Positions 1 through 41,703 of a stretch of DNA of 41,703 nucleotides are shown piece after piece. The DNA comes from Akkermansiaceae bacterium (GTDB lineage: Bacteria > Verrucomicrobiota > Verrucomicrobiia > Verrucomicrobiales > Akkermansiaceae). Within the stretch, counting starts at the first letter, position 1; every line of letters begins with the position of its first letter. The notes below the pieces were generated by a model. It did not search any database and was not told the origin of the DNA. It saw nothing but the letters and a program-made list of their open reading frames with translations. Position numbers and translations under genes: made by a program. The stretch is taken from positions 1-41,703 of the forward strand of contig JANXMQ010000057.1 of NCBI GenBank assembly GCA_025354565.1, given 5' to 3'.

Positions 1-48
1 CACGCGGGCCTTGAATTCGGGGTCGTGTCTTCTTCGTTTGCCTTTCAT
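1..48 (-). mobile_element. IS3-family transposase OrfA, N-terminus only (cut by window edge)
   Basis: The minus strand reads ATG at 48 followed by 15 codons giving MKGKRRRHDPEFKARV. This is the start typical of IS3-family OrfA proteins, whose helix-turn-helix region begins with a basic stretch and a PEFKARV-like motif. The reading frame runs off the window. The T-rich and TGTGTG-rich DNA just upstream (49-100) should hold the element's end, but I could not fix the terminal inverted repeat. OrfA normally binds the IS ends and is joined to the OrfB DDE transposase by frameshifting. Family assignment rests on 16 residues only. Confidence 0.6.
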
Positions 49-356
49 TTTTTTGTGTGTGTTCGGTTCGGTTTTAACGCCGCTCCCACACACCACAATC
101 ATAGCTTAGCCACTGGCCTGATTTTCTGGGGCCGCCTCAGACACAACCGCAGGCGCATAAGCCAAAGGTTCTCATAACCGATTAAAAGTTGCTCACGGAG
201 ATTCGTGATAGCGTCAAAGACCTCTCAAACAAACGAATCATCCGGCCAGCCGCAATGACATTTCCTTTTCACTGAATCGGGGCGAAAATGAAGGCGTTCC
301 GAATTCTCGAAAAACTCCAAGTCCGAATGACTTGCATCGCAGAGTAGGACTTTCTC
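49..356. other. Intergenic stretch between the IS3 edge and the iron permease remnant
   Basis: I see no intact gene here. Positions 49-100 are probably the terminal part of the IS3-family element. The frame of the downstream permease remnant is closed by a stop at 345-347, so the rest of that gene is lost or scrambled. Confidence 0.4.
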
Positions 357-560
357 ATGGTATTTCTAATTCAAAACTCCCAAAACCGCGACTCCGAAGC
401 GTTGCAAATCAAAATCGACGAATTGATCCGCGTGCAGATGAAGGCCAACAAGGCTTTTATGAATTTGGAAGACCTTTCCTAAGAGGAGTTCGACGAAGAC
501 CGCGACAGCTTTGTCATGCTTGCCAATGAAAAGCGGAAACTCGAAAGCATAGGCGCATAA
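357..560 (+). pseudogene. Low-affinity iron permease family remnant (C-terminus, in-frame stop)
   Basis: From the ATG at 357 the frame reads MVFLIQNSQNRDSEALQIKI, then DELIRV, then NLEDLS, which is the C-terminal signature of the small low-affinity iron permease (Fe/Cu permease) family: the end of the last membrane helix and a cytoplasmic tail ending in LEDLSDEE-like residues. A TAA at 480-482 replaces the codon after LEDLS. The same frame then continues EEFDEDRDSF to a second stop at 558-560, so the tail is recognisable on both sides of the mutation. The upstream membrane helices are absent. Intact members are inner-membrane proteins; this copy is not functional. Confidence 0.65.
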
Positions 561-626
561 GCGCAGCATAAATCCTGCGAGGCCACAAATCACCGTGTTC
601 CCCGTATTTGTGATATCATTGTTGAC

Positions 627-1283
627 ATGGCCGACACGATGGCTCGCATCGTCTCTGAACCCTATGAACAAAAGCGCCAAGAACGAAACCTCCCATGGGG
701 TCGGAACTCGCGGCAGCCGCAGACCGAGAAACATGATCAGAAAGGATCGGACGAACATCAACCTCCCGTGCAAACGCCCCGCAAAATTGAGATTCATCTG
801 TGCAACGATGACGGCGACACCCCCAATCATCCCAATCTGCCGCTAGTTGTCATGTGCTGCACTGGAGCCGAACAACATATGGATTCTGCGGCTTGCCTCC
901 AGCGCCGTTTCGCAGCTCACTCCTGGGGCGCTGCGTGGCGTTGGACAGTTTATCCGTACCAGCACTTTCATTCCACAAATCATGAGGTGCTCGGGGTGTC
1001 ACAAGGGACTGCAACTCTTTTATTGGGTGGCAAGAATGGTAGCGAGTATGACGTCAACGTCGGAGACGCCATCGTGATCCCCGCAGGCGTCGGTCATAAA
1101 CGACTCAAGGCATCCGACGATTTCCAAGTAGTAGGGGCCTACCCCGAAGGCCGTGAGCCCGACCTCCTTCGCCCCGGTGATTCCAATCTTCCCGCCGACC
1201 GGCAGCGGATCCTTCGGGTTCCCCTACCCCGAATGGATCCAGTGTATGGGCTGGAAGGTCCCCTCTTGCAATACTGGAAATAG
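627..1283 (+). CDS. YjlB-type cupin domain protein
   Basis: The C-terminal 170 residues match the YjlB cupin family. NDDGDTPNHPNLPL opens the conserved part, followed by a cupin motif around HFHSTNHEVLGVSQG and a second around GDAIVIPAGVGHKRL, then VVGAYPEG and the closing DPVYGLEGPLLQYW. Family members are small, probably metal-binding, cytoplasmic proteins of unknown function. The first 47 residues are unlike the family; an in-frame GTG at 768 would give a 171-residue protein of the usual length and may be the true start, so the coordinates given are the longest form. No Shine-Dalgarno sequence is seen at either start. The gene stands alone between two decayed genes. Confidence 0.8.
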   Translation: MADTMARIVSEPYEQKRQERNLPWGRNSRQPQTEKHDQKGSDEHQPPVQTPRKIEIHLCNDDGDTPNHPNLPLVVMCCTGAEQHMDSAACLQRRFAAHSWGAAWRWTVYPYQHFHSTNHEVLGVSQGTATLLLGGKNGSEYDVNVGDAIVIPAGVGHKRLKASDDFQVVGAYPEGREPDLLRPGDSNLPADRQRILRVPLPRMDPVYGLEGPLLQYWK

Positions 1284-1641
1284 ACCTCAAAATTTGTCAT
1301 GCACTCCCGTAACTCAAAAGTTGTGTAGCCGCATGATTGAGGTCATCAAGTGGAGTGGCTTCGGTGTTGATCACTGCCCGGCGGATGAGGCCTTACCTGT
1401 TATTTTTTGAAAAGCATTTTGCAGAGAACCGAGCGAGGAAACAATTCCGCTCACATTGACGGTATTGATGGGGTCCTTGCTCATTTGCCCCAATGAGAGA
1501 TGGGAAATATTAAGTGCGAACCGCGATTGGTAGATTGCACCGATCCTGTGCGAATTGCATTTCCAAGGCTTCGCTTCGGCTCCTTAAAGTGCTGGCTTTT
1601 CGCCATCGCCGATGTGGCATGTTTCTTGCGAGAATCCCGCA
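1284..1641. other. Intergenic stretch, nothing recognised
   Basis: I found no convincing gene, RNA or repeat here. It should hold the promoter of the next gene if that gene is expressed. Confidence 0.4.
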
Positions 1642-2313
1642 ATGATCACCTTGGAGAACAGTTTGTCAGTGAACCCAATGACCGAATCCCTTGGGCCAAC
1701 AACGGATGATACGTCGCCCGTCCAGATTCCAAACACCGATGCGCCTCGGACTAGTCACATGAGGCGCTCAACCACGGATTACTGGCGGGAGCAGTATCGA
1801 AACGAACCCTACTACGACGTCAACTTCACGTTCGCCGATTATCTCCCGGCCTATTTGCTAGGCACTGAATGCTGCCTGCTAGCTTCGTCATTTGATACGG
1901 CCGAAGGCGAACTATGTAGGCGCTGGCCATCCATCAAAGGTCCATCCCGCCTGGAATGGACGCAGGCCCGAAGTGCGGTCCGGGCCGGCTGGTGCCATGC
2001 CAACCGCCCCAAATTCACCGGCGCTGTCATTTCCATCGGGTTCGCAGGCTTGACGGAGGACTCCACGGAGTCGATAAAGCGCGATTATCAAACATTATTT
2101 GGTATTTTTCGTGACGACGAGTATCAGACGCCCGGTGACTGTCCTGCGGAAAGATGCTCGATGGTGGCCAAGATCAAAGTCAGTGCCGCCGCTACTCGAC
2201 TCGGAGAGCAAGTCGCCACCCACGCGCCCGGATTGTTCCCCGCTCCCATTGTAGCTGAGATTCAAGCGCTCTGTGAATTGATTCTTCAGTGGAATCCTTT
2301 TCTACATCGATAA
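1642..2313 (+). CDS. Hypothetical protein with a DYWREQYRNEPYY-type domain
   Basis: The middle of this 223-residue protein (residues about 45-110) has the pattern DYWREQYRNEPYYD, then FADYLPAYLLGTE, FDTAEGELCRRW and LEWTQARSAVRAGW. This resembles a widespread uncharacterised bacterial domain usually preceded by a glycine-zipper segment in envelope or stress proteins. Here the glycine zipper is missing, and the C-terminal half (after the residues ANRPKF) has no family resemblance I recognise and is cysteine-rich for such a protein. The start at 1642 is a guess: ATG codons at 1612 and 1759 are also in frame and none has a ribosome site. It may be a decayed or chimeric gene; no function can be given. 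Confidence 0.45.
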   Translation: MITLENSLSVNPMTESLGPTTDDTSPVQIPNTDAPRTSHMRRSTTDYWREQYRNEPYYDVNFTFADYLPAYLLGTECCLLASSFDTAEGELCRRWPSIKGPSRLEWTQARSAVRAGWCHANRPKFTGAVISIGFAGLTEDSTESIKRDYQTLFGIFRDDEYQTPGDCPAERCSMVAKIKVSAAATRLGEQVATHAPGLFPAPIVAEIQALCELILQWNPFLHR

Positions 2314-2332
2314 CTGAATCCGCTATCGATCA

Positions 2333-2850
2333 GTGCTATCCACTTCCAGAATTCGACTGAAACGTCCATCCATGACGGTTCGCCGCGGGCGGATCATGGG
2401 TATCACACCCGTAATTTTCATCGGCGGCCTCTGGGCTGTGAGTATTTGGCTTTCAGGCCGGATCGAATCCACAATGACCCAAGGAGCCGGCAAACGGGTT
2501 CTCGATCTAACATGGGATAAATCATCTTGGGATCCTCTGCGCGGGACGTAACTCACCGGGCTGAAGCTCACCCGGTCCCGTGGCAACTCGACGCCCGTGG
2601 CGGAGCTGAATAACTTGAGCCTCAAAATCTTCTTCACCCAATTTCTCGGCAACGGCGACCGGATCACTTTCTGGCGAATTCAAGATTCAACAATGACCAT
2701 GCACGACGAAGCCGGGACCGTGAAACTGGATCACGTTTCCCTCAAGCTCAAAGTGACGGGCGGGGAATTTCGCATGGAGCACCTAGATGCAGAACGCGGG
2801 GCGCTAACGGCAAAACTAAGGGGACCAATCAGGCTACGCGCCGGTGCCGA
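2333..2850 (+). pseudogene. AsmA/DUF748-like membrane-anchored protein remnant
   Basis: One frame can be followed from 2333 to about 2850 across a TAA at 2549-2551. Before the stop it encodes basic residues and one membrane helix (ITPVIFIGGLWAVSIWL), then WDPLRGT. After the stop it continues LTGLKLTRSRGNSTPVAELN and a stretch of alternating polar and hydrophobic strands ending in LRGPIRL. A single N-terminal anchor followed by beta-rich repeats of the form LDHVSLKLKVTGG is typical of AsmA/DUF748-like proteins in this phylum, which are much longer. The copy is cut at about 2850, where the terminator of the opposite gene begins. The family call is by pattern only. Confidence 0.45.
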
Positions 2851-2855
2851 CTTGC

Positions 2856-2891
2856 AAAAGCCCCGTGCCACATTCTGCAGCAACGGGGCTT
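2856..2891 (-). terminator. Rho-independent terminator of the DUF892 gene
   Basis: A perfect 9-bp stem (AAGCCCCGT at 2858-2866 with ACGGGGCTT at 2883-2891) lies 15 bases past the stop of the minus-strand gene at 2907. On the minus strand the stem is followed by a short T run (2859-2856). Confidence 0.75.
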
Positions 2892-2906
2892 GGTATAGCG
2901 AACCTT

Positions 2907-3410
2907 TCAGGCACCCGCCGATTGCTCAACAGAATCATAGAGTGATTCGGCAATCTCAGTGAGCTTTTGGTCTGCGGCGGATTCCTCGTCTTCCGTGGCT
3001 TGGAGCAGTTCAACCACATCGTCCAAACCGAGGCGGTTCGCGAGTGCCAGCGCCGAACCATATCCCGAGATTTCATAATGTTCGACTTTCTGCGCGGCGA
3101 CGATGAGAGCGAGATCCTTGAGAGAAGCGTCGCCCTTTTCTCCCATCGTTTCCTCGCCTTCCTCCACCAATCCTTTCATGGCTTTGCAGGTCTTGCCGCG
3201 GGGGGTAATACCCAGGAGTTCGGCGACTTGCTCCAAACGTTTGACGTGGCCTTTTGTTTCAGCAAGGTGACTGTTAAAAGCTTCGGAAAGATTCGGGTCG
3301 GTAGCCGCTTTCGACATTTTCGGCAGGGCTTTGACGAGTTGGGTCTCGGCGCTGTAGAGGTCTTTGATTTCCCCACCGAGGAGGTCTTCGAGTGAATTGA
3401 GTGTGGACAT
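2907..3410 (-). CDS. YciF/YciE-type ferritin-like protein (DUF892)
   Basis: The 167-residue product starts MSTLNSLEDLLGGEIKDLYS, the hallmark N-terminus of the DUF892 (YciE/YciF) family. It continues with ETQLVKALPKM, HLAETKGHVKRLEQV and KVEHYEISGYGSA. The conserved Glu and His residues in these four helices (E in AETQ, E and H in AETKGH, E and H in KVEHYE) form the di-metal site of the ferritin-like fold. Members are cytosolic and usually stress induced. The ATG at 3410 is chosen because it is the family start; upstream in-frame codons add a non-conserved leader. A terminator follows directly, so it is probably a single-gene unit. Confidence 0.9.
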   Translation of the reverse strand: MSTLNSLEDLLGGEIKDLYSAETQLVKALPKMSKAATDPNLSEAFNSHLAETKGHVKRLEQVAELLGITPRGKTCKAMKGLVEEGEETMGEKGDASLKDLALIVAAQKVEHYEISGYGSALALANRLGLDDVVELLQATEDEESAADQKLTEIAESLYDSVEQSAGA

Positions 3411-3600
3411 GGCTTTAATTTTTCTGTTAGTTGTTATGGCATTTTGCCGACACTGGATTTGCAGGCTGAATGCCAACTAGCATATTCGTCGGAATCTTGA
3501 TTTACCAACGTCTCCGCATCTCGGAAATCACCCGAAAATCACCCGGAAATTGCAAAACGCAAAACTGATCGTGCGGTTTGTAGATTCTCATCCTTTATGA

Positions 3601-3740
3601 TCTTCCAGGGAGATTCCGCGGCCAAAATATGGGACGGCGCGAACCGCGCCTTCCTCACAGCGCGGGATCAATCCTGCTTCCAGTGCGGCACGAAGCCTCG
3701 CGCTCTCAAATAGGAAGCGCCTGCCTATTTTGGAGCGCCA
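3601..3740. repeat. Structured intergenic repeat-like block
   Basis: Several short stems are packed here: GGCGCG (3636-3641) with CGCGCC (3645-3650), and AAATAGG (3708-3714) with CCTATTT (3724-3730) inside an outer CGCTC/GAGCG pair (3701-3737). The segment TTCCGCGGCCAAAA (3614-3627) recurs as its exact reverse complement at 5987-6000. This looks like an interspersed non-coding repeat rather than a gene, but I cannot name a family. Confidence 0.4.
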
Positions 3741-3850
3741 TAGCGGCGGCGAATCATCCACCACGGGCCATCCTCTAACAGGACGATGCTTTGGCAAACG
3801 ACGGAAAGTCTATACGCAACGCCCGCAGCCGCTTCAAGAGCCGCTTCTTC

Positions 3851-3976
3851 TCAGAACAGGCCGAGGAATTTCAAAATGACGATGACAATTACGATGGCAT
3901 CCACGAGATAAACGATGGAGATTACCAGGAGTATTTTTGGGGGGCTGAGGCATTGCCGCGGATTAGGGCGATCCAC
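3851..3976 (-). CDS. Possible small hydrophobic membrane peptide
   Basis: A 41-codon minus-strand frame from a GTG at 3976 to TGA at 3851 ends in a continuous hydrophobic segment, ILLVISIVYLVDAIVIVIV, followed by ILKFLGLF. Many bacteria carry one-helix peptides of this shape next to stress or lipoprotein genes, and this one lies 39 bases past the lipoprotein gene on the same strand. There is no ribosome site and the first 14 residues look random. Treat it as tentative; the hydrophobic run is the only evidence. Confidence 0.25.
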   Translation of the reverse strand: MDRPNPRQCLSPPKILLVISIVYLVDAIVIVIVILKFLGLF

Positions 3977-4015
3977 GGCAATGCCGGGAAAGGAAGCATG
4001 GATGAAAAGCCGAAG

Positions 4016-4321
4016 TCACCGTTTATCCTGAGCGTCGATTCGCGCCTTGGCGGCCACCGCTTCGGCGTCGGCTTTCTTTTTGTCAGCCTCGATCTGGGCT
4101 TTGGCGGAGTCCACACGGGCCTGGATGTCTGCCTTCTGGATGTCAGCATTGGCATCGACGCGTTTCTTGGCGGCAGCAGTGGCTGATTTGAGGGCGTCCT
4201 TTTGTTCTTCCAGAGCCTCCTTGGTGGCATCCTTTTGATGTTCCACAGCCTGCTTGCGCTCGTCGCAGTTCGCAAGCAATAGGGCGGACAGGGCGGTGAT
4301 GGATAATGGAATGAGTTTCAT
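4016..4321 (-). CDS. Small lipoprotein with coiled-coil, Ala/Lys-rich repeats
   Basis: The 101-residue product begins with a lipoprotein signal, MKLIPLSITALSALLLANC, with the lipobox LANC placing the lipidated cysteine at residue 19. The mature part is almost entirely charged helix rich in Ala, Lys, Asp and Glu, with repeating units such as KDATKEALEEQKDALKSA and RVDANADIQKADIQARVDSA, which suggests a coiled coil or apolipoprotein-like amphipathic helix at the envelope. No enzymatic motif is visible. The ATG at 4321 is fixed by the signal peptide. Function unknown; a structural or stress role is only inferred. Confidence 0.75.
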   Translation of the reverse strand: MKLIPLSITALSALLLANCDERKQAVEHQKDATKEALEEQKDALKSATAAAKKRVDANADIQKADIQARVDSAKAQIEADKKKADAEAVAAKARIDAQDKR

Positions 4322-4571
4322 TATGATTAGGGGTTATTGGTTGATTCTCTGCCAACAGATGCTGGCGTTAGCGAATGTTTGCAGGAACCGTGCCATTGAT
4401 GCCGACCACTGAAGTTCAACAGATAAGGCGCAACAATGCAGTCATCCGCGCGTCAAAGCCGGGCAATATGCAACGCATAACATTGCAAAGGGCGGACCGT
4501 AGGAGAAGAGAATTGTTGAGATGCGCCTCGGCTCGCCTTTTCGCGGATAACGGCCACATTCCGGAAAGCGA
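4322..4571. other. Spacer between lipoprotein gene and IS630 fragment
   Basis: No gene is recognised. The part near 4490-4571 may be degenerate upstream IS630 sequence, but no frame resembles the transposase before 4572. Confidence 0.35.
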
Positions 4572-4736
4572 TTGTGTGTGGTCATGGATAATCTCAACAC
4601 GCAAAAAGGCAAGCTTGCCCAGGAGTGGCTGGAGGGAAATCCGTTGGTGACGTTTCACTATACTCCCACCCACGCGACCTGGGTAAATCTTGCGGAATCC
4701 TTCTTCTCCATTCTGACACGCCCAGGTCTCCAGCAG
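4572..4736 (+). mobile_element. IS630-family transposase fragment (DDE_3 domain)
   Basis: The translated segment VVMDNLNTQKGKLAQEWLEG, then VTFHYTPTHATWVNLAESFF and SILTR is the classical core of IS630-family DDE_3 transposases, including the second catalytic Asp (in MDN) and the Glu (in LAESFF). The upstream part with the first Asp is missing, and after GLQQ (about 4736) the frame loses all resemblance, so the element is broken on both sides. It is a relic and not active. It abuts the DUF72 gene. Confidence 0.8.
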
Positions 4737-4854
4737 ACAAAAGCAACGCCTACGATGCCTTCCCGATTTCCGATCATTGGTGCAATTCCTGCGATAGCAT
4801 GGTCCTGCGGACTAACATCCGCTCTTCCTAGACAAATTAAAAAAATGACGTTAG

Positions 4855-5775
4855 ATGGAGACGGACGACCAATCGACTGAAGGTAATAAAGCCAAAACGG
4901 TTTTAACCCAAGCGGAACGCATGGCGCGAAAACTTGCGAGAAGGGAAAAACAACGTGCGGCAAACGTCGCTCGAGCCCGGCAGATGCACTCCGGACGAAT
5001 CGCCATCCATCACCCTTCCAAGAAGTCGAACGTCGCGAGCCCGGCCTTTCATGTGGGATGTTCCGGGTGGTTCTACTGGAATTGGCGGGGGCCGTTTTAC
5101 CCAGCACAATTACCCACCAAAGCCTGGTTCTCCCATTACGCGGAGAATTTCCCCACGGTGGAACTCAATGCTCCCTTCTATTCCTGGCCAACCGTCCAAA
5201 CCGTTCAGGAATGGTTGCGGCAGGCGGGGACAAAAGATTTTGTTTATACCGTGAAGGTCTGCGAACTCATTACCCATGTGAAGCGCTTTAGTCGAACGAA
5301 GGTTCTCGTCAAGGACTTCGGATTCATTGCCGACCTGCTGGGCGAACGCATGGGCTGCTTTTTGTTTCAACTGCCGCCAAGTTATCATTACACCGAGTCC
5401 CGTTTGAAAGCCATCGTGGGGCAGCTAGATCCCTCCCGGCGCAATGTGGTGGAATTCCGGCACAAGAGTTGGTGGAATGAACGAGTATTCGAAACATTCC
5501 AAAAGACGGGAACGATTTTCTGCTCCTGCAGCGCCCCAAAATTGCCTGATGAGTTGGTAAGGACCGCTGAGGAGGTTTACATCCGGTTCCACGGACTGAC
5601 GAAATGGTATCGGCATGATTATACGGACGAAGAGCTGGCTTTGTGGGTGGCACGAATCAAAGAGTCTGGCGCCAAGAGGGTGTGGGCCTATTTCAATAAC
5701 GACCGTGATGGCAACGCCGTGCGCAACGCCAAAGAGTTCACGCGGCAATTGCAAGAGCATCTAGCTGCTGAGTGA
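4855..5775 (+). CDS. DUF72 (YecE-like) domain protein
   Basis: The 306-residue protein has a basic N-terminal extension (residues 1-60, rich in Lys and Arg), then a DUF72 domain. That domain opens with HVGCSGWFYWNWRGPFYP and continues with FSHYAENFPTVELNAPFYSW, FVYTVKVCELITHVKRF, CFLFQLPPSYHY, VVEFRHKSWW, YIRFHGLTKWY and VWAYFNND. These are the conserved TIM-barrel-like blocks of the family. DUF72 proteins are cytosolic and of unknown function. The ATG at 4855 is the first in frame; the basic extension is common in the family. It lies between an IS630 relic and a decayed DUF1553 gene, yet is intact over its full length. Confidence 0.88.
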   Translation: METDDQSTEGNKAKTVLTQAERMARKLARREKQRAANVARARQMHSGRIAIHHPSKKSNVASPAFHVGCSGWFYWNWRGPFYPAQLPTKAWFSHYAENFPTVELNAPFYSWPTVQTVQEWLRQAGTKDFVYTVKVCELITHVKRFSRTKVLVKDFGFIADLLGERMGCFLFQLPPSYHYTESRLKAIVGQLDPSRRNVVEFRHKSWWNERVFETFQKTGTIFCSCSAPKLPDELVRTAEEVYIRFHGLTKWYRHDYTDEELALWVARIKESGAKRVWAYFNNDRDGNAVRNAKEFTRQLQEHLAAE

Positions 5776-6037
5776 ACCCTACCCACTGTCGAAACGGGCG
5801 CGGCTCCAAGGATTGGCGTCACGCATCGGTTTCCCATCCAAAACGAGCGGAGTTGGTGCGTGATTTCGGGTCCCGACTACTGAGGGGTGAACCCCTCCTG
5901 TTTATCTCGAATCACCTATCTGGGATGACTCGCAATGGAGCCCATAGGTCGAGCCCCTCCATCCGGACTTCGATAATCAATCCGCTTTTTGGCCGCGGAA
6001 AGGTTTGTCAGGCATCCGATCCTTCCGCCATTGGGGC
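5776..6037. other. Intergenic stretch, one short repeat
   Basis: No gene seen. TTTTGGCCGCGGAA at 5987-6000 is the reverse complement of 3614-3627. The rest shows nothing I recognise. Confidence 0.35.
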
Positions 6038-6960
6038 TCAATTCAAATAGGCCGCCTCCGAGGTCATCAGCAGAGCCTGAGCGAATTCCTCCCAGCCATT
6101 GAGTGCGTTCCGGCTCACCTCTCCGCATTGGGATCACTAACAAGCTCCTCCAATTTCCCGTTCTGCTTGGGCTTCATCATTTCGTGCGCCATGCGCTTCC
6201 TCAACGCTTCCTGCCGGGCGAGTTGCTGGGGATCGAGTGTTTTCGGATCGCGTTGCAGGAACTCCTCGATCTTGGCTTTCCTGGTGCCCTCATCCTCCAC
6301 CACCGGCGCTCCCGATGCGGCCGAGTTAGCCGGCACTCCGCCCGCATCCTTCGCGTGGACGAATGCTCCAGCGAGTTTCCAGAGGAGGTGATTGAAAGGA
6401 TCCAACTTCGCGTTGGCGGCATTGGACTCACTCGATTGCTGATAGGCGGCCGAGGTCATGATAAGCTTGTGGAGTTTCTTGAGCGACCACCCCTCCGCCA
6501 TGAATTTCGAGGCCAACCAGTTGCAGAGTTCCGGGTGGCTGGGTGTCTCGCTCATCACTCCCAGATCGTCCGGGGTGCTGACGAATCCCTCACCGAAATG
6601 GTGGAGCCAGACGCGGTTGACGAGCACCCGGGCGGTGAGCGGATTCCCGTTGTCCGCGATGGCTTCGGCCTATTGGAGGCGGCCGCTGGTGTCCGCAGGG
6701 AACGGTTTCCTATCAGGTTGGAGGAACTCAAGAAACTGGCGCGGCACGCCCGGACCGGGCGACTTGGCCTCGCCGCGGATGAAGACCGGAGAGTTCCTGA
6801 CCTTCGCGTCCACCAGCAAGTTCGCCCGGGTCATGGCACCGGGATGCGCGAGATACATGTGGAAAACCATCAGCGCAGTCAGGTTCCCCGTCCTCCACTG
6901 CCTCCGCCTGCTTCCACAGCGACGCCGTTTCTGATAGCAGCGGTGGATTCCCGGCGCTGG
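6038..6960 (-). pseudogene. DUF1553 protein remnant (stop codon, frameshift, internal and 5' loss)
   Basis: On the minus strand, blocks typical of the C-terminal DUF1553 domain of PVC-group proteins appear in order: SPVFIRGEAKSPGPGVPRQF, then SGRL, ANPLTAR-like NGNPLTARVLVNRVW, HHFGEGFVSTPDDLGVMSE, PSHPELCNWLASKFM, WSLKKLHKLIMTSAAYQQSS and LDPFNHLLWKL. A TAG at 6670-6672 interrupts the frame after SGRLQ. A stop at 6115-6117 ends it at SDPNAER, but the true ending, NALNGWEEFAQALLMTSEAA then YLN, is found in another frame and stops at 6038-6040, so a frameshift lies near 6117. The usual RRRLDFEAMRD block after LLWKL is missing. The N-terminal half (PSCyt/DUF1549) is absent. Confidence 0.8.
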
Positions 6961-6976
6961 ACACGAGCCCATGGCC

Positions 6977-9400
6977 TCACAGGTCGAGTTGCGCCAGCAT
7001 CTCTCGCAGCATCGCGGGGGCGGCAGGTTTGACGAGATGATGGTTGAAGCCTGCCTCCTGGGTTTTCCTGCGGTCGTCATCCTGCCCCCAGCCGGTCAGT
7101 GCGATGAGGATGGTGGATTCGCAACCAGGAATTTCGCGCAGCTGGCGAGCTGTTTCATTGCCATCCATTTCCGGCATCCCGATGTCAATGAATGCCACAT
7201 GGGGGCAGTATTCCCGGGCAATTTCCAGGCCGGTTGCGCCATTGTAGGCGGTTCGGGTGTCATAACCTTCGAGATCGAAAAACATCGAAAGGATGTTGGC
7301 CGTGGATACTCCGTCATCCACTACGAGAATCCTGCCGCGCCTGGGTGAAGAGTTTTTGTTCGCCGCGGAGGATGGGAGCACCGTCTCCGCCTGCCGGAAA
7401 ATCCGCGGCAGGCAGATGCGGAACTCGCTGCCCGTGCCACGGCCCTCGCTGCGGACCTCGACCGTGCCGCCGTGCATCTCCGTGATGAGTCGCACAAGTG
7501 TCAGGCCGATGCCGAGGCCGCCGTCGGTGGGGCAAAGACCCGCGCGCTTGACCTGGGTGAACATTTCGAAAATCGCGTGCTGCATGTCGGACTCGATGCC
7601 GTCCCCATTGTCCGCGATGCTAACCGTTACTCGGTCCGGGGCGGTCTCCACGCCGAGCCGGATTTTTCCTCCTTCAGGAGTGTATCGGGCCGCGTTGGTC
7701 AGTAGATTCGAGAAGACCTGTGAGAGACGGCTCGCATCCCCGTGGACTAGGACGGGAGCCCCCGGCAGGGAAACCGAGAATTCGTGACCGCGTGCGGTGA
7801 GCAGCGGTTGGGCCGTTTCCGTCGCAGCGGTGAGGACCTCTCCCAGATCGATGTCCGAGTTGCGGAGGTCTAGCTTGCCGCGGGTGATGCGGGAAACGTC
7901 GATGAGGTCGTCGATCAGCCGGACCATCTGCGCCGTCTGCCGCTCGATCACACCAATGACCGGCGCCGCCTTGTCCGGTTGATCCATTACCTGTTTCAGC
8001 ACCTCGACGCCAGTGCGGATCGGCGCGAGCGGATTGCGGAGTTCATGGGCCAGCGTCGCTAGGAACTCATCCTTCCTCCGCCCCGCATCCCTCAGGGCCT
8101 CCTCCGCCCGCAGCCTGTCCGTAATGTCAATCGCGATCCCGCCCACCAGCGGCCGCGTGCCCCCCGGTCCCGGGATCGAAAACTTCGTCACCAGCGATGA
8201 ATGCAGCTCCCCGTCTCCGTGCCGCAGCGTCTCCACAAACTGCAACCCCTCCGCCTGCTGCACTGCCAAGCGGTCGTTCTCCATGAACATTCTCGCCGTG
8301 TCTTCCGGTAGAATCGCCGTATCCGTAAACCCGTACAATTCCTCCGCCCTCGTTTGGAACGCCTTTAACGCCGCGTCATTCGCGTAAACATAGCGGCCTT
8401 CCGCGTCCTTGATCCACGCCAGCCCCGGCAGCGACTGCATGAAACGAAAAAACCGCCGTTCGATCGCCCCCCGCTCCTCCGTCGCCACCCGGGCTGCCGC
8501 CGCCTGGACCGAGATGCTCCGCGCCCCCCACCACAGGAACCCCAGCAAAACCCCGACCTCCAGCAATGTCCGGATTGCCGTCCCGAATGCATTATCATAC
8601 CACCCCGCTTCGCCCCCCAGGATCCGGCCCCACCCCAGTAACACCGGGATCGCCACCATCGGCACGAACAAACGCCGCGCCACCACCCCGCCAGCATCCG
8701 GTTTCATCAGGAACGCCGTGACCCCGCACTCGTCCACCACCGCCACCAAGCCCACCCCCAGTGCCGCCACAATCGTGCTCGTCTGGAACGCAATCCCGGT
8801 GTAGCGGGCGATGCCGAAAAGCTGGCTTGCCCCAAACCAGTAACCCACGATCGATAGCGAAGCGATCACCACCGGCAGCAGCGCCATGACCGCCGTCCGC
8901 CGGCGGCAGCGTGCCGAACCCGTCGTCCCCCCCAGCGCCACTCCCAGCAGCAGGAACGACAATGAAGCGGGCACCCCCATCCGCATCGGCGACACGCTCG
9001 CCTCCTGACCCCATTCTGCCTCAAACAGCAACGTATCGATCCCCAGGTTCATCCCCGACAGGTGCTCCCACAGGGTCAGTCCGCCCAGCACGATGGCCAC
9101 TGCTCCCGCGCACCGGATCAGCCAGCGCGCCCACGCCCGCTTCAGCCCCGCGCCCAGCAGCATGAGCAGCCCGGAACCGCAGGCCAATGCGCAAACCGCC
9201 GCGTTAGGAAACATCGAAATATTCGCTCCCGGCCAGTCCGTCAGTTGCGGCAACCCACTCGCCCAACCGATCAACGTCAGCACGGCCCCTAGGATCGCAT
9301 AAATCGCCGCCATCGTCGCGAGCCTCCGCGGCAGGGTGCGCATCCCCTCGCTCAGGGGCATCGGTTCCTCGGAATTCGTGTCCATTTCTCCGGTTGTCAT
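6977..9400 (-). CDS. Hybrid sensor histidine kinase (membrane sensor-PAS-HisKA-HATPase-REC)
   Basis: Counting from the ATG at 9400, residues 25-290 contain about eight hydrophobic helices forming a membrane sensor module I cannot name. A PAS domain follows (about 315-430, with LPGLAWIKDAEGRYVYAND). Then comes HisKA with the phosphoacceptor H452 in FLATLAHELRNPLAPI, and an HATPase domain with SNLLTNAARYTPEGG, DNGDGI and GGLGIGLTLV. The C-terminal receiver domain has VVDD, acceptor D739 in FIDIGMPEMDG and K791 in HHLVKPA. Signals would pass from H452 to D739, with no output domain, so an external phosphotransfer partner is likely. A GTG at 9430 and an ATG at 9385 are alternative starts. The stop abuts the DUF1553 remnant. 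Confidence 0.9.
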   Translation of the reverse strand: MTTGEMDTNSEEPMPLSEGMRTLPRRLATMAAIYAILGAVLTLIGWASGLPQLTDWPGANISMFPNAAVCALACGSGLLMLLGAGLKRAWARWLIRCAGAVAIVLGGLTLWEHLSGMNLGIDTLLFEAEWGQEASVSPMRMGVPASLSFLLLGVALGGTTGSARCRRRTAVMALLPVVIASLSIVGYWFGASQLFGIARYTGIAFQTSTIVAALGVGLVAVVDECGVTAFLMKPDAGGVVARRLFVPMVAIPVLLGWGRILGGEAGWYDNAFGTAIRTLLEVGVLLGFLWWGARSISVQAAAARVATEERGAIERRFFRFMQSLPGLAWIKDAEGRYVYANDAALKAFQTRAEELYGFTDTAILPEDTARMFMENDRLAVQQAEGLQFVETLRHGDGELHSSLVTKFSIPGPGGTRPLVGGIAIDITDRLRAEEALRDAGRRKDEFLATLAHELRNPLAPIRTGVEVLKQVMDQPDKAAPVIGVIERQTAQMVRLIDDLIDVSRITRGKLDLRNSDIDLGEVLTAATETAQPLLTARGHEFSVSLPGAPVLVHGDASRLSQVFSNLLTNAARYTPEGGKIRLGVETAPDRVTVSIADNGDGIESDMQHAIFEMFTQVKRAGLCPTDGGLGIGLTLVRLITEMHGGTVEVRSEGRGTGSEFRICLPRIFRQAETVLPSSAANKNSSPRRGRILVVDDGVSTANILSMFFDLEGYDTRTAYNGATGLEIAREYCPHVAFIDIGMPEMDGNETARQLREIPGCESTILIALTGWGQDDDRRKTQEAGFNHHLVKPAAPAMLREMLAQLDL

Positions 9401-9610
9401 GGTGAATTCAAAACAATACTTCCGCTTCACCTCCCGGCTTGCCGACCGTCAGGTAAGTCTGCGCCTACGTGAACAACTTCTCCCCATCCCCGTCAAGGTC
9501 ATTTCCAGACGCCACTTTCTGCAGCGCGGGAATTTTCGATGGCCCAATGGGCGCGGCTGAGTTCCAGGTGTTATTGTTAGAATTCAAGTAACCCTAAAAT
9601 TTGTCGTGTA

Positions 9611-9878
9611 GTGTGAGCGATGCCTAAGCGTGCGGCGAGTGATCTATCAAGATTCAGAAACGAACCTCATCTACACTTACATCACTAATCTAGCACCCAG
9701 CATTCCGCCCGGAATCGTCGCATTGCTCTACAAATCTCGTTGGGACATTGAGAAAGTCTTCGACGAGTTCAAAAACAAGCTTGGCGAAATCAAATCCTGG
9801 GCCAGCACACCCACGGCAAAAACCTGCCAAGCTCGACTTTTACTTTGGTTGGTTTCGTGGGAACTCTCAGAACTCTAG
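9611..9878 (+). mobile_element. IS4-family transposase C-terminal fragment
   Basis: The frame encodes VIYQDSETNLIYTYITNLAP, then LLYKSRWDIEKVFDEFKNKL and GEIKSWASTPTAKTCQARLL. YKSRWDIEKVFDEFK is the Y-(2)-R-(3)-E-(6)-K signature of IS4-family DDE transposases, with the catalytic Glu. Everything upstream is missing (a TAG lies at 9608-9610), and the frame ends at a TAG (9876-9878) that overlaps the end of the UDP-glucose pyrophosphorylase gene by 12 bases. The insertion therefore reached the 3' edge of that gene without destroying it. Confidence 0.8.
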
Positions 9879-11258
9879 TACTTGGTCTTTATAAACGCCG
9901 GCGACCACGGTCTTACGTTCGGTGGCGGGGTTTTTGATTTCGACGGTGCCTATGATTACGACGCCATCCTCGAAATGAATGGGACCGGAGATTTTCAGGG
10001 ATTGGCAAGTGAGCAGGCTGGGGACTCCGAGCGGGGCGAGTTGATCGACGAGTTTGTAGTCGTCTGATAGAACGATGTTCGGTGGCACGCCATGGCGCGC
10101 GGCAGCGAGACGGACTTGGCCGTCATCGAGCACCTCGTAGGCGTCCGAGCGCAGGGCCAGTAAGTCGGCGGTGGTCTTCACGGGGGCGAAGCGGCTGCGC
10201 GGCACGTCGAGCGCGGCGGCTCCCTCGAAGCACTCGATGGCGGCACCCATGGCGATTTCCAACTGGATGACGGCGGGCGATTGCTTGTCGCGGGGATCGA
10301 CGGTTTTGTTGTTGCGGATCATCGGCAGCGGCAGGACGCCGGAGTCGGCGGCGAGTTGTTCTTTGAGCAGATCCAAGCGCAACCACAGGCTGTTGGTGTT
10401 GAAATAGCGGTGGCGGTCGATGTCTTGGAACTGATCCACATCGGCCTCCGGGCATTGTGCGACCTCGCGCAGCAGGAGGCGGCCATCGACTTTCCGGATG
10501 GCCAAATGACCGCCCTTGCGATCGGCGGCGGTGCGCCGCGTGACTTCCATGAGGAAGGGCGCGCCGGATGCGGCGAAGTGGCGGAGGATGGCGGGATCGA
10601 GGATGGCTCCGAGATTGTCAGAGTTGGAAACAAAGGCATAGCGCACGCCCTCCGCGAGGAGCCGATCCAGCCAACCACTGCCGACCAGGGCCGGATAGAG
10701 ATCGCCATGGCCGGGCGGGCACCATTCGTGATCCGGGTCCGCAGGCCAAGCCACCGGGGCGAGAGTGGCGGCGTCGATCTTAGGGATCTGGTTTTGCATG
10801 AGCTCCACCTCAGTGGCATCCGCGAGGCCCTGCGCACGGTATTTTTCCAAGTGGGCGAGGGTATCCGCGCTGGTGCTAAAACTGTTCATCAGGAGCAGCC
10901 GAACGTGCGCGCCGCTGGATTTGCGGAGGTCGAGAATTTGCCGGACCATGAGATCGAGGAAATTCACGCCGGGGCGGACGGCGAGCAGGCTTTTCGGACC
11001 TTGCAAGCCCATGCCGGTGCCGAGTCCGCCGTTGAGCTTGATGACGACGGCCTGTGCTAACAGCGCGTTGTCCGAGGCGTCCGCCGGGGCGATGGCGGTG
11101 GCGGACGCCAGTCCGTGCGCTGGGGAGATGCTGTCCTCCGGGATCATCCCGGTTTCGTTGCGCAGCAGTGCCTCGTAGTTCCGGCGGAAGGCGCGGATGG
11201 CGGCATCGCCCATCCCTGCGGCGGTCATTTTGGTCTCGAAGTCGGTGAAATTTCCCAT
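9867..11258 (-). CDS. UTP--glucose-1-phosphate uridylyltransferase (UGP/UDPGP type)
   Basis: This 463-residue protein belongs to the eukaryote-like UDPGP family, not the bacterial GalU family. It has the nucleotide-binding loop LNGGLGTGMGLQGPKSLL (residues 74-91), MNSFSTSADT, GHGDLYPAL (183-191), FVSNSDNLGA, NTNSLWLRL and the lysine of PVKTTADLLALRSDAY (361). A C-terminal left-handed helix segment follows (LKISGPIHFEDGVVIIGTV). It makes UDP-glucose from UTP and glucose-1-phosphate in the cytosol. It is the last gene of the run GH116 - RbsD-like - UGPase (63-base gap upstream). The ATG at 11258 is family-consistent; no Shine-Dalgarno. The 3' end overlaps an IS4 relic. Confidence 0.93.
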   Translation of the reverse strand: MGNFTDFETKMTAAGMGDAAIRAFRRNYEALLRNETGMIPEDSISPAHGLASATAIAPADASDNALLAQAVVIKLNGGLGTGMGLQGPKSLLAVRPGVNFLDLMVRQILDLRKSSGAHVRLLLMNSFSTSADTLAHLEKYRAQGLADATEVELMQNQIPKIDAATLAPVAWPADPDHEWCPPGHGDLYPALVGSGWLDRLLAEGVRYAFVSNSDNLGAILDPAILRHFAASGAPFLMEVTRRTAADRKGGHLAIRKVDGRLLLREVAQCPEADVDQFQDIDRHRYFNTNSLWLRLDLLKEQLAADSGVLPLPMIRNNKTVDPRDKQSPAVIQLEIAMGAAIECFEGAAALDVPRSRFAPVKTTADLLALRSDAYEVLDDGQVRLAAARHGVPPNIVLSDDYKLVDQLAPLGVPSLLTCQSLKISGPIHFEDGVVIIGTVEIKNPATERKTVVAGVYKDQVLEF

Positions 11259-11321
11259 GATTTAAAGGTGTGAATCCGAGGCCAAGATGACGGGGAATTT
11301 CCCGACGGTCACGCGAAAACG

Positions 11322-11876
11322 TCAGTTGGAGGGGGCGGCTGCCTTGAGGGTTTCTCGCAGATTTTTCTCCGACTCCGCATTCCAGTAGCCACAGTCGAGT
11401 TGGAGAAACACGCTGGTGTAGGGGAGTGTGAGTTTGGTTTTCAAGACGAGGACGTGGAAGGTTTTTCCTGCCTCGTCGAGCTTGGCGATGATCTGCTCGT
11501 GGGGCAGAGCTTGCACTTTCCGATCTGCTAGAATGGCAGCCAATTCCGTGCGGTAGGCGGTGATGCCCTTGGCGTCCTGTTCGGCAATGTGCGGGAGTTC
11601 CGCATCCGTATAGACGATGGGCCGGACGTGGGTGGTCTTGGCAAGAGCCGCGAAAACCGCCTTAACAACATCCGTCTGGCCCGCGCCGGTGGCGAGAGTT
11701 TCCACACCGGGACTGACCTGCCATGGGTAGGCGGAATCGACGATGACAATCCAGTTGCGGTGGCCTAGCAGCGGCAGTTTTTCGGCAAGTTGTTTTTGCC
11801 ATTGAGTTTCTGCGGCGCAGGGCAGCATTGAGGCAAAGGCGAGGGAGAGGACGGCGAGGAGGTGGCGGGTTTTCAT
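11322..11876 (-). CDS. Secreted RbsD/FucU-like protein
   Basis: The 184-residue product starts with a signal peptide (MKTRHLLAVLSLAFASMLPC, cleavage near AAETQ). The mature part resembles the sugar mutarotase fold of RbsD/FucU: LPLLGHRNWIVIVDSAYPWQ corresponds to the LGH..IVI.DA..P block, GVETLATG follows, and LVLKTKLTLPYTSVFLQLD matches the closing ...PYANIIL block. RbsD and FucU interconvert pyranose forms or anomers of ribose and fucose in the cytosol; an exported relative next to a beta-glucosidase could act on released sugar, which is inference. It lies 9 bases downstream of the GH116 stop, so the two are surely co-transcribed. The catalytic His of LGH is present. Confidence 0.6.
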   Translation of the reverse strand: MKTRHLLAVLSLAFASMLPCAAETQWQKQLAEKLPLLGHRNWIVIVDSAYPWQVSPGVETLATGAGQTDVVKAVFAALAKTTHVRPIVYTDAELPHIAEQDAKGITAYRTELAAILADRKVQALPHEQIIAKLDEAGKTFHVLVLKTKLTLPYTSVFLQLDCGYWNAESEKNLRETLKAAAPSN

Positions 11877-11885
11877 GATGGGGAA

Positions 11886-14800
11886 TTAGATGGTGATTTG
11901 GATTTTCTGACTAGCAGCAATTTCCGCCACGGTGGCGAGGGTGATGACGATGCGTCTGCCTTCCACCGTCTGGGTGGAGGCGACGGCTGTGCCATTGAGC
12001 GAAACCATGGCGGTCGCGGGTTTTGTGTCAGCGGGCAGGGCAAGGGCGAGAGTTTTCAGGCGCAAGCTCCCCCAGACAAGGGTGATTTCCGCACTCAATT
12101 TTCCGTGATTGATTTGCTGGGAGAAGCTCCCCCACCCGGCTGCGGTGGTGAAGGGTGCACGGAAATTTTCCGGCGTGAGCTTAGGTGCAAATCCGAGATG
12201 GCCGTGCGGGCCATGATGCTCGAAACCACAAGCTGCTAGAAACACCCCGTAGCTAGCCATCGAGCGGGCATAGTGATCGCCGCATTCGATTTCGTTCCAC
12301 GGATTGCGGCGAGATGCGTGGTAGCGATCATGCACCGCGTGCGTCACCGCGAGACCTTCCATCACCATGCCCTCCCAGATCATGTGGCCAGCGACTTGAT
12401 ACTCGAAGCCGTTCATGCACTCGTTGAAGTAACCAGCGGCCCAGTTTGGTCCCTTGCCAGCGGCTCGGTTGTAGTCCCAGTCGGTTCGTGGAAACGAGCA
12501 CATCAGTAGCCCCGCCTCGCCGGGCATGGCATACCAGCGCCCGGGTTTGTTCGCCTCGCGATAGACTCCGACATCGGGTGAGAAATTGTAACGCCAGAGC
12601 GATTTCAGCGCGGACAAGGTTTCCTTTTCCGGCAGCACTCGCGGCAGGCCGACCTGGAATGCCCAACTCTGGCCAAACACTTGGTCGATCTCACAACCCG
12701 TGCCGGAGTTGATAGATTCCGGATGTTTCGGATCCACCTTGTTGATGAAATAGTCACCATCGAAAAGTTGCGTTACCAAGTTTTTCTGGCCTACGTCAAA
12801 AATTTTCCGGCACTCAGCGGCGAATGCTTTGTCGCCCATTTCATCCGCCATTTCAGCCGAGCCTAACAGCGCGGCGAGATATAGCCCGCTCAACCAAGCC
12901 ACCGCACCGAACCAATCGGCATCGAGCGTATTGTGTTGATTGCTCTCGATGAGGCCATCGCCGTTGCCGTCCTTGGCGATGAGCCATGCGGTCGCGCGTT
13001 TGATGCCCGGCCAGTTGCGTTTGAGGAACTCGCCATTGGAGCTCATCTGGTGCTCGCGTAGGGCACGGAGGATCGTTCCCGCCTGAGCATCGATGGCTGG
13101 AATTTTATTAAATTCGCCACGGAAATGGATCGCCCCGTCCGGCTGTAGCGCCAGACCGAAATCCACCTTCTCGCGGGTGATGCTTTCGAGTTCAGGAAAC
13201 AAGCGCGCCGCTGCATGGGCGTAATGATAGACGTGACCGCAGGTTCCTTCGCAACAGCCGACGCCTTCCCAGCCGTAAAAGCGACCGTCAGCAAAGCGGA
13301 AACATGTCGAGGTCGCGAGGATGGACGTGTTGAGCATCGTTCGGTCGAGAAACCAAAACGGCAGCGTCGAGTCATACCAAGTGGCGTGCCACAGCCGAGT
13401 CTCGCGGGCGAGGCGGTCGAATTGCGCGGCGACAAATTGCGCGACGGCATGGGCAGAGGAAAACTTAGTAGCATAGTAGCGGCCTGCATTTGCCAACGGG
13501 CCTTTGAGCGAGAGATTCGGGAAATGCCATGTGAGGACGAACGTCACCGTTGCCGATGCACCGGGGGCAAGCGTGAGTTTGCGACCGAGCGAGCTGGATA
13601 ATTTTTCCGCAAATGATGCTGTGGCATCGGGGCTTGCCTCACTCGCGGCATCTCCTAACAAGGCCAGTGCCATAGTACCAAAATCCAGCAGTTTCTCTAA
13701 TTGTTCACCATTGCCCATTTGGTCTGTTAGTGAAATTTTACCAACCCCAATGTTGGCAAAACTGCCGGTGGCGTCGTCGAGAATTTCGATGTGAGCCTTT
13801 TTGCCGACGTAGGCTCCAACATCGAAATGTTGCAGCGTCATCGCGTTTTGATTCTGTCCGCCCAGCGTCTGCACTGGCTGGCCATCGATCAGCAATGTTA
13901 GGCCAAAACGAGACTTCGCACGCGTCTTGCCGCCGCCAATCCAGACCGCAATAAAGTTGCGTTCGATGACAAATTCTCGGCTAGTGAGTTTCCCCTTGGC
14001 CTCGTCTTTGGCGTTGATCGAATCCCCGGGGGCGGTCGCGTGGGAGTTCACCACGCGTGCCGTGTCACCGCCGACGTCGCCTTGATAGTCCGGAATTTCG
14101 GATTTTTTAATAGGTCCTTTGCCAAACGCCGTGCCTTCCACCGTCCAGCCATCATAGGTTTCGTGATTCCAATCTTCAAACACCACATCCGGCCGCGGTG
14201 CCTGCGACGGTTTTGATAGATCTGGTTTTTCCGCCGAGCACAGCAGAGTTGTTAGGGAAGACTCACGTAGGATACGGTTACGCAAAATTCCATTTTGTGA
14301 GCGGTTATATAAGCAAACGGCGTTCTCCAAGTCACCGGTAATGATGGCCTCCACAGCCACTGCGGTCGGGTTGTGTAGGGTGAACTGCAAGACCGTCGCG
14401 GGCAGGCTGGAGTCGTCTGTCTTCAGCGGAATAAACGGCGAGAAAGCTTCCAATTTCACCGCCAGCGGAAATTTGGCGTCCACATACTCCACGATGCCAA
14501 GCGGGTATTCACCGCGAAACGTGATGTCCGAAAAGCCCTTGCGATCCAGGGAGCGGATCTCATCGCCCACTTTGACTGTGAACTGTTGTGCCAGCGGTGA
14601 CTCTATAGCGCGCGGCTTGGCATAGTGAGGCCCGCTGCTGCCACTATTTTCGCCACGATTGAAAATATCCCAGTGCCACAGCCCGCCATCGCCGCCAAGA
14701 TACAACTGGCCCGCGCCAATCCCGCCGATGGGCATTCCAACAAATTTCAGATCGTCGCCCCGCAGCACCTCGCGCTCGCCACGGGCGAACAAAGACTTCA

Positions 14801-14996
14801 CCCACGCGGCTGTTAGTTTTTTATCCGCTGGCACCAGATGATCGAAATCCGCTTGGGCAAAAGGGCCGGCCATCGCAGGCAGACGCAGTCCGGCGAAGGC
14901 CAGCGTGCCAAGGCCGAAGGTTCGCATGAAATCACGGCGTTCGATCAAATTGCGGTCGGCACGGTGGGTTTGGCTAGAATGGGGTTCTTCGGTCAT
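11886..14996 (-). CDS. GH116 family beta-glucosidase/glucosylceramidase-like enzyme with inserted beta-sandwich domain
   Basis: The 1036-residue protein begins with a Tat-type signal (RRDFMRTFGLGTLAFAG, residues 20-36). The GH116 N-terminal domain follows, with GIGAGQLYLGGDGGLWHWDI (about 92-111). The C-terminal alpha-barrel has GWEGVGCCEGTCGHVYHYAH (575-594), the probable nucleophile E684 in GLIESNQHNTLD and the probable acid/base D771 in CEIDQVFGQSW, by analogy to human GBA2 and bacterial GH116 enzymes. Residues 270-430 are an insertion (FEDWNHETYDGWTVEGTAFG, VIERNFIAVWIGGG, HIEILDDATGSFANIGV) that looks like the beta-sandwich module found next to GH32 levanases. Substrate is probably an external beta-glucoside. 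First gene of a three-gene unit with the RbsD-like and UGPase genes. Confidence 0.88.
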   Translation of the reverse strand: MTEEPHSSQTHRADRNLIERRDFMRTFGLGTLAFAGLRLPAMAGPFAQADFDHLVPADKKLTAAWVKSLFARGEREVLRGDDLKFVGMPIGGIGAGQLYLGGDGGLWHWDIFNRGENSGSSGPHYAKPRAIESPLAQQFTVKVGDEIRSLDRKGFSDITFRGEYPLGIVEYVDAKFPLAVKLEAFSPFIPLKTDDSSLPATVLQFTLHNPTAVAVEAIITGDLENAVCLYNRSQNGILRNRILRESSLTTLLCSAEKPDLSKPSQAPRPDVVFEDWNHETYDGWTVEGTAFGKGPIKKSEIPDYQGDVGGDTARVVNSHATAPGDSINAKDEAKGKLTSREFVIERNFIAVWIGGGKTRAKSRFGLTLLIDGQPVQTLGGQNQNAMTLQHFDVGAYVGKKAHIEILDDATGSFANIGVGKISLTDQMGNGEQLEKLLDFGTMALALLGDAASEASPDATASFAEKLSSSLGRKLTLAPGASATVTFVLTWHFPNLSLKGPLANAGRYYATKFSSAHAVAQFVAAQFDRLARETRLWHATWYDSTLPFWFLDRTMLNTSILATSTCFRFADGRFYGWEGVGCCEGTCGHVYHYAHAAARLFPELESITREKVDFGLALQPDGAIHFRGEFNKIPAIDAQAGTILRALREHQMSSNGEFLKRNWPGIKRATAWLIAKDGNGDGLIESNQHNTLDADWFGAVAWLSGLYLAALLGSAEMADEMGDKAFAAECRKIFDVGQKNLVTQLFDGDYFINKVDPKHPESINSGTGCEIDQVFGQSWAFQVGLPRVLPEKETLSALKSLWRYNFSPDVGVYREANKPGRWYAMPGEAGLLMCSFPRTDWDYNRAAGKGPNWAAGYFNECMNGFEYQVAGHMIWEGMVMEGLAVTHAVHDRYHASRRNPWNEIECGDHYARSMASYGVFLAACGFEHHGPHGHLGFAPKLTPENFRAPFTTAAGWGSFSQQINHGKLSAEITLVWGSLRLKTLALALPADTKPATAMVSLNGTAVASTQTVEGRRIVITLATVAEIAASQKIQITI

Positions 14997-15025
14997 GGTA
15001 AATCGTTAAAAGTAATCCGTTTGAT

Positions 15026-15075
15026 ACGGGGATTTCTCGCGTGTTTGTTCATCGAATTCACCCGAGAAATCCCGT
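15026..15075 (-). terminator. Long stem-loop overlapping the thiG stop codon
   Basis: ACGGGGATTTCTCG (15026-15039) pairs with CGAGAAATCCCGT (15063-15075) with a single bulged base, giving a 13-bp stem and a 23-base loop. The stop codon of thiG lies in the loop region and the stem uses its last codons. There is no clear T run, so it may be an attenuator or an mRNA-stabilising hairpin between thiG and the GH116 gene rather than a true terminator. Confidence 0.45.
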
Positions 15076-15834
15076 GAGCGGACTGGTGGCGCTGGCGTGG
15101 TCGAGGACTTCGGGCAAGCCGATTTCGTAGGCCTCGCGTCCGGCCTCGACCGCCATTTTAAAGGCAATCGCCATGCGGACCGGGTCACTAGCGATGGCGA
15201 TGGCGGTGTTGACGAGTACCGCATCGGCACCGAGTTCCATAGCTTCCGCAGCATGACTAGGGACGCCGAGGCCAGCATCCACGATGACCGGTACGATGGC
15301 TTGTGCGATGATGATGCGGATTTGATCGCGGGTGGCGAGGCCGCGATTCGAGCCGATGGGCGCGCCTAACGGCATCACAGTGGCGGTGCCGACTTCTTGC
15401 AGACGCTTGGCAAGGACCGGATCGGCGTTGATGTAAGGCAGGACCGTGAAGCCCTCCTTGACGAGGATTTCCGCAGCCTTGAGCGTCTCAATCGGATCGG
15501 GCAGAAGGTAGGTCGGATCAGGGTGGATCTCGAGTTTCACCCACTTCGGCAAGCCCGCAGCGGCGGCGAGGCGGGCGAGACGGACGGCGTCTTCCGCATT
15601 CATGGCCCCGCTGGTGTTAGGCAGGATCAGGTATTTTTCCGAGTCGATGAATTCGAGAATATTGGCGTATGGATCACGCTTGCCGCTGAGGTCGGCGCGA
15701 CGGAGGGCGACGGTGACGATTTGGGTGCCGCTGGCAGCAAGGGCAGCGCGCATCGACTCGTTAGAAGGAAACTTGCCGGTGCCGAGAAACAACCTGGAGC
15801 TGAACTCGCGGCCGGCGATGGTGAGGGTGGACAT
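15058..15834 (-). CDS. thiG: Thiazole synthase ThiG
   Basis: The 258-residue protein is a full-length ThiG: it opens [19 protein letters not shown], then [31 protein letters not shown], the Schiff-base lysine K100 in [11 protein letters not shown], and [43 protein letters not shown]. It forms the thiazole phosphate of thiamin from 1-deoxy-D-xylulose-5-phosphate, dehydroglycine and ThiS-thiocarboxylate in the cytosol. No thiS, thiH/thiO or other thiamin gene is nearby, and I see no TPP riboswitch, so it is an orphan in this locus. It lies 10 bases downstream of the HAD gene and is probably co-transcribed with it. Confidence 0.95.
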
Positions 15835-15840
15835 GGTGAG

Positions 15841-15865
15841 GATTTCAGATTTCGGATTTCAGATT
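15841..15865. repeat. Direct repeat of GATTTCAGATT at the HAD gene end
   Basis: GATTTCAGATT occurs at 15841-15851 and again at 15855-15865 with TCG between. The repeat encodes the last residues (NLKSEI) and the stop codon of the minus-strand HAD gene and fills the gap to thiG, which suggests a short repeat array invaded or grew at this gene junction. Confidence 0.6.
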
Positions 15866-16447
15866 GGCAGCCAGCCAGTCCTCGAAGGCGGGGTGATCCT
15901 TGAGGTCGTATTGCCAACAGCGAAAACCGAGCTTGCGACCGGTGGCGATGTTTTGCGGGAGATCGTCGATGTAGAGCGTGTCTTTTGGATCGAGACCGTG
16001 GGTCGCGATGGCGTATTGATAGATTTCCGGATGAGGCTTGATGAATCCGGTTTCGAAGGAGGCGACGGCGGCGTGAAACAGGGCAAACTCGGGGTAATTT
16101 TTAACTAACCATGGCCAATGGATACTGTTGATGTTGGAGAACAGGATCAGCCGGTGTCCAGCGGCGGCGAGACCCCTAACACGATCCCACATCGGTTCGT
16201 TGGGCGTGAAAATGTGCCGCCAAGCATGTTCGAATTCGCTCGGCGTGGCCGTGCTGCCGAGCACACCGAGCGCCCAGGAAATATAAGCATTCTTCGGGAT
16301 CGACCCCGTTTCAAACTCATCCTTACGCTCTAGCAGGCGACTCAACCGCAAGGATGCATCGGAAATTCCGGCAGGCAGTAGCCGCGAAATCGAAGTCTCG
16401 AAATCGAAGTCCAGCAGCACACGGCCAATGTCGAAGAGAAAGGTCAT
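15845..16447 (-). CDS. HAD-family phosphatase, YihX-like (sugar-1-phosphate phosphatase)
   Basis: The 200-residue protein has all HAD motifs: nucleophile D6 in [13 protein letters not shown] (the DxG-V-DxD form of the YihX subgroup), motif II in [12 protein letters not shown], motif III lysine in [12 protein letters not shown], and motif IV in [12 protein letters not shown]. The helical cap is short. YihX itself hydrolyses alpha-D-glucose-1-phosphate, which fits the neighbouring UDP-glucose pyrophosphorylase, glycosyltransferase and glucosidase genes, but substrate cannot be read from sequence. It is followed closely by thiG. Upstream, an inverted repeat pair separates it from the glycosyltransferase gene. 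The ATG at 16447 is fixed by the conserved N-terminus. Confidence 0.85.
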
Positions 16448-16460
16448 TGAAGATGATGAG

Positions 16461-16562
16461 AGTTGATGGTTGAGAGGAAGAATTTGATAGGAGGAGGAGG
16501 AATAGCTAATGATTCAGATCAGGTGCGCGGATGTCTTTATTTCTTACACTCAACCATCAACT
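16461..16562. repeat. Inverted-repeat element (GTTGATGG type), copy A, no gene inside
   Basis: AGTTGATGGTTGAG (16461-16474) is the perfect reverse complement of CTCAACCATCAACT (16549-16562), with 74 bases between. The pair sits between two minus-strand genes, and the stop codon of the glycosyltransferase (TGA, 16559-16557) lies within the repeat. The same GTTGATGG core marks two other junctions (19.6-20.1 kb and 22.7-22.8 kb). Confidence 0.75.
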
Positions 16563-17672
16563 TCCCCCCTCCATCTCTACCATAATAAACTTCGCGGCGG
16601 TGATGGCTCCGGAGTTGCGGCCGTGGCGGGCGAGGGCCATTTTCATCGTCCGCCATCCGTCAGCATGATCGGCGAGGAGATCGGTGACGTTGCGGGTAAG
16701 GGCTGCCGGAGTTTCGGCGAGATGCCCGCCGCCGATGATTTCCAGAAGCCGGAGATTGCCCTCTTCCTGACCGGGTACGAGGTGGTGGATGAGCATCGGA
16801 CAGCAAGCGGCGATGGCCTCGTGGACGGTCGCGCCACCCGCCTTGCCGACGACGAGGTGATGACTGTTCAGAAATTTCGGCACGCGTCGAGTCCAGCCAA
16901 TGAGTCGGACGCGGCCAGGATAGGCAAGCTGAATTTCCCGCGCCCGCGAGTAAAGTGCGCGCATATTGCGACCGAGGATGATCGTGAGTTGGACCGACGG
17001 CGACGCATCCAACAAGGCCCGGCTGTGGCGGCGGACGAAGGGCAGTTTCGCCGTGGGGAAATAGAGAATCCGGAATGGCTCGCAGGCGTCGTCCGCCGCG
17101 ACGGGCTGCAATTTCGCGAAATCCGGATGCACGGGGAAGCCGGTATCCATGATTCTCTCACTGGGCAAACCCGCGCGGATCATCGTTTCCCGCGTCGCCG
17201 AATCGGTGACCAGCCAACTCCCGCAGGTAGCACGCAGCCAAGCGGCGTTGATCTCGATGGAGTCTGTCACCACGATGAATACCGGCGTTTTCACCCCCGT
17301 TGACGCCAAAATCCGACTCAAGAAATAAGGGTAGAGCGGATAGGTGCTAACGATGGCGGTCGGTTGGAATTCCTCGATCAGCTTCGCCAGCGACGCCTCG
17401 ACCATCCGCAAGATAGGTGAACTTTTGCGATTGAAATCATAGCGGTCCGTTGAGCGATAGATTCTCGCCCAGAGGTGCGGAAAATTCGTCGTGACATAGC
17501 GATAACCGTGATTCACCAGCGCGGTGATGCGCGGGACGCCAAGCAAGCAGGGGTCGCTCACTTGGGTCACCATCCCCTCAGCACCGAGCGCCAGCGCGAG
17601 ATTTCGGGCGGCACTGTTGTGCCCTTCGCCAAAAGCGGCGGTGACGATGAGGATGCGCGGTTCGGCGGGCAT
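16557..17672 (-). CDS. MGDG synthase/UgtP-type glycosyltransferase (GT28-like)
   Basis: The 371-residue protein begins MPAEPRILIVTAAFGEGHNS, the glycine-histidine N-terminal motif of monogalactosyl/glucosyl-diacylglycerol synthases. VVTDSIEINAAWL and FPVHPDFAKL follow, then the C-terminal sugar-nucleotide block GKAGGATVHEAIAACCPMLI and HLVPGQEEGNLRLL. Relatives transfer glucose or galactose from a UDP-sugar to diacylglycerol at the cytoplasmic face of the inner membrane. UDP-glucose could come from the UGPase of the same gene run. The ATG at 17672 is chosen because upstream in-frame codons are not conserved and would overlap the divergent gene. The stop codon is provided by an inverted-repeat element. 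Confidence 0.82.
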   Translation of the reverse strand: MPAEPRILIVTAAFGEGHNSAARNLALALGAEGMVTQVSDPCLLGVPRITALVNHGYRYVTTNFPHLWARIYRSTDRYDFNRKSSPILRMVEASLAKLIEEFQPTAIVSTYPLYPYFLSRILASTGVKTPVFIVVTDSIEINAAWLRATCGSWLVTDSATRETMIRAGLPSERIMDTGFPVHPDFAKLQPVAADDACEPFRILYFPTAKLPFVRRHSRALLDASPSVQLTIILGRNMRALYSRAREIQLAYPGRVRLIGWTRRVPKFLNSHHLVVGKAGGATVHEAIAACCPMLIHHLVPGQEEGNLRLLEIIGGGHLAETPAALTRNVTDLLADHADGWRTMKMALARHGRNSGAITAAKFIMVEMEGGS

Positions 17673-17747
17673 GATGGTTTCCGCCGCAGATTTAGAGTGA
17701 GAGTTGCGTTGCGTCGATGGAGTTTTGCAGCTTTTGTTCCGTCGCAG

Positions 17748-18854
17748 ATGGCTCGTAAGGAAAAACGCATTGAACTGAGAACGGTGGATGAGGATGCCGT
17801 CGAGTTCAAGACGCCTGTCATCCGGCTCAAGAATGACGCGACCGAAGCGCGGGAGATATTCGCACGCCTCGGGGCAAGCTCGGATGTAAGCAGCGAGCGG
17901 CACCGCTTGGAAATCCCCAACCACGAGGACTTTGAGATCCGCACGCACCAACCGGGAATCGAAGCGATCGTCGAAGTCGCCGTCCCTGTTCCCGAGGTGC
18001 TTGAGGAAGCTTGGGGCACGCAAGCTACCGACCCCAAGCGAATCGCATGGGGCTGGTTTGCTCTCGTCGGTTCAATCATCGCCGCAGCGATTATCTGGTC
18101 GCTAAACCAGGTGAAGACGGCCGACGCCAAGGCCGAAAAACTTCGCACCACCACCGAGTCCGTGATCGGCAGCGACGCGCAGGCCGATCAGGAGGCCGGC
18201 AATCTCATCGACCGCATCGACGCCACTACCAAAGCTTTTTTCGAAGCCTCCACCATCACCGAACTCGCCCGCTATGTGCGTCAACCAGAGCGAGTTCGTC
18301 CGCTGATGGAACGCTATTATGCCGCAGCCCCGCTCAGCGCAAATCCCCACCTCAATACCAAGCTGCTCCAACCCATTACCATCGCCAACCGAGCGAATTT
18401 GTGGGTCACCGCCGTCGAACTCGACGATCACAAAAGCCACAACCTCATCGTCGAAATCCTTCCTAACGGCGAACCTCGGATCGACTGGGAGACCTTCGTT
18501 TGCTATCAGCCGATGAAATGGGACACCTTCGCGACCCAACGCCCGACCGGCACCTCCTACGACTTCCGGCTTTACGTCGAGCCCGACAATTTTTTCAGCC
18601 ACGAATTTACCGACTCCAAGCGCTGGTTCTGCTTCCGCCTGACCGCCATGGATAGCGATGAAACCCTCTTCGGCTATGCTCCGATCGGTGGGGAGATCTG
18701 TGAACAAATTGCTGCGCTCCTCAATCAGAACCATGGTCGCAAAACCTCCTTGATCCTGCGCCTCAGCATCCCCGTCGGACTTCAGTCCCGGACCGGTGTG
18801 ATCATCGAAAAACTCGTCAGCCCCCGCTGGCTCTATCTGGACCCGCCGGAGTAG
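17748..18854 (+). CDS. Hypothetical single-pass membrane protein
   Basis: The 368-residue product has an acidic and basic cytoplasmic N-terminus (1-100), one membrane helix (residues 101-119, WGWFALVGSIIAAAIIWSL), a short charged helix (ADAKAEKLRTTTESVIGSDA) and a C-terminal soluble domain with FFEASTITELARYVRQPERV, IDWETFVCYQPMKWD and VSPRWLYLDPPE. I know of similar uncharacterised proteins in this phylum but no function. It is transcribed divergently from the glycosyltransferase (75 bases between starts) and convergently to livF. The ATG at 17748 removes an upstream extension that overlaps the divergent gene. Confidence 0.7.
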   Translation: MARKEKRIELRTVDEDAVEFKTPVIRLKNDATEAREIFARLGASSDVSSERHRLEIPNHEDFEIRTHQPGIEAIVEVAVPVPEVLEEAWGTQATDPKRIAWGWFALVGSIIAAAIIWSLNQVKTADAKAEKLRTTTESVIGSDAQADQEAGNLIDRIDATTKAFFEASTITELARYVRQPERVRPLMERYYAAAPLSANPHLNTKLLQPITIANRANLWVTAVELDDHKSHNLIVEILPNGEPRIDWETFVCYQPMKWDTFATQRPTGTSYDFRLYVEPDNFFSHEFTDSKRWFCFRLTAMDSDETLFGYAPIGGEICEQIAALLNQNHGRKTSLILRLSIPVGLQSRTGVIIEKLVSPRWLYLDPPE

Positions 18855-18896
18855 TTACCGAAAACATCTGAGGACAGGTAGCCCACGGCCCTGATC

Positions 18897-19601
18897 TCAG
18901 GCACCCAAATAGGCAGCCTGGACTTCCGGGTTCACCTTGAGTTCGGCGGACGGACCTTCTAGCAGAATTTTGCCCGATTCCAACACATAGGCATAAGAGG
19001 AAATATCGAGGGCGAGATTCGCGTTCTGCTCGACTAGCAAGATTGTAAGTCCCTGTTCGCGGTTGATCTCCACGATGCGCTCGAAAATGGCTTTCACCAA
19101 CAAGGGCGCAATGCCCAGCGATGGCTCATCGAGCATGAGAAACTTTGGCTTGCTCAAGAGTGCGCGACCGATCGCAAGCATCTGTTGTTCACCACCAGAG
19201 AGAGTTCCTGCGGCTTGATTTTCACGTTCTTTGAGGCGAGGGAAGAGGCCGAAGACATATTCCGTCTGATTCGCGATCCAATGCTTGTCGCGTTGGAGAT
19301 AGGCACCCATCTGGAGGTTCTCATGTACCGTGAGATTTGCGAAAACCATGCGGCCCTCGGGGACATGGCAAAGCCCTTGTGCGACGATCTGGTTCGGTGC
19401 GAGCTTGGAAGTGTCCTGGCCATTGTATATCACCGTGCCAGTCGATTTCACAAGGCCGGAGAGAGCGCGCAAAGTAGTTGATTTCCCCGCGCCGTTTGCA
19501 CCGATTAATGTGACAATACTCCCCTGCGGCACTTTGAGAGAAATGCCGTGGAGTGCTTTGATGGCACCGTAGGAAACGTGAAGGTTTTCGACAGTTAGCA
19601 A
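18897..19601 (-). CDS. livF: Branched-chain amino acid type ABC transporter ATPase LivF
   Basis: The 234-residue protein starts LTVENLHVSYGAIKALHGIS and has Walker A GANGAGKST, Q-loop VAQGLCHVPEGRMVFANLTV, the signature LSGGEQQM, Walker B FLMLDEPSLGIAP and the switch histidine region LLVEQN. It is the second ATPase of a HAAT/Liv-type importer and pairs with LivG at the inner membrane. The start is a TTG at 19601 immediately next to an inverted-repeat element. No ATG is available at the family start position, so the insertion may have replaced the original start region. It is the last gene of the operon, converging on the 17748-18854 gene. Confidence 0.93.
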   Translation of the reverse strand: MLTVENLHVSYGAIKALHGISLKVPQGSIVTLIGANGAGKSTTLRALSGLVKSTGTVIYNGQDTSKLAPNQIVAQGLCHVPEGRMVFANLTVHENLQMGAYLQRDKHWIANQTEYVFGLFPRLKERENQAAGTLSGGEQQMLAIGRALLSKPKFLMLDEPSLGIAPLLVKAIFERIVEINREQGLTILLVEQNANLALDISSYAYVLESGKILLEGPSAELKVNPEVQAAYLGA

Positions 19602-20079
19602 GGGAAGTTGAAGGTTGAGAGTTGATGGTTGATAGCAAGAAGAAGAGAAGACTCAGGCATCGTCTAGCAATGAACGACGGAGACCGCAGAGCATTCGCCC
19701 CTGCTCCTCTGCGGCGAGATAGAGTTCTTGAAATTCCTCAGGGGAAAGCATGCCCTGATGCCGACTGATGAATGATTGAGACACGACCTCGAAAAGTGAA
19801 GCAGTGGCGATTTCTACAAAGCGTGCAAAGTCTTTCTTTGAATTACGGGAACTGCCCTCCGCAATGTTGGAAGAAATGGAAACAGCAGCTCGACGCATTT
19901 GATTCGTCAAACCGAAGGGCTCATCCGAGGGAAAGTCACGGGTGATCGAATAAACCGTGTCAGCAAATAAGATAGCCTTTTCCCAAACTTCGAGTCGTTC
20001 AAATCCAAACATGGTCTCTTTTGTAGTTATTTCTTCATCTTTCACTTCACCATCAACTATCAAGCATAAACCATCAACT
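19602..20079 (-). mobile_element. Inverted-repeat cassette (GTTGATGG type) carrying a four-helix-bundle gene, copy C
   Basis: The arms are AGTTGATGG (19620-19628, in a context rich in GTTGA motifs from 19606) and its reverse complement CCATCAACT (20050-20058, again at 20071-20079). Between them is the S23-type gene. The cassette fills the whole gap between livG and livF: it begins within the livG stop codon region and ends at the livF start. Compared with the empty pairs at 16.5 and 22.7 kb, it looks like the gene-carrying form of the same repeat family. No target-site duplication was identified. Confidence 0.6.
19653..20012 (-). CDS. Four-helix-bundle protein (23S rRNA intervening sequence/S23 type)
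   Basis: The 119-residue product starts MFGFERLEVWEKAILFADTV and continues FPSDEPFGLTNQMRRAAVSI, SSNIAEGSSRNSKKDFARFV and a final helical region with LCGLRRSLL. This is the S23/IVP four-helix-bundle family. Relatives are encoded inside intervening sequences of bacterial 23S rRNA genes, and Avd of diversity-generating retroelements shares the fold; they bind nucleic acid, but no catalytic role is established. Here the gene interrupts the liv operon, has no link to amino-acid transport and is enclosed by inverted repeats. The ATG at 20012 matches the family start. Confidence 0.9.
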   Translation of the reverse strand: MFGFERLEVWEKAILFADTVYSITRDFPSDEPFGLTNQMRRAAVSISSNIAEGSSRNSKKDFARFVEIATASLFEVVSQSFISRHQGMLSPEEFQELYLAAEEQGRMLCGLRRSLLDDA

Positions 20080-20851
20080 AAAGAGCCGCGGCTCCGAGAT
20101 ACGCTTCAATTACTTTCGGATGACATTGGATTTCCTTCGGCGTGCCCTCGGCGATTTTGATGCCATACTCCAGCACGGCGATGCGTTCGCAGATGCCCAT
20201 GACGACTTTCATGTCGTGTTCGACCAGCAGGACGGATAGATTGTAACGCTCCTTCACGAAGCGGATTAGGCGCATGAGGTCTTCCTTTTCGGAGGGGTTC
20301 ATGCCAGCGGCGGGTTCGTCCAGCAGCAGGAGTTTCGGGCGGGTCGCAAGAGCGCGGACGATTTCGAGGCGGCGTTGGTCGCCATAGGGAAGCGAAACAG
20401 CGAGTTCGTCGCGCTGCGCGGAGAGGTCGAATATTTCGAGGAGTTCGAGGGCGTTTTTCTCGGTTTCTGCCTCGGCCCTGGCGAATTTTTTGCCGCGCCA
20501 GAGCGCACTGAAGTAGCCCTCGCCATTGTGCAATCGGGCGGCGACGCGGATATTATCGAGGACGCTGAGCGAGGCGAAGAGTCGGATGTTTTGAAAAGTG
20601 CGGGCGATGCCCAGAGCGGCGAGGCGGTTCGGCTTGATGCCGAGCGTGTCTTTTCCCGCGAAACGGATTTGGCCGCTGGTCGGCTGATAGACGCCGGTGA
20701 TCATGTTGAATGCGGTGGTTTTCCCCGCGCCGTTAGGACCAATGAGTCCGACCAACTCCCCTTCCCCGACGTTCAGGGAAAACTCCGAGACGGCGGTGAG
20801 ACCACCGAATTTAATAGTGGCCTTATCGAGTTCCAGTAGAGGCGTGCTCAT
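20078..20851 (-). CDS. livG: Branched-chain amino acid type ABC transporter ATPase LivG
   Basis: The 257-residue protein begins PLLELDKATIKFGGLTAVSE and has Walker A GPNGAGKTT, the LivG-type insert KPNRLAALGIARTFQNIRLF, signature VSLPYGDQRRLEIVRAL, Walker B LLLDEPAAGMNPSE and the switch VEHDM. It energises the importer together with LivF. Its start overlaps the livM stop by one base (20851), the usual translationally coupled arrangement. Its stop (TAG, 20080-20078) runs into the inverted-repeat cassette, so the last codons may border the insertion. Otherwise complete. Confidence 0.95.
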   Translation of the reverse strand: MSTPLLELDKATIKFGGLTAVSEFSLNVGEGELVGLIGPNGAGKTTAFNMITGVYQPTSGQIRFAGKDTLGIKPNRLAALGIARTFQNIRLFASLSVLDNIRVAARLHNGEGYFSALWRGKKFARAEAETEKNALELLEIFDLSAQRDELAVSLPYGDQRRLEIVRALATRPKLLLLDEPAAGMNPSEKEDLMRLIRFVKERYNLSVLLVEHDMKVVMGICERIAVLEYGIKIAEGTPKEIQCHPKVIEAYLGAAAL

Positions 20852-21771
20852 CAGGATTTACGGCGTTTGGGAATGAGCGAGAACAATCCGGCGGGACACC
20901 ATAACATCAGCAAGATAATGAGAAGTGAGTAAACAATCATGCGGTATTCTAAAAAATCGCTCAGAAATTGCGGCATCAAGGTGAGTAGAATGGCCGCCAC
21001 GATCACCCCGACCGTGCGGCCCATGCCACCGAGGATGACCATGACGACGATGTCGATGGATTTCACCCAGTCGAAGCCGGTGGGTGATAGAAATTGTTTA
21101 TGATGGGCATAAAGCCCACCCGCGATCCCGGAGAAAAAGGCTCCGGTGACGAATGCGATGACTTTCGTCCGGGTGGTATCGATGCCGTTGGATTCTGCGG
21201 CGATTTCATCATCGTGTACGGCGATAAAAGCGCGACCGTAAGTGGAATTTACCAAGGCGGAAATTGCATAGATCGTGACGGCAGCAAATCCGAAGGTCCA
21301 TCCGAGATTGGTGAGTTTTGGGATCCCTTTGAGCCCGCTGGCCGCGCCAATGGCTTCGGTATTTTGGGCAAACACACGGATGATTTCACCGAAACCAAGA
21401 GTCACGATCGCGAGGTAATCGCCACGAAGGCGCAGCGATGGCACGCCGACTAACAACCCCACGAACGCAGCCAGCAAACCCCCGGCGGTGAGCGCGAGAG
21501 GGAAATACCAGAACGCATTCGCTGTTGCTCCGATGTTCAGTGAAATCCACGCCGAGAAATATCCGCCCACCGCCATGAAGCCCGCGTGACCGAGGCTGAA
21601 TTGGCCGGTGTGACCATTGATCAGATTTAAGCTAGTCGCGAGAATGATTGCGATGCCGACATCGATGGCGACCCCGAGATAGTAGCGATTGAATTGTGGC
21701 GAAAAATAGGAAACGATTACCGCGAGTGCGATTCCTAGGATCAACCAGCGTTTAGCTCCCGGCAACGGCAT
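20851..21771 (-). CDS. livM: Branched-chain amino acid type ABC permease LivM
   Basis: The 306-residue membrane protein has about eight to nine hydrophobic helices. The conserved block GHTGQFSLGHAGFMAVGGYF (residues about 53-72) and LRGDYLAIVTLGFGEIIRVF (113-132) identify the LivM family, the latter contacting the ATPase. DWVKSIDIVVMVILGGMGRT follows. It forms the transmembrane channel with LivH in the inner membrane. Start and stop overlap livH and livG by a base each, indicating a single transcript. Confidence 0.94.
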   Translation of the reverse strand: MPLPGAKRWLILGIALAVIVSYFSPQFNRYYLGVAIDVGIAIILATSLNLINGHTGQFSLGHAGFMAVGGYFSAWISLNIGATANAFWYFPLALTAGGLLAAFVGLLVGVPSLRLRGDYLAIVTLGFGEIIRVFAQNTEAIGAASGLKGIPKLTNLGWTFGFAAVTIYAISALVNSTYGRAFIAVHDDEIAAESNGIDTTRTKVIAFVTGAFFSGIAGGLYAHHKQFLSPTGFDWVKSIDIVVMVILGGMGRTVGVIVAAILLTLMPQFLSDFLEYRMIVYSLLIILLMLWCPAGLFSLIPKRRKS

Positions 21772-22682
21772 CAGACTTTCTCGATGGTTGAGCGGCCTAG
21801 CAGACCCGCAGGTTTTAAAAGGAGGATCAGGATGAGAATACCAAAAGCAATGGCATCACGGTAGCTCGACAGGCCGGGAATACCACCGGCGAAGGCGTCC
21901 AGCATTCCTAACAAGACCCCACCGAGCACAGCTCCCGGCAGATTTCCGATACCGCCGAGCACGGCGGCGATGAAGGCTTTCAACCCCGGCTGCGTCCCCA
22001 TCAGCGGTTCGATGCTGGGGGATTTCATCGCGTAAAGAATCCCGGCGATGGCAGCAAGTGCGGAGCCGAGACCGAAGGTGAACGAGATGATGCGGTTGAC
22101 CGGCACGCCCATGAGCAAGGCGGCCTGCTGATTGAAGGAAACGGCGCGCATCGCGGTGCCCACCCGGGTTTTTTGGACGATGAACCACATGACGATCAGC
22201 AGGACAATCGTGACACAGATGGTCAGCACGTCATTGCTAGAAATAACGATTTTACCGAATTGAAAGGCCTTCTCCGGCAGCAATTGGGGAAATGGCAACT
22301 GCGTGGCACCGATCACCTTTTCATTTTGCGCCGTGTATTGGATCAGCAATGAGACGCCGATGGCGGTGATGAGAACAGTTAGTTTCGGGCGATTGCGCAG
22401 CGGACGATAGGCCAAGCGCTCGATGGTCATGCCGATGCAGGCGCAGATCGCGGCCACTATTATGGAAACCATGATGCAACCGAGCACCGATTGGTTGCCG
22501 CACATTTTCTCGATCTTCGGGGCGATGTAATACGCACTGAACGCGCCTAACATCAGCACATCACTGTGGGCGAAATTAATGAACCGCAACACGCCATAAA
22601 CCATCGTGTAGCCGAGGGCGATGAGCGCGTAGATGGCTCCCAGCCCGAGCCCGTTGATAGTTTGCTGGAAAAGCCAATCCAC
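21771..22682 (-). CDS. livH: Branched-chain amino acid type ABC permease LivH
   Basis: The 303-residue protein opens MDWLFQQTINGLGLGAIYAL, IALGYTMVYGVLRFINFAHS, the signature start of LivH permeases, and closes with GIGNLPGAVLGGVLLGMLDA. About eight membrane helices are visible. The start codon is GTG (22682); the bases just before it belong to a GTTGATGG-type repeat, and no ribosome site is seen. It is coupled to livM downstream. Substrate class (branched-chain or other amino acids, amides or urea) is not fixed by permease sequence; the non-urea assignment rests on the LivK-like binding protein. Confidence 0.94.
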   Translation of the reverse strand: MDWLFQQTINGLGLGAIYALIALGYTMVYGVLRFINFAHSDVLMLGAFSAYYIAPKIEKMCGNQSVLGCIMVSIIVAAICACIGMTIERLAYRPLRNRPKLTVLITAIGVSLLIQYTAQNEKVIGATQLPFPQLLPEKAFQFGKIVISSNDVLTICVTIVLLIVMWFIVQKTRVGTAMRAVSFNQQAALLMGVPVNRIISFTFGLGSALAAIAGILYAMKSPSIEPLMGTQPGLKAFIAAVLGGIGNLPGAVLGGVLLGMLDAFAGGIPGLSSYRDAIAFGILILILLLKPAGLLGRSTIEKV

Positions 22683-22803
22683 TTGAGGGTTGATGGTCTA
22701 GGGTTGATTGTGGATCACAAGAAATGAAGGCTGGCGGTTTGAAGCGGAGTAAAAAGGCAGCATCCTTTTTCCATCAACTCTCAACCCGCCACCATCAACT
22801 TCT
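22683..22803. repeat. Inverted-repeat element (GTTGATGG type), copy B, no gene inside
   Basis: GTTGATGG at 22689-22696 (within GGGTTGATGG) faces CCATCAAC at 22771-22778 and again at 22792-22799. The element fills the livK-livH gap from the base after the livK stop to the base before the livH GTG start. No frame inside it is gene-like. Confidence 0.7.
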
Positions 22804-23940
22804 TCAAGGTTTCACCGTGGCCTTGTAGGTGAATTTGCCGCCTTTGATTTGAATGAAAACGAGGGGCTTGTCGGCATCGCGATTCGCATTGATAGAAAAT
22901 TTACCACCCGCACCCGCGAAGTCCTTGGTGGTGGCGATGGCGGCACGCAGAGCGACGGACTCGGTGGTCTCCGCACGCTTGATCGAATCGGCAAGAACCA
23001 TTGCGGAATCGTAACCGAGCACGGCCATCGCGTCCGGGATCTTGCCATTGAAGCGCTTCTTGTAGGAGGCCACGAATGCGACCATTTCCGGGGTGCCCTC
23101 TTCCGGCGAGCAATGGGTGGAGAAATAAGTTCCTTCCACGGCCTCCTTACCGACGGTGATGAGGCTATCGCTTTCCCATCCGTCGCCACCGAAGATCGGA
23201 ATGTCCATACCGAGTTGTTTGGCTTGGATACAGATGAGCGCGACATCGTTATAATAGCCGGGGAGGAAGATCGCATCCGGCGAGTCAGCCTTGATGGTGG
23301 TGAGTTGATTTTTGAAATCCTTCTCGCCGCCGTTGTAGTCGAGTTCCACGGCAACCTTGCCACCATTGCTGGTGAGCTTTTCCTTGAAATTTTTCGCGAG
23401 GCCCTTGCTATAGTCGCTCTTCACATCGGTGAGGATAGCGATGCGGTTCGCCTTGAGCGTTCCCGTCGCGAAATTGGCGAGGGCAGCGCCTTGGAAAATG
23501 TCCGTGAAACACACTCGGAAAATGTAGTCACCCACCTGCGTCACCGTCGGGTTGGTCGAGGACGGTGAAATCATCGGAATCTTGCTCTGTTGGCAGATCG
23601 GCGCGGCTTCGAGCGAACGGCTGGAAGCGACCTCGCCGAGGATGGCAATGACGCCGTCTTTGGAAATCAGCTTGTTGACTGCATTCGCAGGCTCTCCGGC
23701 CTTCGTTTGATCGTCTTCCGTGAGCAGTTCTAATTTTTTCCCTAGCAATCCACCCTTCGCATTCACTTCCTCGATCGCCAGCAAGGTGCCTTCATGCGAC
23801 GAGATGCCAAAGGTCGCTTCCTTGCCGGTAATCGAGGCAAATTCGCCGACCTTGATGGTATCGCCCCCCCCGGATTTGCAACCGGTAAAAGCGATGGCGA
23901 GAGCGGAAACGGCGGGGAGCAGGAGGAATCTGGATTTCAT
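22804..23940 (-). CDS. Branched-chain amino acid type ABC substrate-binding lipoprotein LivK/LivJ-like
   Basis: The 378-residue protein has a lipoprotein signal, MKSRFLLLPAVSALAIAFTGC, with the lipobox FTGC. A type I periplasmic-binding fold of the Leu/Ile/Val family follows: IKVGEFASITGKEATFGISS, GTLLAIEEVNAKGGLLGKKL, IAILGEVASSRSLEAAP, KIPMISPSSTNPTVT, and DAIFLPGYYNDVALICIQAK. It delivers the ligand to LivHM. The ATG at 23940 is fixed by the signal peptide. First gene of the operon; the promoter should lie in 23941-24068. The ligand cannot be told from sequence. Confidence 0.9.
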   Translation of the reverse strand: MKSRFLLLPAVSALAIAFTGCKSGGGDTIKVGEFASITGKEATFGISSHEGTLLAIEEVNAKGGLLGKKLELLTEDDQTKAGEPANAVNKLISKDGVIAILGEVASSRSLEAAPICQQSKIPMISPSSTNPTVTQVGDYIFRVCFTDIFQGAALANFATGTLKANRIAILTDVKSDYSKGLAKNFKEKLTSNGGKVAVELDYNGGEKDFKNQLTTIKADSPDAIFLPGYYNDVALICIQAKQLGMDIPIFGGDGWESDSLITVGKEAVEGTYFSTHCSPEEGTPEMVAFVASYKKRFNGKIPDAMAVLGYDSAMVLADSIKRAETTESVALRAAIATTKDFAGAGGKFSINANRDADKPLVFIQIKGGKFTYKATVKP

Positions 23941-24068
23941 ACGGCGATGGGGAAATAGAGTCGCCCGCAAGCTAGGAAACTCACTCCACCAGCGCAACAG
24001 CATTTTGTATGCCTTAACGATCCTGGGAAATCCGCCTCCAACCCACTGGCGACCGGCAGGATACCACC

Positions 24069-24800
24069 TCACCCAAACGCCGCTTTCAGCCATTCGTCGG
24101 TGGCGGTGATGAGCAGTGGATAGGAAGCCTCATCGAAGGAGTGGCCGGCACCTGGGATTTCCAACAAGCGCTTCTCACACCTCGCGGCCTCGCAAGCATC
24201 ACGACTGTCAGCGACCGGGACGAGATCGTCGGCCTCGCCATGGATCAACAGCCACGGCTGGCTCACGGCAGCGGCAGCGGCGAGGGTATCTCCGAGCAAG
24301 GTTAGATCATCGATGAAGCGGCGGGTGAGCGGGAAATTTTCATCCTCCCACATGCAGTCTTCATCCGGGGTGATCGTAGCAAACTCGCGCTGCACGAACG
24401 CGGCGGTGTGGGTCATGCCTGCAAGAGAGACAAGCACGCGGAGCCGCAGGTCTCTGGCGGCGGTCAACACACCTACGGCACTGCCCATGCTATGGCCCAC
24501 GTAGGCGACGCTCACGTTGTCTGGGACGGCATCGAGCACGGCCTGGAGATCGCCGATTTCCTTGGTGATGCAGCAGTCCCGGAAATTTCCCTCGGACTCG
24601 CCATTTCCCGCGTAGGTAATCCGCAGGCAGGGCCAACCGAGGGCGGCGAGTCCGGTGGCGAGGGCGACGAGTTGCGGGCGGTCCTTGTTGCCGGTTAGGC
24701 CATGGCCGAGGATAACTAACACATCCATGCGAGCAGAGGGATGGAAGCTGTGATCGAGCCTTTCGCCCGGACGGTTGTGGATGGTGCTGTCGGTCATCAT
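24069..24800 (-). CDS. Alpha/beta hydrolase (serine esterase/dipeptidyl-peptidase-like)
   Basis: The 243-residue protein has the alpha/beta-hydrolase layout: oxyanion block VLVILGHGLTGNKDRP, the nucleophile elbow VGHSMGSAVG (S104), the acid region LIHGEADDLVPV and the catalytic histidine in EIPGAGHSFDE. There is no signal peptide, so it is cytosolic; substrate unknown. It lies 12 bases downstream of the 3-hydroxyisobutyrate dehydrogenase family gene and is likely co-transcribed with it. Confidence 0.88.
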   Translation of the reverse strand: MMTDSTIHNRPGERLDHSFHPSARMDVLVILGHGLTGNKDRPQLVALATGLAALGWPCLRITYAGNGESEGNFRDCCITKEIGDLQAVLDAVPDNVSVAYVGHSMGSAVGVLTAARDLRLRVLVSLAGMTHTAAFVQREFATITPDEDCMWEDENFPLTRRFIDDLTLLGDTLAAAAAVSQPWLLIHGEADDLVPVADSRDACEAARCEKRLLEIPGAGHSFDEASYPLLITATDEWLKAAFG

Positions 24801-24812
24801 AGGGAAAAAATG

Positions 24813-25700
24813 TTAGACTCCGGCGCGGTCGGGGAAGGTCAATTCGGCGATGCCGGATTTATCGAGTCCGCCGAGGCCAAGGTCGATCATTTTCCGGTAT
24901 TGTGCCTCGGTGGCATGGGACAGCGGGACCGGAACACCGGCAGCGTGAGCGAGGGCGTTGGCGATGCCGCTGTCCTTGGCAGCGTGGGCAACGGAGAAAT
25001 AGCAATCGTGATCCCGGGCTAGCATGTCGTCGCCATCGGTTTCCAGCACGCGGGAGTTCGCGCCGGTCTGAGCAAACACCTGCTTGAGCGCTTGCAAGTC
25101 CAGCCCGAGCGCCGCACCAAGACCGAGGCCTTCCGCGAGCCCGGCGGTATTGATGTTCATAACCATGTTGACGAGGGCCTTGATTTTCGCCGCATCCCCC
25201 ACCGCGCCGACGTGGCGGGGCGAACTGGAAATATCATTGAAGAGTGGCTCCATTTTTCCAAACACCGCAGCATCCCCTCCGACCATCAGATAGAGCGTGC
25301 CCTGCCGCGCCTGAGTAATGCTCGATGCCATGCACGCCGCCAGGGTCGTTGCCCCCGCAGCAGCGGCAGCTTCCGCCACGGCTTCATGGACGGCGGGGCT
25401 GACGGTGGCGCAATTGATGAATACCTTGCCCGCCGCGTCCTTCAATAGGGATTCCGAGCCGGAGAAAATTTCCCGCATCGCCGCATCATCCGTGACCACC
25501 GTGAATATCACCTCCGCCGCCGCCGTCACCTCCGCCAACGAAGTGGCCGCGAAACAGCCCAGTTCGAGCGCCAAAGAAGCCGCCAACGACTCGTGGTGAT
25601 CGTAAATTGCAGTCACCGGGTAACCCAGATCCGCAAGGCGGCGGGCCATGTTAGCACCCATTCTCCCGACGCCGACAAAACCCACGGACATTTTTTTCAT
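24813..25700 (-). CDS. NAD(P)-dependent 3-hydroxyisobutyrate dehydrogenase family oxidoreductase
   Basis: The 295-residue protein has the N-terminal Rossmann motif VGFVGVGRMGANMARRLADL, the family block VFINCATVSPAVHEAVAEAA (substrate-binding Ser/Thr region), and the catalytic lysine in KIKALVNMVMNINTAGLAEG. Family members oxidise beta-hydroxyacids such as 3-hydroxyisobutyrate or tartronate semialdehyde; the exact substrate is open. In the usual GG-xxS block this protein has ACMASSITQARQGTLY, a variation that may shift specificity. The ATG at 25700 gives the family start; divergent from the tail-specific protease gene with 153 bases between. Confidence 0.88.
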   Translation of the reverse strand: MKKMSVGFVGVGRMGANMARRLADLGYPVTAIYDHHESLAASLALELGCFAATSLAEVTAAAEVIFTVVTDDAAMREIFSGSESLLKDAAGKVFINCATVSPAVHEAVAEAAAAAGATTLAACMASSITQARQGTLYLMVGGDAAVFGKMEPLFNDISSSPRHVGAVGDAAKIKALVNMVMNINTAGLAEGLGLGAALGLDLQALKQVFAQTGANSRVLETDGDDMLARDHDCYFSVAHAAKDSGIANALAHAAGVPVPLSHATEAQYRKMIDLGLGGLDKSGIAELTFPDRAGV

Positions 25701-25853
25701 TGGCCCGATTGTGTCTCTGGGATTTTGCCGACGCAACCTCTAGTTCGGCGAGATGGAATTTTGACCGAGACAAATTCCGAGAACAGAGACAGTTTCCCCG
25801 CGCCGCTTCGTTTTATGAGGACGGCGTCTCTCACCCGCTCATTTCCAACTCCC

Positions 25854-28037
25854 ATGAAACATCCGCTCGCCTCCACCCTTCCCGCCATTTCCCTCAGCGC
25901 CGCCTTGATCTCATGCGCGGGCGCGTTCGGCTTCCGGGGCGCGGACCCGCTCGATGCCAAGGCCACCGATGCCGCCACCACCCAGCTCACCTCGAAGCTC
26001 TTGGAAAGCTCACAATTTTCCCACCAGGTGCTCGACGACTCGCTGGCCAACAAATTCCTCGACCGCTATCTCGACACCCTCGACAGCGGCCACATGCTCT
26101 TCCTCCAGAGCGACCTCACGGAATTCGCCCGCTCGCGTGCCTCTCTCGCTGAGGCCACCCGCAAGGATGGCGACTCCACCCTCGCGCATGTCATCTTCAA
26201 GCGCTTCCTCGAACGCCTCGACCAACGCGTCGCCCACATCTCCGAGTTGTTAGCCGCCGGGAAATTCGACTTTACCGCCGATGAGAAATTTTCCTACGAT
26301 CGCAAGAAAGCCCCCCACCCCGCCGATCTAGCAGCCGCCAAGGCGCTCTGGCTCCAGCAGTTCCGCTACGAATACCTCCAGGAAAAACTCGCCGGGAAAA
26401 AGGACCCGGACATCGCCAAAACTCTCGGCCGCCGCACCTCGCGCATGGCTGAGACCATGCGCAAGCTCGATGACAAAGCGGTGCTCGAAATGTACCTCGA
26501 AGCCCTCGCCCAGACCTATGATCCGCACTCCGACTACATGGGCCCGGAGCAGCTCAAGAGTTTTGAAATCACCATGAACCTCTCCCTAACAGGCATCGGT
26601 GCCACGCTGCAATCCAAGGACGGCTACTGCAAGGTCATGGAACTCGTCCCCGGCGGTCCCGCCGCCCGTAGCGGCTTGATCAAGACCGGCGACCGCATCG
26701 TCGGCGTCTCGCAGAAAGCCGGCGGCGAATTCACCGACCTCGTCGATCTCCCGCTGCCCCAGACCGTGGAACTCATCCGGGGTAAAAAAGGCACCCCCGT
26801 CACCCTCAACATCATCCCCGCCACCGCCACCGACGAGAGTACCCGCAAGACCATCACCATCGTCCGCGAGGAAATCAAACTCGAGGACCAACAGGCCAAG
26901 GCCCAGATCATCGACGTCCCCGCCGCAGACAAACCCCGCCGCATCGGCGTCATCGACCTGCCCGCCTTCTACGCTGGCGAGGGCAACGCCAAAGCCGGCC
27001 CCACCTCCGCCACCGCCGATGTCACCCGCCTCATTGGCAAGCTGAAGAAGGAAAACATCACCGGCCTCATCCTCGACCTCCGTCGCAATGGCGGCGGCTC
27101 GCTCCAAGAAGCGATCGACCTCACCGGCCTCTTCATCCCCTCCGGCCCCGTCGTCCAAACCCGCAACCTCGAAGGCCGCTTGGAAGTCGGCAAAGACCGC
27201 GACAACAGCGTCGCCTACGACGGCCCACTCATCGTCCTCACCAGCCGCCTCAGCGCCTCCGCCTCCGAGATCCTCGCCGGAGCCCTACAAGACTATGGCC
27301 GCGCCTTAATCGTTGGCGATACCTCCACCTTCGGCAAGGGCACCGTCCAGACCATCGTCCCCCTCTCCCGCATCATGCAAAGCGAGGGCCTCGTCCCCGG
27401 CTCGGATCCCGGCGCGTTGAAAGTCACCATCAGCAAATTCTACCGACCCAGCGGCAAGTCCACCCAGCTTGAAGGCGTCAAGGCCGACATCGTCATTCCC
27501 TCCCTCACCGACATTCCAGAAATCGGCGAGTCCGACCTCGGCAATCCTCTCCCTTGGGACACCATCGCCGCCGCCAAATTCACCCCCGTCGATCGCGTCA
27601 CCCCCAGCCTCCCCACCCTCCGCGAGAGCTCCAGCAAGCGCACCGCCAAAGACCCAGACTTCGCCAGCCTCAAGTCCGACATCGACCGCTACCGCAAAAT
27701 GCGCGACGACAAAACCGTCTCCCTCAACGAAGCCACCCGCCGCCAAGAAAAGGCCGACCTGGAGGCCCGCAACGCCGCCGCCAAAAAAGAACGCCTCGCC
27801 CGTGGCACCAAGCCCCCCGCCGCTTACCAAGTCACCCTCCAAACCCTCTCCACCCCCGGCCCCGGCGAGCCCGTGAAACCCAAAGCCCCCATCCCAGACC
27901 CGGACGCCGATCCAGAAGAAGCCGCCCTCGAAGCCTCCGCCCTCCCCGCCGACGACATCATCCTCCGCGAAGCCGAGAACATCCTCCTCGACTACTCCAA
28001 CCTCCTCACCGGCCAACCCGTCCTCACCCACGGCTGA
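25854..28037 (+). CDS. Carboxy-terminal (tail-specific) processing protease, Prc/Tsp type
   Basis: The 727-residue protein starts with an export signal whose end, LISC (C21), fits a lipobox, so it may be an envelope lipoprotein. It has the Tsp N-terminal domain (to about 240), a PDZ domain (about 240-330, with MELVPGGPAARSGLIKTGDR), the S41 peptidase domain with the catalytic serine in SASASEI (467-471) and lysine K495 in TFGKGT, and the Tsp C-terminal domain rich in Arg and Lys. It degrades or trims misfolded periplasmic proteins from the C-terminus. The ATG at 25854 is chosen because the upstream extension is not a signal peptide and overlaps the divergent promoter region. Confidence 0.92.
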   Translation: MKHPLASTLPAISLSAALISCAGAFGFRGADPLDAKATDAATTQLTSKLLESSQFSHQVLDDSLANKFLDRYLDTLDSGHMLFLQSDLTEFARSRASLAEATRKDGDSTLAHVIFKRFLERLDQRVAHISELLAAGKFDFTADEKFSYDRKKAPHPADLAAAKALWLQQFRYEYLQEKLAGKKDPDIAKTLGRRTSRMAETMRKLDDKAVLEMYLEALAQTYDPHSDYMGPEQLKSFEITMNLSLTGIGATLQSKDGYCKVMELVPGGPAARSGLIKTGDRIVGVSQKAGGEFTDLVDLPLPQTVELIRGKKGTPVTLNIIPATATDESTRKTITIVREEIKLEDQQAKAQIIDVPAADKPRRIGVIDLPAFYAGEGNAKAGPTSATADVTRLIGKLKKENITGLILDLRRNGGGSLQEAIDLTGLFIPSGPVVQTRNLEGRLEVGKDRDNSVAYDGPLIVLTSRLSASASEILAGALQDYGRALIVGDTSTFGKGTVQTIVPLSRIMQSEGLVPGSDPGALKVTISKFYRPSGKSTQLEGVKADIVIPSLTDIPEIGESDLGNPLPWDTIAAAKFTPVDRVTPSLPTLRESSSKRTAKDPDFASLKSDIDRYRKMRDDKTVSLNEATRRQEKADLEARNAAAKKERLARGTKPPAAYQVTLQTLSTPGPGEPVKPKAPIPDPDADPEEAALEASALPADDIILREAENILLDYSNLLTGQPVLTHG

Positions 28038-28323
28038 GACCAGCTTGTTAGTCCGGCTGCGGAGCTTCATGACGAAAGGCGCACCTGAAGTCGTAGCTGT
28101 GTCTCGGGCGGGAAGCTTTGACTCATTGAAATTCAATATTTTTATCTATCAGCAAACAAGAACTGAATGCGTATTTACAAGGATTCATAGCCTCCTGTGA
28201 GACGCACCGCAGTAGCGACTGATAGGGCACAACAAGGAGTGCCGCCTTGCTGTTGCTTTTCCTAGGTAGTCTGCTGCCGGGTGATGCCATCTCGATCTGT
28301 GATTTTGAAATTGCTCCCGCGAT
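28038..28323. other. Intergenic stretch downstream of the tail-specific protease
   Basis: No gene is visible. A weak stem occurs at 28226-28243 (GGCAC with GTGCC). Confidence 0.4.
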
Positions 28324-28373
28324 GGCGGTGTTCGGTGAAGACTGGGGTTTTGCGGCGACCGAAGATCACCGCC
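28324..28373. repeat. Long imperfect hairpin
   Basis: GGCGGTGTTCGGT (28324-28336) pairs with ACCGAA (28358-28363) and CACCGCC (28367-28373), with a three-base bulge. It is non-coding and next to a terminator, so it may be a structured RNA end or an interspersed repeat. Confidence 0.45.
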
Positions 28374-28378
28374 ACGAC

Positions 28379-28415
28379 GAAAAAGCCGGACAGGTTTCCC
28401 TGTCCGGCCTTTTTG
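28379..28415. terminator. Bidirectional rho-independent terminator
   Basis: A perfect 10-bp stem, GCCGGACAGG (28385-28394) with CCTGTCCGGC (28399-28408), and a 4-base loop is flanked by an A run on the left and a T run on the right, so it works on both strands. It ends rpsA transcription (minus) and that of the tail-specific protease (plus). Confidence 0.85.
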
Positions 28416-28423
28416 AATGGTGG

Positions 28424-28440
28424 GTGGGCGAGACGCCCAC
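28424..28440. repeat. Short GC hairpin after rpsA
   Basis: GTGGGCG (28424-28430) and CGCCCAC (28434-28440) form a perfect 7-bp stem with a 3-base loop, 9 bases past the rpsA stop. It resembles small interspersed palindromes but no second copy was seen in this window. Confidence 0.45.
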
Positions 28441-28449
28441 GCTCCTTGA

Positions 28450-30159
28450 TTAATCTTCCTGACCTGGGCTCCAGTCTTCGGAGGCGGCGGCAGCGAGGTT
28501 GAACGCTTGTTCGAGACCGACCATCTCGGAAGATGGACGAAGGCTCTCGAAGCTGGCACTTTCCTTTTTCAATTGGTCATCGGAGTAACCGACAGCCTTG
28601 ATGGAGAGTCCGATGCGGCGCTCGACCTTATCGACCTTGATGACACGGGCTTCGATCTCTTCGCCGACCTTGATGATGTCCTTGACCTTTTCCACGTGGT
28701 CTTCGCTGAGTTGCGAAATGTGGATGAGGCCGTCGATGTCACCGTCGAGGCTGATGAAGGCGCCGAACGATGCGATCTTGGCAACGGTGCCTTTGACGAG
28801 GTCGCCGACCTTGAAGCGGTTGTCGATGAGGCTCCATGGGTCGCCTTCGGTTTGTTTGATACCGAGGGAAACGCGTTGGTTTGCCTTGTCGATGGCAAGC
28901 ACGATGGCTTCCACTTCGTCGTTCTTTTTGAGAACTTCGGATGGGTGGTTGATCTTGCGGGTCCAGGACATGTCCGAGACGTGGATCATCCCATCGATGC
29001 CTTCTTCGAGTTCCACGAACGCACCGTAAGCGGTGAGGTTACGGACCGGGCCCTTGATGGTAGCGCCGACAGGATAGCGCATTTCAATTTCATCCCATGG
29101 GTTGGAATCGAGCTGACGCACGCCGAGGGAGATTTTCTGTTCCTCAATGCTGATGCCGAGAACGACGGCCTTGATTTCCTGGCCGATTTCCAAAACATCG
29201 GACGGACGAGTGATGCGCTTGACCCAACTGAGTTCGGAAACATGCACGAGGCCTTCGACGCCGCGCTCGATTTCGATGAACGCGCCGTATGGAAGAAGCT
29301 TGGTGACACGGCCCTTGACGTTGTGACCGATCGGGTATTTCCGCTCGATGTCTTCCCACGGGTTCTCGGACATTTGCTTGAGGCCGAGCGAAACGCGCTC
29401 TTTCTCTTTGTCCACGTCGAGGATGACGACATCGACAGCTTGGCCGATGTGAAGAAGCTCGGAAGGATGGTTGATGCGGCCCCACGACATGTCGGTGATG
29501 TGGAGGAGTCCGTCCATGCCTTGGAGATCGACGAAGGCACCGAAGTCGGTGATGTTCTTGATCGCGCCGGTGACCTTGTCGCCGATTTTGACACCGGAGA
29601 GGAAAGTTTGACGCAGCTCGGAACGCTCTGCCTCGATGACTTCGCGGCGGGAAATAACGATGTTTTTACGCTCGTCGTTGATTTTAACGATTTTGAATTC
29701 GTAAACGTTGCCAACGTATTCGTTGAGATCTTTCGGTGGGATGATGTCCACTTGGGAGCCGGGAAGGAAGGCTTCGACGCCGACATTGACGGTGAGTCCG
29801 CCTTTGACGACTCCTTTGACCTTGCCGCGGACAAGACCGCCGTCTTGGAAGACTTTGACAATTTTTTCCCAGTTTTGTTTGTGGGCGGCTTTCTCTTTGG
29901 ACAGGACGACCATGCCCTCGTCGTTTTCGAGTTTCTCGAGAAGCACTTCGATTTCGTCGCCGACTTCGATTTCTTCATCCTCGAACTCATTCGATGGGAT
30001 GGCTCCTTCGGATTTGTAGCCGATATCTACAAGAACGACTTGGGGGCGGATTTCGAGAATCGTGCCCTTGACGATCGATCCCGCGTTGAATTCGCGAAAT
30101 TTGGAATCGATGAGGTCGTTCAGTTCTTTGTTCGTGGGTTCCGCGCATGCGTAAGCCAT
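28450..30159 (-). CDS. rpsA: 30S ribosomal protein S1
   Basis: The 569-residue protein contains six S1 RNA-binding domains (about 28-92, 110-172, 190-260, 275-347, 362-434 and 449-520). The later ones are recognisable by repeats such as NITDFGAFVDLQGMDGLLHI, LLPYGAFIEIERGVEGLVHV and LTAYGAFVELEEGIDGMIHV with VSDMSW. The first two are divergent and bind the ribosome in known S1 proteins. A flexible acidic tail ends in SPGQED. It helps load mRNA on the 30S subunit, which may matter especially here because Shine-Dalgarno sites are nearly absent. The ATG at 30159 (MAYACAEPTNKELN) is preferred over an upstream in-frame start that adds an unrelated leader. Strong terminator follows. Confidence 0.95.
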   Translation of the reverse strand: MAYACAEPTNKELNDLIDSKFREFNAGSIVKGTILEIRPQVVLVDIGYKSEGAIPSNEFEDEEIEVGDEIEVLLEKLENDEGMVVLSKEKAAHKQNWEKIVKVFQDGGLVRGKVKGVVKGGLTVNVGVEAFLPGSQVDIIPPKDLNEYVGNVYEFKIVKINDERKNIVISRREVIEAERSELRQTFLSGVKIGDKVTGAIKNITDFGAFVDLQGMDGLLHITDMSWGRINHPSELLHIGQAVDVVILDVDKEKERVSLGLKQMSENPWEDIERKYPIGHNVKGRVTKLLPYGAFIEIERGVEGLVHVSELSWVKRITRPSDVLEIGQEIKAVVLGISIEEQKISLGVRQLDSNPWDEIEMRYPVGATIKGPVRNLTAYGAFVELEEGIDGMIHVSDMSWTRKINHPSEVLKKNDEVEAIVLAIDKANQRVSLGIKQTEGDPWSLIDNRFKVGDLVKGTVAKIASFGAFISLDGDIDGLIHISQLSEDHVEKVKDIIKVGEEIEARVIKVDKVERRIGLSIKAVGYSDDQLKKESASFESLRPSSEMVGLEQAFNLAAAASEDWSPGQED

Positions 30160-30470
30160 ATGTTTACTTGGTTTGGGGTTGTGTTGTTGGTTCGTTTTCC
30201 TTCTGACATTTGCCCCGGAAAGTGGAAATACTGACAGACACCGGGGCGCCAACCGTCTGCCAGCAAAAAGAAAAACGGACGCCGAAACTAGGGGGCTCAC
30301 CCAGTATGGCAAGGCCAAAGGAACTTGTTTTCAGCAAAATCCATCCGGACGCCAGGAAATCCCTCGCGGCAGCCTGCGGATTCGTTGGATTCAGGTCGTT
30401 TGCGGGGCGCAAAGAGCAGGCCGAGGAAGTTCAAAACTGGAGCGATCAACAGGCACCTGATGCACTCCGC
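30160..30470. other. Intergenic stretch upstream of rpsA
   Basis: It should hold the rpsA promoter and leader and the end of the membrane-protein transcript. I found no gene, strong hairpin or riboswitch in it. Confidence 0.4.
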
Positions 30471-30995
30471 TCACCGGTGCATTTTCAACGCCGCGATCCC
30501 GCCAAACACGACCATCGCCACAACCGCCACGAAATAGAGCACAAACATCGCCAAGACCAGAATCCCGAGAAATTTCCAAAACGAGCGCTGCTGGCCCAGC
30601 GCATTGACCAGATCCTGCTGGCTACCGGTCATCAGCAAGTCACCGATACGGCTGGCGTAATTCCACAGCTTCAGCGCGGGATAAATGTAAACGATGGATA
30701 GAACGCCGTATAATATCGCGATCATTGTTCCCATCATCCCCGATAACATCGGTGCCGCTCCCGGCGCAGCACCAGGTATAGCGGAAAGCCTGCTCATTTG
30801 CGAACCAGCGAGGGCGATCACCACCGCCAGCAGCAACATCATTCCCGCGCCGAAAAACATCAGCACGGACATAAACCGCACCCATGGCTTCGTGCCTGCC
30901 AATTGCTGGAGAACAGCTTGGGAAACTTGGGAGTCAAGGGCAGGGCCAGCCTCCTGAGCGGTCGTGCTAGGAGAGGCATACGGGTCATTTTGCAT
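30471..30995 (-). CDS. DUF5362-like membrane protein
   Basis: The 174-residue protein begins MQNDPYASPSTTAQEAGPAL, then has the conserved LAGTKPWVRFMSVLMFFGAG leading into a first membrane helix. There are about four helices in all, ending with QQRSFWKFLGILVLAMFVLY. The NPYASP-like start, TKPWVRF and QKSFWKF blocks are those of an uncharacterised integral membrane family (DUF5362-like) common in Verrucomicrobia and Planctomycetes. Inner membrane; function unknown. The ATG at 30995 matches the family start; it is divergent from the MoxR operon. Confidence 0.7.
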   Translation of the reverse strand: MQNDPYASPSTTAQEAGPALDSQVSQAVLQQLAGTKPWVRFMSVLMFFGAGMMLLLAVVIALAGSQMSRLSAIPGAAPGAAPMLSGMMGTMIAILYGVLSIVYIYPALKLWNYASRIGDLLMTGSQQDLVNALGQQRSFWKFLGILVLAMFVLYFVAVVAMVVFGGIAALKMHR

Positions 30996-31176
30996 GATTT
31001 GAAAGCTCTCAAATCGACGCGAAGGTAACAAGCTGCGTTTCACGCTCGCGTCGCACGAGACCCAAGAACCGACGCATCCACCTACCCCCGCCTTGCCGCC
31101 ACGGGACAAATTTCTGAGAGATCAAATGAAAGCCTCGACGAGCACCATCCGGCACGTTGGAATCATACACCAAACC

Positions 31177-32112
31177 ATGATTGTTTCAGAAATCGCATCC
31201 CGCTTGGAAACCGCTGTTTGTTCGGTGGTGCGCGGCCAATCCGAGGTAGTCCGCCGCGTGCTCGCCTGCTTGATTTCCGGCGGCCATGTCCTGCTGGAAG
31301 ATTTCCCTGGTACTGGAAAAACAACGCTCGCCAAGGCAATCGCCAAGTCGATCAGCGGCACAGTTTTTAAGCGTGTGCAGTTTACCCCAGACCTGCTGCC
31401 ATCCGACATCCTCGGGATCTCCGTGCTCGATCCTCGCACTCAGGAATTCCGGTTTCATCCAGGCCCAGTTTTCACAGACATACTTCTTGCTGACGAAATC
31501 AATCGCGCCTCACCGCGCACCCAAAGCGCATTGTTAGAGGCGATGGGTGAGCGGCAGGCAACCATCGAAGGACAGCGCTATGATCTTGATGGACTCTTCT
31601 TTGTCATCGCCACTCAGAACCCGGTGGAGTTTCGTGGCACCTATCCTTTGCCGGAAGCGCAGATGGACCGTTTTGCCATTCAGTGCACGCTGGGCTACGT
31701 CAGTGCCGCCGAGGAAGCCTCCATTCTATCAGACCAAGCGCATGCCCATCCGGTGGACACTCTAGCAGCCGCCGTCTCCCGTGAGGAAATTCTCGAGCTG
31801 ATGGCCGCCGCGCGTCGCGTCCGCTTCAGCGAGGAGCTCCGCCACTACGTCGTTGCGTTGGTGAGCGCGACGCGCGGTCATCCGGCAATCCAGTTAGCCG
31901 CCAGTCCGCGGGCCTCTCTGGCTTTAATGAAAGTTTCCCAAGCGCTCGCCTTGTTTGAGGGCAAAGATTTTGTTTCACCCGAACTGATTCAATCGGTCGC
32001 TGCCGATGTGATCGCCCACCGGATGGTGCTCGCACCAGAAGCCAAATATGCGGGTGCGAACGCCCGACAAATCGTTGCAGACCTCATTGATCAAATACCG
32101 GTTCCCGCATAG
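31177..32112 (+). CDS. MoxR-family AAA ATPase
   Basis: The 311-residue protein has SVVRGQSEVVRRVLACLISG, Walker A in LLEDFPGTGKTTLAKAIAKS, Walker B and sensor motifs in LLADEINRASPRTQSALLEA, MGERQATIEG and FFVIATQNPVEFRGTYPLPE, the signature of the MoxR group. MoxR ATPases act as chaperone-like remodelers, usually with DUF58 and VWA proteins. The start at 31177 aligns with the family; ATGs at 31126 and 31093 are in frame, and the former has a weak GAGAG upstream. It is the first gene of a three-gene unit (8 bases to the next gene). Confidence 0.92.
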   Translation: MIVSEIASRLETAVCSVVRGQSEVVRRVLACLISGGHVLLEDFPGTGKTTLAKAIAKSISGTVFKRVQFTPDLLPSDILGISVLDPRTQEFRFHPGPVFTDILLADEINRASPRTQSALLEAMGERQATIEGQRYDLDGLFFVIATQNPVEFRGTYPLPEAQMDRFAIQCTLGYVSAAEEASILSDQAHAHPVDTLAAAVSREEILELMAAARRVRFSEELRHYVVALVSATRGHPAIQLAASPRASLALMKVSQALALFEGKDFVSPELIQSVAADVIAHRMVLAPEAKYAGANARQIVADLIDQIPVPA

Positions 32113-32120
32113 AATCCATT

Positions 32121-33527
32121 GTGATGAGTGTGCAATCTCCAGCGACCGGCGAGCTGCTAACTGAACAGCGCGGGCGCTTGAATCGCTGGCTGCATTGGAT
32201 CTACTTCAAGACTGCCGGTCTCCATTTTTTCGTCGCTCGTCGATTAAAGCCTGCCGGCACAGCCCTTGGATTAGTCTTTGTGCTGGCCACCTTTCTCGCC
32301 ATCAGCCGCGACAGCCATGCAGTCTATCAGCTTCTATCATTGAGCTTGGGAATGATGATCATCGCCGGGCCATGGGCATTCATCCGGCGCGCTTCTGTGG
32401 AGGCAAAAAGAGAGCTGCCACGCTATGCCACCGTCGGCGAGCCCCTGCGCTACTCGGTCCAAGTGTGGCAAGATGGCAAAAAATTTCTAAGTCGTGCCTC
32501 CCTCGCCGAATCCGTGCCCGATCCGCGGCCGAGTCTTGAGGATTTTTCACGATTGAAAGAACCCGGAGAGGAGGAGCGCAATGGGTTTGACCGCACTCTC
32601 GCCTATTTCCGCTGGCAATGGCTGATGATGAGGAACCGCCTATTTGACGGTGGATTTTCTGCGGTGGATCTCAACCTCAAGCGAGGACAGCACACGAGGG
32701 TTTTCATCGAGCTCACTCCGCTGCGCCGGGGCGTCATCCGGCTGGATGATCTCCGCGTGCTACTCCCCGATCCATTCGGAGTGTTCCAAAGGTGCCGTAA
32801 AGTAAATGCGCCGGACGCCACCTTCACCGCCCTGCCGCGCCGCTACCCACTGCCTCCCATCGAGCTGCCCGGCAGTGCAGCGTTTAAAATCACAGGGGAG
32901 GCTAACACTAACACCATTGGCAGCTCCGGCGAATTTGTAGGGGTTCGCGATTATCGCCCGGGGGATCCATTTCGGCAAATCCATTGGAAAAGCTGGGCAC
33001 GCACCGGACGGCCGATCGTAAAAGAGTTAGAGCATACCTACTATCCTCGCTACGGGTTGATCTTGGACACCTTGTCTTGCGATCGCACCGACCAGCAATT
33101 CGAAGAAGCAGTCTCAGTCGCTGCATCATTCGCCGCATCCATCGACACCAGCGACTCGTTGCTCGATTTGATGTTCATCAAAAACCACGCTCACATTGTC
33201 ACTGCCGGACGTGGGCTAGAACGAGCGGAAAAGCTGCTAGAAGTATTGGCTGGCGTCACTTCTGAGAGATCCAACCAATATGCGTCGCTCGCCCGTTTGG
33301 TCATGCGCCATCGGGACGACCTCACGTCTTGCTTGGTAATTTTCAATGGCTGGAATGAATCAAAAGCGGCTTTTTTAACCATGCTTACTTCCCAAGGCAT
33401 CATTTGTGCACCGTTAGTCATCGGCCAAGGCACGGCACCCGCAGGAATGCCCGGACATTGGATTGAATCTGGAAACATCGCGCACGATCTCCGCCGGCTA
33501 CCTAACAAACTTTTAACCTCCATTTAG
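32121..33527 (+). CDS. DUF58 domain protein
   Basis: The 468-residue protein has two membrane helices near the N-terminus (about 45-90, GTALGLVFVLATFLAI and LLSLSLGMMIIAGPWAFI), then a beta-rich region (LTPLRRGVIRLDDLRVLLPD) and the DUF58 core FVGVRDYRPGDPFRQIHWKS then WARTG, followed by a VWA-like region. DUF58 proteins are regularly encoded between MoxR and a transglutaminase-like protein, and are thought to work with the ATPase on an envelope target; the activity is unknown. Start ATG at 32121 (a second ATG follows directly). It is 8 bases after the MoxR stop. Confidence 0.9.
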   Translation: MMSVQSPATGELLTEQRGRLNRWLHWIYFKTAGLHFFVARRLKPAGTALGLVFVLATFLAISRDSHAVYQLLSLSLGMMIIAGPWAFIRRASVEAKRELPRYATVGEPLRYSVQVWQDGKKFLSRASLAESVPDPRPSLEDFSRLKEPGEEERNGFDRTLAYFRWQWLMMRNRLFDGGFSAVDLNLKRGQHTRVFIELTPLRRGVIRLDDLRVLLPDPFGVFQRCRKVNAPDATFTALPRRYPLPPIELPGSAAFKITGEANTNTIGSSGEFVGVRDYRPGDPFRQIHWKSWARTGRPIVKELEHTYYPRYGLILDTLSCDRTDQQFEEAVSVAASFAASIDTSDSLLDLMFIKNHAHIVTAGRGLERAEKLLEVLAGVTSERSNQYASLARLVMRHRDDLTSCLVIFNGWNESKAAFLTMLTSQGIICAPLVIGQGTAPAGMPGHWIESGNIAHDLRRLPNKLLTSI

Positions 33528-33603
33528 AACTCCCCATCCTATCAACCCAATCTACCCACCTCCCCGCTTCCTGCTCGGCGCATCGCTCCTTTTTTGGGGA
33601 GCG

Positions 33604-35742
33604 ATGTCGAACCGACCTGCGATCGGATTGGTGCTGGCATTGCTCGTGGAAGCATCACACTGGGTGCGCATCCGTTGGGATTTTGATGACGAAACTAGCA
33701 GCCGCGCCTGGCAGTTCACGTCGATCGGCATCGGCCTTGCCACAGTGCTCATTTGGTTAGATGGCGACCGCTATACAGCCCTCCCTAGCCTCCTCACTTG
33801 GATGCCCCTCCTGCTAGTGCCAATGCAGTTTATCCAAGCATTCGGAATGCGTGGATCGCTGCCATTGCACACCTTTTCCTTCCTCGCAAATCAACACCGA
33901 AAACGCAATCAACGCTTGGGCCTAACTGAAACCGTCATCTATTTAAATTTCGGTAACATCTACTTCATCAGCACGATGGTCGCCTCGACTCTGGGCAGTC
34001 GAGCCAACGCAAGCACTTGGGGATTCCTAGTCGGAACCATCACCCTGACTGGCTGGATGCTGCTTTCCACCCCTCGCACCCGCCCGATGGCATTAATCCT
34101 CGCGCTACTACTTGCCGCAGGTATGGCAGTAGCGGGTCAATTAGGACTGCAGCGGGCGCAGGAATGGGTCAGCGGCGGCGCAGGTATGTATGATCCGAAG
34201 TTTAATCCTAACAATGTTTCTACGATGATCGGACGACCCGGGGTAGTCCAGCAATCTCCGGATATCGTTTGGAGGCTCCGCCCGTTTGACAAAAATCCCA
34301 TCCCGTCATTATTACGAACTGCAACTTATAATACCTACCGCACCGCGACATGGGAAAACCAACAAATCGCGATTACGGATTTCAAAGACCTCGATACGCG
34401 CGAAACCAGTGACGGAGAAGCCTTCTATCTTCTCAAGGAAAACGCGGATCAAATGGCGATCCGCCCCACGCTTCCACGCTTCAGGTTGCGCGGTGCCGCC
34501 GCTCCGGAAACACCTTTGCCACTGCCGGGTGATGCCGCCAGCTTGCGTGATTTCGCGCTGGACGGAATCGAACGCAACACCTTCGGCTGCATCCGCATTT
34601 TCCCCAAAGAATCCGTGATCGACGGTACTGTCCTCTGGCATGCCGGCACCAATCCAGAGAAGCCGCCGCTCCCTTCGGAAGATTTAAAAATCCCCATTTC
34701 AGAGCAAAAGGTCATTCATCAAATTGCGTTAGAAATCGGACTGGTTTGCGAGCCTCCATTGAAAAAACAAAGCACCCTCCTCCGTTCATTGTCCTCCCCA
34801 CCGGTATCGACTCGTGAAGATTGGATCACCCCGATTCACGGTCGATCCATCGTTAGAGAAAAAGATTTTAAACGCATCCAAAGCCTCACAGAAAAACTTA
34901 CTCTAATTCGCAACTGGTTTAGGGCGCATTTCGAATACTCGAGAAAACTAACAATTTACAGCTCCAGTTATGTTGCCGTATCTCCCACTGGCATCGCGCA
35001 GTTTCTCACTCGGGAACGCAAAGGGCATTGCGAATACTTCGCCACCGCAACCGCTCTCCTTCTGAGAGAAGCAGGCATTCCGACCCGCTATGCAACCGGA
35101 TACGCCGTCGCGGAGCGGGACCCGAAGCGACGCGAGTTCGTCATCCGCGGAACCCACGGTCACGCTTGGTGTCGGGTTTGGGATGAGAACGCCGGAGTGT
35201 GGATTGATTTTGATACCACGCCGCCGGACTGGATGGGTAGCTGGACTCCTACGATCTCCTCGACACAGTGGTTAGACGATGGTCTGAAACGCTACCGCGA
35301 GGACTTTTTCCTCTGGCGAAACCAACCAAGCAATCATCTCGCGGTCATGCTCGCCATGTCGTCCATCGCAATAGGAGTGGGGGCGATTGTGGCGACGCGT
35401 TTATGGAAATCGAAACATCGGGCAGAAAATTTGGCCAAATCCGCCGGTTATGCGGGACCCATCATCCGCACACCGCTGCACAATTTGGAGCCGCAAGCGC
35501 GGAAACAACTCGGTTACCGGCCGCTCGGGCAAACCTATGCCGATTGGTTAACGCGGCTACCCCCTTTTCTATCAGATCCCTCCCTGCTGGAAGAAGCCAT
35601 CGCCCTTCACCAGCGCCTTCGCTTTGACCCGCAGCCCGTGCCATCAGAGCAAAACAAACAGTTGATAGAGCTTACTCAGCACCTTTGCGAGGCGCTCAAA
35701 CCTCTCCACGGCAGCACCACTCTCTATCAGAATAGGAAATAA
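33604..35742 (+). CDS. TgpA-like transglutaminase-domain membrane protein
   Basis: The protein has N-terminal membrane helices (about seven segments in the first 200 residues), a periplasmic region, the transglutaminase core with catalytic C476 in [21 protein letters not shown]520 in [11 protein letters not shown] and D537 in [11 protein letters not shown], a further helix (about 580-600) and a cytoplasmic tail. TgpA proteins are inner-membrane cysteine enzymes partnered with MoxR and DUF58. The ATG at 33604 is the first, but the same frame is open upstream from 33528 and encodes a natural-looking hydrophobic N-terminus ([15 protein letters not shown]), so a non-ATG start near 33541-33571 is likely. 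The 3' end overlaps ureC tail-to-tail by 16 bases. Confidence 0.88.
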
Positions 35743-37448
35743 CGTTGTGCCATCGGGAGGCAGGACATCGGTTCGCAGCTAAGCACCATGCCATCCGCCG
35801 TGACGGTGTAGGTGTCAGGATCGACCGTAATTTTCGGCAGATAATCATTGAAGGGAAGATCACGCTTCGTGATGGCTCGACAATTTTTCACTGCAACCAA
35901 ACGTTTCGTGAGTCCGAGTTCATCCAGACCGCCCGACTCGAGTGAAGCGGCGCTCACAAAGGTGACGGAGGTCGCGGCGATCGCCTTGCCGAAAGCACCG
36001 AACTGAGGGCGATACATCGTCGGCTGTGGTGTGGGAATGGAGGCATTTGGGTCGCCCATGTTAGCCCAAGCGATCAGGCCACCTTTGAGAATGGTTTCCG
36101 GTTTGACTCCGAAAAATGCAGGCTTCCACAACACCATATCTGCGAGTTTCCCGATTTCGATACTGCCGACCTCGTGGGAAATGCCGTGAGTGATTGCGGG
36201 GCAAATCGTATATTTCGCCACGTAGCGGAGCGCACGGAAATTGTCTGCTGCGGGGTGGCCCGGCCCTTCCAGTTTACCGAACTGGACTTTCATTTTGTGC
36301 GCCGTTTGCCAGGTCCGGGTGATCGTTTCACCGATGCGGCCCATGGCTTGGCTATCCGATGACATCATCGAAATCGCGCCCAAGTCGTGCAGTCGATCTT
36401 CCGCTGCAATTGTCTCGGGACGGATCCGGCTTTCTGCGAATGCAACATCCTCCGGAATGCGCGAGTCCAAATGATGGCAGACCATCAGCATATCGAGGTG
36501 CTCGTCGATCGTGTTAGAGGTGAACGGTCGGGTGGGATTGGTCGAGGATGGAAGCACATTCGCCTCCCCGCAGACCCGAATGATGTCCGGCGCATGACCG
36601 CCGCCCGCGCCTTCGGAGTGATAAGTGTGGATGGTCCGCCCCTTAAACGCGGCGAGGGTACTTTCGACAAAGCCCGCCTCATTCAAAGTGTCTGTATGAA
36701 TCGCAACTTGAATATCAAATTCATCAGCGACGCCGAGGCAGGTATCGATGGCAGCAGGTGTCGTTCCCCAGTCTTCGTGAAGCTTCAGGCCAATCACACC
36801 TGCTAGAACTTGTTCGCGGAGGGGCTCAGGCGAGGAACAATTTCCTTTTCCGAGGAATCCGAGATTGACGGGAAAAGCCTCGGCGGATTCTAACATACGA
36901 TGAATGTTCCACTTTCCCGGAGTGCATGTGGTGGCGTAGGTGCCATGCGCCGGACCGGTTCCACCGCCGATCAACGTCGTGACGCCGGAAGCAATCGCGT
37001 GCTCGATCTGTTGGGGGCAGATGAAATGGATGTGAGTGTCGATTCCCCCTGCCGTGACGATGCAACCCTCCCCGGCAATGACTTCGGTAGCAGCACCGAT
37101 GGTCATCGAAATCCCATCTTGAAGAAGTGGGTTTCCCGCATGGCCAATGCCGACAATCCGGCCGTGCTTAATGCCGATGTCTGCCTTGATGACGCCTTGA
37201 GCGGCATCGAGGATCAGGGCGTTAGTGATCACAAGATCGAGTGAATCCCCATCACAGGCGAGCGGCGATTGCGCCATTCCATCACGGATGACTTTACCTC
37301 CGCCAAATTTCACTTCGTTACCGTAGCCCCCGTTTTCAGCGATTAGATCGCGCTCGACTTCGATAAAAATTTCCGTATCGGCAAGGCGAACCTGATCACC
37401 CGTAGTGGGGCCGAACATGCCGGCGTAGTTGGCGCGGGTTTGTTTCAT
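35727..37448 (-). CDS. ureC: Urease subunit alpha UreC
   Basis: The 573-residue protein is full length. Nickel ligands are visible: H139 and H141 in [14 protein letters not shown], the carbamylated lysine K222 in [13 protein letters not shown]251 in VAIHTDT, H277 in [15 protein letters not shown], and D365 in [10 protein letters not shown]; the flap histidine lies in [10 protein letters not shown]. It hydrolyses urea to ammonia and carbamate in the cytosol as an alpha-beta-gamma complex. It overlaps ureB by 4 bases, indicating coupling. The accessory genes ureDEFG needed for nickel insertion are not in this window. Confidence 0.97.
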
Positions 37449-37762
37449 ACGTCTAGCAGTCCGTTCACCAGGTTGTTGAGGCCATGCACTTCACGGGTTC
37501 CGGCGAAGGCCACCAGAGGGATTTCTCGAGTGTCGCCGGGTTCGAAACGGACTGCGGTTCCGGCGGGAATGTTGAGGCGAAATCCCCGAGCCGCAGCCCG
37601 ATCAAATTGAAGCGAAGTGTTCACCTCGAAAAAGTGAAAATGGCTGCCTACTTGGATGGGGCGGTCGCCGGTATTCGCAACTACAATACTAACCGTTAAA
37701 AGGCCGACGTTGAGATCAATCGCGGAAGCGCCCGGCGGGGTAATAATTTCACCAGGAATCAT
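37445..37762 (-). CDS. ureB: Urease subunit beta UreB
   Basis: The 105-residue protein starts [20 protein letters not shown] and contains [26 protein letters not shown]-like [20 protein letters not shown] and [20 protein letters not shown], the UreB signature. It overlaps ureA (37759-37762) and ureC (37445-37448) by four bases each, the tight coupling typical of ureABC. Structural partner of UreA and UreC. Confidence 0.96.
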
Positions 37763-38061
37763 CGGACGGGATTGTGAACGGTGACCAGTTTGGTGCCATC
37801 AGGAAACGTCGCTTCTACTTGGACATCGTGGATCATTTCGGCGATGCCCTCCATGACCTCATCACGGGAGACGAGAGTCGCACCATAGCTCATCAGCTCA
37901 GCCACCGTTTTACCGTCGCGCGCAGCTTCCAGAAGCTCTGCAGTGATGAGGGCTACGGTTTCTGGGTAATTTAACTTGAGGCCCCGGGCACGCCGACGCC
38001 GGGCAAGATCACCTGCCACGACGATGAGAAGCTTTTCTTGTTCACGCGGAGATAGGTGCAT
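37759..38061 (-). CDS. ureA: Urease subunit gamma UreA
   Basis: The 100-residue protein starts [20 protein letters not shown] and continues [40 protein letters not shown] and [20 protein letters not shown], matching UreA over its full length. It is 12 bases downstream of the small membrane protein gene, within the same transcription unit. Confidence 0.97.
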
Positions 38062-38073
38062 CAGGGCGGCAGA

Positions 38074-38370
38074 CTAGAGTAGAGGCAGCATGCCGAGTGA
38101 AGCGAAGGCCAGCGCCAACGCAGCTAACTGAACTTTGGGCTTCGGGTTCAGACACGTGAGGGTAATACTAACAATCACCAATGCTGTCATCACATATTCG
38201 AAGGCACCGTGAGTATGAAAAAATGTCACCTTGAGGAAATCAAACTCATCTGTTTCATCGGGATGAAAGTGACCGGGATGCGCCATCAAAAGCGATGGAA
38301 GAAAACAGGCTGCTGTGCAGAACAAACGCACAACAAGTGTTTTGGCGTCAGCCATTTGGAGATTTTTCAT
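38074..38370 (-). CDS. Small His-rich membrane protein of the urease operon (UreJ/HupE-like position)
   Basis: The product (98 residues) has a signal peptide ending in SLLMA, a mature N-terminus HPGHFHPDETDEFDF, and two membrane helices (EYVMTALVIVSITLTCL and LAALALAFASLGMLPLL). It lies directly upstream of ureA on the same strand and behind a sigma-54-like promoter. UreJ/HupE-type proteins carry an HPGH motif and are proposed nickel permeases; this one shares the motif and place but is much shorter, so a nickel role is inference. In-frame ATGs at 38370 and 38355 both give the signal peptide; the upstream 38427 start would lie before the promoter and is rejected. Confidence 0.7.
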   Translation of the reverse strand: MKNLQMADAKTLVVRLFCTAACFLPSLLMAHPGHFHPDETDEFDFLKVTFFHTHGAFEYVMTALVIVSITLTCLNPKPKVQLAALALAFASLGMLPLL

Positions 38371-38388
38371 AAGTGAATGCTGTAAAGT

Positions 38389-38405
38389 AGCAACGGACAT
38401 GCCAA
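38389..38405 (-). promoter_or_regulatory. Sigma-54 (-24/-12) promoter of the urease operon
   Basis: The minus strand reads TTGGCATGTCCGTTGCT. Against the sigma-54 consensus TTGGCACG-N4-TTGCT it differs at one base (T for C in the -24 half) and has the invariant GG and GC at the correct 10-base spacing. It lies upstream of the small membrane protein and ureABC. The predicted start, 12 bases past the GC, is near 38378, giving a leader of 8 bases (ATG 38370) or 23 bases (ATG 38355). Confidence 0.75.
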
Positions 38406-38415
38406 GCGGGGAATC

Positions 38416-38454
38416 AAAAAAAACCATGCCCCCGAAAAAAGGGCATGGTTTTAT
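38416..38454 (-). terminator. Rho-independent terminator after urtA
   Basis: AAACCATGCCC (38421-38431) and GGGCATGGTTT (38441-38451) form a perfect 11-bp stem, with a T run following on the minus strand. It ends the urtA transcript (stop at 38491) just before the ureABC promoter, so the two halves of the urea locus are separate transcripts. Confidence 0.85.
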
Positions 38455-38490
38455 TCTAATGCACAGCTAACCGAAACAAGGGGGGAGAAA

Positions 38491-39738
38491 TTATTTGTAG
38501 GTGCCTTTGAGGAATGGCTCACCTACGACGTTCTTGTATTCCTTGAGGATTTTAAACTGGCCATCCGCGCGGGTTTCACCAATGAAGACATTCTTCGTAA
38601 GGTGATGGTTCGCTTGCGTGGTGACCTTGCCACCAGGACCATCGAAAGAGATGCCGCTCTTGAGAGCTTCCATAACTTTATCTACTTCAAAGGACTTGGC
38701 TTTTTCCACAGCGGCCTTCCAGAGGTAAACTCCATCATAGGAGAGCACCATCGGTGAACAAGTGACGCGACCCTCTTTGACGATGCCGGGAACACTGGAC
38801 TTCGAAAGCCATGCTTGGAAATTCTTGATGAACTTGGCGTTGTCCGGGCTCTTGATAGACTCGAAGTAAGTCCAGCAGCCTAACTGACCCACCAGTTGGC
38901 TGGCAGGCAAGCCACGGAACTCATCCTCGGAAACCGAGAAGCTAATCACTGGGCAGGACTCGGCGGTGAGGCCAGCAGCGGCATACTCTTTAAAGAATGG
39001 CACGTTAGTATCACCATTAAGGGTGCTCACGATGCAGGCATCACCACTGGCGGCAAATTGTTTAATCTCTGAGATGATTTGCTGATAATCGGTGTGGCCA
39101 AATGGAGTGTACTTTCCGGCAGAGATGATCTTGCCGGAGCCATCCTTAGTGAAGCCACCGCCGATGTTTTCGAGAGGCACGCCCTTGCTAAGGAGGTACT
39201 CAAGAAGCACGAGGTTAGTCGTCTGCGGATATACATAGTCCGAGCCTAGCAAATAGAACTTTTTCTTGCCCTCAGCGAGAAGGTAATCAATAGCAGGGGT
39301 GGCCTGTTGATTGACAGCCTCTGCGGTATAGAAAATGTTTGGAGACATTTCTTCACCTTCATATTGCACGGGGTAAAAGAGCAGACCCTTCTTTTCTTCA
39401 AACACCGGAAGAACCGACTTGCGGCTTACAGAAGTCCAGCAACCAAAGGTCACTGAGACCTTGTCTTGATCAAGAAGTTGCTTTGCCTTTTCTGCGAATA
39501 GCGGCCAGTTGGAAGCACCGTCCACCACGACAGGTTCGATTTTTTTGCCCATCACGCCGCCAGCAGCGTTGATTTCGTCGAAAGTGAATAACAGAACATC
39601 GCGGAGCGAAGTTTCGCTGATCGCCATGGTGCCGCTCAAAGAATGGAGCACGCCGACTTTGACAGTATCCTCAGCGCGGACAACAGCAGCGGTGAGGGCT
39701 AACGCACCGAGTGCGGAGGGGATGAAACGAGAGATCAT
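38491..39738 (-). CDS. urtA: Urea ABC transporter substrate-binding protein UrtA
   Basis: The 415-residue protein has a signal peptide ([20 protein letters not shown], cleavage near VRAEDTV) and the UrtA pattern: [100 protein letters not shown] and [17 protein letters not shown]. It binds urea in the periplasm and delivers it to UrtBC. Unlike the usual urtABCDE order, the gene here follows a porin and a urtE remnant. A terminator follows it. Confidence 0.94.
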
Positions 39739-39868
39739 GTTTTTAAAGATAATTAAATTTTAGTAACTTAAGATATGGGAAGAAGAAAACAGTAGGCGGA
39801 AGAGCGCAACGTCAGACAATACATTGAGCTCTCCCGCCACAACCGTTTGATGCAGAAGATTTTTATAT

Positions 39869-40891
39869 TCAGAATTTCAGCAACGCCTGGACGCCTGAAT
39901 ACAAGCTATCGGTTACGTCTGAATCAATATAGCTGACTTCCGCACGCATGAGGAAATGATCATTGAATACATACGTTGGCGAGATCGTGTACTTGTATTG
40001 ATCAGGACTGCTGTCGACACCTGCTTCAACATCGTCGAAACCGAAACGGAAGACGGTGGAGAACTTATCAGTGAAAGCGTATTTCAAGAACGCCAAGCCC
40101 TGAATACCACTGGTTGAGCCCGAGTTGTTATTATAAGCAACTTCACCAGCAACAGTTAGCTTAGATGAAATATCATAGCTGGCCCAGACATCATACGTCG
40201 AGTAATCCGCAAGACCATCGGTTTGATCGAAGGCAAAACCCGCCCAAAGGGTGAGTTTTTGAATACCTTTGTAAACCACATAACCTTCGTAGCCGAGGCC
40301 GTTGCCCAGATCTTCATCACCGGTCCAGAAGCCATTACCGCCACGGATAGAATCGGAGACATTGAATCCGGCGCCGAACGTTTCGGTCGCATATTCCGCC
40401 TTGATCCCGCTGTGGTATGCAGGAACGGCACCTACGCCGGAATTTGCGTAGCTGAGCTGAGTCATGTTTACCGTGTCAAAGGCTTCGTATCCCATCCAGG
40501 TAAGATATTTACCACCCGTGATCGTAAAGTCTCCAACCTTATAAGAGAGGTATGCATCGAGAATACCCGCTTCGGTATCACCCACAGCGGTGAAACCTGG
40601 GGTGTAGAAGAGACTCGCGTAGAGGGAGACTGGGCCTTGGGTGGCCGTAAAGCCTACCTTCACAACGTCCAGTTCCGGCCCACCATCGACGAACGTATGG
40701 CTATTCGGACCATCATCCACATCGGTGTAGGTGTAGGCCGCAGCGGCATAACCACTGACTTTCAACCAGTCACTGGTGGCGGCTGGTGCCGGTGCGGGGG
40801 CCATCTCGGTTCCGCCCATCGCGGCAGCCGTGCTAAGCATGAATGCCAAATGTGGCAATTGGTTTTTACTGAAACGTGTTTTGCTTTTCAT
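39869..40891 (-). CDS. Outer-membrane beta-barrel porin
   Basis: The 340-residue product has an N-terminal export signal (MKSKTRFSKNQLPHLAFMLS, cleavage near AAAMG or the Ala/Pro-rich linker APAPAPAATSD), followed by alternating strands such as WLKVSGYAAAAYTYTDVDD, KVGFTATQGPVSLYASLFY and KYLTWMGYEAFDTVN, and ends in the C-terminal phenylalanine (ALLKF) typical of barrel insertion. It resembles the Bbp2-like OmpL/porin family of outer-membrane proteins. Because it sits between urtE and urtA and behind a sigma-54-like promoter, it is probably a porin for urea or similar small nitrogen compounds; this is inference from position. Confidence 0.82.
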   Translation of the reverse strand: MKSKTRFSKNQLPHLAFMLSTAAAMGGTEMAPAPAPAATSDWLKVSGYAAAAYTYTDVDDGPNSHTFVDGGPELDVVKVGFTATQGPVSLYASLFYTPGFTAVGDTEAGILDAYLSYKVGDFTITGGKYLTWMGYEAFDTVNMTQLSYANSGVGAVPAYHSGIKAEYATETFGAGFNVSDSIRGGNGFWTGDEDLGNGLGYEGYVVYKGIQKLTLWAGFAFDQTDGLADYSTYDVWASYDISSKLTVAGEVAYNNNSGSTSGIQGLAFLKYAFTDKFSTVFRFGFDDVEAGVDSSPDQYKYTISPTYVFNDHFLMRAEVSYIDSDVTDSLYSGVQALLKF

Positions 40892-40941
40892 GTTCGATTG
40901 GTATTAGTGCTCTGATAGCGGAATCCCGCTGCCAATTAATG

Positions 40942-40958
40942 AGCTGAATCCGTGCCAA
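40942..40958 (-). promoter_or_regulatory. Sigma-54-like (-24/-12) promoter of the porin-urtA unit
   Basis: The minus strand reads TTGGCACGGATTCAGCT. The -24 half is a perfect TTGGCACG, and the GC of the -12 half has the correct spacing, but the two bases before it are CA rather than TT. The predicted start is about 40 bases upstream of the porin ATG (40891). It would drive the porin and urtA. Confidence 0.6.
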
Positions 40959-41114
40959 TCTCTGACGACCGAAATTTTTGTATATGAATGAAATTTCAGA
41001 AAGCGCGACCCATCATGAATCACGCTCACACTAAAAATTATAAATATCAATTACGCCAAAAACCCAAGTGGTCAAAACTCGCCCGACTTGATCAATCGAG
41101 ACCTAAGAACTTCC

Positions 41115-41562
41115 TTAAACTGTTAAAAATTTCTTCACCACATCCTCTGTGAGGTCGCACATCTGACCTGCTGCGGCCACAGATCCGCGCTCCAAAATTG
41201 CAAAGTCATCTCCCAGTTCCTTGCAGAAATCGAGGTATTGCTCGACGAGAAGAATGCTCATCTCACCTTCGGCTCGGAGCATTTTGATGGCGTCTCCGAT
41301 TTGATCGATAATGTTAGGTTGAATGCCTTCTGTTGGCTCATCGAGAATCAATAGTTTTGGCCTAGTCAGCAAGGCGCGACCAATAGCGAGCTGCTGCTGC
41401 TGGCCACCAGAAAGCATACCCCCCTTGCGATGGAGGAACTCCTTAATGATAGGGAAAAGCGTATAAATACGCTCCGTCTGACTTGCATCGCGCTTCTGGC
41501 CGCGGGCGTTCAATCCGATGAAGAGGTTTTCCTCCACGGTGAGATGAGGGAAAATCTCACGC
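41115..41562 (-). pseudogene. urtE: Urea ABC transporter ATPase UrtE, 5'-truncated at a breakpoint
   Basis: From about 41562 the minus strand encodes REIFPHLTVEENLFIGLNAR, the signature GGMLSGGQQQQLAIGRALL, Walker B LLILDEPTEGIQPNIIDQIG and SILLVEQYLDFCKELGDDFA, matching the C-terminal two thirds of UrtE. Upstream of RE the expected Y-V-P-Q-G and the whole first part with Walker A are absent; the frame instead enters unrelated sequence (FHTDR and a Pro-rich stretch). Without Walker A the product cannot bind ATP. The break could be an insertion, a deletion or an assembly join. urtB, urtC and urtD are not visible. Confidence 0.85.
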
Positions 41563-41703
41563 CGATCGGTGTGGAAAACTCTCAGGTTTGCAGGGTCCAG
41601 AGTTGGCGTAAGCGGGCGATGGATTCGCTCCAGGGGGCCCGTTGGTAAATCCGCACGCGAACCCAACGGATGAATCGCTGGGTTCTCTGCGTGGCTCTCG
41701 TGA

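Follow-up and report, generated by a model that had tools for sequence, protein, structure and literature searches.

Organization of the Urease Locus

A urease operon located behind the terminator of a urea transporter gene raises the question of which promoter serves it and what controls that promoter. Such a locus was found in the window, which is the whole stretch of DNA analysed here (41,703 nt) from an Akkermansiaceae bacterium (GCA_025354565.1, contig JANXMQ010000057.1, positions 1–41,703 of the forward strand). The genome, G000, is a 257-contig draft of 5.1 Mb that is 95.4% complete. A 17-nt element at 38389–38405 is very probably the sigma-54 promoter of the unit mini-UreJ-ureA-ureB-ureC and part of an Ntr-like nitrogen-scavenging regulon.

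The genes of the cluster are located on the minus strand. The urease genes, namely ureA (gamma subunit, 37759–38061), ureB (beta subunit, 37445–37762) and ureC (alpha subunit, 35727–37448), were identified by profile matches. They are preceded by the gene of a small membrane protein of 98 aa (38074–38370), a shortened HupE/UreJ-like protein (mini-UreJ), which was defined using the starts of its relatives and the motif AHPGHxHPxExDEFD. Further upstream, the cluster contains urtA, encoding the substrate-binding protein of a urea ABC transporter (38491–39738; TIGR03407 above the cut-off), and a beta-barrel porin gene (39869–40891; PF07642, BBP2). A partial urtE-like ABC ATPase gene (41115–41702) was found at the contig end; its residues 47–195 match TIGR03410 with 206 bits, below the cut-off of 286. 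Residues 1–46 of this frame (41567–41702) gave no UrtE match, and misassembly at the contig edge is possible there. The intrinsic terminator of urtA has its stem at 38420–38452 (minus strand) and consists of a strong hairpin and a T-run (fold −23.9 kcal/mol, z −4.5). A similar hairpin and T-run ahead of the element was recognised by eye in 10 of 16 loci. A simple sigma-70 scan between urtA and the urease unit found no promoter.

The start of mini-UreJ was set at the ATG at 38370 and not at 38427, where the longest ORF begins, because the related proteins begin at the former; the longest ORF would enclose the promoter. An in-frame ATG at 38355 is a possible alternative start. The motif has 14 invariant columns in seven sequences, and the remainder of HupE/UreJ is missing (38074–38370; L017, L046, L018, L022, L023, L024 and L031). 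None of the three short proteins scanned matched PF04955 (HupE/UreJ), the N-terminal motif being the sole likeness. In the locus L026, the mini-UreJ position is occupied by a full-length PF04955 protein (95 bits). Mini-UreJ may be an extramembrane nickel binder. In addition, RF02514 (5′ ureB small RNA) matched positions 36998–37290 of the plus strand, antisense to ureC, with 109 bits; this is perhaps an overlap of the RNA family with conserved urease coding sequence.

Sigma-54 Element Upstream of the Urease Genes

The element TTGGCATGTCCGTTGCT (38389–38405, minus strand) was found using pattern and amt-matrix scans together with its conservation in relatives. In this orientation it faces ureABC, and it ends 18 nt 5′ of the mini-UreJ gene. 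The classic form of sigma-54 promoters is TTGGCACG; the element differs from it by one letter (T for C), with GG-N10-GC kept, and has no mismatches to the pattern TGGCAYGNNNNTTGCW. GG and GC are 10 nt apart in the context TTGGCAC/T and TTGCA/T. A sigma-54 consensus match with one difference and this spacing had been claimed in the earlier note, as had its place after the urtA terminator and before the small membrane protein and ureABC; the match was confirmed by the pattern scan and the place by the hairpin fold and gene annotation. Using the usual distance of about 12 nt from the GC element to the start, the transcription start was predicted at about 38378, some 8 nt ahead of the ATG at 38370.

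The exact match to TGGCAYGNNNNTTGCW was the single one in a scan of the whole window. At up to two mismatches, 14 matches were found versus 12.8 expected, i.e., no excess over chance, and thus the close match alone is informative. The pattern TTGGCAYRNNNNYTGCT with at most one mismatch was found at two places versus 0.32 expected, and at least two occurred in 2 of 100 shuffles. These places are 38389–38405 and 40942–40958, the latter being located ahead of the porin-urtA unit. A matrix was also built from 23 distinct amt promoter sites of this genome and its relatives; the urease sites were left out, and the amt site of the genome G153, which is identical to the urease 17-mer, was excluded. 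Since resemblance to the sigma-54 consensus had guided the choice of amt sites, the independence of the matrix extends to the urease sites but not to the consensus. Under this matrix, 38389 was the top site of the window with 20.2 bits, which was reached in 6 of 1000 Markov-1 simulated windows; this score is unusual taken alone. The second-best site was the weaker sigma-54-like element TTGGCACGGATTCAGCT (40942–40958, minus strand), which was assigned using the amt matrix and relatives and begins 67 nt 5′ of the porin gene. Its score of 14.1 bits, reached in 250 of 1000 simulated windows, is not significant by itself, so the case for this element rests on conservation.

Across the 5.1 Mb genome, TGGCAYGNNNNTTGCW had six exact matches versus three for the reversed control, and therefore a bare match is weak and the case is carried by position and conservation. 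These counts would fit a chance 17-mer without function, with the urease genes transcribed from another promoter. The contexts of three matches point the same way, namely L011, where the match lies within coding sequence, and L012 and L014, where the contexts are ambiguous (in L012 before an ORF of unclear meaning, in L014 where a PAS kinase gene begins). However, the other three precede the urease genes of the window, the urease genes on contig C174 (L015) and an ammonium transporter gene (amt) on contig C242 (L016). In addition, the element was the top window site under a matrix built without urease sites, and a diverged paralogue has it at the same position, as do 13 of 18 related loci (described below). 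A chance match is thus extremely unlikely, and the sigma-54 promoter is the reading pursued here.

Conservation of the Probable Urease Promoter

The paralogue is a second cluster of the same genome (L110; G000:C174:18000–35162) with the order urtBCDE-porin-urtA-mini-UreJ-ureABC. The order of terminator, element, mini-UreJ and ureABC is kept in it. UreA proteins of the two clusters are 94% identical, and mini-UreJ proteins are 49% identical.

A set of 117 genomes of the family, placed by NCBI in the class Verrucomicrobiia, was searched for UreA, which was found in 29 genomes at 30 places (two in G000). Upstream regions of 700 nt were scored. In the same genus (g1), a score of at least 0.9 was obtained at seven of eight places. 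Six of these sites begin 321–356 nt 5′ of ureA, and the seventh (L026) begins at 663 nt because the full-length UreJ occupies the interval. The eighth place (L024, the same as L101) has a weak site CGGGCATGCCGTTCGCG with a score of 0.8. Among the 22 places of other genera, two reached 0.9 and none reached 0.95; one of them (L045) has just 51 nt of upstream sequence. Among upstream regions with shuffled letters, 3.4% reached 0.9 and 0.5% reached 0.95. In all eight same-genus loci, the element ends 13–33 nt 5′ of the ATG of the small gene.

A mini-UreJ profile scan of genomes named Akkermansiaceae, Akkermansia, Verrucomicrobiaceae, Verrucomicrobia(e) and Luteolibacter yielded 18 loci, a set that appears to share several contigs with the UreA family set. 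An element scoring at least 0.9 within about 220 nt was present in 13 of these loci; L101 has the weak site, and four loci (L096, L097, L099 and L100) have no element; of these, L097 belongs to a Luteolibacter isolate. In an alignment of 18 sites, from which the four loci without a site are omitted, GG and GC were present in 18/18, and the commonest base in four spacer columns occurred 7, 9, 13 and 8 times. Selection of the sites by score partly builds in the fixed letters, and it is the varying spacer and the position that are informative. The element is kept at a short distance ahead of the gene while its spacer varies, as in a promoter.

Sigma-54 sites were also found ahead of the urea uptake genes. 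Of the 20 loci searched (the window, L110 and L086–L103), eight allowed the start of the porin gene to be assigned, namely the window, L110, L086, L088, L089, L091, L092 and L101, the start in L091 being an estimate. All eight have a site with a TGGCAY −24 half and a weaker −12 half, which begins 42–80 nt 5′ of the start and scores 0.85–0.95. In the sister genus g7, urtC, urtD, urtE and ureA are located downstream of urtB on the same strand, and a site scoring 0.85–0.95 was found upstream of urtB in seven of the eight loci fetched (L215–L221, not L224); a ninth g7 place, in the genome G114, lies outside the fetched set. These sites begin 43–57 nt 5′ of the aligned urtB start. In L224, nothing above 0.85 was found. 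The locus L225 (genus g9) has a 0.9 site ahead of urtB. A scan of both strands of 13 loci (171 kb) revealed eight sites scoring at least 0.95, seven of them ahead of urt genes: two before urtB (g7), four about 0.9–1.1 kb before urtA (g10, g12, g14) and one before urtB (g14). The general pattern, as read from the sequences, is that a sigma-54 element heads the urea unit and that another is located directly ahead of urease in the genus where a terminator intervenes (g1).

Sigma-54 Elements at Other Nitrogen Genes

A scan of upstream regions for further sites had been suggested in the earlier note; in this genome, sites of this kind were found at a P-II gene, at two amt genes and at the second urease cluster together with its urtB. 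The amt genes are both located on C242 and have exact elements: the first (L016) has an exact TGGCAYGNNNNTTGCW match, and for the second (amt2), TTGGCACAGCCTTTGCT begins 95 nt 5′ of the ATG. Ahead of the P-II gene, the only one found in the genome, TTGGCACACGCCATGCT ends 27 nt 5′ of the ATG. The C174 urtB has ATGGCACAGGCGTTGCT 16 nt ahead of its likely ATG. A strict element TTGGCACGCGTTCTGCT was also observed at L105:5104–5120 (G000:C84:12103–12119, minus strand), where it precedes short ORFs that matched no Pfam family. Most of the well-placed sites of the genome, not all, mark nitrogen supply genes.

The amt promoters were examined in relatives as well. With the first amt gene as the query, a match at E 1e-60 was found in 9 of 61 same-genus genomes. 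Apart from the own genome, seven of eight have an exact element and the genome G139 has a near one; in G151, the amt match has its site some 140 nt upstream. All 12 further amt2 loci have an exact element; five of them (L125, L128, L134, L135 and L136) were chosen blind to sigma-54 sites, and the other seven were chosen for the site and a 13-mer (see below) together. A wider sample of 30 hand-picked genomes from 15 genera gave 25 amt places in 21 genomes. Within it, amt2 homologues of at least about 60% identity scored at least 0.95 in 8/8 cases, in three genera, and the more distant amt genes scored at least 0.93 in 9/17 cases, with one more at 0.9; 7 of the 25 places have no site of at least 0.9. 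The four genomes of the genus g3 in this sample gave no amt match at E 1e-40.

The pattern TTGGCAYRNNNNYTGCT occurred 229 times in the 61 same-genus genomes versus 44 times for the reversed control, the 229 being only partly classified. In the genome G131, an identical 17-mer TTGGCACAGTATCTGCT was observed near the contig ends of C3, C9, C21, C35, C37 and C41 (bases ~70–95), which suggests a repeated element with a sigma-54-like site; the TTGGCAYRNNNNYTGCT count of that genome is therefore inflated. A Gcw_chp gene is located divergently to amt2 (L104:11138–11848; L125, L135, L138 and L140), and in L125, L135, L138 and L140 it has a sigma-54-like site of its own (e.g., TTGGCACGCGGGATGCT).

RpoN and Candidate Activators

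The sigma-54 reading in the earlier note depended on the presence of rpoN. A single match was found in the genome, with 398 bits against a cut-off of 277 and with all three Pfam domains. In the family, rpoN was found in 109 of 117 genomes and in 90 of the 92 good-quality ones. The genomes G045 (96% complete) and G010 (98% complete) have elements ahead of urease or amt and gave no rpoN match; either a gap in the assembly or a lost sigma factor may account for this.

These two good-quality genomes bear on another explanation, namely that the element is an operator of some other DNA-binding protein and not a sigma-54 promoter, and polymerase binding is in any case beyond proof by sequence. Against this, GG-N10-GC is kept with a variable spacer, the distance to the small gene is that of a promoter in each same-genus locus, the sigma-70 scan was empty ahead of the urease unit and rpoN is widespread in the family. 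An operator is therefore very unlikely, and the element is treated as a sigma-54 promoter in what follows.

A full sigma-54 activator domain was found in four proteins of the genome (L002, L003, L004 and L005); the proteins L006–L010 gave weak activator-domain matches of 21–35 bits. The activator loop, inspected by eye, is GAFTGA in L003 and GSFTGA in L002, L004 and L005. Scores against the NtrC equivalog TIGR01818 were 424, 413, 354 and 166 bits for L002–L005, respectively, all below the cut-off of 558.6. Of the NtrC-like activators for which a search had been suggested in the earlier note, sigma-54 activators were found and a protein at the NtrC cut-off was not, in a genome whose completeness of 95.4% makes an overlooked NtrC gene possible. 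For this reason the system is not termed an NtrB-NtrC system.

The protein L003 (contig C83) has REC, sigma-54 and HTH_8 domains, and its gene follows a kinase gene. The kinase (390 aa) has a PAS domain and no membrane segment, its best 19-residue hydropathy being 1.17. NtrB is likewise built as a soluble PAS kinase. In the family, 114 of 117 genomes, including all 92 good-quality ones, have a relative of L003 (E ≤ 1e-120). Because the kinase is a soluble PAS kinase, its partner binds DNA and the regulator is kept across the family, this pair of a C83 kinase and an AtoC/NtrC-like partner is predicted to be the most likely activator. The regulator probably has further roles, since it is kept in g3 genomes without an amt match.

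The other proteins were considered as well. L002 was rejected as the activator, as no DNA-binding domain was found in it and it gave no match (E 1e-120) in 13 of 13 g3 genomes. L005 was rejected because it is RtcR, by name an RNA-repair regulator. In L004, the regulator gene is followed by the gene of a membrane kinase.

The C83 kinase and regulator score highest against the AtoS and AtoC models. This would fit a genuine sigma-54 promoter that responds to a cue other than nitrogen, e.g., pH or nickel; the adjoining mini-UreJ suggests metal handling, and urease can serve acid resistance. Nevertheless, the genes under such elements, namely two amt genes, P-II, the porin with the urea transporter and urease, have nitrogen supply in common, which makes a different cue unlikely. 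The nitrogen-scavenging interpretation put forward earlier was thus supported: rpoN and four activators are present, the genome has such elements at its amt genes, its P-II gene and its urea uptake and urease units, and related elements are conserved in relatives.

Search for Activator Binding Sites

The 13-mer GGTTTTCGGTTGC recurs upstream of both amt2 and certain urease units. In the 61 genomes it had 42 matches versus 9 for the reversed control. Inspection of 38 of the 42 places revealed four ahead of urease, 14 at Gcw_chp/amt and 20 without a urea, amt or Gcw_chp match; several of these 20 represent one repeated coding context, by eye a tRNA adenosine deaminase. Next to amt2, it falls within the leader of Gcw_chp, the divergent gene; next to urease, its orientation relative to the promoter is the opposite one. 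It was rejected as evidence for an activator site in view of the unrelated contexts, the position in the Gcw_chp leader and the inverted orientation at urease.

The blocks TTGTCCAG and GGCAAGC are conserved in the Gcw_chp-amt2 intergenic regions (13 aligned loci, e.g., L104, L125 and L143) and, judging by this conservation, could be activator sites. Inspection by eye did not recognise them ahead of other units, and the upstream alignments identified no enhancer site ahead of the urease units.

Proposed Regulation of the Urease Unit

The element and its conservation, rpoN, the activator proteins and the set of genes concerned are evident in the sequences themselves. From them we infer where transcription starts, that it depends on sigma-54, that it responds to nitrogen and which activator is used. 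The RpoN form of RNA polymerase would be poised at 38389–38405 in a closed complex. At nitrogen scarcity, this complex would be opened by a sigma-54 activator that has a response-regulator domain, with a start near 38378. The urtA terminator would make the urease unit independent of read-through from urtA, and urease would rise jointly with the uptake of urea and ammonium. The porin-urtA unit, urtB, both amt genes and P-II (in some relatives, also Gcw_chp) would be controlled through like elements; a joint, Ntr-like nitrogen-scavenging regulon is proposed because these units share this kind of element.

A broader model can be offered tentatively. The Akkermansiaceae-like family may possess an Ntr-like sigma-54 regulon without an NtrC orthologue, in which a soluble PAS kinase and an AtoC/NtrC-like activator, perhaps related to CtcB-CtcC, are kept family-wide. 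The promoter may have been relocated within the urea locus. In g7, with urtBCDE and ureABC in series, it would precede urtB; in g1, with the porin, urtA and the terminator intervening, it would immediately precede mini-UreJ-ureABC. Such a model is possible, though doubtful as a whole.

Comparison with Known Systems

Nitrogen control by sigma-54 is known chiefly from Proteobacteria, where the Ntr regulon includes sigma-54, NtrB-NtrC, P-II, amtB-glnK and urease. The system described here is like it in that genes of amt, P-II, urea uptake and urease are preceded by sigma-54 elements. Unlike it, the host belongs to Verrucomicrobiota and no protein reached the NtrC cut-off. A further difference is that, in the genus g1, a terminator splits the urease unit from the transporter, and the unit has its own promoter and begins with the shortened UreJ. 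According to the available text of a 2025 survey of sigma-54 promoters, urease is under sigma-54 mainly in alpha- and beta-Proteobacteria (PMC12316311). Enrichment of nitrogen metabolism is described in that text as completely absent outside the listed classes; Verrucomicrobiia is unlisted there, and Opitutia is included for certain nitrogen-fixation genes (PMC12316311). The same text names Verrucomicrobiia for rpoN autoregulation (PMC12316311).

The chlamydial CtcB-CtcC system also combines sigma-54 with a kinase and an NtrC-family activator. Chlamydiae are relatives of Verrucomicrobiota within the PVC group. The chlamydial sigma-54 regulon concerns, according to the title of the report, membrane reorganisation and type III secretion (PMC7482065). 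As far as the available text goes, CtcC is without a DNA-binding domain (PMC3162934), unlike the C83 regulator with its HTH_8 domain.

The verrucomicrobial methanotroph SolV has NtrB, NtrC-family proteins and P-II according to the available parts of two reports (PMC3404531, PMC5623727), and its activators are listed in one of them (PMC5623727). In cells fixing N2, its amtB was up three- to fourfold, and the text refers in general terms to amtB promoters that depend on sigma-54 (PMC3404531). SolV differs from the present case in that the available text of both reports gives no mapped promoter (PMC3404531, PMC5623727). In these parts, the word 'urease' is absent from one report (PMC5623727), and 'urea' in the other refers to the urea cycle (PMC3404531).

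No description of a regulon of this kind in Verrucomicrobia was found in the open-access literature searched, outside which most subscription journals lie. Sigma-54 promoters are of a known kind, and their nitrogen setting in Verrucomicrobia is new as far as the literature searched reaches. If true, the regulon would extend the nitrogen role of sigma-54 from the Proteobacterial systems to Verrucomicrobiia, and it supplies a small set of promoters together with a single candidate activator pair for study.
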